Source of the DNA: an uncultured Clostridia bacterium
GTDB taxonomy: Bacteria; Bacillota; Clostridia; Oscillospirales; Oscillospiraceae
Assembly (NCBI GenBank): GCA_947572235.1
Contig: CANPBB010000007.1
Span: 1-57,370 of the forward strand
DNA length: 57,370 nt
Direction of reading: 5' to 3'
The notes beneath the pieces were generated by a model. It saw only the letters and a list, made by a program, of their open reading frames with translations. It did not search any database and was not told the DNA's origin. Made by a program: the position numbers and the translations under genes. Positions within the stretch are counted from its first letter, which is position 1; each line of letters begins with the position of its first letter. This document shows, in pieces, positions 1-57,370 of this stretch.

Positions 1-2048
1 ATGACGCTCTCGATCTCAAAGGGCCCGATCCGGTAGCCGCTGGACTTGATGAGATCATCCACCCGGCCCACATACCAGAAGTACCCGTCCTCGTCCCGCC
101 ACGCGGTATCCCCGGTGTGGTACAGCCCGTCATGCCAGGCGGCGTCGGTGCCCTCGGGATTGTTGTAGTATCCGCGGAACAGCCCGCAGATATCCTCGCG
201 ATCCGCCCGGATGACAATCTCGCCCACCTGCCCCACCGGCACACTCTCGCCCTCGGCATCCACCAAGTCCACCGGGTACAGCGGCACGGGCTTGCCCATG
301 GACCCCACCTTGGGGCTCATGCCGATAAGGTTGCCGATCATCACCGTGGTCTCGCTCTGGCCGAACCCCTCCATGACGCTGAGGCCCGTGGCCTTCTGGA
401 ACTGGTGGAAGACCTCCGGATTCAGCGCCTCCCCGGCAATGGTGGCGTGCTGGATGCTGGAGAGGTCGTACTTTCCGATGTCCTCCTTGATAAGCATCCG
501 GTACATCGTCGGCGGTGCGCAGAAGGTGGTGATGTGGTACTTCTCAAACATGGGCAGGATGTCGTGGGCATCAAAGCGGTCAAAGTCATAGACAAACACC
601 GCCGCCTCATTGAGCCACTGGCCGTACAGCTTGCCCCACATGCTCTTGGCCCAGCCGGTGTCGCTGATGGTGAGATGCAGCCCCTCCGGGTCCACGCAGT
701 GCCAGTACTTGGCGGTGATGAAGTGCCCCAGCGGATACTTGTGGCAGTGGGCGGCGGCCTTGGGATAGCCGGTGGTGCCGGATGTAAAGAACATCAGCAG
801 CAGGTCCTCCCCCTGAGGCGCGTCCTCGGCGCGGGGGAAGGAGGAGCGGAACATGGTATACTCACTGTCGAAGTCGTGCCACCCCTCCCGGACACCATTG
901 ACCAGGATCTTGGTCATCCCGGGACAAACCGCCGCCGCGGCCTCCTCCACATGTTCGGGCACTTGGTCGTCCCCGGTAGCCACCACAGCGGTGATGCCGG
1001 CGGCCTTGAAGCGGTACTCCAAATCGTGAGAGAGCATCTGGTTGGACGCCAGCAGCGCCACAGCCCCCAGCTTGTTGAGGCCCATCATGGCAATCCAGAA
1101 CTGGTAGTGCCGCTTCAAGATCAGCAGCACCCGGTCCCCCCGCTGAATGCCCAGGCTCTTAAAATAGTTGGCGGCCCGATTGCTGGCCCGTGAGATGTCC
1201 TCAAAGGTGAAGCACCGCTCCACCTTGTTCTTGTCCACATGGAGCAGAGCCAGCTTTTCCGGCTTCCGCCGGGCCAGCTCATCCACCACGTCGAAGGCGA
1301 AGTTGAAGTGGTCCGGGTCCTTGAAGGAGATGGACTGAAGGGACCCGTCCTCCCCCTCGGCTACGTCGATAAAGTCCTCCCAGATCCGCTTCTCCCGCTC
1401 CTCGCCGGGAACCGTCCGCCGCTCCAGCTTCTTCTCCTTGGCGGGGAGGGGGATGTCCTCGGCGGAGTTTAAGACAATGGCGTAGAAGATGCAGTCCTTC
1501 CCGCCGGTGGCGATCATCCCGTGGGGGGCGGTGGAGTTGTAGTAGATGGTGTCGCCGGGGTTCAAAATCTCAATGTGCTCCCCCACCTGCACCTTTAACT
1601 GCCCCTGTAAAACAATGTCGCACTCCTGCCCCTCGTGGCTGGTGACCTCGATGGGCCGCAGCTGGGCCTCATCGCTGTACTCCGCCAGCACATACAGCGG
1701 CTCCGCCACCCTCTTTTTGAAGTGAGGGGCCATGTTGAAGTAGGTCATGCCGTGGGCGTGCTCGATGTGCTGGCCCTCCCCGGCCCGTGTGAGGGTGTAG
1801 TTGGCAAGCCGCGGGCTGGACCCCTCAATGATGTCCGTCACATCCACCCGGAAGATCTGGGCGCAGCGGTAGATGAAGGCGAAATTCAGGTCGCACTCCC
1901 CGGCCTCACAGGCGCGGTACTCCTCCAGCGGGACACCGGTCTCCTCCGCCATATAGATCTCGGTGAGCCCCTCGATCTCTCTCAGATCCCGGATACGTCC
2001 GGCCATCTCCTGGAGCTTCAGGTCAAGGCTGTTCATGGTAGGTTTCAT
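1..2048 (-). CDS. XRE-cupin-acyl-CoA synthetase (AMP-binding), C-terminus cut by window edge
   Basis: The product should activate a carboxylic acid to its acyl-CoA through an acyl-AMP intermediate. In order it has an N-terminal helix-turn-helix of XRE type (about residues 1-70), a cupin barrel (about 110-190, with the G-D-T-I-Y-Y-N-S-T-A-P-H-G stretch), then a long AMP-binding domain with the P-loop FFTSGTTGYPK, the A5-like GFGQSETT and the hinge region DDLIKSSGYRIGPFE. The gene runs off the left edge, so the last residues are missing. The ATG at 2048 follows a good AGGAGG site at 2052-2058. It is a close paralogue of the gene at 3177-5447 and has the same kind of leader, a T-box. The substrate is not readable from sequence; branched-chain or aromatic acids are possible. 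The HTH-cupin part may sense a ligand or regulate transcription. Confidence 0.9.
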   Translation of the reverse strand, partial: MKPTMNSLDLKLQEMAGRIRDLREIEGLTEIYMAEETGVPLEEYRACEAGECDLNFAFIYRCAQIFRVDVTDIIEGSSPRLANYTLTRAGEGQHIEHAHGMTYFNMAPHFKKRVAEPLYVLAEYSDEAQLRPIEVTSHEGQECDIVLQGQLKVQVGEHIEILNPGDTIYYNSTAPHGMIATGGKDCIFYAIVLNSAEDIPLPAKEKKLERRTVPGEEREKRIWEDFIDVAEGEDGSLQSISFKDPDHFNFAFDVVDELARRKPEKLALLHVDKNKVERCFTFEDISRASNRAANYFKSLGIQRGDRVLLILKRHYQFWIAMMGLNKLGAVALLASNQMLSHDLEYRFKAAGITAVVATGDDQVPEHVEEAAAAVCPGMTKILVNGVREGWHDFDSEYTMFRSSFPRAEDAPQGEDLLLMFFTSGTTGYPKAAAHCHKYPLGHFITAKYWHCVDPEGLHLTISDTGWAKSMWGKLYGQWLNEAAVFVYDFDRFDAHDILPMFEKYHITTFCAPPTMYRMLIKEDIGKYDLSSIQHATIAGEALNPEVFHQFQKATGLSVMEGFGQSETTVMIGNLIGMSPKVGSMGKPVPLYPVDLVDAEGESVPVGQVGEIVIRADREDICGLFRGYYNNPEGTDAAWHDGLYHTGDTAWRDEDGYFWYVGRVDDLIKSSGYRIGPFEIESV

Positions 2049-2074
2049 AGCTTTCCTCCTGTCCTCCCCGGGAC

Positions 2075-2385
2075 GACAAAAAAACCCGTCCCAAAGATAT
2101 GGTAAAATCTTTGAGACGAGTAAGATAAAACATTACCCGCGGTACCACTCAAATTGCGCGCCGAAGGGCGCACCGCTCATCGGGCTCCAGCAAGCCCTAT
2201 GCCTTCACGCAGCAGTCACGGGAAGGGTCTACTGACGCGGCGAAAGCTGCGGGTTCTTCCTTCCAGCTCAGGAGTTACAAACCTGCGGAGCGTTCCTTGT
2301 GGCTTGCACCAACCGCCACTTCTCTGAAGGACGCGCTGCGCTGTCCTCTCCATCATTGCTTTTATTTGATTTGATTGTGGTATGA
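2075..2385 (-). promoter_or_regulatory. T-box riboswitch leader of the first acyl-CoA synthetase
   Basis: On the minus strand the conserved T-box sequence GAGTGGTACCGCGGGT lies at 2150-2135. It is followed by an intrinsic terminator (arms CGTCTCAAAGAT and ATCTTTGGGACG, T-run at about 2086-2078). Upstream, a Stem I-like region carries the AGAGA bulge and the GGUUGGUG loop motif. The 3' side of the specifier loop reads GUUUGUAA just before the closing CUCC. If the specifier is followed by a single purine, as is usual, it would be GUA (Val) at 2278-2276; UGU is an alternative. T-boxes sense uncharged tRNA and relieve termination. Here the controlled gene is an acyl-CoA synthetase, not an amino-acid gene proper. 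Confidence 0.9.
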
Positions 2386-2413
2386 TGTTACCATATCTTT
2401 TGCTGGAGGTCAA
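2385..2413 (-). promoter_or_regulatory. Promoter of the first T-box/acyl-CoA synthetase unit
   Basis: Minus-strand TTGACC (2413-2408), a 17-bp spacer and TAACAT (2390-2385), directly upstream of the T-box Stem I. A SigA-type promoter inferred from sequence alone. Confidence 0.55.
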
Positions 2414-2890
2414 GTGTTAATTTTTGCGCCGGCGGGCGCGGGGCGTTCTTTTTGGTGCTGCGGCGCAGTACAATGACCTTTTCCGCGCCGCCCCGGCGCG
2501 GGGAGGGGGACGGGGGTTTCGCCCCCAGGCGACTTACTTTTCTCTTGTGAGAAAAGTAAGCAAAAGCACCCTTAGGTGTCCGCTCAGGCGGGCCTTAGCC
2601 CCCGCAGGGGGCACGGCCCTTATTCGCTCCCCCCTAAGAACCCCAAGATGCGCGCTCCTTCGGTAGACCGGTGCATCGTCCAACTCTGGCGCTTCGGACG
2701 TAGCGGCGGTGGCTCTCGCTTAGATGAAGGTATCCTGAGAGCGTACCCCCCGTCTATAGTCTTTTCGGCCAGCCCCCGCTGCCGCTCTGCCTCCGTCGCC
2801 CGACTTGCCCCCAGAGCTTGATGCTTGTTTCGCTGTTCGTAGTGCCGCAAATGCCGCCGTGCCTTCCGGTATTGTTTCGGTATACCGTGT

Positions 2891-2969
2891 GTAGGGGCGC
2901 ACATTGTGCGCCCGCTCTATCGACACCCGCGGCACCGGGGAAGGACGGGCGCACGATGTGCGCCCCTAC
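2891..2969. repeat. Inverted-repeat (REP-like) element, 24-bp arms
   Basis: The arm at 2891-2914 (GTAGGGGCGCACATTGTGCG then CCCG) is repeated in inverted orientation at 2946-2969 with one mismatch. Each arm is itself nearly palindromic, so the RNA or ssDNA could form a cruciform of nested hairpins. A related 15-bp inverted pair lies at 27184-27236, which suggests a dispersed intergenic family. Confidence 0.7.
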
Positions 2970-3077
2970 ACCTGTTTTCACAAACCATGCCCGATGACCC
3001 AACCCCGTAGGGGCCGGTGTCCCCACCGGCCCGTCCCCCGACGCCTGCCGTACCCCAGATACCCGCACCCGTAGGGT

Positions 3078-3130
3078 GCGCCGTCCCCCGTCAGCCGGGA
3101 CGGTCCGATCAACCACCCGTAGGGGCGGCC
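3078..3130 (+). repeat. Dispersed intergenic repeat, copy A
   Basis: This about 52-bp block (GCGCCGTC, CCGTCAGCCGGGACGGTCC, GTAGGGGCGG) matches the reverse complement of 33571-33621 over nearly its whole length with few differences. Both copies are intergenic. Confidence 0.65.
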
Positions 3131-3176
3131 TGTAGCCGTCTGCTCTCCCGTCCTCCGCCGCACATTCCCTCTCACA

Positions 3177-5447
3177 TCACAATTTATTCCGCTGAATCTT
3201 CCCGCTGATGGTCTTAGGCAGCTCATCCCTGAACACCACAATCCGCGGATACTTATACGGCGCGGTGTGCTTTTTGACGTAGCTCTGAATCTCTTTTTTC
3301 AGCTCCTCCGTCCCCTCCGTGCCCTTCACCAGCACAATGCTGGCCTTCACCACCTGCCCGCGGAGCTCGTCCGGGGCGGCGGACACGCCGCACTCCAATA
3401 CATACGGCAGCTCCATAATGACGCTCTCAATCTCAAAGGGCCCGATCCGGTAGCCGCTGGACTTGATCACATCGTCCCGGCGGCCCACGTACCAGAGGTA
3501 GCCGTCCTCGTCCTGCCACGCCACATCTCTTGTGTGGTACAGCCCGTCGTGCCAGACCTCCTTGGTCTGTCCCTCGTCCTGATAGTACCCGGCGAAGAGG
3601 CCGCAGGGCAGGGCGCCGTCCTTGGCCCGGATGCAGATCTCGCCGTTCTCACCGGGGGCCACCGGCTCGTCGTTCTCGTCCACCAGCACAAGGTCATAGG
3701 TGGGGATGGGTTTGCCCATGGAGCCGATCTTCTGCTTGTTGCCGATGAGGTTGCCGATGGTCAGCGTGGTCTCCGTCTGTCCGAAGCCCTCGTAGATCTG
3801 GAGCCCCGTCTGGGCCTCGAACTGGCGGAATACCTCCGGATTCAGGGCCTCGCCGGCGGTGGTGGCGTGCTTGATGCTGCTCAGGTCATACTTACTGAGA
3901 TCATCCTTGATAAACATCCGGTACATCGTCGGCGGTGCGCAGAAGGTGGTGATGTTGTACTTTTTGAACATGGGCAGGATATCCGCCGCGTCAAAGCGGT
4001 CAAAGTCGTAGGTGAATACCGCCCCCTCACACAGCCACTGGCCGTAGAGCTTGCCCCACAGGGCCTTCCCCCAGCCGGTCTCGCTGATGGTAAAGTGGAG
4101 GCCGTCGGCGTGGACGCAGTGCCAGTACTTGGCGGTGATGTAGTGCCCCAAAGCGTACTTATAGCTGTGGGCGGCGATCTTGGGATAGCCGGTGGTGCCG
4201 GAGGTGAAGAACATCAGCATGAGATCGTCCCCGCAGGGGGCGTCCTCGCCCCGGGGGAAGTGGGAGCGGTACATGGTGTACTCCTCGTCGAAGTCGTGCC
4301 ACCCCTCCCGCTGGCCGCCCACCAGGATTTTCAGCTTCAAGCTGGGACTCTCCTGCTGGGCGATATCCACCTGCTGGGCGGTGTCCCCGTTGGCGGTGCA
4401 GACGATGGCGCTGACCTCCGCGGCGTTGAAGCGGTAGGAGAAGTCGTGCTCCTGGAGCTGGTTTGTGGCGGGGATGGCGATGGCCCCCAGCTTGTGGAGC
4501 CCCAGAATGGCGAACCAGAACTGGTAGTGGCGCTTGAGCACCAGCATCACCCGATCCCCCCGCTTGATGCCCAGGGCCTTGAAGTAGTTGGCGGCCCGGC
4601 TGGAGGCCCGGGAGATATCGGAGAAGGTGAGGCGCCGCTCATTCTTGTCCCGGTCCAGATGGAGCATAGCCAGCTTCTCCGGGTACTTGGCGGCGATGGC
4701 GTCCACGCAGTCGAAGGCGAAGTTGAAGCGGTCCGCGTTGGGGAAGTCAAGGGACTGGAGTACCCCATGCTCGTCCTCCTTGGCGCTGATGAATTCCTTG
4801 CAGACGTACTCGGCGCTGGACCGGGCCTCCACGATGGAGCGGCGGACGGACATCTCCTCCGCCTTCTCCCCGGAGATAACCACCGCGCAGAACACGCAGG
4901 GCCGGCCGCCTACGGCGATCATGCCGTGGGGGGTGGAGGAGTTGTAGAGGATGCTGTCCCCCTCGCCGAGGATCTCCGTATTCTCCCCCACCTGCACCTT
5001 CAGCTGACCGGAGAGGATGATGTCGAACTCCTGCCCGGCGTGTGTGGTGAGATGGATGGGCATCCGCTGCTGGGCCTCGTCGTACTCATAGGTACAGTAG
5101 TAGGGCTCCGCCAGCTTGTTGCGGAAGAAGGGGGCCAGGTTGGAGATCTCGATGCCCTCCTCCTTGGCGGTCTGCTGGCCCTCTCCCCGGCGGGTGACGG
5201 TGTAGCTGCGCAGATTGGCGCTGTGGCCCTCCAGCAGGTCGGTGATGCCGATACCGAAGGCCAGCGCACACTTGTGGATGAAGGTGAAGGGCAGGTCCGC
5301 CCGGCCGGCCTCATAGGTCAAGTACTCGGCCATGGTGGTGTCGGTTTTCTGGGACATCTCCTCCTCGGTGAAGCCGCAGATCCCCCGCATCTCCTTGATC
5401 CGGAAGGCCACCTCGGCCAGCTGATTTGCCACGCGGTTGGGTTCCAT
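3177..5447 (-). CDS. XRE-cupin-acyl-CoA synthetase (AMP-binding), complete
   Basis: A 756-residue protein with the same three-part plan as its neighbour: XRE-type HTH (about 10-70), cupin (about 110-190, with ILYNSSTPHGMIAVGG), and an AMP-forming acyl-CoA synthetase domain (about 240-756). Visible motifs are FFTSGTTGYPK (ATP-binding P-loop), YEGFGQTETT, YHTRDVAW, the hinge DDVIKSSGYRIGPFE, and the C-terminal KTISGKIQRN carrying the catalytic Lys. The expected reaction is acid + ATP + CoA to acyl-CoA + AMP + PPi in the cytoplasm. The ATG at 5447 lies 10 nt after AAGGAGG. It is strongly similar to the upstream paralogue but has its own promoter and T-box leader. The substrate is unknown. Confidence 0.93.
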   Translation of the reverse strand: MEPNRVANQLAEVAFRIKEMRGICGFTEEEMSQKTDTTMAEYLTYEAGRADLPFTFIHKCALAFGIGITDLLEGHSANLRSYTVTRRGEGQQTAKEEGIEISNLAPFFRNKLAEPYYCTYEYDEAQQRMPIHLTTHAGQEFDIILSGQLKVQVGENTEILGEGDSILYNSSTPHGMIAVGGRPCVFCAVVISGEKAEEMSVRRSIVEARSSAEYVCKEFISAKEDEHGVLQSLDFPNADRFNFAFDCVDAIAAKYPEKLAMLHLDRDKNERRLTFSDISRASSRAANYFKALGIKRGDRVMLVLKRHYQFWFAILGLHKLGAIAIPATNQLQEHDFSYRFNAAEVSAIVCTANGDTAQQVDIAQQESPSLKLKILVGGQREGWHDFDEEYTMYRSHFPRGEDAPCGDDLMLMFFTSGTTGYPKIAAHSYKYALGHYITAKYWHCVHADGLHFTISETGWGKALWGKLYGQWLCEGAVFTYDFDRFDAADILPMFKKYNITTFCAPPTMYRMFIKDDLSKYDLSSIKHATTAGEALNPEVFRQFEAQTGLQIYEGFGQTETTLTIGNLIGNKQKIGSMGKPIPTYDLVLVDENDEPVAPGENGEICIRAKDGALPCGLFAGYYQDEGQTKEVWHDGLYHTRDVAWQDEDGYLWYVGRRDDVIKSSGYRIGPFEIESVIMELPYVLECGVSAAPDELRGQVVKASIVLVKGTEGTEELKKEIQSYVKKHTAPYKYPRIVVFRDELPKTISGKIQRNKL

Positions 5448-5514
5448 GTTGGGTCATCCTCCTTATCACTTGTCTCGAACTGACGGTTAAGAGCCGTGTT
5501 TCTGACGCCAAAAC

Positions 5515-5810
5515 AACAAAAACCCGTCCCAAAGATTTCTCTTTGAGACGAGTTCATAACAACAGCTATGTACCCGCGGTACCACTCAAATTGCACCCCA
5601 AAGGGGTGCCGCTCCTCGGGCTCCAGCAAGCCCTATGCCTTGACGCGGCAGTCACGGAAGCATCCTACTTGGCGCGCCGCGCGGTTCGGACCTTCAGCTC
5701 GGAAGGGATAGGACCTTGGACGCCGCCGCCGCCGGGTTTCCACCATCCCCAGCTCTCTGTACGCGCACTGCGCCCGTCCGTCTTCGTCATCGCTTTTTCT
5801 GATTCAGTTC
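5515..5810 (-). promoter_or_regulatory. T-box riboswitch leader of the second acyl-CoA synthetase
   Basis: The T-box sequence GAGTGGTACCGCGGGT lies at 5587-5572 and the terminator (CGTCTCAAAGAG / CTTTGGGACGGG with a T-run) at about 5550-5515. The Stem I region has the AGAGAG bulge, a GAUGGUG distal loop motif and the GACGAAGAC start. The 3' specifier-loop strand reads CCUAUCC before CUUCCGAG, so the specifier could be AUC (Ile, 5709-5707) or UAU (Tyr, 5710-5708). The layout matches the leader at 2075-2385 but the Stem I sequences differ, so the two units may answer to different tRNAs. Confidence 0.92.
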
Positions 5811-5816
5811 GAGGGA

Positions 5817-5845
5817 ATTTTACTACAAAGTCAGAAGGATGTCAA
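5817..5845 (-). promoter_or_regulatory. Promoter of the second T-box unit
   Basis: Minus-strand TTGACA (5845-5840), a 17-bp spacer and TAAAAT (5822-5817): a near-consensus SigA promoter reading into the T-box leader. Confidence 0.75.
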
Positions 5846-5947
5846 GAAAAATTTTCGCGCGGGGGCGCGCTTGGCGCTCCCGTCCCGTGCGGCACAGCCC
5901 TTGGCGCCTCCCCAAAACGTTATCCCGCCGGACGGCAAAAATACCAC

Positions 5948-5976
5948 TGGAAATCCCCGCTCCCATATACTATAAT
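5948..5976 (+). promoter_or_regulatory. Probable promoter of rpe-recR, with long structured leader
   Basis: Plus-strand TGGAAA (5948-5953), a 17-bp spacer and a perfect TATAAT (5971-5976), preceded by a TAC that may act as an extended -10. The leader to the rpe start is about 230 nt and GC-rich. It includes a hairpin with arms GGGGGCCGGC and GCCGACCCCC (about 5998-6027). No known riboswitch or small-RNA consensus was recognised in it. Confidence 0.5.
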
Positions 5977-6213
5977 AGACCCCGCAAAGCTCTAATTGGG
6001 GGCCGGCAGGCACTCCCCGCCGACCCCCTATCTGATCGCGGCGCGTCCGGCGCGGGGCACAGGGCTGCGCGGGTCGTGTAGAGATCGCCGGGCGCCTCGC
6101 CGCGTACTGTATCCTATGTCTCAGCCGCCGCCGCCGTGCCCCTGAGCCAGAGCGTCCCTTGGGCCTGACCGGCCTGTACAGCCGCCATTTACGTGAGAAA
6201 GGACAGAAAGATC

Positions 6214-6858
6214 ATGGTGAAAATCGCCCCCTCCATCCTCTCCGCGGATTTTGCGAATTTAGCGCAGGAGATCCGCCGCATTGAGACCGCCGACTACGTC
6301 CATGTGGACGTGATGGACGGCGCCTTCGTCCCCAACATCACCGTGGGCCTGCCCGTGGTCCGCTGCCTGCGCTCCGTCACCCGGATGCCCTTGGATGTCC
6401 ACCTGATGGTGGACCGCCCCATCCGCTATGTGGAGCAGTTCTGCGATGCTGGAGCCGACATCGTCACCGTCCATGTGGAGGCGGACACGCCGGAGAACAC
6501 CGCCTTGGCCCTAAAAAAAATTCACGCCAAGGGCAGGAAGGCCGGCGTGGTCCTCCGCCCCAAGACCCCCGCCGAGGCGGCCCGCCCCTACCTGAAGGCC
6601 TGTGATATCATCTTGGTGATGACCGTGGAGCCGGGCTTTGGCGGGCAGAAGTTCATGGCGGACATGATGCCCAAGCTCCGCACCATCCGGGACTGGATTG
6701 ACCAAGAGAATCCGGCCTGTGAGCTGGAGGTGGACGGCGGCGTGGATCCGGTGACAGCCAAGGTGGTCATCGGGAACGGTGCCAACGTCCTGGTGGCCGG
6801 CAGCGCGGTTTACGGCGCGGCGGACATCCCAAGCCGGATCGCGGAGCTGAGGGGGTAG
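6214..6858 (+). CDS. rpe: Ribulose-phosphate 3-epimerase
   Basis: A (beta/alpha)8-barrel enzyme that interconverts D-ribulose 5-phosphate and D-xylulose 5-phosphate in the pentose phosphate pathway. The family signatures are all present in the 214-residue product: SPSILSADF at the N-terminus, HVDVMDGAFVPN, DVHLMV, VEPGFGGQ and the DGGV phosphate loop near the C-terminus. The ATG at 6214 was preferred over an in-frame GTG at 6193 because AAAGGA sits 10 nt upstream of it and the protein then begins like its homologues. It is followed after 6 nt by recR, so the two are probably co-transcribed. A divergent paralogue is at 33829-34518. Confidence 0.96.
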   Translation: MVKIAPSILSADFANLAQEIRRIETADYVHVDVMDGAFVPNITVGLPVVRCLRSVTRMPLDVHLMVDRPIRYVEQFCDAGADIVTVHVEADTPENTALALKKIHAKGRKAGVVLRPKTPAEAARPYLKACDIILVMTVEPGFGGQKFMADMMPKLRTIRDWIDQENPACELEVDGGVDPVTAKVVIGNGANVLVAGSAVYGAADIPSRIAELRG

Positions 6859-6864
6859 AGGCCG

Positions 6865-7464
6865 ATGGAGTATTTTCCCGCACCGCTGGAGAACTTGGTG
6901 GAGCAGTTTCGCAAGCTGCCGGGGATCGGCGGCAAGTCCGCCCAGCGTCTGGCCTTCCACCTGCTGAGCCTCCCCGACGCCGAGGCAGAGGCCTTCGCCG
7001 CCGCCATCTTGGAGGCCAAGCGCACTGTCACCTGCTGCCCGGTGTGCCAGAACCTCACCGCCGGGGGCCTTTGCCCCATCTGCGCCTCCCCCCGCCGGGA
7101 CCGGAATGTGATCTGCGTGGTGGCGGACCCCCGGGACGTGGTGGCCATGGAGCGGTCCAAGGAGTACCGGGGGGTTTACCATGTGCTCCACGGGGTGATC
7201 AGCCCCATGAACCATGTAGGCCCCGACGATCTGCACATCAAGTCCCTGCTGGACCGGGTGGCCGAGGGCACGGCGGAGGAGGTCATCATGGCCACCAATC
7301 CGGACACCGAGGGGGAGGCCACCGCCATGTACCTGGCCCGTCTGCTGCGCCCCTTCGGCGTAAAGGTCACCCGCTTGGCCTACGGCATCCCTGTAGGCAG
7401 CCACCTGGAGTTCGCCGACGACGCCACCCTCATGCGCGCCTTGGAGGGCCGGCAGGAGATATAA
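6865..7464 (+). CDS. recR: Recombination mediator protein RecR
   Basis: A 199-residue RecR that with RecF/RecO helps load RecA on gapped DNA. The product shows the N-terminal helix-hairpin-helix (KLPGIGGKSAQRLAFHLL), the four-cysteine zinc finger (CCPVCQNLTAGGLCPIC) and the Toprim domain (ICVVADPRDVVAMER, ending with the TNPDTEGEATAMYLARLL segment). Length is typical. Many Firmicutes have dnaX-yaaK-recR; here it follows rpe directly, which is unusual. A strong terminator follows. Confidence 0.97.
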   Translation: MEYFPAPLENLVEQFRKLPGIGGKSAQRLAFHLLSLPDAEAEAFAAAILEAKRTVTCCPVCQNLTAGGLCPICASPRRDRNVICVVADPRDVVAMERSKEYRGVYHVLHGVISPMNHVGPDDLHIKSLLDRVAEGTAEEVIMATNPDTEGEATAMYLARLLRPFGVKVTRLAYGIPVGSHLEFADDATLMRALEGRQEI

Positions 7465-7467
7465 GGA

Positions 7468-7499
7468 AAACCGGCCTGTTCACACAGGCCGGTTTTTTT
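7468..7499 (+). terminator. Intrinsic terminator after recR
   Basis: The hairpin AACCGGCCTG / CAGGCCGGTT is followed by seven Ts, starting 4 nt after the recR stop. Confidence 0.9.
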
Positions 7500-7663
7500 G
7501 CGTCTCAATTCCCCTGCGCATAGCTCTCCCCTCCTCTCGGCATAGCCGCTCTTTCTTATGATATACGGATGCCGCCGGCCGGCGGTTACAAATTTCCCCC
7601 ATATTTTTGCCTTGCGCCGCAGGGACGACAAAATATAACAGGAGCCATACCGCCTTTAACAGC
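7500..7663. other. Intergenic spacer without recognised content
   Basis: Between the recR terminator and the promoter of the Crp/Fnr gene. No gene or known RNA was recognised. Confidence 0.4.
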
Positions 7664-7692
7664 TTGCTCCCCGCGTATTTTTGCGCTATAAT
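7664..7692 (+). promoter_or_regulatory. Promoter of the Crp/Fnr-family gene
   Basis: TTGCTC (7664-7669), a 17-bp spacer and TATAAT (7687-7692), about 70 bp upstream of the ATG. No GTGA-N5-TCAC box is seen in this promoter, so autoregulation through that motif is not evident. Confidence 0.6.
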
Positions 7693-7760
7693 ATCATCCA
7701 TATTGTGCGCCCTCCCCGGGCCCCTCCGGCCGGGGCCGCACACCTAAAGGGGGTACTTCC

Positions 7761-8420
7761 ATGGAATTTGCCGACTGTTTCCCTATCTGGGACCGGCTGA
7801 CACCCGCCCAGCGGCAGGCCCTCACCGGCGCCGCGGCGGAGCGGCAGGTCCGCAGGGGCGCGGTGCTCCACCGGGGGAGCTTGGACTGCACCGGACTGGT
7901 GGTGGTCCGCTCCGGCCAGCTCCGGGCCTATATCCTCTCGGAGGAGGGGCGGGAGATCACCATCTACCGCCTGCTGGAGGGGGACATCTGCCTGTTCTCC
8001 GCCTCCTGCGTCCTGCGCAGCATCCAGTTTGAGATCTCCGTGGAGGCAGAGCGGGACAGTGAGGTTTGGGTGGTGCCTCCGGATGTCTGCGGCGCGCTGA
8101 CAGAGGCCTCCGCCCCTATGGCCAACTTCGTCAGCGACCTGATGGCCTCCCGCTTCTCAGAGGTCATGTGGCTGATGGAGCAGATCATGTGGCGGAGTTT
8201 TGACCAGCGCCTGTCGGAGTTCCTCCTTCAGGAGAGCGCCTTGGAGGGTTCCCCCGTGCTGCCCATCACCCACGAGCGGATCGCCAACCACTTGGGCTCC
8301 GCCCGGGAGGTGGTCACCCGAATGCTCCGTTACTTTCAGAGCGAGGGCTGGGTGGAGTTGTCCCGGGGCCATGTGACGCTGACGGATGAGGCGGGGCTGG
8401 CCCGCCTGTGCGGCAGGTAG
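7761..8420 (+). CDS. Crp/Fnr-family transcriptional regulator
   Basis: A 219-residue regulator with an N-terminal cyclic-nucleotide-binding-type beta barrel (about 20-115), a long dimerisation helix (about 120-150) and a C-terminal winged helix. The recognition helix reads AREVVTRMLRYF, with REVVTR at about 182-187. This keeps the Arg-Glu-x-x-x-Arg pattern by which E. coli CRP reads GTGA half-sites. Cysteines are scattered (about 6, 43, 76, 82) with no N-terminal Fnr-type CxxC cluster, so iron-sulfur sensing is not supported. Two GTGA-N5-TCAC palindromes stand at position -41 of the neighbouring trxA and ferredoxin promoters, so these are likely targets (inference). The effector is unknown. 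Confidence 0.92.
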   Translation: MEFADCFPIWDRLTPAQRQALTGAAAERQVRRGAVLHRGSLDCTGLVVVRSGQLRAYILSEEGREITIYRLLEGDICLFSASCVLRSIQFEISVEAERDSEVWVVPPDVCGALTEASAPMANFVSDLMASRFSEVMWLMEQIMWRSFDQRLSEFLLQESALEGSPVLPITHERIANHLGSAREVVTRMLRYFQSEGWVELSRGHVTLTDEAGLARLCGR

Positions 8421-8437
8421 GCGGGCAAAGCGCGGTT

Positions 8438-8472
8438 CCGCCCGCCGGATGTTCCGGCGGGCGGCGCTTTCT
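8438..8472. terminator. Bidirectional hairpin between the crp-like gene and trxA
   Basis: Perfect 12-bp arms CCGCCCGCCGGA / TCCGGCGGGCGG with a 3-nt loop, between two convergent genes. A short GCGCTTTC tail follows on the plus strand. Confidence 0.6.
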
Positions 8473-8474
8473 GG

Positions 8475-8783
8475 CTATGGCAGCAGGGAGAGGATCTGCT
8501 CCTTGGGACGGGCCCCCACACTCTGGCGGACGACCTTTCCGTCCTGGAACACCATCAGGGCGGGGATGCTCATAATCTGGAAGGCGGCGGCCAGCTCCTG
8601 CTGTTCGGTGACATTCACCTTGCCCACCTTGATATCCGGGCGCTCCCCGGCGATCTCGTCCACCACGGGCCCCATCATCTGGCAGGGACCGCACCAGTCG
8701 GCCCAGAAGTCCAAAAGGACCGGCTTATCGCTCTCCACCACCTCCTGGCGGAAGTTATCCTTGGTAATGGTGATAACAGACAT
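8475..8783 (-). CDS. trxA: Thioredoxin
   Basis: A 102-residue thioredoxin with the redox-active motif WCGPC (FWADWCGPCQMM) and the cis-Pro segment SIPALMVF, covering the entire fold. It reduces protein disulfides in the cytoplasm. The start at 8783 follows AAGGAGG. Its promoter has TATACT at 8822-8817 and a GTGA-N5-TCAC palindrome centred at -41, the same arrangement as upstream of the ferredoxin at 9432-9644. It may therefore belong to the regulon of the adjacent Crp/Fnr protein. Confidence 0.97.
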   Translation of the reverse strand: MSVITITKDNFRQEVVESDKPVLLDFWADWCGPCQMMGPVVDEIAGERPDIKVGKVNVTEQQELAAAFQIMSIPALMVFQDGKVVRQSVGARPKEQILSLLP

Positions 8784-8816
8784 ATGCGAACCTCCTTGTT
8801 TTCTTTTGATGGAATC

Positions 8817-8857
8817 AGTATACCCAATTTTCTTCCGTGCTTCCGTGACAAACTCAC
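8817..8857 (-). promoter_or_regulatory. trxA promoter with Crp-like operator at -41
   Basis: Minus-strand -10 hexamer TATACT at 8822-8817. The dyad GTGAGTTTGTCAC lies at 8857-8845, exactly 22 bp upstream of the hexamer, which puts its centre at about -41. No good -35 hexamer is present, as expected for a class II activated promoter. The palindrome overlaps the stop codon of the upstream membrane gene. Confidence 0.7.
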
Positions 8858-9435
8858 ACTTTGCCGTTCCGCGTCCGGCAGATCAGCTGTGTCATGGTGC
8901 CCATGGGACAGTAGACGCACCAGCTGCGGGGCTTGAAGAGCACCATGGTGATCAGCCCCAGCACCGTGGAGGTGAGCATCACGCTGTAGAACCCGAAGGC
9001 GAACTGCGCCGTACCGGGGTGGAACAGCGTCCCCCGATAGGCCCAGTGCCAAGGCAGCTTGAAGGTCCACAGCAGCGTCACCACCTGCCGCAGATCCTGG
9101 GCGCCGGCGAACACCAGGTATGTATTCCACAGCATCAGGAAAAACATCACAAAGAAAAAGACCAGAAATCCATACCGAAAGGCCCGGCTTTTCATCCACC
9201 GGGGCACATCCCTTCTGCGGGACAGGCCAAACCGCCCGCCGAGGAGGGTGAACAGCTGTCCCCGGCCGCAGTAGCGGTTGCAGTAGGCCTTGTTCCCCCC
9301 GATGATGGCAATAAGCAGCGGGATAAAGAAGCACAGCAGCCCCAGCCAGGCGAAGAGGATGTTGAAAAAGCCCAGAATCAGATAGGTGAGAGAGGCGATC
9401 CACAGATAGTCATACCACTTTTTTGTCCGATTCAT
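8854..9435 (-). CDS. NapH/NosR-type 4Fe-4S membrane protein
   Basis: A 193-residue integral membrane protein. Hydrophobic segments lie at about 10-45, 85-110 and 145-170. Two cysteine clusters, NKAYCNRYCGRG and WCVYCPMG, are typical of the membrane iron-sulfur proteins related to NapH/NosR/YccM, which pass electrons across or along the membrane. The start at 9435 overlaps the ferredoxin stop by 4 nt (ATGA), indicating translational coupling, so the two probably form an electron-transfer unit. The redox partner and substrate are unknown. Transcription should come from the Crp-like promoter upstream of the ferredoxin. Confidence 0.85.
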   Translation of the reverse strand: MNRTKKWYDYLWIASLTYLILGFFNILFAWLGLLCFFIPLLIAIIGGNKAYCNRYCGRGQLFTLLGGRFGLSRRRDVPRWMKSRAFRYGFLVFFFVMFFLMLWNTYLVFAGAQDLRQVVTLLWTFKLPWHWAYRGTLFHPGTAQFAFGFYSVMLTSTVLGLITMVLFKPRSWCVYCPMGTMTQLICRTRNGKV

Positions 9436-9644
9436 GCCGTCGCCTCCTCTATGGTGATCACGCTGGCGGGGCACTCCTTGGCGCACTTGCCGCAGCCCAC
9501 GCACCGTCCCTTGTCCACTTGGGCGGTGATCCCCTTGACCACCTGAATGGCGGACAGGGGACAGACCTTGACACAGCACCCGCAGGCCACGCAGCCCCCT
9601 TGGTCCACCGAGGCCCGCCTTCTCCTCCCAACAGCAGCACCCAT
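9432..9644 (-). CDS. 2x[4Fe-4S] ferredoxin
   Basis: A 70-residue bacterial ferredoxin with two classical clusters, CVACGCCVKVCP and CVGCGKCAKECP, plus a short basic N-terminal extension (GRRRRASVDQ). It transfers low-potential electrons. The ATG at 9644 was chosen because AAGGAGG stands just upstream; longer in-frame versions run back through the promoter. It overlaps the following membrane iron-sulfur gene by ATGA. Confidence 0.93.
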   Translation of the reverse strand: MGAAVGRRRRASVDQGGCVACGCCVKVCPLSAIQVVKGITAQVDKGRCVGCGKCAKECPASVITIEEATA

Positions 9645-9677
9645 TACGAAAAGCCTCCTTGCGTTTGATATGGACAC

Positions 9678-9718
9678 AGTATAGCACCCCCGCGGCGGCG
9701 CCACCGTGACAAGATCAC
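9678..9718 (-). promoter_or_regulatory. Ferredoxin operon promoter with Crp-like operator at -41
   Basis: Minus-strand TATACT at 9683-9678 and the dyad GTGATCTTGTCAC at 9718-9706. The spacing between them is again exactly 22 bp, identical to the trxA promoter. The shared TTGTCACGG half and the identical geometry argue that one activator binds both. Confidence 0.7.
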
Positions 9719-9727
9719 CATAGCCCC

Positions 9728-9973
9728 TCAGCCGCCGTCCAGCCCCCAAAAGAACTCGTCATAGGAGCACCCGTACAGCCTGCGCAGCTCGATCAGGACG
9801 CTGGCCCGGATGTTCAGCTGCCCCGCCTCGTACTTAGCGTAGGTGGTCCTCCCGATGTCGCACCCCCGGCGCTGCAGCTCCGCGCACAGCTTCTCTTGGG
9901 AGAGCCGATGGGCCTCCCGCAGCCGCCGCAGGTTCCCGCCCATGTTCCGATCCCGCCGGATCTTCTGTTCCAT
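9728..9973 (-). CDS. Small XRE-family HTH regulator
   Basis: An 81-residue protein that is essentially one Cro/CI-type helix-turn-helix (NLRRLREAHRLSQEKLCAELQ, then GRTTYAKYEAGQ), ending in DEFFWGLDGG. The start at 9973 has a GGAG about 11 nt upstream; an ATG at 9991 would add six residues but lacks a site. It is divergent from the gene at 10230. Its target is unknown; the divergent promoter is a natural candidate. Confidence 0.82.
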   Translation of the reverse strand: MEQKIRRDRNMGGNLRRLREAHRLSQEKLCAELQRRGCDIGRTTYAKYEAGQLNIRASVLIELRRLYGCSYDEFFWGLDGG

Positions 9974-10007
9974 CCCTTCACCCCACTCCATAACTGACCA
10001 GCATTGG

Positions 10008-10036
10008 TTGCAATCATGGATAGTGTATGGTATACT
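10008..10036 (+). promoter_or_regulatory. Promoter of the gene at 10230, divergent from the XRE gene
   Basis: TTGCAA (10008-10013), a 17-bp spacer and TATACT (10031-10036). The transcript would have a leader of about 185 nt in which no known regulatory RNA was recognised. Confidence 0.65.
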
Positions 10037-10229
10037 GGGCAGAAATATTGTCCGCGATAATGGTCAAAAGGCCGATAATTTGCCCGAATTTTCCGGAGAG
10101 GATGTGGGGGGATGCCGCCGAGGAATAAAAAACCTGTTTCGGCCAATCCTGTATAGTTATGGACGACTTGGAGGCTGTAGCGGCGCCAAAAGGATACAGC
10201 TTCTTACGATGAAAAAGGAGGTTTTCCCT

Positions 10230-10745
10230 ATGCGCTACAGACCCAACGAACGGATTCTGAGTGACGAATTTATCAACACCCTTTTGATCACCGCCGCCGA
10301 GGAGGTAGAGTTTTTCCGAAGTGATCAGCCGGACTACAGCGCCTTTGAGAAGCAGCGGAGCAGCTGGAACAACACCCTGTCTGGTTTGGGCGAGTCGCTG
10401 CTGCGGGAGTACGACAGCGCTGTGCACCGGGCCTTTATCGACTATCAGGAGCTTTTAGAGAACTATTTCATCGTCAAGGGCCTGGCGGAGGGCCTTGGCG
10501 GGCAGATCAAGCCCCCGCCGGAGGGGGAGGCATCCGCCATCCCCGGCTTAGAGGAGGCGGAGCGGAGGCTCCGCTTGGCCTGCCGGCAGTTCGTGGGCCG
10601 CTTGGACGAGAAAGCCGGCGCCCAGTGTGTCGAGTATCTCCAAGTGCGCAAGCAGATTGTGGACACAGGCGGAGCCCTCTGCCAGCGATGCGGCGCGGAG
10701 CTGGCCGAGGAACTTTTGAGGAAATCCGGCCTGCTGAGCAGTTAA
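10230..10745 (+). CDS. Hypothetical helical protein
   Basis: A 171-residue soluble, acidic, mostly helical protein of unrecognised family. A proline/glycine-rich linker (about 90-105) separates an N-terminal part (SDEFINTLLITAAEEVEFF) from a C-terminal part ending with a CxxC pair (ALCQRCGAELAEELL) that could bind metal. The start at 10230 is set by AAGGAGG 8 nt upstream; an ATG at 10209 lacks a site. It stands alone between a divergent XRE gene and a convergent GtrA gene, with its own promoter and terminator. Function not assignable. Confidence 0.8.
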   Translation: MRYRPNERILSDEFINTLLITAAEEVEFFRSDQPDYSAFEKQRSSWNNTLSGLGESLLREYDSAVHRAFIDYQELLENYFIVKGLAEGLGGQIKPPPEGEASAIPGLEEAERRLRLACRQFVGRLDEKAGAQCVEYLQVRKQIVDTGGALCQRCGAELAEELLRKSGLLSS

Positions 10746-10747
10746 AC

Positions 10748-10777
10748 AGGAAAAGGAGGCCAAAGGCCTCCTTTCCC
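10748..10777. terminator. Bidirectional terminator between 10745 and the GtrA gene
   Basis: Hairpin AAAGGAGGCC / GGCCTCCTTT with short A and T tails on either side, between convergent genes. Confidence 0.75.
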
Positions 10778-11190
10778 TATTTCTTCGCCAGCTGATTGGT
10801 GTCAATGGAGTCCCGAAACACCACAAAGCGGTCATAAAGGAACTCCAGCACAAAATTCAGCACCATATTGATGCCAGTGACAAGGTACTCATTCCACCCC
10901 AGCCCGTCGGCCAGATAGTGGCCCAAGCCGGTGGACAGAGGTGTGAACACGCAGTAGAAGGCGAACACCAGCGCCATGGCCTTGGGCACATTGCTGGCCG
11001 ACTGGAAGGTATAGCGCCGGTTCAGCGTAAAATTCCACAGCACCGACAGCGTCAGGGCAATCAGGTAGCAGGGCCAGTAGCGCCAAGCCGTCAGCTCGTT
11101 GAGCAGGGAGAAGGCCCCGATCTCAATGAGTCCTGCGGAGAGGGAGAACAGGAGGAATTTCAGGGAGCGCACAAGCTCCTTGTGTTTCAT
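10777..11190 (-). CDS. GtrA-family membrane protein
   Basis: A 137-residue protein with four predicted membrane segments and the GtrA/DPMS pattern: FLLFSLSAGLIEIGAF at the N-terminus, SVLWNFTLNRRYTF in the middle, and the C-terminal FVLEFLYDRFVVFR. GtrA proteins are small flippase-like partners of glycosyltransferases in cell-surface polysaccharide or teichoic acid decoration. Here the gene follows the FGGY kinase after 16 nt on the same strand, but no glycosyltransferase is nearby, so its partner is unknown. Confidence 0.88.
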   Translation of the reverse strand: MKHKELVRSLKFLLFSLSAGLIEIGAFSLLNELTAWRYWPCYLIALTLSVLWNFTLNRRYTFQSASNVPKAMALVFAFYCVFTPLSTGLGHYLADGLGWNEYLVTGINMVLNFVLEFLYDRFVVFRDSIDTNQLAKK

Positions 11191-11206
11191 AGCCGGACAC
11201 CCCTTT

Positions 11207-12793
11207 CTATCCGTTCAGCGCCCGGAACTGGGCGCGGTTGGCGGCGTAGAGCCTTTTGAACACGGCGTAGTTCTTGTCGTACACCGCCCGGTGGGCGCTG
11301 TTGGGCTGAAAGGCCGCCGCCGCCGGGATCAGCGCTCCCACCGCGTCCAAGTCCGGCACAAGGCCAAGGCCCACCGCCATCACCGCCGCCGCCCCCACGC
11401 TGCCCACGTTCTGGGGACTGTCCACCGTCTCAATCCGCCGGCCGGTGATATCGGCGAGCATCTGGGCCGTCACCGGCGACAGCGCCCCGCCGCCCACAAA
11501 ACGGATGGGATCGGAGGTGGGCACCTTTTTGGCCTCCGCCTCCAGCATCCACCGGAGGTGGAAGCATACCCCCTCCAGTACCGCCCGGATCAGCTCCGTC
11601 TTGCCGGTGTCAAGGCGGATGTTGAAGAACATCCCCGCCGCCGCCGGATCCTCGAAGGGGCACCGGTTTCCGTGGAGCCAAGGGGTAAAGATCACGCCCC
11701 CCGCCCCCGGCGGAACACGGCCCACCGTCTCGGTGAGATAGTCATAGAGGCTCTGATACACCGTCTCCTGACTGCCCGCCACGTCCTTCTTCTCCAAATA
11801 GACCCCGATCTCGTCCAGCGCCAAGTGGTCCTTCACCCACTCCAGACACTTGCCGGCGGTCTCCATCTCGGCAAAGTAGTTGTACCGCCCCCGCTGGGCC
11901 CCGGCGATGGCGGCGATCATGGCGGTGACATCCACCCGCTGCCGGTCCGTCACCGTGATCACCCAGCCGGAGGTGCCGCAGTAGATGTGGGTGGCGCCCA
12001 CCGCCGTGGCGCCGGCCCCCACGCCGATGAGGGCCGCGTCCCCGCCGCCGCCGAACACCGGTGTGCCGGCGGGGAGCCCAAGGTCCGCTGCCGCGGCCTT
12101 GTTCAGTCCCCCCACTTGGTCTGTGGACTGAACAATAGGGGGCAGATGGGCGGCGTGCACGCCGAACATCCGGCAAAGGGCCTCGCTCCAGCCCCGCCGC
12201 CGCGTGTCATAGAGCAGCGTGGCATAGGCGGAGTCCTCGGTCATCACCGCCCGGCCGGTGCACCTAAGGAGCAGATACTCCTTCACATCCAGCCACTTGT
12301 CCGCCCGGGCGAAGAGCGCGGGCTCGTGGGCCTCCACCCACTTGTACTTCCAAACCGGGTCCTTCACGCTGCTGGGCACCGCCCCGGTGGCCAGCAGGCA
12401 CCGGAGGAGCTTATAGATGTTGGCCCCGGCGATCTGGGGGCCGTGGGCCAGCCCCCGCCGCAGCTCCGCCCCCGCCCGCTGATCCATATAGCTCATGGCC
12501 CGGCGCACCGGCGTGCCGCCGCGGTCCACCAGCACCAGCCCCTGCATCTGGGAGCAGAAGGACACCCCGGCCACATCCTCCGGCGCGATCTCCACTTGGG
12601 AGAACAGCGCCCTTGTGGTGCGGCACATGGCCTGCCACCACTCCTCCGGCTCCTGCTCCGCGCCGCCGTTTTTCAGAAGGCAGAGCCCATATCCCTCCTG
12701 CGTGCTGGCGCACAGGGTGATGCGGTCCGTCAGGGAAAAGAGGCAGGTTTTCACCCCTGTGGTGCCAATGTCATAGGCCAGAACATAGGTCAT
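11207..12793 (-). CDS. FGGY-family carbohydrate kinase (xylulokinase-like)
   Basis: A 528-residue sugar kinase of the actin-like ATPase fold. Visible are the N-terminal phosphate loop AYDIGTTGVKTC, the substrate-side CSQMQGLVLVD and MSYMDQRAG, the second-domain GGGGDAALIGVGAGA, and the C-terminal FVGGGALSPVTAQMLAD adenosine motif. FGGY kinases phosphorylate pentuloses, glycerol or related polyols. The gene overlaps the TetR stop by 4 nt (ATGA) and lies in an operon with a class II aldolase and a class III aminotransferase, which points to catabolism of an unusual sugar or amino sugar. The exact substrate is not predictable. Confidence 0.9.
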   Translation of the reverse strand: MTYVLAYDIGTTGVKTCLFSLTDRITLCASTQEGYGLCLLKNGGAEQEPEEWWQAMCRTTRALFSQVEIAPEDVAGVSFCSQMQGLVLVDRGGTPVRRAMSYMDQRAGAELRRGLAHGPQIAGANIYKLLRCLLATGAVPSSVKDPVWKYKWVEAHEPALFARADKWLDVKEYLLLRCTGRAVMTEDSAYATLLYDTRRRGWSEALCRMFGVHAAHLPPIVQSTDQVGGLNKAAAADLGLPAGTPVFGGGGDAALIGVGAGATAVGATHIYCGTSGWVITVTDRQRVDVTAMIAAIAGAQRGRYNYFAEMETAGKCLEWVKDHLALDEIGVYLEKKDVAGSQETVYQSLYDYLTETVGRVPPGAGGVIFTPWLHGNRCPFEDPAAAGMFFNIRLDTGKTELIRAVLEGVCFHLRWMLEAEAKKVPTSDPIRFVGGGALSPVTAQMLADITGRRIETVDSPQNVGSVGAAAVMAVGLGLVPDLDAVGALIPAAAAFQPNSAHRAVYDKNYAVFKRLYAANRAQFRALNG

Positions 12794-13461
12794 ACTTCTT
12801 CCTCCCCCCGGCGGTCCCCATGGGGGACCTCAGCCTCTGAAAACGTAAAAGCGGACGTCAAAAACTTCAAAAGCTCCCTCTCCATCCGCGCCTCCTGTTC
12901 CGTCAACTCCCCGCCGCAGTAGAGGCGGTAGCGCGCCCTGTAGTAGTCGCAGCAGCCGGAAAACTGCACCATCATCAGAAGGCTGTCGAAGAGGAGAGCG
13001 AATACCGCCGGGTCCATGTCCTGCCGCAGATCCCCCGCCGCCTGTCCGGCGGCAATCGTCCGGGTGTACAGTACCGCGGTGATCCCCTCGATCTCCTTGG
13101 CCAGCGCCGCCGCCTCCGGTCCCCCCGCGGCGGCGAGGGTGCAGTAGAGCCGCACATAGGCGCCATGCTCTTGGGAGAAGCGCAGCAGGGCCCGGATAAT
13201 CCGGCGGGCATACTCCTGAAAGCCCGCCGGCTCCGCCGTCACATGGGCAAGAGCCTCCCGAAGGGCCTCCAAGCTGCGGCTCAGACAGGCCTCAAAGAGC
13301 CTCTCCTTGCCGCCGTAGTATTTGTACAGCGCCCCCACGCTGATGCCGGCCCGGTCGGCGATAGCGCGCATATTCGCGCCCTCCCGACCCCGGCGGGCGA
13401 ACTCCTCCACCCCGGCCCGCAGCAGCGCCTCCAGCCGCTCATCAGACAGCCGCCTCAGCAT
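12790..13461 (-). CDS. TetR/AcrR-family regulator inside the catabolic operon
   Basis: A 223-residue TetR-type protein. The N-terminal HTH covers about 1-55 (LLRAGVEEFARRGREGANMRAIADRAGISVGALYKYYGGKERLFEACL), followed by an all-helical ligand domain. The start at 13461 lies 7 nt inside the end of the aldolase gene, and its stop overlaps the kinase start (ATGA), so it is translated as part of the operon. It is likely the operon's own ligand-responsive regulator (inference). A possible operator is the repeat region upstream of 16048. Confidence 0.9.
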   Translation of the reverse strand: MLRRLSDERLEALLRAGVEEFARRGREGANMRAIADRAGISVGALYKYYGGKERLFEACLSRSLEALREALAHVTAEPAGFQEYARRIIRALLRFSQEHGAYVRLYCTLAAAGGPEAAALAKEIEGITAVLYTRTIAAGQAAGDLRQDMDPAVFALLFDSLLMMVQFSGCCDYYRARYRLYCGGELTEQEARMERELLKFLTSAFTFSEAEVPHGDRRGEEEV

Positions 13462-14561
13462 TGGTCCCGGCGCTTGGCATAGGACCGCTGGAAGAGCAGA
13501 CGCTGAAACTGGGCGTCCACAGGACTGAGGGGCCGGCACCGGGGCTCCTCCTTGGCGTAGAGGGCCGCGGCGCAGCCTTTTCTCAGCAGGGCCCGAACAG
13601 CCTGCACATCGTCCGCGCTCTCCCCGGCGCAGAGGGCCCCGGTGCCCCGCAGCAGAACCGCGTTCCGCCGCCGAAGGGCCCGCTCCACCGCCGGCGGCTC
13701 CGCCGGCACGCATCGGAGGTCAATCCCGGCAATCTGGGCCAGATCATCCATATAGGGGTGCAGGGTCCGTCCCCAGCCGCTGACGGCGCGGACCTCCTCC
13801 GCGGCTTCATAGGCGGCAAACTGGAAGTCCCCCGCCCGATACACCGCCGCATGGAGAGCGGCGGCAGGGGGCAGGATACCCCCCTGAATGGGATAGAGCT
13901 GACGGGTGTCGTTGGCCTCCAGCCAGAAGGACTCTCCCTGCCGCTGGCTGACGCCCAGCTGAAGCAGGGCCGGCGGGGCCTCCACAGGCCCGGTTAGATC
14001 CAGGACCCGCTCTTGGGAGACCTCTTCCAGCGCCTGCGCGGCGGCAAAGGCGTCCTCTATATCCTGACCCAGACAGAGCGCCCCATGGCTGCGCATCAGG
14101 AAAGCCCGGCAGTCCGGCCAGGCGGAGATCTCTGCCTCCACGGCCCTCCGCAGGCGCTTGGTCCCCGGCAGGCCGTAGGCGGCGCAGGGGACCCGCTTCC
14201 CCAGAAGGGGGTGGCGGAACCCGGTCAGCGCCGCCCCGGAGGTCCCCACAATAGACGCCCAATATTGATGGGTGTGAATGACAAAATTGACCTCTGGCCG
14301 CAGCCGGTAGGCGTCCGCATGGATTCCCCGCTCGCTGGAGGGCTTGATCGTCCCCGTATAGGATCCGTTGTTCAAATCCACCAGTACCAGCTGCTCCTCC
14401 CGCAGGGTGTCATAGCTGAGGCCGCTGGGGGTGATGATCATCTGTGTCTCAGACACGCGGGCGCTGATGTTGCCCCAAGTCCGCTCGATCAGCTCCCGGG
14501 CGGTGAGCAGGGCCGCCGCCTGCAAAATCTGCTCCCTGCACCGTACCTCTGTCGTCGTCAT
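13455..14561 (-). CDS. Class II aldolase/adducin protein with degenerate second domain
   Basis: The first about 215 residues form a class II aldolase (fuculose/ribulose-phosphate aldolase family): GNISARV, ITPSGLSYD, SSERGIHADAYRLRPEVNFVIHTHQYWAS with metal-binding histidines, and LMRSHGALCLGQDIEDAF. The remaining 150 residues look like a decayed second copy: HAAVYRAG, a MDDLAQIAG segment and NAVLLRGTGALCAGESADD, without the metal histidines. Total 368 residues against about 215 for the family. The start overlaps the aminotransferase stop (ATGA) and the end overlaps the TetR start. The role is probably retro-aldol cleavage of a phosphorylated sugar. Confidence 0.87.
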   Translation of the reverse strand: MTTTEVRCREQILQAAALLTARELIERTWGNISARVSETQMIITPSGLSYDTLREEQLVLVDLNNGSYTGTIKPSSERGIHADAYRLRPEVNFVIHTHQYWASIVGTSGAALTGFRHPLLGKRVPCAAYGLPGTKRLRRAVEAEISAWPDCRAFLMRSHGALCLGQDIEDAFAAAQALEEVSQERVLDLTGPVEAPPALLQLGVSQRQGESFWLEANDTRQLYPIQGGILPPAAALHAAVYRAGDFQFAAYEAAEEVRAVSGWGRTLHPYMDDLAQIAGIDLRCVPAEPPAVERALRRRNAVLLRGTGALCAGESADDVQAVRALLRKGCAAALYAKEEPRCRPLSPVDAQFQRLLFQRSYAKRRDQC

Positions 14562-16048
14562 ACCTTTCCCTCCATCGGTCCGCAGCTGGCCAGCACCCGG
14601 TCAAACCGGTCCAGCACGTCATCAATCATCCCCTCGTCATAGGCCGCGCTGGTATACAGCCGGGAGCCGGCCAGCGTGACAAGGCCCTCGGCCATGTAGG
14701 CGGCCCCCATGTGCTCCATCTCCCGCTGCCTGCGGCCGGTCTCCTTCAAGATCCGCGGAATATCCCAGGGCTTTTTCCAGTCGATGGAAAAGTGCATGGT
14801 TCCCACACTGTCCAAGTGGCAGATGGACCCTTGGTTGAAGGCCACAAAGGGCAGATGGTACTTGGCAATCCGCTCCTGAAGCCCCTTGGTCAGCCGGTCC
14901 CCCATGCGCCCCGCCTGCTCGCAGGCGTTGGTGCGCTCAATCTCGCAGAGGGTGTAGTACCCCGCCGCGCAGGAGAGGGGGGTAGCCGCCATGGTACCGC
15001 CGCACATGGCCTTGGGCACCTTCTTCCCGGAGCTGTCCAGTCCGGCTCCCAGATGGGCCATGCAGTCGGCATGTCCTCCCACGCCGCCGGCGCCTGGATA
15101 ACCGCCGGCGATGATCTTCCCGAACACCGTCAGATCCGGGTCCACACCAAAGAACCCCTGCGCCCCGCTGAGCCCAATGCGGAACCCTGTCACCACCTCG
15201 TCAAAGATGAGCAGCGCCCCATACTGCTTGGCCAGCTTGGCCGCCCCCCGGACAAACTCCCGGCTGACGGGCCGTGTGCCGCTCTCCGGCCCCATAGGCT
15301 CCAAATACACCGCCGCGGTGCCCCCATTCAGCCGATTGGCCCGCAGCTTCCGCTCCAGATCCTCTATATCGTTGGGAAAGAACTCGTCGGTGTGCTGAAA
15401 CACAAAGCCGGGTACCCCCTTGGAGAGCAGCCCCTTGGTGCCGGGCACCCGCATCCCATAGGCCAGCTGGTCGGACCAGCCGTGGTAGGCCCCGCCCATC
15501 TTGAGGATATTCTTCTTCCCGGTTTTCAGCCGGGCGATCCGGGCCGCGCACATCGCCGCCTCCGTCCCGGAGCCCAGCATACGGAACATCTCCACTGAGG
15601 GAACCAGATCGGCGATTTTCTTGGCCAGCTTGTACTCAAACTCATGAAACAGCCCTGTGGAGGGCCCGCAGGTGTTCAGAAGCTCCACCACCTGCCCCCG
15701 GACCTCCGGCACATTGCTGCCTAAGATCGTAGGCCCCCCGGCCTGGAGCAGATCATAGTACCAGTTGCCGTCGATATCCCACAGCTTAGCCCCCTCGGCC
15801 TTGGTGATAACAATAGGGAAGGGGTAGTTAAAGGCCAGATTGTGCTGCACCCCGCCGGGAATAACCTTCCGTGCCAGAGCGATCATCTCCTTGGACCGGG
15901 GACATTTGGCGTGGAAGTAGTGCTCCACATATTCCTCCAGTTTGTCCCGCCGAATGGACCAAGGGGCCTGCGAAATCAGGGCATCCAGCTGCGCTGTCAC
16001 CGCCGCCGCGTCCAAATACTGATCAATGGCAAATCCGTTGTAGGGCAT
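14558..16048 (-). CDS. Class III PLP aminotransferase (glutamate-1-semialdehyde aminomutase-like)
   Basis: A 496-residue PLP enzyme of fold type I. It has the cofactor phosphate region MLGSGTEAAMCAARIAR, the aromatic stacking segment GAYHGWSD, the FDEVVTGFR Asp motif, and the Schiff-base lysine in TVFGKIIAGGYPGAGGVGG. It has a longer N-terminus than HemL, and no other heme genes are near. The start at 16048 is set by GGGAGG 10 nt upstream; the in-frame ATG at 16066 has none. It heads the overlapping operon aminotransferase-aldolase-TetR-FGGY kinase, so it likely transaminates an amino sugar or keto compound feeding the aldolase/kinase rather than making heme (inference). Confidence 0.87.
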   Translation of the reverse strand: MPYNGFAIDQYLDAAAVTAQLDALISQAPWSIRRDKLEEYVEHYFHAKCPRSKEMIALARKVIPGGVQHNLAFNYPFPIVITKAEGAKLWDIDGNWYYDLLQAGGPTILGSNVPEVRGQVVELLNTCGPSTGLFHEFEYKLAKKIADLVPSVEMFRMLGSGTEAAMCAARIARLKTGKKNILKMGGAYHGWSDQLAYGMRVPGTKGLLSKGVPGFVFQHTDEFFPNDIEDLERKLRANRLNGGTAAVYLEPMGPESGTRPVSREFVRGAAKLAKQYGALLIFDEVVTGFRIGLSGAQGFFGVDPDLTVFGKIIAGGYPGAGGVGGHADCMAHLGAGLDSSGKKVPKAMCGGTMAATPLSCAAGYYTLCEIERTNACEQAGRMGDRLTKGLQERIAKYHLPFVAFNQGSICHLDSVGTMHFSIDWKKPWDIPRILKETGRRQREMEHMGAAYMAEGLVTLAGSRLYTSAAYDEGMIDDVLDRFDRVLASCGPMEGKV

Positions 16049-16094
16049 GGCTGTTTTTCCTCCCATCTTGTGAACAAAAATTCACGTCTTGGAG

Positions 16095-16145
16095 TTTAGG
16101 GTAACATACAATACAGGGATTGTCAATCAACACAGGGATTCCCCT
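16095..16145 (-). promoter_or_regulatory. Candidate promoter and direct repeats of the aminotransferase operon
   Basis: On the minus strand two copies of AATCCCTGT(G/A)TTG lie one after the other, with a TTGACA in between and a weak TACCCT about 17 bp further. The repeats could be the binding site of the operon-encoded TetR, although TetR sites are usually inverted, so this is tentative. Confidence 0.3.
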
Positions 16146-16148
16146 TTG

Positions 16149-16739
16149 TCAATTGTACCGATTCTGCGCCTCGCCAACCCCCTTCTCCACAACGCACTCC
16201 ACCGCTTCTATTACCTTCTCCAGCGCCTGGCGCACCACCTTTTTCTCCTCGCCGGAGAAATTCCCAATCACCCAGTCCACCATCTCGTGCTCCGGGTGGG
16301 CCGGGGCGCCCACGCCCACCTTAATTCTGGGGAAGGCATCCGTCCCCAGATGGGCGATGATATTCTTCAGCCCATTGTGTCCGCCGGCGCTGCCGGAAGC
16401 GCGGATGCGCAGCTTGCCCAGGGGCAGGGACACATCATCGGAGATCACCAGCACCCGCTCCGGGGGAACCTTGTAGAACCCCCCGGCCAGCTTCACCGCC
16501 TCACCGCTGAGGTTCATATAGGTCTGGGGCTTGATCACCAGCACCCGCGCCCCCCCCAAGGTCATCTCCCCGGTAAGGGCGCGGTAGCGCAGCTTGTTCA
16601 GCTTAACCCCCTCCCGCTCCGAGAGCAGATCCGCCGCCATAAAGCCAATATTGTGCCGGGTATTCTCATACTGTTTCCCCGGATTCCCCAGACACACCAA
16701 AAGCCACTCCACCGGCCCGGATTTTTTCAAAAACCCCAT
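16149..16739 (-). CDS. pth: Peptidyl-tRNA hydrolase
   Basis: A 196-residue enzyme that releases peptidyl-tRNAs dropped from ribosomes. It shows the diagnostic segments LVCLGNPGKQYENTRHNIGFMAADLL (with catalytic His), KPQTYMNLSGEAV, VISDDVSLPLGKLRIRASGSAGGHNGLKNII and the C-terminal helix. A short N-terminal extension (MGFLKKSGPVE) precedes the fold. Its order with prs and the glmU-like gene matches the conserved Firmicutes glmU-prs-(ctc)-pth arrangement. Confidence 0.96.
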   Translation of the reverse strand: MGFLKKSGPVEWLLVCLGNPGKQYENTRHNIGFMAADLLSEREGVKLNKLRYRALTGEMTLGGARVLVIKPQTYMNLSGEAVKLAGGFYKVPPERVLVISDDVSLPLGKLRIRASGSAGGHNGLKNIIAHLGTDAFPRIKVGVGAPAHPEHEMVDWVIGNFSGEEKKVVRQALEKVIEAVECVVEKGVGEAQNRYN

Positions 16740-16795
16740 AATACAATCCCTCCAACAACCAATGAAAAATAACGCCTGCTGTTTTATTCTTATGG

Positions 16796-17104
16796 CTATT
16801 GTGAAGACCTCAGCAGCTCTTCACAGTAAGAAATTTCGTCTAAAGAGAAAAGAGGCCGATATCTTTCTTTGCAGACGGAGTGCTCCATAGTTAAATCCAA
16901 GCGCCCGCATAGAAACAGCGTTGTAAACCCGTCGGAAACAGTCCCGCTTTTCTTTGCGGCTGCAATCAAGCGTTTGACTGTTTCCACAGCGCCGTACTCT
17001 GCAAGCATCTGCTGGAACCGAGTGGGATTGTATCGGCACTCTTTTTTCGCTCGGTACATTTTATCCTCCAGCTCAGATTTAAATAAATACTCTAAATTCC
17101 CCAT
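16796..17104 (-). CDS. Small hypothetical protein, helical
   Basis: A 102-residue protein beginning MGNLEYLFKSELEDKMYRAK and containing YNPTRFQQMLAEYGAVETVKRLI and GFTTLFLCGRLDLTMEHSVC, then a C-terminal CEELLRSSQ. The GFTTL-x-x-x-GRLDLT-x-E pattern occurs in small proteins and as a C-terminal domain in Firmicutes mobile regions, but I cannot name a function. It lies between prs and pth at lower GC than its neighbours, which may indicate an insertion into the conserved cluster. Confidence 0.72.
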   Translation of the reverse strand: MGNLEYLFKSELEDKMYRAKKECRYNPTRFQQMLAEYGAVETVKRLIAAAKKSGTVSDGFTTLFLCGRLDLTMEHSVCKERYRPLFSLDEISYCEELLRSSQ

Positions 17105-17232
17105 ACCTCATCTCCAACAGCTTAGGGGCCGCCGCTGGGCGGCAGCCCCTAAGTAAGCTCCAAAAGTTTCATCCACACAGCATAAAAGCCCCACCGAATT
17201 TGCAACCCCAGCCGCGAAGAGCCCCCGGGAGG

Positions 17233-17303
17233 GTTTGCGGCCCGCAGGCCGCAAACAAATTCAAATGATTTTTTCCGGAAACCGCGTTTTTGGAAAAAAT
17301 ACC
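17233..17303 (-). repeat. Dispersed intergenic repeat, copy 1 (opposite to 21819-21893)
   Basis: Read on the minus strand, the block GGTATTTTTTCC...GCGGTTTCCGGAAAAA, then CATTTGAATTTGTTTG and a short hairpin (GTTTGCGGCC / GGCCGCAAAC), matches 21819-21893 almost base for base over about 48 nt. It ends in a different but equally placed hairpin. The surrounding 17105-17428 spacer has no gene. It also holds a tandem repeat of TATTCCCGCGGC at about 17407-17431, next to the prs stop. Confidence 0.6.
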
Positions 17304-17428
17304 TTACGCGAAGCGAGCGTCTAACCCTGCTCCCACCCCATGGGGAGAGAGCGGGGTGAGGCGCAGAGCGCAGCGACCCCCTCGCGGGAAGACCCATCAA
17401 AGCGGTATTCCCGCGGCTATTCCCGCGG

Positions 17429-18388
17429 CTATATAAATAGCTTCGCCATAGAAATCTCCTGATAGATCCTCTCAATGGCCTCGGCAAACATGGGCGCCAC
17501 GGTGAGGTACTTGATCTTGTCACTGAGCCCCTCGGCAATGGGGGGGATCGTGTCCAAAAAGGCCAGCTCCGTGATCACGCTGCTGTTGATCCGCTCAATA
17601 GCCGGACCGGAGAGGACCGCATGGGAGGCGCAGGCATAGACCTTCGTGGCGCCGCCCACCTCCATAATGGCCTTGGCCGCGTTGCAGAGGCTCCCCGCCG
17701 TGTCCACCATGTCGTCGAAGATGATGCACTCCTTGCCGGCCACGTCGCCGATGACGTTCATCACCTCGCACTGGTTGGCCTTCTGCCGCCGCTTGTCTAC
17801 GATGGCTAAGTTCATGTGCAGCTTCTGGGCAAAGGTCCGGGCCCGGGCCACGCTGCCCACGTCCGGGGAGACCACGATCATATCCTCGCACTTGCTGCCA
17901 AACTTCTTGGCGTAGTAGTCCACAAAGATGGGGTTGCCCAGGAGCACATCCACAGGGACATCAAAAAAGCCCTGAATCTGGGAGGCGTGGAGATCCATGG
18001 TGAGTACCCGGTCCGCTCCGCTGGCCACCACCATGTTGGCCACCAGCTTGGCGCTGATGGGGTCGCGGCTCTTGGCCTTCCGGTCCTGCCGGGCATAGCC
18101 GAAGTAGGGGATCACCGCGGTGATCCGGCCGGCGCTGGCCCGCTTCATGGCGTCCACCATGATCAGAAGTTCCATCAGATTGTCGTTCACCGGACTGCAG
18201 GTGGACTGGATGAGAAAGACGTCGCTGCCGCGGACCGTCTCGTAGATGGAGGCGAAGGTCTCCCCGTCGGAGAAGCGGCCCACCTCGCTCTCACCCAGCT
18301 TGATGCCGATGTACTTGCAGATCTCCGCAGCCAGTTTAGGGTTGGCGTTGCCGGAAAAAACCTTGATATCTTTACCTCTTGAAATCAT
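17429..18388 (-). CDS. prs: Ribose-phosphate pyrophosphokinase
   Basis: A 319-residue PRPP synthase that makes 5-phosphoribosyl diphosphate from ribose 5-phosphate and ATP for nucleotide, His and Trp synthesis. The class I signatures are present: GNANPKLA, FSDGETFASI, the flexible loop YFGYARQDRK, MDLHASQIQGFF, the PRPP loop CIIFDDMVDTAGSL and VVSPDVGSVARAR. The gene lies 136 nt downstream of the glmU-like gene, an arrangement conserved in Firmicutes (glmU-prs). Confidence 0.97.
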   Translation of the reverse strand: MISRGKDIKVFSGNANPKLAAEICKYIGIKLGESEVGRFSDGETFASIYETVRGSDVFLIQSTCSPVNDNLMELLIMVDAMKRASAGRITAVIPYFGYARQDRKAKSRDPISAKLVANMVVASGADRVLTMDLHASQIQGFFDVPVDVLLGNPIFVDYYAKKFGSKCEDMIVVSPDVGSVARARTFAQKLHMNLAIVDKRRQKANQCEVMNVIGDVAGKECIIFDDMVDTAGSLCNAAKAIMEVGGATKVYACASHAVLSGPAIERINSSVITELAFLDTIPPIAEGLSDKIKYLTVAPMFAEAIERIYQEISMAKLFI

Positions 18389-18524
18389 AAGACAATTTCC
18401 TCTTTCCTTTTATCCGTTGCCCCATACGGCGGCTTCTCTTCGCGCCAATACACACAGCCGCTGAACGCCGTCTAAGCGGTTTCCCCCGCCTGCACAGCGC
18501 CTCCCCGGCCCTGCATACAGGCGC

Positions 18525-19547
18525 TTACTTCTCCTTCATCTCCCGGTTGCGCTTGGCCCAGCCGTCCTTATTCTCCTGCCGGACGCGGCTGACAGCCAGC
18601 GCGTCCGCCGGCACATCCCGGGTCACCGTGGTGCCCGCGGCGATATAGGCCCCGTCGTGTACCTCCACCGGCGGCACCAAGCTGGTGTGGCAGCCCACAA
18701 ACACGCCGCTGCCAATGACCGTGCGGCTCTTTTTAAAGCCGTCATAGTTGCAAGTGACACTGCCGCAGCCGAAATTCACATGGTCCCCCACGTCGGCGTC
18801 GCCGATGTAGCTCAGGTGGGGCAGCTTGGTCCCCTCGCCCAAGCGGCTGTTCTTCAGCTGGGTGAAAGCTCCGATCTTGCAGTTTTTCCCCACCACACAG
18901 CCCGGACGGATGTGGGCGTAAGGCCCCACCATAACGCCCTCTCTCAGTTCGCTCTCCGTCACCTGCGAGGAGTTCACCTGCACGTTGTCGCCGATAACAC
19001 AGGAGGTGATCACCGCGTTGGGGCCGATCTCGCAGTCCTGGCCGATGACGGTTTCGCCCCGCAGGATGGTGTTGGGCAGAATGATGGTGCCCTCGCCCAC
19101 CTCTACACGGGGGTCGATATAGGCGGTGTTGGGGTCCATCACCCGGACGCCCCGGCTCTGGAGCTGGGTGATCACCGAGTCGTGGCAGGCCACCTGCAGC
19201 TGGTTCAGCTCCGCCATGGAGTGGAAGGAGATCATCAGGTTCCCCAAGGGCATCACCGGCTCCTTGCTCTCCTCAATGCGCCATCCCTCGTCCATCAGCT
19301 CCTTGGCATGGGCCCGCCAGTCGGCCTCGGTGCCCCGGCGGATGTCTGCGCCCTCCGGGAAGCAGCTCAAAATGGCCTCGGAGCACTCGCCCACAAGGAA
19401 AAACCGCTGGACCCCACGCGCTGCCCATGCCCGGGTGCACCAGGTGAGCACCGGACAAAACATCACATTTTGAAGTATCAGCGGTTTTCCATGATAGTTC
19501 TCTTTCTCGTCAGTCGGCAAATAGATTGCCACACAGGTTCGATTCAT
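18525..19547 (-). CDS. GlmU-like protein: LbH acetyltransferase with a reduced N-terminal domain
   Basis: The C-terminal about 220 residues form a left-handed beta-helix of hexapeptide repeats as in GlmU, including GPYAHIRPGCVVG, KLPHLSYIGDADVG and VNFGCGSVTCNYDGFKKSRT, the acetyltransferase active-site region. The N-terminal about 110 residues are only a remnant of the uridyltransferase domain. The usual LAAGxGTRM nucleotide loop is missing and the protein is about 340 residues against about 455 for GlmU. It probably acetylates glucosamine 1-phosphate but may not make UDP-GlcNAc. The start at 19547 was chosen because upstream in-frame codons run through the promoter. prs follows on the same strand. 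Confidence 0.82.
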   Translation of the reverse strand: MNRTCVAIYLPTDEKENYHGKPLILQNVMFCPVLTWCTRAWAARGVQRFFLVGECSEAILSCFPEGADIRRGTEADWRAHAKELMDEGWRIEESKEPVMPLGNLMISFHSMAELNQLQVACHDSVITQLQSRGVRVMDPNTAYIDPRVEVGEGTIILPNTILRGETVIGQDCEIGPNAVITSCVIGDNVQVNSSQVTESELREGVMVGPYAHIRPGCVVGKNCKIGAFTQLKNSRLGEGTKLPHLSYIGDADVGDHVNFGCGSVTCNYDGFKKSRTVIGSGVFVGCHTSLVPPVEVHDGAYIAAGTTVTRDVPADALAVSRVRQENKDGWAKRNREMKEK

Positions 19548-19611
19548 GGTCAAGCCCCTTTCGTCCTCGATTGTTCCATCTGTCGCGCTGTCGCTTTTTG
19601 CGGTTGCCACT

Positions 19612-19640
19612 ATTATATACATCACAAAGCGCAAATACAA
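19612..19640 (-). promoter_or_regulatory. Promoter of the glmU-like gene
   Basis: Minus-strand TTGTAT (19640-19635), a 17-bp spacer and TATAAT (19617-19612). The rest of the divergent 19548-19901 spacer carries only this and the trmL promoter. Confidence 0.65.
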
Positions 19641-19824
19641 GGGGGCGGCCCCCTATTTTTCGGGAATTTCGCCTCCCTGCCTCCACTTTCCACCTTCTTC
19701 GGAAAAGATATGACGATTTGTACAAGAATTTTGACCTTGAGCGGCAAGCTGCCCCCTAAGAGCCTCCTGAGCGCTTTCGTGAGGTCAATCCCCAATTTTT
19801 TGTCGGCATTTTCCACTTTTTCTA

Positions 19825-19853
19825 TTGAAATTCTCGTTCTTTTATATTACAAT
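19825..19853 (+). promoter_or_regulatory. Promoter of trmL
   Basis: TTGAAA (19825-19830), a 17-bp spacer and TACAAT (19848-19853), about 50 bp upstream of the ATG at 19902. Confidence 0.7.
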
Positions 19854-19901
19854 AGGGGGCGATTTCCAGCTGGCGCGGTCGGAGAAGGGGGGAGCACCCA
19901 T

Positions 19902-20393
19902 ATGCTGCACATTGTCTTGGTGGAGCCGGAGATTCCGCAGAACTGCGGCAACATCGCCCGCACCTGTGCCGCCACCGGCAGCACCCTGCATCTGATCCGC
20001 CCCCTTGGCTTCGACATCTCCGACCGGGCGGTAAAGCGGGCAGGTTTGGATTACTGGCACTTGGTGGACGTGCGGGATTACGAGAACCTCCCGGACTTCT
20101 TCCGGCGAAACCCCGCGGCGGCGGCGAACCTGTGGCTTGCCACCACCAAGGCCCCCCGCCCCTACTGCGAGGCCCATTTTACCGATGGCTGCTACCTGTT
20201 TTTCGGCAAGGAGACGGCGGGCCTGCCCCTGGCCCTGCGGGAGCAATACCGCGACCGCTGCCTCCGCCTCCCCATGCGCGAGGAGGCCCGCAGCCTGAAC
20301 CTGAGCAACAGCGTAGCCGTCATAGCCTACGAAGCCCTCCGCCAACAAAACTTCCCCGGTCTAACCGGCAGAGGAGAAATGGCGGGGAGTTAG
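19902..20393 (+). CDS. trmL: tRNA (cytidine(34)-2'-O)-methyltransferase
   Basis: A 163-residue SPOUT-class methyltransferase acting on the wobble base of leucine tRNAs. The diagnostic motifs are [37 protein letters not shown] at the N-terminus, FGKETAGLP in the middle and the SAM-knot segment [28 protein letters not shown]. The ATG at 19902 follows a GGGGGAG stretch and gives the normal family N-terminus. Confidence 0.95.
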
Positions 20394-20463
20394 GAACGGG
20401 GAATTATCAGCAGCCTTTGAGCCAACCATCTATAACTTTAATATAAGGTTAGGAGGAAATGCC

Positions 20464-21732
20464 ATGAACTACAACAAGAAAACTGTGAAAGACGTGGATG
20501 TTAAGGGGAAGAAAGTCCTGCTCCGCTGTGACTTCAACGTTCCCCAGGATAAGACAACCGGTGCGATTACCGATGATAAGCGCATCCGCGCCGCCCTGCC
20601 AACCATCCAGTACCTGCTGGACAACGGCGCTTCGGTGATTGCCTGCTCCCATTTAGGCAAGCCGGAGGCCAGCTTTGACAAGTGGGTGAAGAAGCAGGCC
20701 GAGAAGGGCAAGGACCCCGCCTCCCTTACGGAGGAGAAGTGGAAGAAGTCCTTGGACGCCCTGCGCATGGAGCCCGTGGCGGAGCGTTTAAGCCAGCTGC
20801 TGGGCAAAGAGGTTATCCTTGCCGCCGATGTGGTGGGTCCCGATGCCAAGGCTAAGGCCGCCGCCCTTCAGCCCGGTCAGGTGATGCTCCTCCAGAATAC
20901 CCGCTTTGAGCAGGGGGAGACTAAGAATGACCCCGACCTGTCCAAGGCCATGGCCGGCATGGCGGAGCTCTACGTGTCCGACGCCTTCGGCTCGGTCCAC
21001 CGGGCCCACGCCTCCACCGCCGGCGTAGCCGCTTTTCTGCCCGCCGTCAGCGGCTTTTTGATCGCCAAGGAGCTGGAGATCATGGGCGGCGCCCTGGCCA
21101 GCCCCAAGCGCCCCCTGGTGGCCATCTTGGGCGGCAGCAAGGTCTCCTCCAAGATCGGCGTGATCAATAACCTCCTGGACATTGCCGACACCATTATCAT
21201 CGGCGGCGGCATGGCCTACACCTTTGCCAAGGCCCAGGGCGGCAGCGTGGGCAAGAGCCTTTTGGAGGCCGACTGGCTGGACTACTGCAATGATATGCTG
21301 AAAAAGGCGGCGGAGAAGGGCGTCAAGTTCCTCCTGCCTGTGGATAATCTCTGTGCCGCTGAATTTTCCGCCGACGCCCAGCCGGTGCTCCACGGGGCCA
21401 TGGACATCCCCGAGGACATGATGGGCATGGACATCGGCCCCAAGACCGTAGCCGCCTACACCGAGGCGGTAAAGGACGCGGGGACGGTGATCTGGAACGG
21501 CCCCATGGGCGTCTTTGAGTTCCCCGCCTTTGCCGAGGGTACCCGTGCAGTGGCCTCCGCCTTGGCGGAGACCGACGCCATCACCATCATCGGCGGCGGC
21601 GACAGCGCCGCGGCGGTGGCCCAGCTGGGCTACGCCGACAAGATGACCCACATCTCCACCGGCGGCGGCGCCTCCCTCGAATTCCTCGAGGGGAAGGAGC
21701 TGCCGGGCGTAGCCTGTCTTTTAGACGCGTAG
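20464..21732 (+). CDS. pgk: Phosphoglycerate kinase
   Basis: A 422-residue glycolytic enzyme converting 1,3-bisphosphoglycerate and ADP to 3-phosphoglycerate and ATP. It contains [47 protein letters not shown], the nucleotide-side [17 protein letters not shown], and the C-terminal [11 protein letters not shown] and [15 protein letters not shown]. An AGGAGG lies just before the ATG. It heads the cluster pgk-tpiA-gpmI; a weak promoter-like TTGAGC ... TAATAT lies in the 70-bp spacer after trmL. Confidence 0.97.
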
Positions 21733-21818
21733 CGTCCTAAAGAGGGGACTTCATCCCCCCTTTAGATTCCCCCCACCAGTTTGCGAACTGGTGTGCGCGC
21801 CCAAGGCGCGCGGGTCGG

Positions 21819-21893
21819 GGTATTTTTCCGAAAATGCGATTTCCGGAAAAATGATTTGAATTTATTTGTTCGCCTTGGGGCGAACAAATAAAC
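21819..21893 (+). repeat. Dispersed intergenic repeat, copy 2, in the pgk-tpiA spacer
   Basis: The block GGTATTTTTCC...GCGATTTCCGGAAAAA, then TGATTTGAATTTATTTG and the hairpin TTGTTCGCC / GGCGAACAA, matches the reverse complement of 17233-17303. The rest of the 21733-22033 spacer has a second short hairpin region (GCGCGC-rich, about 21793-21811) and a TATAAT at 22002-22007 that may serve tpiA. No gene was found. Confidence 0.6.
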
Positions 21894-22033
21894 GGGGGTT
21901 CCGTCCCCCTTTGGATACCCCCGGCCTGTGGGATGGGGTAAGTGGATAGTTTGCCGGAGGCAAACTTGGCTCCGGCTGCTATAGATTGCGTTTGATACCA
22001 TTATAATAACTAACAAACAGGAGAAGAATCGTC

Positions 22034-22807
22034 ATGAACCGTAGATATCGCAAGACCATTATCGCCGGCAACTGGAAGATGAACAAGACCGCTACGGAGA
22101 CCAAGAAGTTCGCGGAGGACCTGAAGGCCATTATGCCCAAGGCCAAGTGGTGCGACGTGGTGATCTGCTGCCCCTTCGTCAATATTCCTGCCGCCCTGCG
22201 CGCTTTTAAGGATCTGCGCATCGCCGTGGGCGCCGAGAACCTCTTCTATGAGCCCAGCGGCGCCTATACCGGTGAGGTCTCCGCCGATATGCTCAAGGAT
22301 TTAGGGGTCAAGTACGTCATCATCGGCCACTCCGAGCGCCGCCAGTACTTTGGTGAGACCGACGTCACCGTCAACAAGAAGGTCCACGCCGCCCTGGAGG
22401 CGGGCCTCCACCCCATCATCTGCGTGGGCGAGAGCCTGGAGCAGCGTGAGATGAACATCACCATGGACCTGATCGCCCTTCAGGTGAAGTCCGCTTTCGC
22501 CGGCGTACCCGCGGAGAAGGCCCGCAAGTGCGTGGTGGCCTATGAGCCCATCTGGGCCATCGGCACCGGCAAGACCGCCACCGCCGAGCAGGCCAACGAG
22601 GTCTGCAACGCCATCCGCGCCACCATCCGCCATCTCTACGGCGCCCGTGTGGCCCGCAGCGTCACCATCCAGTACGGCGGCTCCATGAACCCAAAGAATG
22701 CGGCGGAGCTGCTGGCCCAGCCCGACGTAGACGGCGGCCTCATCGGCGGCGCCGCCCTGAAGCCCGACCAGTTCGTGGAAATCATCAACGCCGCGAACCA
22801 AGAGTAA
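22034..22807 (+). CDS. tpiA: Triosephosphate isomerase
   Basis: A 257-residue TIM barrel interconverting dihydroxyacetone phosphate and glyceraldehyde 3-phosphate. The active-site elements are GNWKMNKT (Lys), [13 protein letters not shown] (His) and [17 protein letters not shown] (Glu with loop 6), and the phosphate-binding [11 protein letters not shown] and GLIGGAAL follow. Preceded by AGGAG. Part of the pgk-tpiA-gpmI glycolytic cluster. Confidence 0.97.
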
Positions 22808-22830
22808 TCCCCGCCGAGGCGGGGCAGAGA

Positions 22831-22975
22831 GGAGTTAGGAGATAGGAGACAGGAGTTTCTCACATTGAAGCTCCCTGCTTCTGCCCCTATGCTCCCCCTT
22901 GCTCCGCCCCGCCGGAATCATACAGTTAGGAAAAGGAGAACTGGAGGCTCCCGCTGGGGATCACTCCTAACTCCT
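22831..22975. repeat. Inverted short repeats in the tpiA-gpmI spacer
   Basis: GGAGTTAGGAG at 22831-22841 recurs inverted (CTCCTAACTCC) at 22965-22975, with neighbouring degenerate copies (GGAGATAGGAG, GGAGACAGGAG). It may be a small MITE remnant or an mRNA stem; no gene lies in it. Confidence 0.4.
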
Positions 22976-22997
22976 ATCTGAAAAGAGGGGGGTTCTT

Positions 22998-24506
22998 TTG
23001 AAAACGCCAACAACACTGATCATTATGGACGGCTACGGTCTGACAGGGCCGGGGGCGGGGAACGCCGTGGTAAACGCCAGTACGCCGGTGCTGGATCAGC
23101 TCTTTGCCAACAATCCCCATACCACACTCTCCGCCAGCGGGCTGGACGTGGGCCTGCCCGACGGGCAGATGGGCAACAGCGAGGTGGGGCACACCAACAT
23201 CGGCGGCGGCCGGGTGGTGTTCCAGGACCTGCCCCGGATCTCCCGCGCCATTGAGGACGGCAGCTTCTATGAGAACGCCGCCTACGTCAGCGCCATGGAC
23301 GCGTGCCTGAAAAACGACGCCGCCCTCCACCTCTTCGGCCTGCTTAGCGACGGCGGAGTCCACTCCCACAACACCCACCTCTGGGCGCTTCTGAAGATGG
23401 CCAAGATCCGTGGCCTCCGCCGCGTGTATATTCACGCGTTCCTGGACGGCCGGGACGTGTCCCCCACCAGCGGCAAGGACTTTGTGGCCGAGACTGCGGA
23501 GAAGTGCAGGGAGATCGGCGTGGGCAAAATCGCCACCGTAATGGGGCGCTACTACGCCATGGACCGCGACAAGAGATGGGACCGGGTAGAGCGGGCCTAC
23601 GACGCCTTGGTCTACGGTACCGGGGTGATGAACAGCGACCCGGTGGACGCGGTGGCCCGGAGCTACAAAGCCGGCGTCACCGATGAGTTTGTGGAGCCGG
23701 TAGTCTGCGACAAGGACGGCATGGTCTCCGACAACGACAGCATTATCTTCTTCAACTACCGCCCTGACCGGGCCCGTGAGATTACCCGCTGCTTCGTGGA
23801 TCCGGAGTTTGACGGCTTCAAACGCCAGTTCTTTCCCCTGACCTATATCTGCACCACGGAGTACGACGCCTCCATGCCCAATGTGCAGGTGGCCTTCCCC
23901 CGGCTGAAGGTAGCCAACGGCTTGGGCGAGTACCTGAGCAAGATGGGCATGCGCCAGCTGCGCATCGCGGAGACGGAGAAGTACGCCCATGTGACTTTCT
24001 TCTTCAACGGCGGCGTGGAGACGGTGTACCCCGGGGAGGACCGGGTGCTGGTCAACTCCCCTAAGGTGGCCACCTACGATCTCCAGCCGGAGATGAGCGC
24101 CGTGGAGGTCACAGACCGCTGTGTGGAGCGCATCGAGTCCGGGGAATACGACGTGATCATCCTGAACTTCGCCAACTGCGACATGGTGGGCCACACCGGC
24201 ATCTATGACGCGGCGGTGAAGGCGGTGGAGACGGTGGACGTGTGCGTAGGCCGCGTGATCGAGGCCACCCGCGCCATGGGCGGCATCGCCATGGTCACCG
24301 CCGACCACGGCAACGCCGAGGAGATGACAAAGCCCGACGGCTCCCCTATGACGGCCCACACCACCAATCTGGTGCCCTTCATTGTAGTGGGCGCGGCGGT
24401 AGAGCTCCAGCCGGGCCGCTTAGCAGACATCGCGCCAACCCTGCTGGATCTAATGGGCTTAGAGTGCCCGCCGGAGATGGACGGCAAGAGCCTGATCAAA
24501 AAGTAA
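22998..24506 (+). CDS. gpmI: 2,3-bisphosphoglycerate-independent phosphoglycerate mutase
   Basis: A 502-residue Mn-dependent mutase of the alkaline phosphatase superfamily interconverting 3- and 2-phosphoglycerate. Seen are the N-terminal LIIMDGYG metal site, the catalytic serine in MGNSEVGHTNIGGGRVV, HAFLDGRDVSP, GRYYAMDRDKRWDR, NYRPDRAREIT, NFANCDMVGHTG and TADHGNAEEM. It uses the weaker GAGGGG site. An intrinsic terminator follows immediately. Confidence 0.97.
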   Translation: MKTPTTLIIMDGYGLTGPGAGNAVVNASTPVLDQLFANNPHTTLSASGLDVGLPDGQMGNSEVGHTNIGGGRVVFQDLPRISRAIEDGSFYENAAYVSAMDACLKNDAALHLFGLLSDGGVHSHNTHLWALLKMAKIRGLRRVYIHAFLDGRDVSPTSGKDFVAETAEKCREIGVGKIATVMGRYYAMDRDKRWDRVERAYDALVYGTGVMNSDPVDAVARSYKAGVTDEFVEPVVCDKDGMVSDNDSIIFFNYRPDRAREITRCFVDPEFDGFKRQFFPLTYICTTEYDASMPNVQVAFPRLKVANGLGEYLSKMGMRQLRIAETEKYAHVTFFFNGGVETVYPGEDRVLVNSPKVATYDLQPEMSAVEVTDRCVERIESGEYDVIILNFANCDMVGHTGIYDAAVKAVETVDVCVGRVIEATRAMGGIAMVTADHGNAEEMTKPDGSPMTAHTTNLVPFIVVGAAVELQPGRLADIAPTLLDLMGLECPPEMDGKSLIKK

Positions 24507-24508
24507 AG

Positions 24509-24544
24509 ATTGGGGAGAGGCAAAGCCTCTCCCCAATTTTATAT
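24509..24544 (+). terminator. Intrinsic terminator after gpmI
   Basis: Arms ATTGGGGAGAGGC / GCCTCTCCCCAAT with an AAA loop, followed by TTTATAT. Confidence 0.88.
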
Positions 24545-24645
24545 GCTGTACCTCACAGTTAAAAAAGCTTTCTTCCAGTTCTTTTCTCCCGCCGGACAAG
24601 CATAGAGTATAACCATCAGCGCTTTTACGAAAGGAGAAACACGCC

Positions 24646-25818
24646 ATGCGCCGTCCCTCACACACTCCTATCTCCCGGCGGCTGGGTGCCGTCGCTCTGT
24701 CCATCACCATCCTCTGGGTCGTCTTTGCCGCCGCCGGCAGTGATACGGTAGGCAGCGCCATGGAGGCCCTGAGCCGCCAAGGCCAGCTGCCCATCGCCCT
24801 GCTGCGCCAAGAGCTGGGCGACATCCGCCGGGAGGACCTTTTGACTACGGCCACGGAGCTGGTGATCAGCCAGTCCCCCCTCCTATTGGGCAGCCGTGAG
24901 GCCATTCTCTCCCTGCGCTCCGAGGACCAAGGCGAGGATGAGACGCGGCAGGAAACCCCCATCCGGGAGGAACCGGTGTCCCCAGAGCCGGTGTCCCCGG
25001 ATACCGCCGCCCCGCTCACCTTCGCCGACAACGGTGTGCCCGCCAAGACGCTGCTGCCCACCTCCTCGGAGGGGTATCTGCTGCGGGGGCTGGCCTATAT
25101 TAACAATTATTCCAACAATTCCCTTACGGCGGAGGAGGTGCAGGGGGATTTTGCCGCCGTTTTGGGGGAGGGGGAGCCTCAGGTGCTTATTGTCCACACC
25201 CACGGCAGCGAGGCCTACACCATGCCTCCCGGGCAGGAGTATGTCCCCAGCGGGGAGAGCCGTACCACTGACACCGCCTACAATGTAGTGCGTATCGGCG
25301 ATGAGATCGCGGACGTTCTCTCCCAGCGGGGGATCTCCACTATCCACGACCGCAGCCTCTACGACTATCCCCAGTACAATGGCGCCTATGACCGCTCCTT
25401 GGACGCAATTGAGGGATATTTGGCCAAATATCCCAGTATTTGCTTCGTTTTGGATGTCCATCGGGACGCTATCTCCGACGGCGAGGGCACCGTCTATAAG
25501 GTGATTTCCGAGACGGCGCAGGGGCCATCGGCCCAGCTCTCCCTGATTGTGGGGACCAATGGCAGCGGGCTTAGCCATGACCGCTGGCGGGAGAATCTGC
25601 GGCTGGCTGCCGCTGTCCAAGATACGATTTTACAGGACTTTCCCACCCTTATGCGGCCCATTACCGTGCGCAACTCCCGCTATAACCAGCACTGCACCAC
25701 CGGCAGCCTGCTGGTGGAGGTGGGGGCGGCGGGCAACTCCCTCGATGAGGCCCTTTTGGCGGCAAAATTGTTTGCAGAAGGCTTTGCGGATACAATTTTA
25801 CCGACAAAAACGCCCTAA
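24646..25818 (+). CDS. spoIIP: Stage II sporulation protein P
   Basis: A 390-residue sporulation amidase. Residues 1-33 form a signal anchor (RRLGAVALSITILWVVFAAAG), followed by a low-complexity Pro/Glu linker (about 85-125). The SpoIIP catalytic domain starts at about 165, with VLIVHTHGSEAYTMPPG, VVRIGDEIADVLSQRGI, FVLDVHRDAI and LLVEVGAAGNSLDEALLAAKLFAEG. SpoIIP, with SpoIID and SpoIIM, digests septal peptidoglycan during engulfment in the mother cell. The family's metal histidines are present. A CATAGAGT at about 24602 resembles a SigE -10 but lacks a clear -35. Confidence 0.94.
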   Translation: MRRPSHTPISRRLGAVALSITILWVVFAAAGSDTVGSAMEALSRQGQLPIALLRQELGDIRREDLLTTATELVISQSPLLLGSREAILSLRSEDQGEDETRQETPIREEPVSPEPVSPDTAAPLTFADNGVPAKTLLPTSSEGYLLRGLAYINNYSNNSLTAEEVQGDFAAVLGEGEPQVLIVHTHGSEAYTMPPGQEYVPSGESRTTDTAYNVVRIGDEIADVLSQRGISTIHDRSLYDYPQYNGAYDRSLDAIEGYLAKYPSICFVLDVHRDAISDGEGTVYKVISETAQGPSAQLSLIVGTNGSGLSHDRWRENLRLAAAVQDTILQDFPTLMRPITVRNSRYNQHCTTGSLLVEVGAAGNSLDEALLAAKLFAEGFADTILPTKTP

Positions 25819-25943
25819 AAAGTTTCGAAAAACGCGTTTTTGAAAAAAGCGGCAAAAACCGCGAAAAAACGGCCAAAAAAGCGAAAAAACAGCGAAATTT
25901 TGCGCCTCGGTTGCACGCGGTTGCCTTTCGATCTTTTTCGGTG
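25819..25943. other. A-rich spacer between spoIIP and cdd
   Basis: A strongly purine-skewed stretch with tandem-like units (GCGAAAAAAC, GGCCAAAAAA) at about 25846-25900. It contains the cdd -35. No gene and no clear terminator hairpin. Confidence 0.4.
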
Positions 25944-25949
25944 TATAAT
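25921..25949 (+). promoter_or_regulatory. Promoter of cdd
   Basis: TTGCCT (25921-25926), a 17-bp spacer and TATAAT (25944-25949), 33 bp upstream of the ATG. Confidence 0.7.
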
Positions 25950-25981
25950 GACAGCATTCTACATAGAAAGAGGTGGAGGAT

Positions 25982-26374
25982 ATGACCACGCAGGAGCTGT
26001 GCGCCGCCGCCCGGCGTATGCTGGCGATGGCCTATGTGCCCTACTCCCACTTCCCTGTGGGGGCCGCGCTGGAGTGTATGGACGGCACGGTGTTTACCGG
26101 CTGCAATATTGAGAACGCCGCCTATGGACCCTCCAACTGCGCCGAGCGCACGGCGGTCTTTAAGGCCGTCAGCGAGGGGTACCGGGATTTTCGCCGCATC
26201 GCCATTGCCGCGGACACGGAGGCCTTCTGCGCCCCCTGCGGCGTCTGCCGGCAGGTGCTCCACGAGTTTGCGCCGGATCTGGAGGTCATTTTGGTGAACC
26301 GTTTGGGTGAGACGCGGACGCTGACACTGCCGGAGCTGTTTCCCTACAGCTTTGGCGGCGACATCTTAGGTTAA
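25982..26374 (+). CDS. cdd: Cytidine deaminase
   Basis: A 130-residue homotetramer-type cytidine deaminase (pyrimidine salvage: cytidine or deoxycytidine to uridine plus ammonia). The zinc site is complete: GCNIENAAYGPSNCAERTAVFKAV (Cys-Ala-Glu) and CAPCGVCRQVLHEF (PCxxC). The start at 25982 was chosen because AAAGAGGTG lies 7 nt upstream. The YcxB-like gene follows after 13 nt, so the two are probably co-transcribed. Confidence 0.96.
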   Translation: MTTQELCAAARRMLAMAYVPYSHFPVGAALECMDGTVFTGCNIENAAYGPSNCAERTAVFKAVSEGYRDFRRIAIAADTEAFCAPCGVCRQVLHEFAPDLEVILVNRLGETRTLTLPELFPYSFGGDILG

Positions 26375-26387
26375 GGGAGGGCACGGG

Positions 26388-26918
26388 ATGGAGTACCACA
26401 GGACGTTCCAGATCGGCCAGCAGGAGGCCATGGACTTCTACCTCTATCAAGCCCTCCGCCACCGCTCGCTGGGGGCTGTGGGCTTCTGCGCGGTGGGGCT
26501 TTTGATCTGCTGGCTCTACTCCGCTCAGGCGCAGAGGTCCCCCGTCTCCTTTGCCGTCTCCATGGTGGTCACCTTTATAGCCGTGCTGGCGGCGATTTTA
26601 GGCGGCTACTACTTCACTCTCCGAAACAAGGTCCGCGCCGCCATCCGCCGGCGGGGCCGGGAGCGGTACCCGCAGGAGATCCTGATCAACGGCTTCGGCC
26701 TGCGCTGTACCGCCAGCGGCCGGGAGGTGAAGGTGGCCTTTGAGAAGATCCGTGAGATTCGGGAGACCAAGAGGGCGGTGTATATCTACATGACGGAGAA
26801 CGACGCCTGGATTCTCCCCAAGGCCCAGATGGAGGACCCGGCGGCGGAGGCCGCCAAGCTCCGGGAGATCTTCGGCATGGTGATCGAGTCCCAGCGGCTG
26901 CACCTGCGGAAGGGGTAG
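26388..26918 (+). CDS. YcxB-like membrane protein
   Basis: A 176-residue protein with a short cytoplasmic N-terminus, two membrane helices (about 29-46 and 52-75) and a C-terminal soluble domain with a beta-rich YcxB-type pattern (INGFGLRC..., VAFEKIREIRETKRAVYIYMTENDAWILPKAQM). The family is widespread in Firmicutes and of unknown function. It lies directly behind cdd with GGGAGGGCACGGG as ribosome site. Confidence 0.8.
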   Translation: MEYHRTFQIGQQEAMDFYLYQALRHRSLGAVGFCAVGLLICWLYSAQAQRSPVSFAVSMVVTFIAVLAAILGGYYFTLRNKVRAAIRRRGRERYPQEILINGFGLRCTASGREVKVAFEKIREIRETKRAVYIYMTENDAWILPKAQMEDPAAEAAKLREIFGMVIESQRLHLRKG

Positions 26919-27022
26919 GGCGGTACGCGCGGGGGCGCGGCGGCCTTTTGCGGCCCTAAGGTACCGGCGGTGATTCGGGAAATTTTTGAAGGAAGCGTCT
27001 TGATCGAAGGTTTTAACGTGTA
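26919..27022. other. Spacer between the YcxB-like gene and the MITE
   Basis: No gene recognised. Short GC-rich palindromes (about 26927-26955) may end the cdd transcript. Confidence 0.3.
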
Positions 27023-27184
27023 AGAGCCTGTTTAATATCTCGACGTGTATGGATTGGCGAGTGGATTTTTTGCCCTGCAAGGCAAAAATCCGCAGGCATC
27101 CTGACGGATGGCAAGGATTTTTAACGCAGTCAGGGCGGAAAATACGCCGCCAAGACATGCGCAGGGAGATTTTAAACAGGCTCT
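27023..27184. mobile_element. MITE-like element with 19-bp terminal inverted repeats
   Basis: The left end AGAGCCTGTTTAATATCTC (27023-27041) is matched by the reverse complement of the right end, AGAGCCTGTTTAAAATCTC (27184-27166), with one mismatch in 19. The 162-bp interior has no reading frame of note but folds into hairpins such as TTTTTGCC / GGCAAAAA. Size, long terminal inverted repeats and lack of genes are what a miniature inverted-repeat transposable element looks like. No clear target duplication is visible. Confidence 0.7.
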
Positions 27185-27236
27185 AAGGGCGCACACAGCG
27201 CAGACGCCAACGGCCGCACTGTGTGCGCCCTTACAG
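27184..27236. repeat. Inverted repeat, 15-bp perfect arms
   Basis: TAAGGGCGCACACAG and CTGTGTGCGCCCTTA form perfect arms abutting the MITE. The arm resembles the GTAGGGGCGCACA repeats at 2891-2969, so it probably belongs to the same dispersed family. The following 27237-27440 contains no recognised gene. Confidence 0.6.
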
Positions 27237-27444
27237 GGTGATTTATGGGGGCATCCTATTGGGCGGGGGACAGGCAGTGAGGACACCGGTTTCCGCGGGC
27301 GGGTTGTTGCCTGCGCAAAATCCCTCCGCCGTGCGCCGCAGCCGGACGGCCCAGCGCGGCGGCTGCCGGCAGGGCGGGCGGGCGCGGCGTGTCCCTGCCG
27401 GTTAAAATCTGTTGGGGGGACGCGTCTAAGGCCCAACAATTTCC

Positions 27445-27473
27445 TTGACAAAGGTGCGGAAAAGGGGTATCCT
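27445..27473 (+). promoter_or_regulatory. metG: Promoter of the metG leader
   Basis: TTGACA (27445-27450), a 17-bp spacer and TATCCT (27468-27473). Predicted start near 27480, about 26 nt before the leader peptide ATG. Confidence 0.8.
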
Positions 27474-27493
27474 AAGAAAAAGATTCTTTGGAG

Positions 27494-27644
27494 GAGGGCA
27501 GGACGATGGGAAATTCCCGCTGCATGTGCATGATGATGCTTAGGACTGCCCTCAGCCACCTTTGAGGTCCGGTCCCGGCGTCTGTGCCCGGGAGGTCCCC
27601 AGCGGTTGACGGCAGTCTGATCCGTTCAGGCTGCTTTTTCTTTT
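27494..27644 (+). promoter_or_regulatory. Ribosome-mediated attenuator of metG (protector, antiterminator, terminator)
   Basis: Three mutually exclusive pairings can be read. (1) GAGGGCAG at 27494-27501 pairs with CTGCCCTC at 27546-27553 and would hide the leader peptide's ribosome site. (2) 27543-27557, inside the leader peptide's last codons, pairs with 27604-27618 over 15 positions with a single C-C mismatch and two or three G-U pairs; this is the antiterminator. (3) GCAGTCTGA at 27612-27620 pairs with TCAGGCTGC at 27626-27634 in a 9-bp hairpin followed by TTTTTCTTTT, an intrinsic terminator. Pairing 2 consumes the 5' arm of pairing 3. This logic parallels the trp and his attenuators. Confidence 0.82.
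27506..27565 (+). CDS. Met-rich leader peptide of metG
   Basis: A 19-codon frame MGNSRCMCMMMLRTALSHL, with GGAGGAGGG directly upstream at a proper distance (27490-27498). After the start there are four Met codons in five positions (codons 7, 9, 10 and 11) interspersed with Cys. The frame lies between a good promoter and a terminator, in front of the methionyl-tRNA synthetase gene. This is what an attenuator leader peptide for methionine should look like: ribosome stalling at ATG codons when Met-tRNA is short would favour the antiterminator. Too short for standard gene callers. Confidence 0.85.
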   Translation: MGNSRCMCMMMLRTALSHL

Positions 27645-27678
27645 GCCCACCATCATTTTTCTTAGGAGGACTTGCCCC

Positions 27679-29646
27679 ATGAGCCAGAAATACTATATCA
27701 CCACACCCATCTACTACCCCTCGGACAAGCTCCACATCGGCCACACCTACTGCACCGTGGCCACCGACGCCCTGGCCCGGTACCACCGGCTGAGGGGGGA
27801 GGAGGTCATGTTCCTCACCGGCACCGACGAGCACGGCCAGAAGATCGAGGACAAGGCCAAGGAGGCCGGCGTCTCCCCCAAGGAGTACGTGGATAAGATC
27901 GTGGAGGGGCCGGGGGGCGTTCTGGATCTGTGGAAGCTGATGAACATCTCCAACGACCGCTTCATCCGCACCACCGACGACTACCACGTCTCCGCCATCC
28001 AGAGGATTTTTAAGAAGCTTTACGACAAGGGCGACATCTACAAGGGCACGTATAAGGGCAAATACTGCAAGCCCTGCGAGAGCTTTTGGACGGAGAGCCA
28101 GCTGAAGGACGGCTGCTGTCCCGACTGCGGGCGGCCGGTTGCTGACGCGGAGGAGGAGGCCTACTTCTTCCGGCTCTCCAAGTATGCCGACAGGATTCAG
28201 GACCTTCTGGAAAACACCGATTTCCTACAGCCCCGGAGCCGGGTGAATGAGATGGTGAACAACTTCATTAAGCCCGGTCTGGAGGACCTGTGCGTCTCCC
28301 GCACCTCCTTCACCTGGGGCGTGCCGGTGGACTTTGACCCTAAGCACGTGGTCTATGTGTGGATTGACGCCCTCTCCAACTATATCACCGCCCTGGGGTA
28401 TGAAAACGACAGGTATGACGACTACGGCAAGGGCTGGTGGCCCGGGGTGAATATTGTGGGCAAGGAGATTGTCCGCTTCCACTCCATCATCTGGCCCGCC
28501 ATGCTCATGAGCTTAGGCGAGCCTCTGCCCAAGAAGGTCTTTGGACACGGCTGGCTGCTGCTGGACGGGGGCAAGATGTCCAAGTCCAAGGGCAATGTGG
28601 TGGATCCCTATATTCTGGCGGAACAGTTCGGTGTGGACGCCCTGCGCTTCTTCCTTCTGCGCACCTTCCCCTTCGGGTCCGACGGCAACTTCTCCAACGA
28701 GCTTTTGATCCAGACCATCAACACGGATTTGGCCAACGATCTGGGGAATTTGGTCAGCCGCACCACCGCCATGGCGGGGAAGTATTTTGGCGGCACCCTC
28801 CCCGCGGCGCGGCGCTATGAGAAGGAGAAGGATGACGAGCTGGTGTCTATGGTGCTGGGCCTCCGGGATCAGTACGAGGAGGCGATGGAGCACTATGCCC
28901 CCCACAAGGCGCTGGAGGAGGTCTTTAAGGTTATCCAGCGCTCCAACAAGTATATTGATGAGAATATGCCCTGGGCTCTGGCCAAGGACATGGAGGCCAA
29001 CGGGGCCCGGCTGGCCAGCGTCCTCTATCACCTGCTGGAGGCCACGCGGGTCTGCGGCATCCTGCTGACGCCTTTTATGCCCGGGAGCATGGACAAGCTC
29101 TTTGATCAGATCGGCGCGGGGGAGAACTGCCGGACCTGGCCCAGCGCCAAGATGTGGGCGGCGCTGGACGCGGAGGTGAGCGTCACCAAGGGGGAGAATC
29201 TGTTCCCCCGTATCGACATGGAGGCGGCGCTGGAGAAGCTGGAGGCCGCGGAGGCGGAGGCCAAAAGGGCCGCTCTGCCGGATATCGAGATCGAGCCTCA
29301 GACGGAGGAGAAGGTGGACTTTGAGACCTTCTGCAAGTCTGACTTCCGGGCGGTGAAGGTGAAGGCCTGCGAGGCGGTGAAGAAGAGCGCCAAGCTGCTG
29401 CGGTTCACCCTGGACGACGGCACCGGCGTGGACCGGCAGATCCTATCCGGCATCCACCAGTGGTATGAGCCGGAGGACCTTGTGGGCAGGACGCTGGTGG
29501 CTATCGTGAATCTGCCGCCGCGGAAGATGATGGGGCTGGAGAGCAATGGGATGATTATCTCCGCCGTCCACACCGAGAAGGGGGAGGAGAGCCTGCACCT
29601 GATTATGATTGACGACGCGATCCCGGCGGGGGCGAAGCTGTGCTGA
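27679..29646 (+). CDS. metG: Methionyl-tRNA synthetase
   Basis: A 655-residue class I synthetase that charges tRNA-Met. It has the HIGH-type motif KLHIGHTYC, the zinc-knuckle region CKPCESFWTESQLKDGCCPDCG, the GWLLLDGGKMSKSKGNVVDP signature (KMSKS) and the anticodon-binding helical domain. The C-terminal about 110 residues form an EMAP/Trbp111-type tRNA-binding domain (VDFETFCKSDFRAVKVKACEAV ... LPPRKMMGLESNGMI). The ATG at 27679 follows AGGAGG. Expression appears governed by the Met-leader attenuator just upstream. A terminator follows. Confidence 0.97.
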   Translation: MSQKYYITTPIYYPSDKLHIGHTYCTVATDALARYHRLRGEEVMFLTGTDEHGQKIEDKAKEAGVSPKEYVDKIVEGPGGVLDLWKLMNISNDRFIRTTDDYHVSAIQRIFKKLYDKGDIYKGTYKGKYCKPCESFWTESQLKDGCCPDCGRPVADAEEEAYFFRLSKYADRIQDLLENTDFLQPRSRVNEMVNNFIKPGLEDLCVSRTSFTWGVPVDFDPKHVVYVWIDALSNYITALGYENDRYDDYGKGWWPGVNIVGKEIVRFHSIIWPAMLMSLGEPLPKKVFGHGWLLLDGGKMSKSKGNVVDPYILAEQFGVDALRFFLLRTFPFGSDGNFSNELLIQTINTDLANDLGNLVSRTTAMAGKYFGGTLPAARRYEKEKDDELVSMVLGLRDQYEEAMEHYAPHKALEEVFKVIQRSNKYIDENMPWALAKDMEANGARLASVLYHLLEATRVCGILLTPFMPGSMDKLFDQIGAGENCRTWPSAKMWAALDAEVSVTKGENLFPRIDMEAALEKLEAAEAEAKRAALPDIEIEPQTEEKVDFETFCKSDFRAVKVKACEAVKKSAKLLRFTLDDGTGVDRQILSGIHQWYEPEDLVGRTLVAIVNLPPRKMMGLESNGMIISAVHTEKGEESLHLIMIDDAIPAGAKLC

Positions 29647-29649
29647 GGG

Positions 29650-29697
29650 ATTGAAAACAGAGGGACAGGCGTTTGCCTGTCCCTCCGCTGTTTTTGA
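29650..29697. terminator. Terminator between metG and the convergent secreted-protein gene
   Basis: The hairpin AGAGGGACAGGC / GCCTGTCCCTC is flanked by an A-rich stretch on the left and TGTTTTT on the right, and may serve both convergent genes. Confidence 0.8.
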
Positions 29698-29732
29698 AGG
29701 GTTGGGGGATGCGCTGTCTTCCGGCGCCGGTT

Positions 29733-30659
29733 TTACTCGCTGTAGGGCTTGTCCGTCTCAATCAGCATTCCCTGCTCCTTGTTCCAGCCCACGTAGAAAT
29801 GGAGGGCCTTGCCTAAGTCGCGGAGCTTGAAATAGTTGCTGCCGTTGATCTTGTACACGGTGGGGTTGGCGGCGGCACCGTTTACCGTCAGCTTGTCGTT
29901 GGTGGGCGCGGCGGTCACTCCGGCGGGCTGGGCGGGCTGGGTGGGCTTGCTCTCCACAAGGATGGTGCAGCTCCAGTCCTCATCGGGCGTCGTAATCTTT
30001 ACGACGGTATTGGGCCCAAACAGCTCCAGCAGGAAGTCCGGGCGCATCTTCAGCTCCGTTACCGGAAGGTAGCCGCAGCTCATAAAGTCCAACTCATAGA
30101 CTCCGTACTCGCTGGGAGCAACCCCATATTGGCCGAAAATTTCGAGGTCCATCATGTAAAAGGCGAGCGTGGTCGTCTCATTGGCGCAGCGCACAGGATC
30201 ACCGGTGATGGGCAGAATCGGCCCATGATTGTCGACAGATCCCGGGTTTTCCATGTATTGCTGGGATGATTCATACGCATCGCCTGCCGCGATCCGCTGG
30301 TCATACACGCCGTCCCCGTCCGGGTCCGACCACGCCTCTATGTTGAGGCGGGAGAAGCTCTCTCCGCCCTTGGTGAATACCACCTCGTTGCCCTTGGACA
30401 GCGCATACACATTTTCCGCCGTCCGCTGGCGGCTGGCCGCTTTGCTATAGGTACTCCAAATCACACCATAGTCCTCATCTGCATAGGAATCAGAGGCGGC
30501 CCAATCGCGGAGGGTAAAGGTTCTTGTGCCCAAGAATATCTCAGCGTCGGACTTGCCGGGCACCTCCAGCTTCCACGTTGATTCCGCCGCGAAGGCGGGG
30601 ACGGCAAGGCTCAGGCAGAGCGCCACGGCCAGCGCAAGGGACAAAAGCTTCTTTTCCAT
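29733..30659 (-). CDS. Secreted protein with C-terminal stalk (copper amine oxidase N-type) domain
   Basis: A 308-residue exported protein with a clear signal peptide (MEKKLLSLALAVALCLSLAVPAFAAES, cleavage after AFA). A unique beta-rich middle follows (WKLEVPGKSDAEIFLGTRTFTLRDWA; a calcium-loop-like DPDGDGVYD at about 110). After a Pro-rich linker (SKPTQPAQPAG) comes a domain of the copper-amine-oxidase N-terminal kind (VNGAAANPTVYKINGSNYFKLRDLGKALHFYVGW). Such stalk domains are common on Clostridia surface proteins. The start at 30659 follows AGAGGAG. Function unknown. The leader region contains a palindrome and a terminator, suggesting conditional expression. Confidence 0.82.
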   Translation of the reverse strand: MEKKLLSLALAVALCLSLAVPAFAAESTWKLEVPGKSDAEIFLGTRTFTLRDWAASDSYADEDYGVIWSTYSKAASRQRTAENVYALSKGNEVVFTKGGESFSRLNIEAWSDPDGDGVYDQRIAAGDAYESSQQYMENPGSVDNHGPILPITGDPVRCANETTTLAFYMMDLEIFGQYGVAPSEYGVYELDFMSCGYLPVTELKMRPDFLLELFGPNTVVKITTPDEDWSCTILVESKPTQPAQPAGVTAAPTNDKLTVNGAAANPTVYKINGSNYFKLRDLGKALHFYVGWNKEQGMLIETDKPYSE

Positions 30660-30694
30660 CTGGTTTTCTCCTCTCACTATCTCTTTTTACGCAC

Positions 30695-30732
30695 AAAAAG
30701 GCGCTCCCCCGCCCTCAAAGCGGAAGAGCGCC
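30695..30732 (-). terminator. Leader terminator upstream of the secreted-protein gene
   Basis: On the minus strand the arms GGCGCTC (30732-30726) and GAGCGCC (30706-30700), with a GCGG/CCGC-like inner part, are followed by TTTTTG. It lies between a promoter (30821-30793) and the start codon at 30659, so it may act as an attenuator or end a small RNA of about 90 nt. Confidence 0.6.
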
Positions 30733-30764
30733 GTATGGCCGTATAACGGTTTCAGGGCACGACA

Positions 30765-30794
30765 AAGCAAGCATAGCCATGGCTATGCTTGCTT
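30765..30794. promoter_or_regulatory. Perfect 30-bp palindrome overlapping a -10 region
   Basis: The half AAGCAAGCATAGCCA (30765-30779) is followed immediately by its exact reverse complement. On the minus strand it overlaps the -10 TATTAA (30798-30793) and the predicted start, as a repressor operator would. It could instead form a loopless RNA stem. Confidence 0.7.
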
Positions 30795-30821
30795 AATAGC
30801 GCCGTCCATGATCGCTGTCAA
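30793..30821 (-). promoter_or_regulatory. Promoter upstream of the secreted-protein gene
   Basis: Minus-strand TTGACA (30821-30816), a 17-bp spacer and TATTAA (30798-30793). Confidence 0.65.
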
Positions 30822-30925
30822 CCCCTTGTTCCCTCTTTTTCTGTATCCATATTCCCATTATACCGCACGCCTCCCCGCAGCGCAAGGGAAAAGTCCATTC
30901 TGTGGAAAAAACCGCCGAACATGGG

Positions 30926-31912
30926 CTACCTGCGCTTTTGTTTGCGGATGTCCTCTCCGAAGAAGGTCAGCACCTGATACTCGCCTTCTAAGCGGGAGAG
31001 GATGGCGGGGCTGTAGCGGCGGCCCAGCTCCTCCAAGGGCAGGTTGGTGCTGAGGATGGTCTTTCCTCCGGTGATCAGGCGGGTGTTGACCATCTGGTAC
31101 AGCGCGCTGGTCACGAAGGCGGTGGCCAGCTCGGAGCCCAAATCGTCCACGATGAGAAGGTCGCAGTTCATGCAGCGGCGGACGTCCGCCTCGGCGGCCT
31201 CGTCCTCACGGCTGAACTTGCTGCGCTCAAACTGGGCGAAGACGTGGGCGGCGGTGTCGTAGACCACGGAGAAGCCCTTGGCGCTGACCTCCCGGGCGAT
31301 GCAGGCGGATAAGAAGGTCTTTCCCAAGCCCGGCGCGCCGGTCATCAGCAGGCTGGCGCTGCGGGCTTGGAAGTTGTGGGCGTAGTTGGCGCAGAGCTCG
31401 TAGATGATCTCCATGTTCTCCCGGGGGCTGCTCCCCTCCGTCTCCCAGTAGGCCTCGTCGTACCACTGGAAGGAGAAGGTGTCAAAGCTCTGGCCCTGGA
31501 GATCCAGCATCCGGCTCAGCTCCCGGTTCTGCTCCGCGGCATACCTCTCCATAAGGCAGCGGCAGGGGGCACCCTCCACATACAGCTCGTCGCCGCAGAG
31601 GGGACAGGCGGGGCGCTCCTCCAGGGCGTCGGCAGGCAGTCCTGCGGCGCGCAGCAGCTCCGCGCGCTCCCGCTGGAGGGAGAGGTTCTCCTCCCGCAGC
31701 GCGGCGATGGCCTTGCCCGGGTCCCCTCCCGCCCGGAAGGCCTCCGCCACGATCCGGCCCGCGGTGGTCCGCAGCAGCCGGTCGATCTCCTCCGTCCGGG
31801 GCAGGGCCCTGTAGATCTCCAAGCGGTGCCGGTAAAACCGCTGGCGCCGCGCCTCCGCCTCCTCCCGCAGCCTGCGGGCCGCCTGTGTAAGAATTCTGCT
31901 GTCCGCCGACAT
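30926..31912 (-). CDS. DnaI/DnaC-type helicase-loader ATPase
   Basis: A 328-residue AAA+ protein of the DnaC/DnaI class. The N-terminal about 130 residues are helical and include a CPLCGDELYVEGAPCRC zinc-binding cluster, as in DnaI. The ATPase follows, with Walker A LLMTGAPGLGKTFLS (about 190-200), Walker B NCDLLIVDDLGSE, sensor ILSTNLPLEEL and the arginine-rich end RYSPAILSRLEG. DnaI loads the replicative helicase with DnaB/DnaD. The gene lies 31 nt downstream of a DnaD-domain gene, the conserved Clostridia pair. Confidence 0.93.
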   Translation of the reverse strand: MSADSRILTQAARRLREEAEARRQRFYRHRLEIYRALPRTEEIDRLLRTTAGRIVAEAFRAGGDPGKAIAALREENLSLQRERAELLRAAGLPADALEERPACPLCGDELYVEGAPCRCLMERYAAEQNRELSRMLDLQGQSFDTFSFQWYDEAYWETEGSSPRENMEIIYELCANYAHNFQARSASLLMTGAPGLGKTFLSACIAREVSAKGFSVVYDTAAHVFAQFERSKFSREDEAAEADVRRCMNCDLLIVDDLGSELATAFVTSALYQMVNTRLITGGKTILSTNLPLEELGRRYSPAILSRLEGEYQVLTFFGEDIRKQKRR

Positions 31913-31943
31913 GGCCGCGCCTCCTCTTTCCGGAGGAGGGCCG

Positions 31944-32870
31944 TTATTTCCGGCTCTCCTCCAAGTATTTCTTCATCCGCTCCTGATTCTCTCCGGAGCG
32001 CCGTTTTGTCTCCGTCGGGGCGGGGACTCTGGGCCGGAGGCTGTCCCCGGCGGCGATCTCCTCCCGGGTGTGGAGGCCCTTTTCGTGCCAGCTCAGAAGG
32101 ATCTTGTTCATATAGCCCCACCGGAGCTCCCGGCACTTGAGCACCGTCTTGTCGTAGGCCAGCTCCACCGACTCCGCCGGGAAGCCCATCTCCGCCCACC
32201 GGAGCAGGTAGGCCTCCTCCGTGGGGGAGGGGGGACGCTGGCTCAGGCCCATCACCTGCATGTAGCGGGCGGTCACTGTCCGTTTCTGGGCGTACTTCAT
32301 CAGGTAGCTGTTGGCGCTCTCCATGTCCATCAGGCCCATCCGGGCCCAAGTGTAGCCCTCCTGCTCGATCTGGCGGAGGGTGGGGCGGCGGCCCTCTCCG
32401 TACCGCTCCTGGAGACGCTGGGTACAGTGGCTCACCAACAGAAAGATCACGTCGCAGGGGAGACCGACATAGTCGTAGAGGCCCAGCAGGATGTTCAGAT
32501 CCGGCGTGGAGAGCTTCTTTCCCAAAAGCTGCTCCACGTTGCCGGTGAGCTGGGCAAAGCGCTGGTCGCTCTCCAGCTGGCGGCCTACGTCCTCCCGGGT
32601 GTAGTCCGGCCGCTCCTCCCCTCCGCTCTCCGGCACCGCCGGACGGCGGCTGTTCACCAGGCCGCTGGCGAGGAGGGCGCTCTCCGCCTGGCGCAGGCGC
32701 TCCTCAGACCAGCGCAGCTCCCCGCTGAGCTTCTCCGGGGAGAGGCTGCCGTGGTGGAGGAGCAGCGTCAGGTAGAGCATGGCGGCGTCGGAGCTGCCCG
32801 AGGCCACAAGCCGCCGCACCGCAGCGGCGGAGAGGACGATATTTTCTTCTTCCGAGAGGTGGATACGCAT
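31944..32870 (-). CDS. DnaD-domain replication initiation protein
   Basis: A 308-residue protein with an N-terminal winged-helix part (MLYLTLLLHHGSLSPEKLSGELRWSEERLRQAESALLASGLV) and C-terminal DnaB/DnaD-type segments (LNILLGLYDYVGLPCDVIFLLV, then the second repeat about 215-275 with RWGYMNKILLSWHEKGL, the YxxxIxxxW-like motif). It probably helps remodel DNA and load helicase together with the DnaI-like protein encoded 31 nt downstream. Confidence 0.92.
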   Translation of the reverse strand: MRIHLSEEENIVLSAAAVRRLVASGSSDAAMLYLTLLLHHGSLSPEKLSGELRWSEERLRQAESALLASGLVNSRRPAVPESGGEERPDYTREDVGRQLESDQRFAQLTGNVEQLLGKKLSTPDLNILLGLYDYVGLPCDVIFLLVSHCTQRLQERYGEGRRPTLRQIEQEGYTWARMGLMDMESANSYLMKYAQKRTVTARYMQVMGLSQRPPSPTEEAYLLRWAEMGFPAESVELAYDKTVLKCRELRWGYMNKILLSWHEKGLHTREEIAAGDSLRPRVPAPTETKRRSGENQERMKKYLEESRK

Positions 32871-32969
32871 AGGCCGCTCCTTCCCTTTGTTTCTCCCCTA
32901 TTCTACATGAAAAATTCCCATCCGTAAAGGCCGATTTTTTTCCGGCAGGGCGGGGCGGCGGCAAGGGGC

Positions 32970-32999
32970 TTGTCCCAGCGGCTGCCGGTGTGCTATAAT
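32970..32999 (+). promoter_or_regulatory. Promoter of the GNAT gene
   Basis: TTGTCC (32970-32975), an 18-bp spacer and TATAAT (32994-32999), 36 bp before the ATG. Confidence 0.6.
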
Positions 33000-33035
33000 A
33001 GGGACAAAGTATTGATACGCAGGAGGAAATTGTCC

Positions 33036-33527
33036 ATGTATACCTTCGCCCAAGGCACGCTTGCCGACCTGCCCCGGTTCTATGAGCTGATCAGCGCCCG
33101 GATCGCTTGGATGGATGAGAAGGGGATCCAGCAGTGGAACACCACCGACTACTGGAAGGTGTATCCGGAGGCCCACTATGAGGCGCTGACAAGGCGGGGG
33201 GAGTTCTACATCCTCCGCCGGGAGAGTGATGGGATTTTAGCGGCGGGGGCCGCCCTCTATGAGAGTGATCCCCGGTGGCCGGACTGTACACCGCCGGCCT
33301 TCTACGTGCACCATCTGGCCACCGATCTGGCCGCGCCCGGCGCGGGGCGGGAGATGCTGCGGCGGTGTGAGGAGCTGGCGCGGCGGCGGGGGAAGGTGTA
33401 TTTGCGCTTGGACTGCGCGGTGAATAATGGGCCGCTGAATCGCTATTATGAGGAGCAGGGGTATGTGTTTGCGGGGACCTGCGACGATGGGGCCTATGGG
33501 GGGAATTTGCGGCAGAAGAGGGTGTAG
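33036..33527 (+). CDS. GNAT-family N-acetyltransferase
   Basis: A 163-residue acetyltransferase of the GNAT fold, using acetyl-CoA on an unknown substrate. Seen are ADLPRFYELISARIAWMDEKGIQQW at the N-terminus, FYVHHLATDLAAPGAGREMLRRCEELARRRGKVYLRLDC (acetyl-CoA loop region, here variant: A-P-G-A-G-R) and NRYYEEQGYVFAGT. The start at 33036 was chosen because AGGAGG lies just upstream. It is a single gene with its own promoter. Confidence 0.9.
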   Translation: MYTFAQGTLADLPRFYELISARIAWMDEKGIQQWNTTDYWKVYPEAHYEALTRRGEFYILRRESDGILAAGAALYESDPRWPDCTPPAFYVHHLATDLAAPGAGREMLRRCEELARRRGKVYLRLDCAVNNGPLNRYYEEQGYVFAGTCDDGAYGGNLRQKRV

Positions 33528-33570
33528 GAGGGCTTGATTTCGATGGGCGTGTGGAGTGGGTGGATGATAT

Positions 33571-33621
33571 CTGCCCCTACAAGCGGTTTGCCGGACCGTC
33601 CCGGCAGACGGGAGACGGCGC
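33571..33621 (-). repeat. Dispersed intergenic repeat, copy B
   Basis: Read on the minus strand (GCGCCGTCTCCCGTCTGCCG then GGACGGTCCG...GTAGGGGCAG) it matches 3078-3130 with few changes. The remaining spacer to 33765 has no gene and includes a small hairpin (CCCCCAAGACC...TTGGGGGC). Confidence 0.62.
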
Positions 33622-33765
33622 GCCGGAGTCGTCACGCCCTATAATGTTCATGATACCAACATTGGCAGTATGCCAAGCTCTGCTGGGCCTGGGGGGGTTG
33701 TCCCCAAGACCAGTCGCTTGGGGGCACCCTGTCCCCCCGTTCCGCGGCGGGATTGTAAAATTTTC

Positions 33766-33795
33766 GTGGCATTTTCTTTGCGGTTCTGTTATAAT
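33766..33795 (+). promoter_or_regulatory. Promoter of the sugar-phosphate cluster
   Basis: GTGGCA (33766-33771), an 18-bp spacer and TATAAT (33790-33795), 34 bp before the ATG at 33829. Confidence 0.5.
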
Positions 33796-33828
33796 ACCTC
33801 CTGACTACCTATAAAGGAGAAAATATAT

Positions 33829-34518
33829 ATGGTGTGGAAAGAAAAATGTATCCTCTCTCCCTCCCTCATCTCCTGCTGCGATATGTGCCGGCTGGGGGAG
33901 TCGGTGCGGGATTTGGAGGCCGCGGGGATTGAAATGCTCCATGTGGACATTCTGGACGGCCACTTCAGCCCCAGTATGCCCTTGGGGCTGGACGCGGTGC
34001 GGGCGCTTCGGAAGGTGTCTGGTCTGGTCTTTGATGTTCACCTAATGGCCACCGAGCACGACTACTTTATCTCGGAGCTTTTAGATATCGGCGTGGATCA
34101 GATCGTGTTCCATGGCGAGATGGAGCCCCATATGGACAACCGGCTCAATATGCTCCACGCCGCCGGGGTCCGGGCCGGGGTGGCGCTGAAGCCCGCTACC
34201 CCTCTGAGTACCTTGGACTACGTGCTGGAGAAGTGTGACACGGTGCTGCTGATGCTCATCAATCCCGGCTACGCCAGCAGCAGAGCCGAGGGACAGGTGC
34301 CCTACGGCGGGCGGAAGGTCCGGGAGCTGGCGGGTATGATCCGGGAGCGGGGACTGCCTACGCTGGTGGAGATTGACGGGCGGATCTCCAAGGAGAATAT
34401 GCGGGACTATCTAAATGACGTGGACATCTTTGTGGCCGGGAGCACCTGTATTGACAGGACAAACCTGATGGAGAGCGCCAAGGACCTGAGAGAATACCGC
34501 TCGGCGCTGCTTGGATAA
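33829..34518 (+). CDS. Ribulose-phosphate 3-epimerase-family protein (divergent)
   Basis: A 229-residue TIM barrel clearly of the RPE family but distinct from the canonical enzyme at 6214: SPSLISCCDMC, MLHVDILDGHFSPSMPLG, VFDVHLMATEHDY, FHGEMEPH, VALKPATPLSTLDYVLE and LLMLINPGYASS. The usual DGG phosphate motif is replaced by EIDGRISKENM, and the VNPGFGGQ loop by INPGYASSRAEG. This resembles epimerases for other sugar phosphates (for example allulose 6-phosphate). It opens a four-gene cluster with a SIS isomerase and a DUF4432 protein, suggesting conversion of an uncommon sugar phosphate. The substrate is not known. Confidence 0.88.
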   Translation: MVWKEKCILSPSLISCCDMCRLGESVRDLEAAGIEMLHVDILDGHFSPSMPLGLDAVRALRKVSGLVFDVHLMATEHDYFISELLDIGVDQIVFHGEMEPHMDNRLNMLHAAGVRAGVALKPATPLSTLDYVLEKCDTVLLMLINPGYASSRAEGQVPYGGRKVRELAGMIRERGLPTLVEIDGRISKENMRDYLNDVDIFVAGSTCIDRTNLMESAKDLREYRSALLG

Positions 34519-34553
34519 CGCTTGACACGGCGGAAAATAGAGGAGGACAGACA

Positions 34554-35123
34554 ATGGGTAAGAATATGAGCTTTGCAGAGGGGCGGGAGCTGGTGCTCTC
34601 GGAGCTGCGTACCTCGCTGGAGAGCATCGACAGCGAGCAGGTGGAGCAGCTTTTGGAGGCGGTGCTCTCCGCTAGGAAGGTGTTTTTTGTGGGCGTGGGA
34701 CGGGTGCTGCTGTCCCTTCAGGCCATCGCCAAGCGGTGGGCCCATCTGGGGATCGACACCCACTTTGTGGGGGAGATCACCGAGCCGGCGATCACCGCCG
34801 AGGACCTTCTGATCGTGGGCAGCGGCAGCGGTACCACGCTGTTCCCCGCGGGGATTGCCCAGAAAGCCCACAAAATCGGGGCCAAGGTGGTCCACATCGG
34901 ATCCAATCCCAACAGCGATTTGAAGGACATCGCCGCTTTTATGGTGCGCATTCCGGTGCGGACCAAGTACTATTTGGAGGATGAGATCGACTCCCGTCAG
35001 CCTATGACATCCCTCTTTGAGCAGACGCTGCTGCTGCTGGGGGACATTGTGGCCAAGATGATCATTGAGCGGAGAGAGCTGGATATGAAGGCGCTGTGGC
35101 AGTACCATGCCAATCTGGAGTGA
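34554..35123 (+). CDS. SIS-domain sugar-phosphate isomerase (hexuloisomerase-like)
   Basis: A 189-residue SIS protein of the 6-phospho-3-hexuloisomerase type. It has an N-terminal helical lead, VFFVGVGRVLLSLQAIAKRWAHLGIDTHFVGE, then DLLIVGSGSGTTLFPAGIAQKAHKIGAKVVHIGSNP (the Ser/Thr-rich phosphate loop) and a C-terminal dimerisation helix. It probably isomerises a ketose phosphate. It is placed between the RPE-like epimerase (35 nt before) and a DUF4432 gene that starts right at its stop, so the set is likely one operon. Confidence 0.88.
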   Translation: MGKNMSFAEGRELVLSELRTSLESIDSEQVEQLLEAVLSARKVFFVGVGRVLLSLQAIAKRWAHLGIDTHFVGEITEPAITAEDLLIVGSGSGTTLFPAGIAQKAHKIGAKVVHIGSNPNSDLKDIAAFMVRIPVRTKYYLEDEIDSRQPMTSLFEQTLLLLGDIVAKMIIERRELDMKALWQYHANLE

Positions 35124-35128
35124 TGACG

Positions 35129-36181
35129 ATGAAGAGAGAGGAATTATTGCGCCACGTGGGCAGTATGCAGCAGGTGGCCTATGTCCGCCGGCTGACCTTC
35201 GGTGAGGGGCGCAGCCGGGGGATGGAGGCCGTGGAGGTGAAAAACGGCCCCCTGCGCTACACGGTGATGGCGGACAAGTGTCTGGATATCTGTGAGCTGA
35301 GCTACAGGGGACTGACCATCAACTTTCTCTCCAAACCGGGCCTCAATGGGCGCAACCCCTTTGACACCCACGGGGCCGAGGCCCAGCGGAGCATTATGGG
35401 GGGGCTGTTCTTCACCTGCGGGCTGGAGAATATCTGTGCGCCCTACACCGGGGCGGACGGGAAGGAGTACCCCATGCACGGCCGTCTGCGCACCACGCCG
35501 GCGGAGCACCTGTGTGCCGATGCCGGCTGGCAGGGGGAGGACTATGTGCTCTCCGTCAGCGGCGAGATGCGGGAGGCGGAGCTGTTTGGGGAGAATCTGC
35601 TGCTCCGGCGCAGCATTACCTCCCGGTACGGGGAGAGTGAGATCCGTCTGGTGGATGAGGTGGTCAACGAGGGGTTTCGTGAGGAGCCCATGATGCTGAT
35701 GTACCATTGCAATATGGGCTTCCCCTTCCTTCGGGAGGGGGTCAGGCTGATTTTGCCCACGGAGAAGGTGACACCCCGGGAGGAGGTGTCCGCCGGGCAC
35801 CAGGAGGGCTGGGCTGTGATGGACGCGCCCCGGGACAACGAGCCGGAGTATGTGTTCCTCCACCAGCTGCGGGCCGGCGGGAACGGGGAGACCTTCGCCG
35901 CCGTGGTGGACGATGAGAGAGAGATCGCCTTTGAGCTGTGCTTCAACCGGCGGCAGCTGCCCTATTTCATGGAGTGGAAGTCCACCGCCAGCGGGGACTA
36001 TGTGATCGGGTTGGAGCCCTCCAACTCCGCGGTCTATGGCCGGGGCTACCACGAGGAGCGGGGGGATCTCCACCGGCTGCCGGCCCAGGGCTGTGAGCGG
36101 GTGGAGCTGATCTTCCGTGTCCACGAGGGGGCGGAGGCCATCCGGGCGCTGGAACAGAGGTGTAAGGAGCTTATGCAATAG
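35129..36181 (+). CDS. DUF4432 family protein (aldose 1-epimerase-like)
   Basis: A 350-residue galactose-mutarotase-like beta-sandwich protein of the DUF4432 kind. It includes MADKCLDICELSYRGLTINFLSKPG, the active-region GLFFTCGLENICAPY and MHGRLRTTPAEHL, MYHCNMGFPFLREG, and ATASGDYVIGLEPSNS-like FMEWKSTASGDYVIGLEPSN. It is likely to bind or epimerise a sugar (ring or anomeric centre). The GGAG in the end of the previous gene sits 7 nt before the ATG at 35129; an ATG at 35123 overlaps the stop. The gene is coupled to the SIS isomerase. Confidence 0.85.
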   Translation: MKREELLRHVGSMQQVAYVRRLTFGEGRSRGMEAVEVKNGPLRYTVMADKCLDICELSYRGLTINFLSKPGLNGRNPFDTHGAEAQRSIMGGLFFTCGLENICAPYTGADGKEYPMHGRLRTTPAEHLCADAGWQGEDYVLSVSGEMREAELFGENLLLRRSITSRYGESEIRLVDEVVNEGFREEPMMLMYHCNMGFPFLREGVRLILPTEKVTPREEVSAGHQEGWAVMDAPRDNEPEYVFLHQLRAGGNGETFAAVVDDEREIAFELCFNRRQLPYFMEWKSTASGDYVIGLEPSNSAVYGRGYHEERGDLHRLPAQGCERVELIFRVHEGAEAIRALEQRCKELMQ

Positions 36182-36204
36182 GGCGGAATGAATAGGAGGA
36201 GCGT

Positions 36205-36819
36205 ATGGAGCTGATTTGGCGGGGGCATTCCTGCTTTGTGCTACAGGTGGGCGGCTTTCGGCTGATGTTGGACCCCTATAAGGAGGTCACGGGCCTGCCC
36301 GATATTGCCGGGGACACGGTGGACGCGGTTCTGTGCAGCCACGGACACCGGGATCACTGTTACACCGATGAGCTGCATGTCTTAGGTGGGACGGTACCCT
36401 TTGGCTGTGAGCGGGTCTCCACCTTCCACGACGGGGAGGGGGGCGCCCTGCGGGGGATCAACACCGTCCACCGCCTGACGGCGGAGGGGGTTACGGTGGT
36501 CCATCTGGGCGACTTGGGCCACAGGCTCACTACGGAGCAGCTGGCGGCGCTCACCCCCTGCGATGTGCTGCTGCTGCCGGTGGGGGGGACATATACCGTG
36601 GACCACAGGCAGGCCAAGGCGGTGATGGAGCAGATCCGTCCCCGGGTGACGGTGCCCATGCACTACCGGGACGGGGAGCGGGGCTATGAGGTTTTAGAGC
36701 CGGTGGAGACCTTTCTGGCCCAGTTTTCGCCGGATCTGGTGCGCCGGTATGGGAGCAACACCCTGACGCTGGCGCCGGATATGCCCAAACAGATTGCGGT
36801 GCTGACCTATCAAGGGTAA
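36205..36819 (+). CDS. MBL-fold hydrolase (UlaG-like)
   Basis: A 204-residue metallo-beta-lactamase-fold protein of the short UlaG/YtkL kind: MELIWRGHSCFVL, LDPYKEV, the metal motif LCSHGHRDHC, VVHLGDLGH, LLLPVGGTYTVDHRQAKAVMEQIRP and PMHYRDGERG. Members hydrolyse lactones or phosphoesters, or are of unknown use. It lies 23 nt after the DUF4432 gene with AGGAGG and probably completes the sugar operon; lactone opening would suit the context (inference). A terminator follows. Confidence 0.87.
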   Translation: MELIWRGHSCFVLQVGGFRLMLDPYKEVTGLPDIAGDTVDAVLCSHGHRDHCYTDELHVLGGTVPFGCERVSTFHDGEGGALRGINTVHRLTAEGVTVVHLGDLGHRLTTEQLAALTPCDVLLLPVGGTYTVDHRQAKAVMEQIRPRVTVPMHYRDGERGYEVLEPVETFLAQFSPDLVRRYGSNTLTLAPDMPKQIAVLTYQG

Positions 36820-36823
36820 TAAA

Positions 36824-36874
36824 AAAGCGCTATGGCGGAGGGAAAAAAGTTCCGCCATGGCGCTTTGCGCTGTA
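36824..36874 (+). terminator. Intrinsic terminator after the MBL-fold gene
   Basis: The hairpin AAAGCGCTATGGCGGA / TCCGCCATGGCGCTTT sits 5 nt after the stop, with an A-rich left flank. The right flank lacks a long T-run. Confidence 0.75.
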
Positions 36875-36934
36875 TAGAAGGTCCGGCTGCTGGCATATAC
36901 TTCCCTGATGTCAATCAGAGAAGGGGGGACGGCT

Positions 36935-37477
36935 ATGTCAAGATTGCTGGCGCGGCGGCTGCGCCGGTGGGAGCTGGCGGGGTTTTTGATCACAGGGGCG
37001 CTGGGGCCGCTGCTGCACTTTGTCTATCGGTGGAGCGGGGAGAATCCGGCGGCGGGCGCCTTCTCCGCCGTCAATGAGTCGGTGTGGGAGCACATGAAGA
37101 TTCTGTTTTTGCCCCTATTTTTGACGGCGCTGGTGGAGATGGTGGTCTTTACACAGCGGTACCGCAATTTTTTGGCGGTGAAGTTTTTGGCGGTGATGGG
37201 CGGCGTGGCGCTGATGCCGGTGCTCTACTACACCTACACCGGCGTGTGGGGGCGCGGGTGCCTGACGGGGGATGTTCTCCTGTTTTACCTCTGCGCCGCC
37301 GTCTCCCAGATCCTCAGCTGCCGGCTGCTGGAGCGGGGACGGTTCAGCGGCGCGGGCTGGCAGGTGGCGGGGCTGTTCGGGCTGTGGACGGTGGCCTTCC
37401 TCTTTGTCTACTGCACCTATCACCCGCCAAGGCTGGCTATTTTTCGGGACCCGGTGACGGGACGGATGGGGCTTTGA
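36935..37477 (+). CDS. DUF6512-like membrane protein
   Basis: A 180-residue protein with five likely membrane segments (about 11-30, 55-75, 85-105, 115-130, 145-165). Its conserved start, LLHFVYRWSGENPAAGAFSAVNESVWEHMKILFLPLF, and the C-terminal YCTYHPPRLAIFRDP match a Clostridia family of unknown function that I take to be DUF6512. The start at 36935 follows AAGGGGGG. It stands alone between two terminator-like regions. Confidence 0.8.
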   Translation: MSRLLARRLRRWELAGFLITGALGPLLHFVYRWSGENPAAGAFSAVNESVWEHMKILFLPLFLTALVEMVVFTQRYRNFLAVKFLAVMGGVALMPVLYYTYTGVWGRGCLTGDVLLFYLCAAVSQILSCRLLERGRFSGAGWQVAGLFGLWTVAFLFVYCTYHPPRLAIFRDPVTGRMGL

Positions 37478-37669
37478 GGACGGGGGAGGAGGTCCCTGAG
37501 AGGGATTTTGACGTGGCAGGACATGGGAATTTTCCCGTGTCCTCTATTTTTTCGCGGAATTTTTTAGAAAATGCGGGTAAAAGTGGCAAAATTAAGGTAA
37601 AATAGGGCAAGGCATATGGAAGGCCTGGCCCTGCTGGGGGCGCGGGCTCCAGAACAAGGGAGTTTTGCC

Positions 37670-38278
37670 ATGTCGAAGGAGAGGATGTACGGCTATGTGC
37701 GGGTGTCCGCGCAGGAGCAGAACGAGGAGCGCCAGCTGATCGCCATGCGGGAGTTCGGCGTGGAGGAGGAGTATATTGTTATCGAGAAGCAGTCCGGCAA
37801 GGACTTTAAGCGGCCCCGCTACCGGGCTATGCTGCGGCAGATGCACGCCGGGGATGTGCTGGTGATCAAGAGCATTGACCGGCTGGGGCGCAACTATACG
37901 GAGATCCTGGAGCAGTGGGGAACGCTGACCAAGCGGCGGCGGATCGCCATTGTGGTGCTGGACATGCCCCTTTTGGACACGCGGCAGGGGCGGGACCTCA
38001 CCGGGACCTTGATCGCGGACATCGTATTGCAGCTGCTCAGCTATGTGGCCCAGACGGAGCGGGAGAATATCCGGCAGCGGCAGGCTGAGGGGATCGCCGC
38101 CGCGCTGGCTCGGGGGGTCCGCTTCGGCCCGGACCGGATGCTGCTGCCGGAGGAGTTCGACTACTTCGCCGAGCTGTGGCGGAAGGGGAGCATCTCCTCC
38201 CGGCAGGCGGCGGAGGAGCTGGGGATGTCCTATCAGACCTTCCTGCGGCGGGCCAAGGAGGTGGCCGCAGAGGGGTGA
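37670..38278 (+). CDS. Small serine recombinase (resolvase/invertase)
   Basis: A 202-residue protein of the resolvase-invertase class. The catalytic Ser is in YGYVRVSAQEQNEERQ; the active-site helix region VLVIKSIDRLGRNYTEI, the long E helix (VLQLLSYVAQTERENIRQRQAEGIAAA) and a C-terminal HTH (SSRQAAEELGMSYQTFLRRAKE) all follow. It catalyses site-specific recombination between two short dyad sites. The start at 37670 was chosen over an in-frame ATG at 37616 because of AAGGGAG upstream. Two perfect palindromes lie 250-400 bp downstream, before csrA and flagellin, and might be its targets (inference). Confidence 0.9.
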   Translation: MSKERMYGYVRVSAQEQNEERQLIAMREFGVEEEYIVIEKQSGKDFKRPRYRAMLRQMHAGDVLVIKSIDRLGRNYTEILEQWGTLTKRRRIAIVVLDMPLLDTRQGRDLTGTLIADIVLQLLSYVAQTERENIRQRQAEGIAAALARGVRFGPDRMLLPEEFDYFAELWRKGSISSRQAAEELGMSYQTFLRRAKEVAAEG

Positions 38279-38473
38279 CGCGGCCCGCCGCAGGGGCGGG
38301 GGACGGCGGCCCCTCAAAATGGGAAAAACGGCCTTGAAATCTCGATCATATACCATGTTTTCCTCTGAAAATCGAAAAATCCCGCACGGGGACGGGAAGA
38401 TGGGGCCCGGGGCGGGAGAGCTGGATTTTCCATTTTTGTAACAGCTGTAAAAGTTTCGAAAAACAAGAAAAAT
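38279..38473. other. Gene-free spacer after the small recombinase
   Basis: No reading frame of merit. It includes TTGTAACAGCTGTAAAAG at about 38436, a degenerate relative of the two palindromes further on. Confidence 0.4.
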
Positions 38474-38516
38474 AAACCGGATTCAACTTTATGGAGGAAG
38501 TTGAATCCGGTTTTTG
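38474..38516 (+). terminator. Strong hairpin/terminator
   Basis: Perfect 16-bp arms AAACCGGATTCAACTT / AAGTTGAATCCGGTTT with an 8-nt loop, followed by TTGCGCTTTTT. It probably ends the recombinase transcript. Confidence 0.8.
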
Positions 38517-38528
38517 CGCTTTTTGGGG

Positions 38529-38560
38529 CTTGTTACAGGTTGTATACAACCTGTAACAAG
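38529..38560. repeat. Perfect 32-bp palindrome, site 1
   Basis: The half CTTGTTACAGGTTGTA is followed directly by its reverse complement. It shares TGTTACAGGnnGTATACnn and its mirror with site 2, whose centre is 115 bp away. Candidate recombinase crossover site, operator, or RNA stem. Confidence 0.8.
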
Positions 38561-38645
38561 AAATCAGGGTTCTGTTCACTAACATTATCGGCAAGGAAGT
38601 GGGAGAAATAAGAGGTTTTACAAAAAAATTTCAACCTCGACATTT

Positions 38646-38673
38646 TGTTACAGGAAGTATACTTCCTGTAACA
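38646..38673. repeat. Perfect 28-bp palindrome, site 2
   Basis: The half TGTTACAGGAAGTA is followed directly by its reverse complement, 36 bp upstream of the csrA start. The 28-bp length with a central 2-bp TA/AT step is the size of a small serine recombinase crossover site. It would also place a stem just before the csrA ribosome site. Confidence 0.8.
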
Positions 38674-38709
38674 GGAATCGACGGCGAATGCGTGAAAAGG
38701 AGGGCGTTT

Positions 38710-38946
38710 ATGCTGGCTTTGACTGTCCGGGAGGGTGATTATGTGACCATCGGGGACGATGTGGTGGTGCAGGTACTGAAAACCGGCGATGTGTTCCGTA
38801 TTGCCATAGAAGCGCCGAAATATATGGATATTCGTCGTGCTAAAGTGCAGGAATCTATGGGGGAGGCCCCCGCGTGCATCCGCAGAATGCGGCGGCAGGA
38901 GCCGGCCAAGGGACCCAATTACCACCGCACAAGGGTGCTGCGTTAG
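38710..38946 (+). CDS. csrA: CsrA-like carbon storage/flagellin translation regulator
   Basis: A 78-residue protein whose first about 50 residues match CsrA: MLALTVREGDYVTIGDDVVVQVL, then FRIAIEAPKYMDIRRAKVQES. A basic C-terminal tail (CIRRMRRQEPAKG) extends it beyond the usual 60-75 residues. CsrA dimers bind GGA-containing mRNA leaders; in Bacillus csrA lies beside hag and represses flagellin translation. Here flagellin follows after 165 nt, so the same control is likely. AAGGAGG lies 9 nt before the ATG. Confidence 0.88.
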   Translation: MLALTVREGDYVTIGDDVVVQVLKTGDVFRIAIEAPKYMDIRRAKVQESMGEAPACIRRMRRQEPAKGPNYHRTRVLR

Positions 38947-39111
38947 GCTGTAAGTCCCCTGCGGCTTTCAAGATTTCGGGCGGCTCGCGCGGGCCGCTGG
39001 AAATAGACACAACCGCGCTGAAAGGCTGGGCTTGGCCAGCGCAGCCGGAGGCGCAACCTACAGGGCGGCCGCAAGGATCGCAGCCGCAAGTTTTGATAAG
39101 GAGATGCGACT

Positions 39112-42100
39112 ATGAGAATCCAGCACAATATTATGGCGATGAGCGCCTACCGCAATTACAACACCAATACCTCCGCGGTGGCCAAGAACCTGGAGAAGCT
39201 CAGCTCCGGCTATAAGATCAATCGGGCCGGCGACGACGCCGCCGGGCTGGCCATTTCGGAGAAAATGCGTGCCCAGATCACCGGCCTGAACGCGGCGCAG
39301 AAGAACGTGAAGGACGGTATCTCTCTGGTCAAGACCGCTGAGGGCGCCATGCAGGAGATCCAGGATATGCTCAACCGCATGAGCTATCTGGCCACCCAGT
39401 CCGCCAACGGCACCTATGACAACGAGACTGACCGGGCCGCCCTCCAGAAGGAGGTCAACCAGCTGCGGGAGGAAATCAACCGCATTGCTGACAGCGCCAA
39501 CTTCAACGGCATCAAGCTGCTCAACGGCAACCTGGACAAGAACGCCGTCACCACCGACTGGAGTTCCGCTAAGATCGCCGAGCAGGTCGCCGACAACGCC
39601 AACGCCGTGGTGGGCAGCGGCACCATCGTCCACAGCGAGAGCCTGCCCCAGCAGGCGACCAAGTTCAATGTGGACTTCGGCAACAGCGTATACACCCTTA
39701 CCGGGGACGCTACCAAGACCGTCTCCCTGAAGGTGGGCGACACCGAGTTTACCGTTACAGAGGCTGATATTATTGCTGCCGATGGTACGGCGGCGAATAA
39801 GGGCGATACGGTCACAGCCGACAATGTTGTCAAGGCTTTCCTTACTAAGTACGGTGATGGCGGCGCCAGCGAGGGCGATGTCACGTTCAAGAGCACCGAC
39901 GGCACCGCGCAGGCGTTTAAGATGGAGGCCGGAACGGCCGGCAACCAGATTACCTTTACGCAGGTTGCCGCGCCTAACACCGCCGATGAGGTGGTCAACG
40001 GCGCTATGTCCGTGGTGATCAAGGGCGTGACCGGCGGCGGCGCGGCCGGCGGCGCTGATCCGGATCCGGTGGATGTGACGCCGGAGGTGAAGGAGGCCGA
40101 CATCGGCGCTGCCGATCAGCCCGCTACCGCTGCGGTGGACCTGAAGTTTGACGCCAAGAATGTTCAGAACATCGTGGTCGGCGGCAAGCACTTCCAGATC
40201 AATCCCGCTCCCGCCAATGGCGCTGCCGCCGCCGCTGCCATTCAGTTTACCGGCACCGGCACGGAGAATGATCCCTTCACCTTTACCCGCACCGAGGCTA
40301 CCACCGATGAGGAAATCGTGGCCGGCATCGCCGCCCAGCTGAGCGACGGCGTTACCATCGGCGGCAACAAGTTCAAGGTGGAGGCCGATGGCACCAGCCT
40401 GAAGTTTACCGCTGTCGATGATGACGGCAACCTCAAGAACGGTGTTCTGCAGATCGACGGCGCGGCTGCCACCGAGGAGACCTTCACCGCCGCCATTGAG
40501 GAGGCTGTCACCAGCTCCGTGGAGGAGGCTCCGGACGGGGGGAATAAGCCCGCTGCCGGCGCTCTGGGGACTGTCACCGCTGAGGTTGGCAATGCCGCTA
40601 CAACGGATGCTACCGCTAAGCTGGAAATTACGGTTGCTCTGAAGGACAGCAGCAATGGGGCTGTAACACCTGCCAATAATGATACCGTCACCATTACCGC
40701 TGCCGGTGCAGATGGGAAGAATGGGTTTACGGTTACCTTCAAGACTACGGATGGCACCGCTTGGTCGGTTGATGGCAACCAGCCCACCGGCTATACTGCT
40801 GCTTTTGACGGCTCCAAGGTGACATTGACGAGCACCGAGGCCAATAAGGCGCTTGGTCTGAAGACCGCCGATTTTGGGGCTGTTAGTGTAGCATCCACTA
40901 ACAGCAACGTGGATGCCGACAAGAGCACCGCTACTCCCGCTTTCACTGACGGCAGCACTGCCGCCCAGGCCAAGCAGGGCAAGGCTGAGGCTACGCTGGA
41001 TCCCAAGAAGCTGAAGGATGGCGATATCATCAATGTGGGCGACAAGACCTTGACCGTCACCGATGAGATGCTTACCGGCGATAAGGTGGCTGAGGAACTG
41101 GGCAAGCTCACCCTCACCGACTATAACATCGCCGCGACCGAGACTGACGGCAAGGTCAAGATTACTCTAACGGAAAAGACCGCGGGCGCCAAGACCGAGA
41201 CCGAACTGAAGGGCGCTATCAGCCTGACGGCTGCCCAGGGCAGCAATGACAGTCCCGATCCCGCTGCTGCGCCTGCCGCTTTTGCGGCCAACGCTCCCGC
41301 TGTGGCCGCTGCCACGGATGCTCCCGGTGAGACTGCCGACTACAACGCCTCCACCGAGGTCATCCAGCAGGGCGCTGATCCGGGCAGCAACCGTCTGGCC
41401 AGCACCTATATGGAGATCAAGGAGATCAAGGACGGCTCCGCGCTCAAGGTGGGCGACAAGACCTATATCTTCGCTGTGGGCAAGGACAGCACGGCTAAGG
41501 CCAGCGGCGCGGACCAGGTCTTGGTGGACATGACCAAGTGGAACGGCGACGAGGTCAACTTCCTTGACAACGCGCTGAATAAGCTCACCGATACCGTCAA
41601 CGAGGACAACAACGCGATGTTCTCCGTGGGGTATCAGGGCAATGGCAAGGTTACCTTCACCGAGCAGGAGACCTATCAGAACACTGCCGGCGGCAAGGCG
41701 GTTGATCTGAGCACCCGGGACGCGATCGCCAAGCAGTTTGGCTACGCGGTGGACGGTCTCAAGACCGGTAAGGCGCTGAACCTCCAGATCGGCGACACCA
41801 GCGAGCAGTTCAACCGCCTGGAGGTCTCCGTGGGCGATATGCACACCACCGCGCTGAAGATTGACGGCATCGACATCAGCAATCAGACCGGCGCCGCCGA
41901 CGCTATCAGCGTGATCAAGGACGCCATCAACACCGTTTCCGGCGTCCGCGGCGATTTAGGCGCCTACCAGAACCGTCTGGAGCACACCGCCAACAACTTG
42001 AGCGTCATGGCCGAGAACATTCAGGATGCCGAGTCCGCCATCCGCGACACCGACATCGCTGAGGAGATGATGAGCTACACCAAGAACAACATCCTGGTGC

Positions 42101-42168
42101 AGTCCGCGCAGGCTATGCTGGCCCAAGCCAATCAGGTGCCTCAGGGTGTCCTCCAGCTCCTGGGCTAA
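39112..42168 (+). CDS. Very large flagellin
   Basis: A 1018-residue flagellin. The N-terminal D0/D1 region (about 1-145: MRIQHNIMAMSAYRNY, LEKLSSGYKINRAGDDAAGLAISEKMRAQI, ADSANFNGIKLLNG) and the C-terminal D1/D0 region (about 905-1018: NRLEHTANNLSVMAENIQDAESAIRDTDIAEEM, ending in VPQGVLQLLG) are canonical. About 760 residues of variable surface domain lie between, against a few hundred in most flagellins. This insert is Ala/Thr/Asp-rich, lacks Cys, and contains recurrent beta units such as VGDTEFTVTEADI, GGNKFKVEADGT, VGDKTLTVTDEML and VGDKTYIFAV. No HExxH protease motif was found, so it is not a flagellinolysin. GGAG lies before the ATG. A terminator follows. Confidence 0.95.
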   Translation: MRIQHNIMAMSAYRNYNTNTSAVAKNLEKLSSGYKINRAGDDAAGLAISEKMRAQITGLNAAQKNVKDGISLVKTAEGAMQEIQDMLNRMSYLATQSANGTYDNETDRAALQKEVNQLREEINRIADSANFNGIKLLNGNLDKNAVTTDWSSAKIAEQVADNANAVVGSGTIVHSESLPQQATKFNVDFGNSVYTLTGDATKTVSLKVGDTEFTVTEADIIAADGTAANKGDTVTADNVVKAFLTKYGDGGASEGDVTFKSTDGTAQAFKMEAGTAGNQITFTQVAAPNTADEVVNGAMSVVIKGVTGGGAAGGADPDPVDVTPEVKEADIGAADQPATAAVDLKFDAKNVQNIVVGGKHFQINPAPANGAAAAAAIQFTGTGTENDPFTFTRTEATTDEEIVAGIAAQLSDGVTIGGNKFKVEADGTSLKFTAVDDDGNLKNGVLQIDGAAATEETFTAAIEEAVTSSVEEAPDGGNKPAAGALGTVTAEVGNAATTDATAKLEITVALKDSSNGAVTPANNDTVTITAAGADGKNGFTVTFKTTDGTAWSVDGNQPTGYTAAFDGSKVTLTSTEANKALGLKTADFGAVSVASTNSNVDADKSTATPAFTDGSTAAQAKQGKAEATLDPKKLKDGDIINVGDKTLTVTDEMLTGDKVAEELGKLTLTDYNIAATETDGKVKITLTEKTAGAKTETELKGAISLTAAQGSNDSPDPAAAPAAFAANAPAVAAATDAPGETADYNASTEVIQQGADPGSNRLASTYMEIKEIKDGSALKVGDKTYIFAVGKDSTAKASGADQVLVDMTKWNGDEVNFLDNALNKLTDTVNEDNNAMFSVGYQGNGKVTFTEQETYQNTAGGKAVDLSTRDAIAKQFGYAVDGLKTGKALNLQIGDTSEQFNRLEVSVGDMHTTALKIDGIDISNQTGAADAISVIKDAINTVSGVRGDLGAYQNRLEHTANNLSVMAENIQDAESAIRDTDIAEEMMSYTKNNILVQSAQAMLAQANQVPQGVLQLLG

Positions 42169-42207
42169 CGGGCAGACAGATCGGCTATCGTCTATCTATA
42201 GGCAAAA

Positions 42208-42239
42208 GGAGAACGGGCAAACAGCCCGTTCTCTTTTTG
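42208..42239 (+). terminator. Intrinsic terminator after flagellin
   Basis: Arms AGAACGGGC (42210-42218) and GCCCGTTCT (42224-42232) with loop AAACA, then CTTTTTG. Confidence 0.88.
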
Positions 42240-42324
42240 CTTCGCCCCGCAAGGGTTTCGCGGCAGAGGGCCGCGGATTCCCCTTCGCGTGAAATCCGCA
42301 GATTTCACATGAGCGCGTAGGCGC

Positions 42325-42849
42325 TTAGTTTTCCATATGCTTGCCCAAAAAGGCCGCGATGGTCTGGGCCAGCTTGTACTCCGTCTCTCCGGTGGGCTTG
42401 CTGTCGCCGTCGCTGACGAAGAGGACTAGGCCCAAGGCGTCGCCCTCGGAGATGATGGGGGCGGCTACGGCGGCGCAGTACTTGTCGCCGGTGTCGGTGA
42501 CGAAGATGCACCGCTCCCCGGGCTGCTGCTGGTAGATCTTGCGGTCCTCCATGATCTGCTCCAGCTCGCTGCTCAGACGCTTGCCCAAGAGGTCGCGCTT
42601 GCCGCCGCCGGCTACGGCGATGACCGTGTCCCGGTCGGTGACGGCGGCGAGGGCGCCGGTGCTCTTGCTGAGGGTTTCGCAGAATTGGGCGGCGAAGTCG
42701 TCTAAACCGCCCATGAGAGAGTATTTTTTGAAGATCACCTCGCCGTCACGGCTGGTGTAAATCTCCAGAGGGTCGCCCTCGCGGATACGCATGGTGCGCC
42801 GGATCTCCTTGGGGATCACCACCCGCCCGAGGTCGTCCCATTGTGTCAA
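42325..42849 (-). CDS. spoVT: Stage V sporulation protein T, N-terminus lost at mobile-element junction
   Basis: Homology to SpoVT (AbrB-type swapped-hairpin domain, then a GAF-like domain) begins exactly at DDLGRVVIPKEIRRTMRIREGDPLEIY and continues to the C-terminus (about 174 residues). The standard first residues, of the MKATGIVRRI kind, are absent. The frame instead continues upstream into element DNA (KIFCTYLTQW), with only a TTG at 42849 and no ribosome binding site. The three-recombinase cassette lies directly upstream. The missing start was not found on its other side (to 48600). The gene is therefore broken here, or restored only after excision. Confidence 0.85.
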   Translation of the reverse strand: MTQWDDLGRVVIPKEIRRTMRIREGDPLEIYTSRDGEVIFKKYSLMGGLDDFAAQFCETLSKSTGALAAVTDRDTVIAVAGGGKRDLLGKRLSSELEQIMEDRKIYQQQPGERCIFVTDTGDKYCAAVAAPIISEGDALGLVLFVSDGDSKPTGETEYKLAQTIAAFLGKHMEN

Positions 42850-43020
42850 GTAGGTGCAAAAGATTTTTTCACCCCGCGAACCATTGAAAATCAGGGCTTT
42901 ACGGGGTTAGGGCGTCTCGTTGTAATTTGCAATGCATGGGAGGGGGGGATTGCGCTATTTTAGGGCAAGGACCGAAAAACGGGCTTTGAACCGTGCCGCG
43001 ACAGCCTTGGAACGCCTATG

Positions 43021-44568
43021 CTATGCGGTTGCTGTAGTATTTTGAAACTTCCAGATAATCTCGATGTCATCGGGGCCGTAGACCAGTACGCGTTCGATGG
43101 CATCGTAGAGATGTTCTCGGAGCTGCTGCTCTGTCAAATCCGCCATACTCTCCACCGACTTCTGTTTTTCAGCGGCCGTTCCTGCTGCCTGCCTGTTGGC
43201 CTCGTACTGCTTTTTGCATTCTTCCATCCGCTCTTTCAGGATACTCTGCTGTAGTGTCAACCAGTTGCGACGGGACAGAAACATTTCATCCGTTATTTGG
43301 CCCTCCCGGTATGCCGCATATTGCTCAAGTTTATCTCGGCCGCAGGCATCATACTGCGCTTGCAGATCCGCAAGTTGACGCCGAAGATTGGCGCCTCTGC
43401 TTCGCGCGGCAGACTTGCCATCGGCGCTTTCTATCTGAACAATTTTGATTTGGATCTTCAGTGCCTCAAAAACTGTGTCCTCCAAGGCGTCCTTTCGCCA
43501 CCGCACCCCCTCGCATGGACTTTGGGAATGGTAGCGGTGGGAGGGGCAGGAAAATGACAGACCGTTTGCTTTTTCCAGTTTCCGCCCGCAGTGACCGCAA
43601 AAGTATACCCGGTCGGACTGATCGTGGTGTGTACGGATCGCTTTTTTCCTGCGGCTGATCGCTGCTTGAGCCTGATGAAATTCATCCAGAGTAACGATTG
43701 CCTCATGAGCATTTTCGCGAAGGTACCACTCTTCCTTTGGGAGGCGCCGCTGGTTCCCGTCTCGGATGTGACAGCTTTCCCGCATTTGATTCACCATCGT
43801 CCCTGTGTATTTCAGATTTTCTATAATGTTTAGGACCATGTAATGTGTCCATTGCGGTATTATGGGACTGGTTTGACGGCGGCGGCCCTTGTATTCTGCC
43901 GGGGTCGCGATTCCCTCGCGGTTCAGTTCCCTCGCGATCTGACTGGTGGAATTCCCGGCGATCACATCCAGAAAAATGCGGCGGACAATGACGGCTGTTT
44001 TTGGATCGACCACCAGCTGATGTTTGGCGGTTGGGCAGATCTGATAGCCAAAAGGGGCGCAGCTGACATAGCGGGCCTCCCGCTGTTTTATTCCCATAGC
44101 CGATTTGACCTTTTTCGAGAGATCCTTGCAGTAGTAATCATAGATCAGATTCTTAAACGCAACGTCTATCCCCATGGTTTTCCCGGAGTGTTTTATGCTG
44201 TCATAGTGATCGTTGATTGCCTGAAAGCGAACGCCAAGGAAGGGGAAAATGTGCTCCAGATAGTCTCCGACCTCCAAGTAATCTCTGCCAAACCGCGACA
44301 GATCCTTGACGACAATGCAGGATATCTCCCCGCGCTTGACCAGATCCATCATTCTGGAGAACTCCGGACGGTCAAAGTTAGTGCCCGTATATCCATCATC
44401 ACAAAACTCTAAGCGGGGGAGGTCATGCAGCGTTGGGTCCAAGTTCAACTGTTGGGTAATCAAAAGCCTCTGCGCAGAAATGCTGTTGCTTTCATCCTTT
44501 GCCCGGTTGGTTCGTTTGTCAAGGTCCTCCTGAGAAAGCCGCAGATAAATGGCCACCTGCTGTTTCAT
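43021..44568 (-). CDS. Large serine recombinase 1
   Basis: A 515-residue site-specific recombinase. The N-terminal catalytic domain has the active Ser in IYLRLSQED and CIVVKDLSRFGRDYLEVG, followed by the recombinase domain (about 165-270), a zinc ribbon (FCGHCGRKLEKANGLSFSCPSH) and a coiled-coil region (about 380-480). The ATG at 44568 overlaps the stop of recombinase 2 by ATGA; an ATG at 44598 would run into that gene. It differs clearly from its two neighbours, so the three probably arose by old duplication and act together. Confidence 0.94.
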   Translation of the reverse strand: MKQQVAIYLRLSQEDLDKRTNRAKDESNSISAQRLLITQQLNLDPTLHDLPRLEFCDDGYTGTNFDRPEFSRMMDLVKRGEISCIVVKDLSRFGRDYLEVGDYLEHIFPFLGVRFQAINDHYDSIKHSGKTMGIDVAFKNLIYDYYCKDLSKKVKSAMGIKQREARYVSCAPFGYQICPTAKHQLVVDPKTAVIVRRIFLDVIAGNSTSQIARELNREGIATPAEYKGRRRQTSPIIPQWTHYMVLNIIENLKYTGTMVNQMRESCHIRDGNQRRLPKEEWYLRENAHEAIVTLDEFHQAQAAISRRKKAIRTHHDQSDRVYFCGHCGRKLEKANGLSFSCPSHRYHSQSPCEGVRWRKDALEDTVFEALKIQIKIVQIESADGKSAARSRGANLRRQLADLQAQYDACGRDKLEQYAAYREGQITDEMFLSRRNWLTLQQSILKERMEECKKQYEANRQAAGTAAEKQKSVESMADLTEQQLREHLYDAIERVLVYGPDDIEIIWKFQNTTATA

Positions 44569-46262
44569 GACGCGCTCCCCTCTCTGGCCTGTTCGCAAGC
44601 ATCCATAAGGGCGGAAAATTCATCCATATAAGTCAGTTTGATCTCTAAACTGCCATCCTTATGCAGCCGTATTGTTTCAATAAAGGCATCCACCATCTCT
44701 GGGGACAGCTCACCGGCGGTTTGAAATTCCCGAACCATGCCGTGCCACTTCGATTGGCCAAGCAGGAGGCCGCGCGTTTTGCTGTCCGCTGTTTCCTGCT
44801 TGGCAAGATCGGCCTCTATCGCGTGGATGTCGGTGTCAATTCTTTCTCTGGTGGAGAGGTAATCCTGCCGGGACAGCAGCCCCTCCTTATAATCCACATA
44901 CAGACCACTCAGGATAACCTTCTTATTTTCCAGCTTCTGCCGCAAAGACCGGCGCTTTGACTGGGCATGGCTCTGTTCAAAGCGTCTGTCATCAACGGCA
45001 GGCAGGCTTTGCAGGGGGTGCGCTGCATCGACAAATACAGCCATCTGAGCCTTGATATAAGAAAACACCGCCGCGTCCAGATCCGCCTTCCGCATTTTGA
45101 TATCAAAGCATCCCTTTGCGCCGTGCTCCGCATAGGTTGGGCATTTGAAGGTGAAATACGCTTTATCCCGCTTGGTGCTGAAAGACCGATGGAGCTTCAT
45201 GACAGCCCCGCACTCCGCACAGGTCAGCTTCCTCCCAAAGACGTTTTTTCCTTTTGGGAGACGGGTGTATTTTCCCGAATTTGCCCTAGCGCGTTCCGTG
45301 CTCTCCTTGTTGATTTTCTGTACTGCCTCAAATAGTTCCAAACTGATAATCGGTTCGTGGGTATTTTCCGCGGTGATCCATTCGTCCTCTCCGGTCATAT
45401 GATAAGGGATGCCGGCATAGAGGCACTGGCTTCCCCTCCTCTGGACAAGGTGTCCGATATATACGACACTCTTTAGGATTTCTGTGACCACGTGCCTGTT
45501 CCAGAGTATAGGGCGCTCCTTACAGTTGTTATTGGTCTTGATCCCCTGTTCAAACCGGTATTGGCTCGGTGACAAGATACCCGCTTCATTGAGCCGGCGA
45601 TTGATCCCCATATAGCTGACACCCTCGGCGCGCCACTGGAATATCTGGCGAATAACTGGGGCGGTCTCCGGGTCAATGACCAGATGATTTTTGTTGTTCG
45701 TGTCTTTGCGGTACCCGTAAGGCGCGTAGTTCCCGATGTAGCCTCCCCGCTCCATTTTTGTTTGCAGCGCGGAGATCACTTTGCGGGAGATGTCCTTGGC
45801 GTAATAGTCGTTTATAATATTGGACAGGGCCATAGACAACTGCGTCTCATTGCGGACTGATTCCGTATCAAATTCATCATTTACTGCGATAAACCGCAGC
45901 CCGTAGAGCGGACATATCTTTTCAACAAACTGCGACGTCTCAATATAGTTTCGGCCTAAACGGGACAGGTCTTTCACCACAATGCAGTCGATCCTGCCAG
46001 ACTGGACCGACTCCATCATTCGATGAAACGCGGGACGGTGGAAATTTGTACCGGTATAGCCGTTGTCCGCAAACAGCTCGGCCTTGGCCAGATGGGGGCA
46101 TCCGGCAACATACGATTCCAGAAAGGTGATTTGGTTTTCTATAGAGTCGGCATCCCTGCCGTTGTCCTCTACAGATAATCTGACATAGAGCGCAGCTCTC
46201 CAGACATGGGAGGGCGTCTCCTCCATGGAGGACGCTGCACGCTTTCTTGATACGCGCGCCAT
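44565..46262 (-). CDS. Large serine recombinase 2
   Basis: A 565-residue large serine recombinase: catalytic LYVRLSVEDNGRDADS, CIVVKDLSRLGRNYIETS, the recombinase domain with VVTEILKSVVYIGHLVQ, zinc ribbon LTCAECGAVMKLHRSF ... CPTYAEHGAKGC, and a C-terminal coiled-coil stretch. It starts 1 nt after the recombinase 3 stop and overlaps recombinase 1 by 4 nt, consistent with fixed-ratio expression of all three. Confidence 0.95.
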   Translation of the reverse strand: MARVSRKRAASSMEETPSHVWRAALYVRLSVEDNGRDADSIENQITFLESYVAGCPHLAKAELFADNGYTGTNFHRPAFHRMMESVQSGRIDCIVVKDLSRLGRNYIETSQFVEKICPLYGLRFIAVNDEFDTESVRNETQLSMALSNIINDYYAKDISRKVISALQTKMERGGYIGNYAPYGYRKDTNNKNHLVIDPETAPVIRQIFQWRAEGVSYMGINRRLNEAGILSPSQYRFEQGIKTNNNCKERPILWNRHVVTEILKSVVYIGHLVQRRGSQCLYAGIPYHMTGEDEWITAENTHEPIISLELFEAVQKINKESTERARANSGKYTRLPKGKNVFGRKLTCAECGAVMKLHRSFSTKRDKAYFTFKCPTYAEHGAKGCFDIKMRKADLDAAVFSYIKAQMAVFVDAAHPLQSLPAVDDRRFEQSHAQSKRRSLRQKLENKKVILSGLYVDYKEGLLSRQDYLSTRERIDTDIHAIEADLAKQETADSKTRGLLLGQSKWHGMVREFQTAGELSPEMVDAFIETIRLHKDGSLEIKLTYMDEFSALMDACEQAREGSAS

Positions 46263-46263
46263 A

Positions 46264-47952
46264 CTATACCGCCTCCCTCTTGGCCGGGAGGACCGTTACA
46301 TCCGCTCCCGCCCCCTGTTCTTTCAGAAAGGCAACAATAGAGGCAAAATGGTCGCTGTGCAGGAGATGAACATCAATATCCTTGTCCTCGCGGATTTCGA
46401 TGCGGTCAACCAATGCAACCACGCTGTTTCTGGAGAGTTCTTGTATGTTTTCGTACTGCATAAACTTGGACAGCCATCCCTGCTGCTTGGCCAAGCCGCC
46501 CATCACACTGCTGCGCTCCCGATCCAATTGCGTGATCGCCTCCGCAGCCTCCCGGATCCGCCGCTCAAATTGTTCGGTAAAGGTTTTATAATCCGCTTTG
46601 TCGATGAAACCATTTTTAAAGTCATCATATGCTCCCGCTTTGAGACGCCTGTTTTTTTCCGCGATTTCCTCTTGAAAGGCCCGCTTAGACTTGATTCTCT
46701 CCAGCTCCCGGTTCTCCCATGCGAGGTCTTCTACCTGCCGCAGCGCAAGCGACAGATCCATCGCAGCGGCGATTTGGGCCTGTATGACAAGCAATACGGC
46801 GTCATACACGGCGCTTTCCCGGATCATATGACTGGAGCAAAGATGCTTGTCCGCTTTGTTTCCGCCGCAGACAAAGTAGGTGTATTCGCGGCCGCCGCAG
46901 CGTGAGACCTTCCGCACCATAGAGCTGCCGCAGCCGGCGCAAAATACTTTTCCGGAGAATATGTGTACGCCATTTGCCCCTACAGGGCTTCTTGTGTCTT
47001 CGAGCATGAGTTTCTGGATCAATTCAAACTGCGCAGGCGCTATAATTGCCTCGTGGGCATGTTCTGTTCTTGACCATTCATCCGGCGCCTTTTGCACCGT
47101 CTTCTTCACCTTGTGATTGGGAGAAGTGGTTTTTCCCTGAACAAGAGTGCCAGTATACATCTCGTTTCTAAGGATGCGATAGATCGCCACCGGGCTCCAC
47201 TGCGCTACCTCCCTCGTCTGAAAACAGGTTCGCTGCTTAGATCCCTTGTTTTTCTTATACTCGATGGGCGACGGGATGTGATTACGATTGAGTCGCTCCG
47301 CTATCTGTGCCGGAGACTGTCCGTCCATTTTCCAGCGAAATATGTCCTGTACCACAGCCGCGGCCTCCGGGTCGATGATCAGCAGGTTTTTGTTTTCCGG
47401 GGATCTCATATAGCCGTAGATAACTTTGCTGCCCACAAACTGGCCGTTTCGGCGCTTCGCCTCCAAATTGCTCCGGACTTTGACGGAAATATCCCGGCAA
47501 TAGGAGTCGTTCATCAAGTTCTTGAACGGCAGGATCAGCTCGTTGTCTGCCGCTCCGGGCCGCGCATTGTCATAGTTGTCGTTGATCGCGATGAATCTGA
47601 CTCCCAGCAGGGGAAACAGCTTTTGGATATACGCCCCAGAGCCGATATACTCCCGGCCAAAGCGGGAAAGGTCTTTTACAACAATGCAGTCTATCTCCCC
47701 CTGCTTGACCGCCTCCATCATCTTCTGAAAGGCCGGCCGGTCAAAGTTGGCGCCCGTATAGCCGTCATCACAGTATTCTCTGACAAATGTGATTTCTGGA
47801 CACGTTTTGAGATATTCCATGATCACCAATCTCTGATTAGAGATGCTGTTGCTCTCCAGTTTCTCGCTGGAACAGGAAAAGTCGCCATCTTCCCTGGATA
47901 ATCTCAGGTAGATGGCGGCTTTGCAGCGCCGGTCTAAAGTTAATTTCTGCAT
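46264..47952 (-). CDS. Large serine recombinase 3
   Basis: A 562-residue large serine recombinase, first of the operon: IYLRLSREDGDFSCSSEKLESNSI, CIVVKDLSRFGREYIGSG, recombinase domain with AIYRILRNEMYTGTLVQGK, zinc ribbon VFCAGCGSSMVRKVSRCGG, and a long coiled coil (about 400-480). AAAGGAG precedes the ATG. A promoter-like TGGACT-17 bp-TATTAT on the minus strand lies in the 166-bp upstream spacer (about 48010-48062) and overlaps the small dyad GCATA-GCGG-TATGC. Confidence 0.95.
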   Translation of the reverse strand: MQKLTLDRRCKAAIYLRLSREDGDFSCSSEKLESNSISNQRLVIMEYLKTCPEITFVREYCDDGYTGANFDRPAFQKMMEAVKQGEIDCIVVKDLSRFGREYIGSGAYIQKLFPLLGVRFIAINDNYDNARPGAADNELILPFKNLMNDSYCRDISVKVRSNLEAKRRNGQFVGSKVIYGYMRSPENKNLLIIDPEAAAVVQDIFRWKMDGQSPAQIAERLNRNHIPSPIEYKKNKGSKQRTCFQTREVAQWSPVAIYRILRNEMYTGTLVQGKTTSPNHKVKKTVQKAPDEWSRTEHAHEAIIAPAQFELIQKLMLEDTRSPVGANGVHIFSGKVFCAGCGSSMVRKVSRCGGREYTYFVCGGNKADKHLCSSHMIRESAVYDAVLLVIQAQIAAAMDLSLALRQVEDLAWENRELERIKSKRAFQEEIAEKNRRLKAGAYDDFKNGFIDKADYKTFTEQFERRIREAAEAITQLDRERSSVMGGLAKQQGWLSKFMQYENIQELSRNSVVALVDRIEIREDKDIDVHLLHSDHFASIVAFLKEQGAGADVTVLPAKREAV

Positions 47953-48118
47953 CAGCCACCACTCCTTTGTGATATTCCTTCATCCAAATAATCAGAAAAC
48001 ACAAGGGTGGTGTTTCGCTTGATTTTACCCACTTCGATAATAGCATACCGCTATGCCAAAGTCCAGTGAAATATGAAAACCCCATTAGAAAGTATTTTCC
48101 AATTATTCCACATCTAAC

Positions 48119-48343
48119 CTATATGCCGGACAGCAGGTTTACAAAGTTGTCGTTGATGGTCATTTGGGTATTGGCATAGGAAACACGGACAATTGTGCCG
48201 CCGACTTTGAACATATATGGGTTTTTGATCTGCTCTATATAGGATCGCATGCGCTCTTCCACAGGCTGAGCCGGATTGATTTTTACTGAACGAATATCCA
48301 CCAGAGAGTCCAAAAGCTCTGCTCTGTTCTGCCCTTTCTCCAT
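48119..48343 (-). CDS. Small protein accompanying the recombinases
   Basis: A 74-residue protein, MEKGQNRAELLDSLVDIRSV ... PAQPVEERMRSYIEQIKNPYMFKVGGTIVRVSYANTQMTINDNFVNLLSGI. Proteins of this shape are often found next to serine-recombinase cassettes in Clostridia mobile elements (DUF6870-like). The function is unknown; accessory or directionality roles are possible. The start at 48343 has GGGG 7 nt upstream. Confidence 0.7.
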   Translation of the reverse strand: MEKGQNRAELLDSLVDIRSVKINPAQPVEERMRSYIEQIKNPYMFKVGGTIVRVSYANTQMTINDNFVNLLSGI

Positions 48344-48540
48344 TGCTTCACCCCGTTTCATCCATCAGTATTGACCAAAATTTCCCTTTTTATCCGGTAA
48401 ACAGCTGATTTTATTAGATGACTGAAGCTGGCTGTCGGGAATTCCCGTTCCAAAGGCAAAATGGCAGGGGCTGCTGATGGCCAGTGCCGGCATCACTGTC
48501 ATTACCGATTTGAAGCGGCGGCGCTTATCTTACGATGGAC

Positions 48541-48578
48541 AAAAGAATCCCCCGGGCAAAAGCCCGGGGGATTCTTTT
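48541..48578 (-). terminator. Terminator of the first SLH gene
   Basis: Perfect 17-bp arms AAAAGAATCCCCCGGGC / GCCCGGGGGATTCTTTT with a 4-nt loop. Nearly identical to that at 54834-54876. The 48344-48540 spacer next to it contains no gene I can support. Confidence 0.9.
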
Positions 48579-48600
48579 GTTCTTACGAACTTACGAGAAA

Positions 48601-51600
48601 TCAGAACGTATAGATGCTGGCGCCATCGTCGGCGAAGATCCAAGTTCTATTTCCGCAGGTCACACGGTAGTTCGAACCGTTGACGGTGGGGATTCGGGCA
48701 ACACCAAGGGCGCCGGTGGTGAAGCCGCCCAGGGACTGCCATGTGCCGTTCGGAGCCATGACCTCCAACGTAAAGCTGCCAACACCGGAGAAGGTGAGGT
48801 CGTTGGTTGCGCCATTGAAGGTCACAGGCGCAATCGGGGAAACAACCGAGCCGCCGCTGGAGACAGGTACGATGGTATCGCTGACGATCACGATCCACTT
48901 CGCGCTGCCCTTGCTGTCAAGAACCGCAGTGATACGGCCCTTGAAGCCGAAGCCGTTGCTGGGATTGCCGTCGCGATCCACCATCGCAGCCATCGCAGCC
49001 GTGATGTCGGAGTAGTCGGTGATGGTGTCCTCCTTGCCGCGCTCATCCTGAATCAGGACGGTGGGCACGTTGTTGGAGGCCATGCGCAGACCGAAGTCGT
49101 CGCCCTTATTCAGGTACAGGGTCCGGCCCTCCAGCTTCAGATCCGTAACATCCAGACGGTTCGTGTAGCCGCCATTCGTGTAGGTAGCGCCATCGGCGAC
49201 GTTGCAGTCCCAGATGTGCTTGTCAGAGTTGGCGTTGTTCAGGATCTTCCACTCAGTACTCAGACTACTGCCGTTGGCCTTGTGGCCCACCTCGTAGATC
49301 TCATGTTTGGAGGTGTCGATAACAGTACCGCCGTTGCTGGAGAAGGGATTGTCGTAGAACTTGTCCTTATCGACGTTTTCAACCCTGCTCACATAGTCGC
49401 CGCTGTAGCGGACCTCCTGGATATGGCCAGGACGCAGGTCGCTGATGGTGTTGGCGAACTTGGTCTCAACGGTCAGGGTCTTCTGCACGCCGTCCACAAC
49501 CGCGTCGAACTCCCAGTAGTACTTGCCGTTCTCGATCCGCTCGTTCTTGGCGGCGGTCAGAGTGTAGACATAGTTGGCGTTGCCGCCCTTCACGGTACCC
49601 AGAACAACAGAGGCGATGATGTAGTTGTTCTTGTCGTACACCGTGTAGGTGTTGTCGTACAGAGCGGTGTTCTTGCTGTCAATCACCAGCTTGTCGGAGT
49701 GGGTGGCAGCCGCATCGCCATGGAGGGTGATCTCCACGTTATCGATGCCGGTATACACACCGTCCACGCCGGTGATGACCAGCTCGCTGGCGTCGGTACT
49801 GCCCACCTCGGCCACCAGGAACACGGACTTGTCGTTGCTGTAGGTACGGACAGAGGTATGGCTGCCGTTACCGTTGACGTAGTCAGTGGTAGCTCTGCCG
49901 GTGAGAACCACGCCGGGGTGTGCGCTGGTGGTGTCGTTGCTGTTCGCGGGGGTGGAATCAATAACCACGTTGCTGCACTTGAGCTCCAGATCCTTCTTGG
50001 CGGTCATGCCCTTGGCAGCGGTGGTGGTCATGCGGGTAGCCGGGGTCAGGGTGTACACGCCGTCGATCTCAACGTAGGTGAACCAGCGGTTGACCACAGC
50101 CTTCTCTTCAACAGTGGGGAAGAAGGTGCTGTTCCACTCCACGAAGTACTTGTCGCCGAAGGTGGTGGTGTCCTTACCCTGCGCTCTCAGGATGTTCTTG
50201 TTGGTGTCCTTCACGTTGACCTTGATGGTCTTCATGGTGCCATCCAGGAAGATAGCGCCGGCGTCGGCGTTGCTGGCGGAAACGGCGCTGCTGCGGGTGT
50301 CATAACCGGTGATGAAGACGTAGTTGTCATTGCCGGAGTACAGGTCAACGCCGATGGCGTAGCCGTACTGATCCAGATAGACGTTGTAGGTCTTGCCGGT
50401 CAGACGATCCTGGGCGTACAGATCCAGCGCGTCGTCGCTGTAGGCGGCGGTGGCGGAGGCGTCGTACTTGGTGCCGCCGGTGGTTACGCTGCCGAACAAG
50501 CCCTTAACAGTATCGCTCAGCCACTGCTTCTTGTCGCCCTTGCTGAAGGCGGTGAGGGTGGAGTCGCTCATGATCTCGGGATCGGAGACCTTGACGATAT
50601 CCCAGTTGCCGGCGGTGTAGGCGTTGGGGGCAGCGCCCGCGTGGTCCTTACCGGACATGTTCACCAGGATAAACGCGTCCTCGGTGGTCAGATCCACCAC
50701 GTTGGGCACGTCAACCAAGTTGATGGCCTTGGGCATGGTCATGGTCTTCTTGGTGCTATCGTTGTAGTTGGTGTAAACCGTGGCGGTGGCCTGCTCGCGC
50801 TTCTCGTTGTAGACGACGGAGACCTGAGCCAACCAGGTGCGGATGGAGGTGATGCGGATCATACCGTTGCCGTTGTCGGCGTCATGGTCCACGAAGACCT
50901 GGGTCAGCACGCCGTTGTCGCTGACGCCGTAGTCGTTATCGGTACGGCTCAGAATGGTGTTGGCGTTGGTGGAGACCAGAATGCCGTCCACGAAGTACTC
51001 GAAGCGGTAGTTCTCCAGGTTGCTGCGGCCCAGCAGGGTATACAGGTCCTTGTTGCTCACGCCGGTGGTGTACTTCTCAACAAGGATTTCGTAATCGACG
51101 TAGGTGCCCAGCTCCTTGTTCTCATACACCCAGGTGTGGGAGGGACGCTCGAACTCGTCACTCTCGGAGATCAGGCGCAGCTTGGGGAAGTACTTCTCGC
51201 CGAACTCGACGGTGAAGCCGGTGTTCTGGGCGTTGATGCCGGCGTTGGTCAGAGTGCGGTTGGAGATGTTCTGCTGGCGGGCGATGGTGGTGGTCACATA
51301 CTGCCACTGGCCGGAGCCGATGGAGACTTCCTGACCGCCCACGGTCACGCTGGTGCCCTTGGTGTACTCCACCAGAGGAGCCTTGATGCAGTTCAAGGCC
51401 ATCTGAGCGGCCTCCTGCCGGCTCAGCTCAGCACTGCCAAACATGGTCTCCATGCCATTGTGCAGACCGGCCTCGAGACCCATGGAAGCCACATTGATGG
51501 TCCAGCTGGGACCGGTGAAGCCCTCGATCTTGCTGTCATAGCCGATGGCGGTGAGCAGCATCTTGGCGAAGGCGTAGCCGGTCAGCTTGCCGGCGGGGTA

Positions 51601-51966
51601 GAAGTTGCCGTCGCCGGCGCCGTCGATGATGCCCAAAGTGGCGCAGTACTCGATGGCGGGGGCGGACCAGCGGGTGGCGGCCACGTCCTTGAAGGAAGTG
51701 GACTCAACACCTAACTTGTCGGCGTTGCTGCCCATCAGCATGTAGGTGATGAGCTTGGCGGCCTGCTCACGAGTGAGGGTGCCGTCGGGGTCAAACTTGT
51801 TGTTGCCGACGCCGTCAATCACGCCGATGGCGCTCATGACGTCTACGGCCTCTTCGTAATCGATATCAGCGTCGTCGCTGAAATCGGTTGCGTTTGCGAT
51901 GGTGACTAAGCTCAGGGACATGACCAGAGCCAGCACCAGCGCGAGAACCTTTTTGAGGTTTCTCAT
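48601..51966 (-). CDS. SLH-domain surface (S-layer) protein 1
   Basis: A 1121-residue exported surface protein. The signal peptide is MRNLKKVLALVLALVMSLSLVTIANA. S-layer homology domains cover about 30-200 (DVMSAIGVIDGVGNNKFDPDGTLTREQAAKLITYML and IEYCATLGIIDGAGDGNFYPAGKLTGYAFAKMLL), anchoring to pyruvylated wall polymers. About 900 residues of beta-rich repeats follow with no catalytic motif. The ATG at 51966 has AGGAGG 10 nt upstream; the ATG of MST just before it is too close. Extensive similarity to the partial gene at 54909 (for example HTWV(Y/F)ENKELGTYVDY, NVKDTNKNI, DLRPGHIQE). Confidence 0.93.
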   Translation of the reverse strand: MRNLKKVLALVLALVMSLSLVTIANATDFSDDADIDYEEAVDVMSAIGVIDGVGNNKFDPDGTLTREQAAKLITYMLMGSNADKLGVESTSFKDVAATRWSAPAIEYCATLGIIDGAGDGNFYPAGKLTGYAFAKMLLTAIGYDSKIEGFTGPSWTINVASMGLEAGLHNGMETMFGSAELSRQEAAQMALNCIKAPLVEYTKGTSVTVGGQEVSIGSGQWQYVTTTIARQQNISNRTLTNAGINAQNTGFTVEFGEKYFPKLRLISESDEFERPSHTWVYENKELGTYVDYEILVEKYTTGVSNKDLYTLLGRSNLENYRFEYFVDGILVSTNANTILSRTDNDYGVSDNGVLTQVFVDHDADNGNGMIRITSIRTWLAQVSVVYNEKREQATATVYTNYNDSTKKTMTMPKAINLVDVPNVVDLTTEDAFILVNMSGKDHAGAAPNAYTAGNWDIVKVSDPEIMSDSTLTAFSKGDKKQWLSDTVKGLFGSVTTGGTKYDASATAAYSDDALDLYAQDRLTGKTYNVYLDQYGYAIGVDLYSGNDNYVFITGYDTRSSAVSASNADAGAIFLDGTMKTIKVNVKDTNKNILRAQGKDTTTFGDKYFVEWNSTFFPTVEEKAVVNRWFTYVEIDGVYTLTPATRMTTTAAKGMTAKKDLELKCSNVVIDSTPANSNDTTSAHPGVVLTGRATTDYVNGNGSHTSVRTYSNDKSVFLVAEVGSTDASELVITGVDGVYTGIDNVEITLHGDAAATHSDKLVIDSKNTALYDNTYTVYDKNNYIIASVVLGTVKGGNANYVYTLTAAKNERIENGKYYWEFDAVVDGVQKTLTVETKFANTISDLRPGHIQEVRYSGDYVSRVENVDKDKFYDNPFSSNGGTVIDTSKHEIYEVGHKANGSSLSTEWKILNNANSDKHIWDCNVADGATYTNGGYTNRLDVTDLKLEGRTLYLNKGDDFGLRMASNNVPTVLIQDERGKEDTITDYSDITAAMAAMVDRDGNPSNGFGFKGRITAVLDSKGSAKWIVIVSDTIVPVSSGGSVVSPIAPVTFNGATNDLTFSGVGSFTLEVMAPNGTWQSLGGFTTGALGVARIPTVNGSNYRVTCGNRTWIFADDGASIYTF

Positions 51967-51967
51967 G

Positions 51968-52275
51968 GTAGACATTCCTCCTTTTGAATTTTGCGATAAA
52001 GTTCGACATTTTCTGCATTTTAGGAAAAATTTGATGGATTTGTTGCCGGAATCGTCTCCTAAAAGAAGAACCTGTCTCCCCTTATCTTTTCAAAAGGAGA
52101 TAACGCAAAGCATTTATTTTTAGCAAATTCTATATAAGAAAGATCACGGCTGGTAGACAGTTAGGTAGACATTTCACTGGATTTTGCGTAAAATCAGAAG
52201 CGCATTAATCCAGCAAACCGTTGTGCTGCAACAGTTACAGCGTATCGCTGCTGGGTAGACATTGGGTAGACATAT
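51968..52275. repeat. Recurring GGTAGACA octamer upstream of SLH gene 1
   Basis: GGTAGACA occurs at about 51967, 52152, 52163, 52253 and 52264, the last four as two closely spaced pairs. The first copy overlaps the SLH start region. They might be regulator sites or chance duplication. The rest of 51967-52736 has no supportable gene, though short coding-like shreds (GLPIGSALEAGLFEGCVLLWW at about 52393-52460) may be remnants. Confidence 0.35.
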
Positions 52276-52736
52276 ACTTCTTGTCTGATAAAAAACGTTT
52301 AGTTGTCAAGCAGTAAGATGGATAGCAAAAAGGATACTGCAAGGGATAAAGGTGTGATGAGTTGTCCGAACTACTATTGAACTGAGAGATGGCCTGCCTA
52401 TCGGCTCGGCGCTGGAGGCGGGCCTTTTTGAGGGCTGTGTGCTGCTGTGGTGGACGGCCTGATTCAGGTACCCTTTTTATGCGCCTCATTTTGGCATGCT
52501 TGGAGCAGCGGCCCGCATGGAGGGACAGGCGATAAAGCAATACAGCTTTATCGGACTATGGATTTTGGCGGCAATTCCATTGTGACTATCCATAACCCGC
52601 TGCTTTTTAAGAATTTTAGCTGATGGTGAGCGGATTCTTCTAATTCCAATATGTAGGAATAGCATGTCCATAGACTTGTAATATAATAGGATATATTGTA
52701 AAATAAAGGGACATACTGGGAAAGGCGATATGGGCG

Positions 52737-54815
52737 ATGAAGACGATAAACGAGATGTTTCCATCGAAATTAAACGTTGCAGACATGCTCCTTGAGGCGG
52801 GGATCACCGTTCCAAGTGGATTTCGGTTTTCTGACACAAACATTGTCATCGGGAAAAATGGCGCAGGTAAGACCAGATTCCTGCGTGCCCTTAAATTGAT
52901 GTATTCGTCAGAGGATATGGCCGATAAGGTAGATCTGCTGTATGGCTATTTCCCCGGACTGTCCGACCGGCCAGTTCAAGGGTATGAGGAGCTGCCGGAG
53001 CATGAACTGCTGGAGTTTTTAGATCAGCCAGATGTGCGTTTTGACGATTTTTTCAAAGAGATTGAGATGCAGAGCACGGATTTTCTTGCTCGCCTCTTGG
53101 ATTATCACAGCCAGCGCCGCAAGAAAGCAAATAGCAAAATACTGGAAAAGATCAATATTTTTTTCCTGCCTATCACAGGAAAAATGCTGGTTATGCCAGT
53201 GGATCAACCGTCAGAGGAACCGCTGCCCGTAGTTCATGGGCCCGATGTCTCTGTAACAGTTGCCGCAATGCCCCATAGGTTTTACGTCTCGGAATCGGAT
53301 GGTAAAATAACCAAATTAGATGTGGCTATGGAGCGGTTTTCGCCCGGAGAGCGGCTGCTGCTGTACATGTCGATCTTTTTTGCGCTGAGAAGAGAGAACA
53401 GCCGGGAGCAGGTCGTTATTTTAGATGAACCGGAGACCCATCTGCACCCGCAGGCACTGCTGGAGTTTATAAGAACCCTAAAGAACGCTTTCCCCCATGC
53501 CACGGTCTGGATCGCGACCCACAGCCTCTTCCTGCTGCCCGAGTTCCGGTTTGAAAATGTGGTATATATGGAGAACGGCTCTGTCATTCCCAGGGGGAGC
53601 AAGCTCTATGAGGGGGTACTGACCGCCCTGCTGGGCAAGGACAGCGAGGGGGTCCGCCGCTTCTTTTCCTCCCTTCCCCACTGGCAGTATGTTGAGTTTG
53701 TCACAGAGTGCTTCACCGATCCCAAGGTGATCAGTACGGTAGACCCGGAGGATGAACAGGTCCGGATGTTCAAAAAGGCGTTGGAAGGGCAGAAAATCCG
53801 GCGTATTCTGGATTGCGGCGGCGGAAGCGGCCGCTTGGGCCTCAGCTTAGAGGCGGCGGGCTTTCCTCTGGAGACTTACGAGATTTTTGATAAGGATCCG
53901 GCCTGTAAAGACGGTAAATTTACAGCCTATGCAAATATAGCGGATATCAACGGCCCCTATGACTGCGTGGTCATGATGAACTTTCTCCACGAGGTGGATC
54001 CAGACGAGTGGACTGCCTTGTTTTTGAACCTGTGCGGGTTTCTGAATCCCGGCGGCAGCATACTCTTTGTGGAAGTAAACGCGCTGAAAGACGGTGAGCG
54101 GCCCAATGAGACAGGCTATATGCTCTTGGGAAAGACAGAGCTGGCGGTGCTGTTCGATGCTGAGCAGGATTTCTTCCCGGAGATACGCATTCGGGCGAAT
54201 CAGAAATCGCTTGGTATCCTGATTCCATGCCGTTTGCTGATAAACATTTCAAAAAGGAGCGTTGCTGCGGCAATTCGGGTATTGGAGGAGCGCATCTATG
54301 AAGAACTGAAACAAATCCGGTCAGATTGGGCGAAATGGAAGGAGGACGGAATCGGACAGCCCCCCAACGCGAGGCGCTATGCTTTCCTTTCCCAGCAGTA
54401 TATCAACGCGAAGCTGTATAATGAACGGACACTCCCGAACCGTCCGCAGTATACGTCCTATGCTTTGATGAGCAAAAGTGAGAGGCTAAGTTTGATGCTC
54501 AGAACCGCACAGGAATTGGTCCGTAAAGACCCCTTGATTGATCGGGAATTATCCGGTAATATACGGTCTATCATAAAATCTACAGTGGATTTTTACAAAA
54601 AAAGTGGGCATGTTTCAAGTATTCAGCTTGCCCGCTGCGTCAATTTTATTCATACACTGGAGCATATAGGTGCACGCAAGGAAACTGTTCACGCATGCCT
54701 GTCCCTTTTAGCTATGATGGGAGTCAAGGACGCTATCGTTCAATTAAGTGACGAGGGCATCGATCCGATCAGCTTTTTAGTGGAGCATCAAGCGGTTAAG
54801 CGCGCGGGAAAATGA
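52737..54815 (+). CDS. AAA ATPase-SAM methyltransferase fusion protein
   Basis: A 692-residue protein with two unrelated enzyme parts. Residues about 1-310 form an ABC/OLD-like AAA ATPase: Walker A GKNGAGKT (39-46), signature FSPGE (201-205), Walker B VVILDEPE (226-233) followed by THLHPQALLEF, and H-loop WIATHS. Residues about 350-495 form a class I SAM methyltransferase: motif I ILDCGGGSG (357-365), YDCVVMMNFLHEVDPDEW (408-425) and LNPGG. A helical C-terminus of about 195 residues follows. GC is lower than in the neighbours and it sits between two SLH paralogues on the opposite strand, suggesting transfer. A TATAAT lies at 52682-52687; the ribosome site is weak. The function is unknown; such ATPases often belong to defence systems. 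Confidence 0.88.
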   Translation: MKTINEMFPSKLNVADMLLEAGITVPSGFRFSDTNIVIGKNGAGKTRFLRALKLMYSSEDMADKVDLLYGYFPGLSDRPVQGYEELPEHELLEFLDQPDVRFDDFFKEIEMQSTDFLARLLDYHSQRRKKANSKILEKINIFFLPITGKMLVMPVDQPSEEPLPVVHGPDVSVTVAAMPHRFYVSESDGKITKLDVAMERFSPGERLLLYMSIFFALRRENSREQVVILDEPETHLHPQALLEFIRTLKNAFPHATVWIATHSLFLLPEFRFENVVYMENGSVIPRGSKLYEGVLTALLGKDSEGVRRFFSSLPHWQYVEFVTECFTDPKVISTVDPEDEQVRMFKKALEGQKIRRILDCGGGSGRLGLSLEAAGFPLETYEIFDKDPACKDGKFTAYANIADINGPYDCVVMMNFLHEVDPDEWTALFLNLCGFLNPGGSILFVEVNALKDGERPNETGYMLLGKTELAVLFDAEQDFFPEIRIRANQKSLGILIPCRLLINISKRSVAAAIRVLEERIYEELKQIRSDWAKWKEDGIGQPPNARRYAFLSQQYINAKLYNERTLPNRPQYTSYALMSKSERLSLMLRTAQELVRKDPLIDRELSGNIRSIIKSTVDFYKKSGHVSSIQLARCVNFIHTLEHIGARKETVHACLSLLAMMGVKDAIVQLSDEGIDPISFLVEHQAVKRAGK

Positions 54816-54833
54816 CAGAGCGCATATAAACGT

Positions 54834-54876
54834 AAAAAGAATCCCCCGGGCAAAAGCCCGGGGGATTCTTTTTCTT
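54834..54876. terminator. Bidirectional terminator between the ATPase-methyltransferase and SLH gene 2
   Basis: Arms AAAAAGAATCCCCCGGGC / GCCCGGGGGATTCTTTTT with loop AAAA, with A and T runs on both sides. Near-identical to 48541-48578. Confidence 0.9.
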
Positions 54877-54908
54877 TATGGAACGGGTTTCCTATTCTCC
54901 GCTGTTAC

Positions 54909-57370
54909 TTAGGGAGTAACAGTGAAGCTATAGCCGCCCCAAGTGATCCGATAGGTCCGACCAGTCACAACGGGCACGGTGCAGGTGTAAGGTGCGCCCG
55001 AAGTGGTGGAGAAGCGATCCAGATAGGTCCAGCCGCCGCTCTCAGTGAGCTGGTACAGATCGAAGTTGCAGAAACCATTGAAGGTCGCCGTAGTGCCGCT
55101 CAAAGACACCGTGGTTGCATTGGAGGAAGCGCCCGCATTGCCGCCGCTGGCGACAGGTACGGTGGTGTCGCTCTTAATGACGACCCACTTGGCACGACCC
55201 TGACCGTCGAGAACCGCAGTGATACGGCCCTTGAAGCCGAAGCCGGGGTTGGCGTCGTTAGCATCCTCCATCGCGTTGATGGCGGACTTCACGTCGGAAT
55301 ACTCGGTCTTGACGTTTCTCTTGCCACCCTCGTTCTGGATCAGGACAGTGGGCGTATTGGTGCTGGCCATGACCAGACCGAAGTCGTCGCCCTTAGCCAA
55401 GTACAGAGTACGGCCCTCAATCTTCAGATCCTGAACATCAATACGTACCTTATAATCGGTAGCGTAGGTGGTGTCGTCGCTGCTGTCGGTGCAGTCCCAA
55501 GTACCGCCATTGGAGACGTGACCAACATCGTAGACATCGTGGTCATCGGGATCCACACGGTTGCCGCCCTGGCTGCTATAGGGATTGGAATAGATCTTGG
55601 TGTCAGCCACAGTCTTGATACGCACCACATAATCGCCAGAGTAGCTAATCTCCTGAATATGGCCGGGACGCAGATCCTTGATGGTGTTGGAGAACTTGCT
55701 CTCCACAGTCAAGGTCTGGATGGTGCCGTCCACAACGGCGTCGAAGGTCCAGTAGTACTTGCCATCCCGGATCTCCTCGTCCTTAGCGGCGGTCAGAGTG
55801 TAGACATAGTTGGCGCTGGAGCCCTTAGTCTCACCCAGAACCACGGAGGCGATGATGTAGTTGTTCTTGTCAAACACCGTGTAGGTGTTGTCGTACAGGA
55901 TGGTGGCGTCGCCATCAACCTTAATGGTACCAGCGGCGTCGACTTCAGTGTGCAAACCGTCAGAGCCGGTGAAAAGGTCAATCTCCACGTTCTGGACGCC
56001 AGTGTAGACGCCCTCGATGCCGCTGATGGACTTTGCAGTACCGTCAGTGTCATCCACCTCGGCTACGAGGAACACAGAATCATCGTTGCCGTAGACACGG
56101 ACATTCCCTGCGACAGCGGGGTGAGTGTTGGCAGTATCGCTGGCATGGCCAGTGGTACGATCCAGCACCACGTTGCTGCACTTAATCACCTCGTCAGCAG
56201 CAACCATGGTGGCTGCCTGGGTAGTAATCATGCGGACAGCGGGGGTCAAGGTGTAGATGCCGTCAACCTCAGTATAAGTGAACCAGCGGTTGACACGGGC
56301 ACGCTGATCAACACTATTGTAGTTGGTGGTATTCCACTTCTGGAAATAATCCGTGCCGTCGGGGTTGTTGGTCGCATCAACAGCCTTGTCAATGTTCTTG
56401 TTGGTGTCCTTCACGTTGACCTTAATGGTGCGGAAGGTACCGTCCACAAAGATAGCGCCGGCATCAGCCTCGCTAGCGGAGATGGCGCTGGTGTTCATAT
56501 CGAAGCCAGTGATAAAGACATAGTTGTCCTCGCCGGCGTACAGATCAACACCAATGGCGTAGCCGTACTGATCCAGATAGATGTTGTAGGACTTGCCGGT
56601 CAGACGGTCATCACTGTACAGCTCCAGAGCATCGTCACTGTAGGCAGCGGTGGCGGTGGACTCGTACTTCTTGCCGCCGGTGGTCACGCTGTCAAACAGA
56701 GCTTCATTTATGTCGCTGTTCCAATCGTCATCACTGCCCTTGCTGAAAGCGGTGAGGGTGGAGTCAGTCATGATCTCCACGTCGGAAACCTTGACCACAT
56801 CCCACTTGCTGGCTGTATAGGTGTTGGGGTTGGTACCTGTGTGATCCTTACCGGACATGTTCACCAGAACATAAGTATCCTCTTCCAGATCCACCACGTT
56901 GGGAACATCGGTCTTACCAACGATCTTGGACATGGTTTTGGTCTCTGTATCATAGTGGGTGTAGATCTCCACAGTAGCCTGCTCACGCTTCTCATTGTAG
57001 GAAGCGGTCACCTTGCCCAGCCAAGTGCGGATGGAAGTGATCTTGATCAGGCCGGTGCCCTCGTCGAAGTCGTGGTCAACGAAAACCTGGGTCAGCACGC
57101 CGTTGTCGCTGAAACCGGCACCGTTGTTGGTGCGGCTGAGGATGTTATTGGCAGTCAGGCTGGTGCTGGCAATACCATCAACATAGTACTCGAAGTCGTA
57201 GTCCTCAAGGTTGCTGCGGCCCAGCAGCTCGTACAGATCCTTGTGGGTCACGCCAGTGGTGTAAGTCTCAACCAACAGGTCATAATCCACATAGGTGCCC
57301 AGCTCCTTGTTCTCGAACACCCAAGTGTGGGAGGGGCGCTCGAAATCGTCGCTCTCGGAGTTGAGACGCA
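54909..57370 (-). CDS. SLH-family surface protein 2, N-terminus beyond window
   Basis: At least 820 residues of the non-SLH portion of an S-layer-type protein, open to the right edge, so the signal peptide and SLH domains lie outside. It is a paralogue of the protein at 48601-51966 along its whole visible length: HTWVFENKELGTYVDYDLLVE, TQVFVDHDFDEGTGLIKITSIRTWLGKV, YAIGVDLYAGEDNYVFITGFD, LRPGHIQEISYSGDYV and GFGFKGRITAVLDGQGRAKWV. The C-terminal about 80 residues diverge (SLSGTTATFNGFCNFDLYQL). No enzymatic motif seen. Likely part of the cell's surface layer, expressed separately from paralogue 1. Confidence 0.9.
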   Translation of the reverse strand, partial: RLNSESDDFERPSHTWVFENKELGTYVDYDLLVETYTTGVTHKDLYELLGRSNLEDYDFEYYVDGIASTSLTANNILSRTNNGAGFSDNGVLTQVFVDHDFDEGTGLIKITSIRTWLGKVTASYNEKREQATVEIYTHYDTETKTMSKIVGKTDVPNVVDLEEDTYVLVNMSGKDHTGTNPNTYTASKWDVVKVSDVEIMTDSTLTAFSKGSDDDWNSDINEALFDSVTTGGKKYESTATAAYSDDALELYSDDRLTGKSYNIYLDQYGYAIGVDLYAGEDNYVFITGFDMNTSAISASEADAGAIFVDGTFRTIKVNVKDTNKNIDKAVDATNNPDGTDYFQKWNTTNYNSVDQRARVNRWFTYTEVDGIYTLTPAVRMITTQAATMVAADEVIKCSNVVLDRTTGHASDTANTHPAVAGNVRVYGNDDSVFLVAEVDDTDGTAKSISGIEGVYTGVQNVEIDLFTGSDGLHTEVDAAGTIKVDGDATILYDNTYTVFDKNNYIIASVVLGETKGSSANYVYTLTAAKDEEIRDGKYYWTFDAVVDGTIQTLTVESKFSNTIKDLRPGHIQEISYSGDYVVRIKTVADTKIYSNPYSSQGGNRVDPDDHDVYDVGHVSNGGTWDCTDSSDDTTYATDYKVRIDVQDLKIEGRTLYLAKGDDFGLVMASTNTPTVLIQNEGGKRNVKTEYSDVKSAINAMEDANDANPGFGFKGRITAVLDGQGRAKWVVIKSDTTVPVASGGNAGASSNATTVSLSGTTATFNGFCNFDLYQLTESGGWTYLDRFSTTSGAPYTCTVPVVTGRTYRITWGGYSFTVTP

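Follow-up and report, generated by a model that had tools for sequence, protein, structure and literature searches.

A predicted methionine-specific leader-peptide attenuator ahead of metG in a Clostridia genome, and related Met-rich leaders at methionine genes

Ribosome-mediated attenuators control the trp, his, thr and ilv operons of Proteobacteria, and synthetase genes can be controlled by leaders as well, as are pheST with pheM in E. coli. T-boxes and SAM riboswitches bind tRNA and SAM, respectively, directly and without translation. The leader considered here precedes metG, the gene of methionyl-tRNA synthetase, in a window of 57,370 nucleotides (the whole stretch of DNA that was analysed). 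It has in common with the trp, his, thr and ilv attenuators a short ORF with control codons, the alternative 1:2, 2:3 and 3:4 pairings, an intrinsic terminator and a cognate gene, whereas its control residue is methionine, which is also the initiating residue, its host belongs to Clostridia, and its target is metG. With the Met T-boxes and SAM riboswitches of Firmicutes it would share the control of methionine genes, but neither of them has a match in the window leader.

In the part of PMC8079986 used here, the principle of ribosome-mediated attenuation is described, and alaS, thrS, leuS and trpS of S. lividans are placed under leader peptides; leuS and trpS are likewise under leader peptides in Streptomyces according to the corresponding part of PMC1262725, an Actinobacteria survey that describes there no conserved RNA structure for methionine operons. 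Our leader resembles these in encoding the amino acid of its own synthetase, and differs in its target, since metG is absent among the leader-controlled synthetase genes described in these parts of the two papers. In Firmicutes, the sections drawn upon describe His leader peptides at hisZ/hisS* in bacilli, where they replace T-boxes (PMC2965389), and a Leu leader peptide at ilv-leu of S. aureus (PMC5794164). These are classical leader peptides like the one described here, with other amino acids and in other lineages, and no Met leader appears in those sections. The closest described case is the metL leader peptide of S. lividans, MSTTSDRTPATEATTTPGARCMCRRMCAF (ending in CMCRRMCAF), which precedes metNIQ; its transcript is leaderless and is described as lacking a typical Rho-independent terminator structure (PMC8079986, same part). 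It is a Met/Cys leader in front of a methionine transporter and resembles the second class of leaders described below, but in that part of the paper no alternative stems are described, the gene controlled is not a synthetase gene, and the host belongs to Actinobacteria. Among the matches listed in the open-access literature, we found no Met leader attenuator besides S. lividans metL and no description of a Met-leader regulon in Firmicutes, the nearest being this metNIQ leader. What is new is methionine as the amino acid, metG as the target, the existence of a regulon, and a cassette that appears to have been copied.

The promoter, Shine-Dalgarno sequence, 19-codon ORF, alternative pairings, terminator and metG gene proposed in the initial annotation were all confirmed from sequence. 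On the forward strand, a sigma-70-type promoter, TTGACA-17-TATCCT, lies at 27445-27473 with 10/12 consensus positions, a quality of which shuffles of the region contain 0.5 sites on average. The Shine-Dalgarno region of the leader peptide, GGAGGAGGG (27490-27498), overlaps segment 1, the protector strand GAGGGCAG (27494-27501), which forms eight perfect pairs with CTGCCCTC at 27546-27553. The ORF (27506-27565; ATG at 27506, TGA at 27563-27565) encodes MGNSRCMCMMMLRTALSHL and contains the control codons Met-Cys-Met-Met-Met at 27524-27538: the four Met codons noted within positions 7-11 are codons 7, 9, 10 and 11, and codon 8 is Cys. Segment 2 (27543-27557), which is both the 5' strand of the antiterminator and the partner of the protector, starts 4 nt past the last Met codon, and across ten leaders the 2:3 pairing begins 0-3 nt past a Met run. 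A G+C-rich hairpin found by RNAfold (27566-27598, approximate limits) separates it from segment 3 (27604-27618), the 3' strand of the antiterminator, which overlaps the 5' arm of the terminator. In pairing tests, segments 2 and 3 matched over the claimed 15 positions with one mismatch, C.C, and two G.U pairs. The intrinsic terminator (27611-27635; arms 27611-27620 and 27626-27635, loop of 5) and its T-tract T5CT4, TTTTTCTTTT (27635-27644), are present as annotated, except that the stem has 10 pairs, not 9, the outermost G.U having been omitted. The ribosome binding site of metG, AGGAGG, is at 27664-27669, and metG itself (27679-29646, 655 aa) is identified by NF008900 (882 bits, cut-off 598), TIGR00398 and PF09334. 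The 1:2, 2:3 and 3:4 pairings are mutually exclusive.

We consider it highly probable that this leader is a ribosome-mediated, or leader-peptide, transcription attenuator specific for methionine. Its parts, their conservation and co-variation, its paralogy and its association with methionine genes are results of computation; at the level of sequence it appears to work like a trp or his attenuator in every respect tested, apart from the protector, whose pairing is conserved but, in 11 of 14 leaders, minor at equilibrium. We infer leader translation, stalling, and the direction and signal of the response. RNA polymerase would start near 27480, and a ribosome would initiate the 19-codon peptide. 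As long as charged Met-tRNA is plentiful, this ribosome would run on to the stop codon, cover segment 2 and leave segment 3 free, so that the 3:4 terminator would halt transcription ahead of metG. When Met-tRNA is short, the ribosome would wait at Met7-Met11, covering segment 1 and leaving segment 2 free; 2:3 would then form ahead of the synthesis of segment 4, and transcription would continue into metG. If the leader is not translated, termination would be favoured by the 1:2 protector. The main conceptual puzzle is the Met-tRNA pool shared with initiation. Methionine suits leader-peptide attenuation poorly, since one synthetase charges both the initiator tRNA and the elongator Met-tRNA, and a shortage of methionine should also cut fMet-tRNA and hence initiation on the leader, which counts against the attenuator model. 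If the Met attenuator does work, a shortage of the elongator would be readable while initiation continues.

The proposed order of events was examined by folding with a masked ribosome. In the window transcript cut before segment 4, the 2:3 helix had 14.3, 13.8, 11.9 and 9.0 bp with the ribosome at Met7, 9, 10 and 11, respectively, and 0 bp with the ribosome at the stop codon; in such transcripts of all 14 window-class leaders it had 7-17 bp at any Met of the run and 0 bp at the stop. These calculations represent geometry and pairing, not kinetics, and the support they give is partly by construction, as the 0 bp at the stop follows largely from the position of segment 2 inside the ORF. Full-length folding at equilibrium gave no switch, the window terminator standing at 0.60 free, 0.54 with a stalled ribosome and 0.55 with a ribosome at the stop; of the 14 leaders, those whose terminator fell most between stop and stalled were L263 (0.97 to 0.72) and L127 (0.87 to 0.65). 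Since the stalled-ribosome mask hardly lowers the full-length terminator, the model requires co-transcriptional order. Without a ribosome, the equilibrium terminator was below 0.5 in seven of the 14 leaders (L102, L122, L124 and L260-L263), and 2:3 prevailed over 1:2 in all 13 leaders besides that of metG in the window, contrary to the expectation that absence of translation leads to termination. The protector that had been placed over the peptide's ribosome site exists as a perfect pairing, but at equilibrium only three leaders (the window leader, L119 and L193) form it to a substantial degree, and it is minor in the remaining 11 of 14.

What sets the leader apart from chance is the combination of its parts with their conservation, rather than the terminator by itself. 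Across the entire window, on either strand, its ORF was the sole match to a filter requiring a Shine-Dalgarno sequence, 8-45 aa, at least three Met in six codons, and a hairpin with a T-run within 200 nt. None of 1000 shuffles of segment 2 paired equally well with segment 3, and 8 of 1000 did so for the 1:2 protector. The terminator alone is not significant, since 26500-28200 contains one terminator-like site, against a mean of 1.7 in shuffles. At Rfam gathering thresholds the window leader had no match, neither to the T-box (RF00230), which within 1-40000 occurs at two other places only, nor to SAM riboswitches (RF00162 and the others in Rfam 15). The Met-rich ORF could be incidental, with metG controlled by a translation-independent RNA (a diverged T-box, a riboswitch or a protein-binding RNA) or by constitutive termination, as the weak dependence of full-length equilibrium folding on the ribosome would suggest for the window leader, and as the T-boxes of the lineage and its one SAM-I riboswitch in 9/11 genomes would allow. 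However, a permissive Rfam search (E<=0.1) gave no match among 13 leader loci, Met-rich frames are kept over divergent nucleotides before Met/Cys genes in the 49/50 and 19/19 loci described below, and the leader count at metY falls to 1/96 on the reverse strand and 0/96 in shuffles. We hold such control to be very improbable. Matches to mir-1540 and IRES_Bip elsewhere in the window were far under the gathering scores and were taken as chance.

A search of the window's own genome (G000) revealed a second copy of the leader on another contig, with 79% identity over 162 nt, which precedes metY (O-acetylhomoserine sulfhydrylase, TIGR01326) and then metA; metA follows metY in all six genus loci tested (that of G000 and five others). 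The alignment of the metG and metY cassettes spans promoter, leader, terminator and RBS, and a similar promoter stretch lies ahead of the metY leaders of G000, its sister genome G001 and G004. Leaders of this type, type A, occur in 3/11 genus genomes, at both metG and metY in G000 and G001 and at metY in G004. At metG of another seven genomes of the genus, the DNA match sets in between -21 nt and +15 nt of the start codon (at L006, only 21 nt ahead of metG), and no leader was seen at metG in the six loci of genus relatives that were read. After five of 80 named metG loci had been left out for too little upstream sequence, one of the remaining 75 carried the leader, namely L017, the metG leader locus of the sister genome, apparently G001. 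The T-box motif occurs at four of these 75 upstream regions, one of them doubtful, and an Rfam check of three candidates confirmed L037. The expectation that the leader would be kept on metG across Oscillospiraceae therefore failed, relatives having metG without it. The initial annotation had itself named relatives that keep metG and lose the leader as evidence against its proposal, and, taken literally, this is the situation at nearly all of the relatives' metG loci that were examined. Its overall interpretation holds in part: a Met-codon attenuator architecture is predicted at metG, but the leader is not general at the metG genes of relatives.

The simplest account of the metG leader is that it was recently copied from a metY leader, because its occurrence at metG is confined to G000 and its sister and a paralogue stands at metY. 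We favour the explanation that the cassette, which runs from the promoter through leader and terminator as far as the RBS, would be at home on metY-metA, and that a copy of it would have reached metG in the lineage of G000 and G001; which copy came first is something we infer. The cassette would belong to a regulon of Met-rich leaders ahead of methionine synthesis and uptake genes, with metG, on the best explanation, its late recruit. Alternatively, the cassette may have landed at metG by chance and supply a promoter only, attenuation there being a relic without effect, which would suit both the restriction of the metG leader to G000 and G001 and the leader at metY of G081 (L116), which has a terminator without a peptide and looks decayed. 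Yet between the G000 and G001 metG leaders (the latter at L017), three peptide differences, at the N-terminal residues 3, 5 and 6, leave MCMMMLRTALSHL intact; the terminator pairing and segments 2 and 3 are likewise conserved, and the single substitution in the terminator stem replaces U.G by U-A. This pattern argues against a relic, which we regard as quite improbable.

The same architecture recurs at metY. Among 96 metY upstream regions (9 from the genus and 87 from other genera; three are short, 100-201 nt), a Shine-Dalgarno sequence, a Met-rich ORF and a terminator were found in 15, that is, in 9/9 regions of the genus and 6/87 outside it, compared with 1/96 on the opposite strand and 0/96 in each of five 3-mer shuffles. 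In this count the ORF filter misses the true cases L124 and L196 (the same as L263, obtained via model R2), and L209 is perhaps a weak inclusion; L141 was left out because metY was not located there, and G008 and G010 had no metY match. Four of the 96 regions bear a T-box motif instead of a Met leader. Six of the nine genus metY loci bear a leader of the second class, for example MARTMMMEMMAMHMCSMCLSCRAHRRVQSSR (L101).

The window class was aligned over ten divergent leaders, two from metG and eight from metY, representing seven genera. Paired cells make up 87.5% of 1:2, 93.0% of 3:4 and 84.5% of 2:3, as against 25-61% with the partners slid. For each of the three helices, the cells paired, the cells with two-sided change and the covariation score exceeded all 500 shuffles, a comparison in which related sequences may exceed shuffles without structure. 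Two-sided change affected 4, 6 and 6 pairs of 1:2, 3:4 and 2:3 (37, 16 and 87 of 500 shuffles as high), and further pair types numbered 7, 10 and 14 (299, 368 and 462 of 500); since these pair-level measures exceed shuffles moderately or not at all, the covariation signal is carried by few substitution events. When partners were swapped among eight leaders, both 2:3 and 1:2 became weaker, 35 and 158 of 40320 permutations, respectively, being as good, and in single leaders 0-40 of 1000 one-strand shuffles equalled 2:3 and 4-188 of 1000 equalled 1:2. Hence the co-variation of the stems that had been suggested as a check is positive, though on this wider leader family. In the peptides, the N- and C-terminal residues vary, and the Met run and the RNA pairing stay.

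The search was extended with model R2, built from the ten window-class leaders and carrying 1:2 and 3:4, and with the sequence-only models R1 and R3. In 350 family and 394 order genomes, R2 added metY leaders in other genera and one metA leader, and its weak matches (E 5e-5 to 2e-3) led to leaders ahead of metN and metQ, which were kept because of their Met-rich ORF, the genes being checked afterwards. Of 29 R2 loci inspected, 14 had a convincing Met-rich ORF. At 19/19 loci checked, the gene downstream was metY (12), metA (1), metN (3) or metQ (3), with metA after metY in 10/12 of the metY loci. The other 15 R2 loci, bare terminators or chance matches plus L267 with a longer frame and scattered Met, were not counted, and R1 matches in G297 (L114, L115) were rejected as lying inside long open frames. 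Model R3, built from 11 second-class leaders and trained on leaders only, not on genes, had matches in 177/350 family genomes at E<=0.01. The best 50 of these, nine of which are training sequences of the model, precede metN (24), metQ (17), metY (5), metA (2) and cysK (1), that is, one of these genes in 49/50, the remaining match preceding none; a terminator is present in 48/50. At E<=1e-5, 13/394 order genomes matched, and among 11 further order loci nine, all in families other than the window's, precede metQ (5), metY (3) or metN (1), while two precede none of these.

Over 30 leaders, Met accounts for 22.7% and Cys for 6.5% of the residues after the start. The 11 aligned second-class leaders share an invariant CATGTGC, and by eye a Met-Cys-rich stretch followed by a [RC]-R-A-[HQ]-like sequence recurs in this class. 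An antiterminator scan of 16 leaders (13 of the second class and three of the L264 type) placed only L167 (2/500), L264 (19/500) and L272 (25/500) at or below 5% of shuffles, so it did not establish an antiterminator in the second class. This result and the sequence shared beyond the Met codons would suit a nascent-chain arrest peptide, or a reader of Cys and Met, in which stalling depends on the peptide and a small molecule (Met, SAM or Cys) and not on uncharged Met-tRNA; the Cys content and the one leader preceding cysK point the same way. On the other hand, in the window class it is the Met run and the RNA pairing that stay while both peptide termini vary, and Cys is missing from L098, L122, L124, L193, L262 and L263, L098 (the metY leader of G000 itself) having Tyr where the window leader has Cys. 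For the window leader we find this reading distinctly unlikely and prefer attenuation by a ribosome stalled at Met codons. A broader proposition, which we think unlikely, is that of a Met/Cys leader-peptide regulon across the order (metG, metY-metA, metNIQ and cysK) that partly replaces T-boxes and in which the second class, with its conserved Met-Cys motif, is a sensing arrest peptide and no simple gauge of uncharged Met-tRNA; as an arrest peptide, the second class would evade the starvation of initiation on the leader under methionine shortage.

If the predictions are true, gut Oscillospiraceae possess a methionine regulon that is absent from Rfam 15, and they add a fresh case in which a synthetase gene has apparently received a copy of the regulatory cassette of a biosynthesis operon. 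Inside one family, orthologous genes carry Met leader peptides in some cases and T-box motifs in others. Sensing of methionine starvation by stalled ribosomes becomes directly testable, and the two leader models with their lists could help annotators to recover numerous short ORFs (about 18-40 codons) that have probably been overlooked. The supposition that metG is an exception in a T-box-using lineage was borne out: all 11 genus members have T-boxes, with 10-17 matches per genome at E<=0.001, and none stands at metG in the nine genomes in which metG was located. T-boxes or T-box motifs precede some metG and metY orthologues among relatives. One SAM-I riboswitch match was found in 9/11 genus genomes, that of G000 being on another contig; because the genus uses both systems, the Met leaders add to T-boxes and SAM-I riboswitches and do not replace them genome-wide.

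A third leader form, with the peptide MMMPK.PSRSAP, is shared by three of the leaders (L264, L268, and L270), in which the terminator immediately adjoins the stop codon and therefore would be blocked by a ribosome positioned there. Equilibrium folding of these full-length leaders with the ribosome masked gave terminator values of 0.00-0.10 with the ribosome at the stop codon and 0.95-1.00 with the ribosome stalled. Thus the predicted direction of the switch would be opposite to the expected logic, where termination follows from a ribosome at the stop codon and antitermination from stalling at the Met codons.

The Met/Cys-rich leader MNRFAMNNMVMCMPMCMCMCCCAQFCHAFSADGIGA (L316) is located upstream of cysK (TIGR01139), which suggests that some leaders read cysteine in addition to methionine. 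Another Met-rich leader, MKICRSAMNMCSVMRMMRTMCMCMPKTRGGPGGAV (L335), is followed by a terminator; its downstream gene matches none of the searched Met/Cys genes and, by eye, looks like a peptidase or amidohydrolase. Upstream of metY in genome G081 (L116), a promoter resembling that of the window leader is directly followed by a terminator-like hairpin. Since no Met-rich ORF lies between them, this locus looks like an eroded leader. At metY of two genus members (L012 and L099), a long hairpin-rich insert, GCTATGCAAAAG.TATAGC ..., is situated between the leader terminator and the ribosome-binding site.

Upstream of the metG cassette, an imperfect inverted repeat of 37 nt encloses 88 nt (GAGCCTGTTTAA ... 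TTAAACAGGCTC; 27023-27184). By eye it is MITE- or REP-like, and among the fetched loci its ends are confined to this site.

Elsewhere in the window, two matches to T-box leaders on the reverse strand, 2109-2365 (83 bits) and 5541-5799 (66 bits), both score under the gathering threshold of 93. They precede acyl-CoA-ligase-like ORFs (3-2048 and 3177-5447, respectively), each with about 230 additional N-terminal residues.
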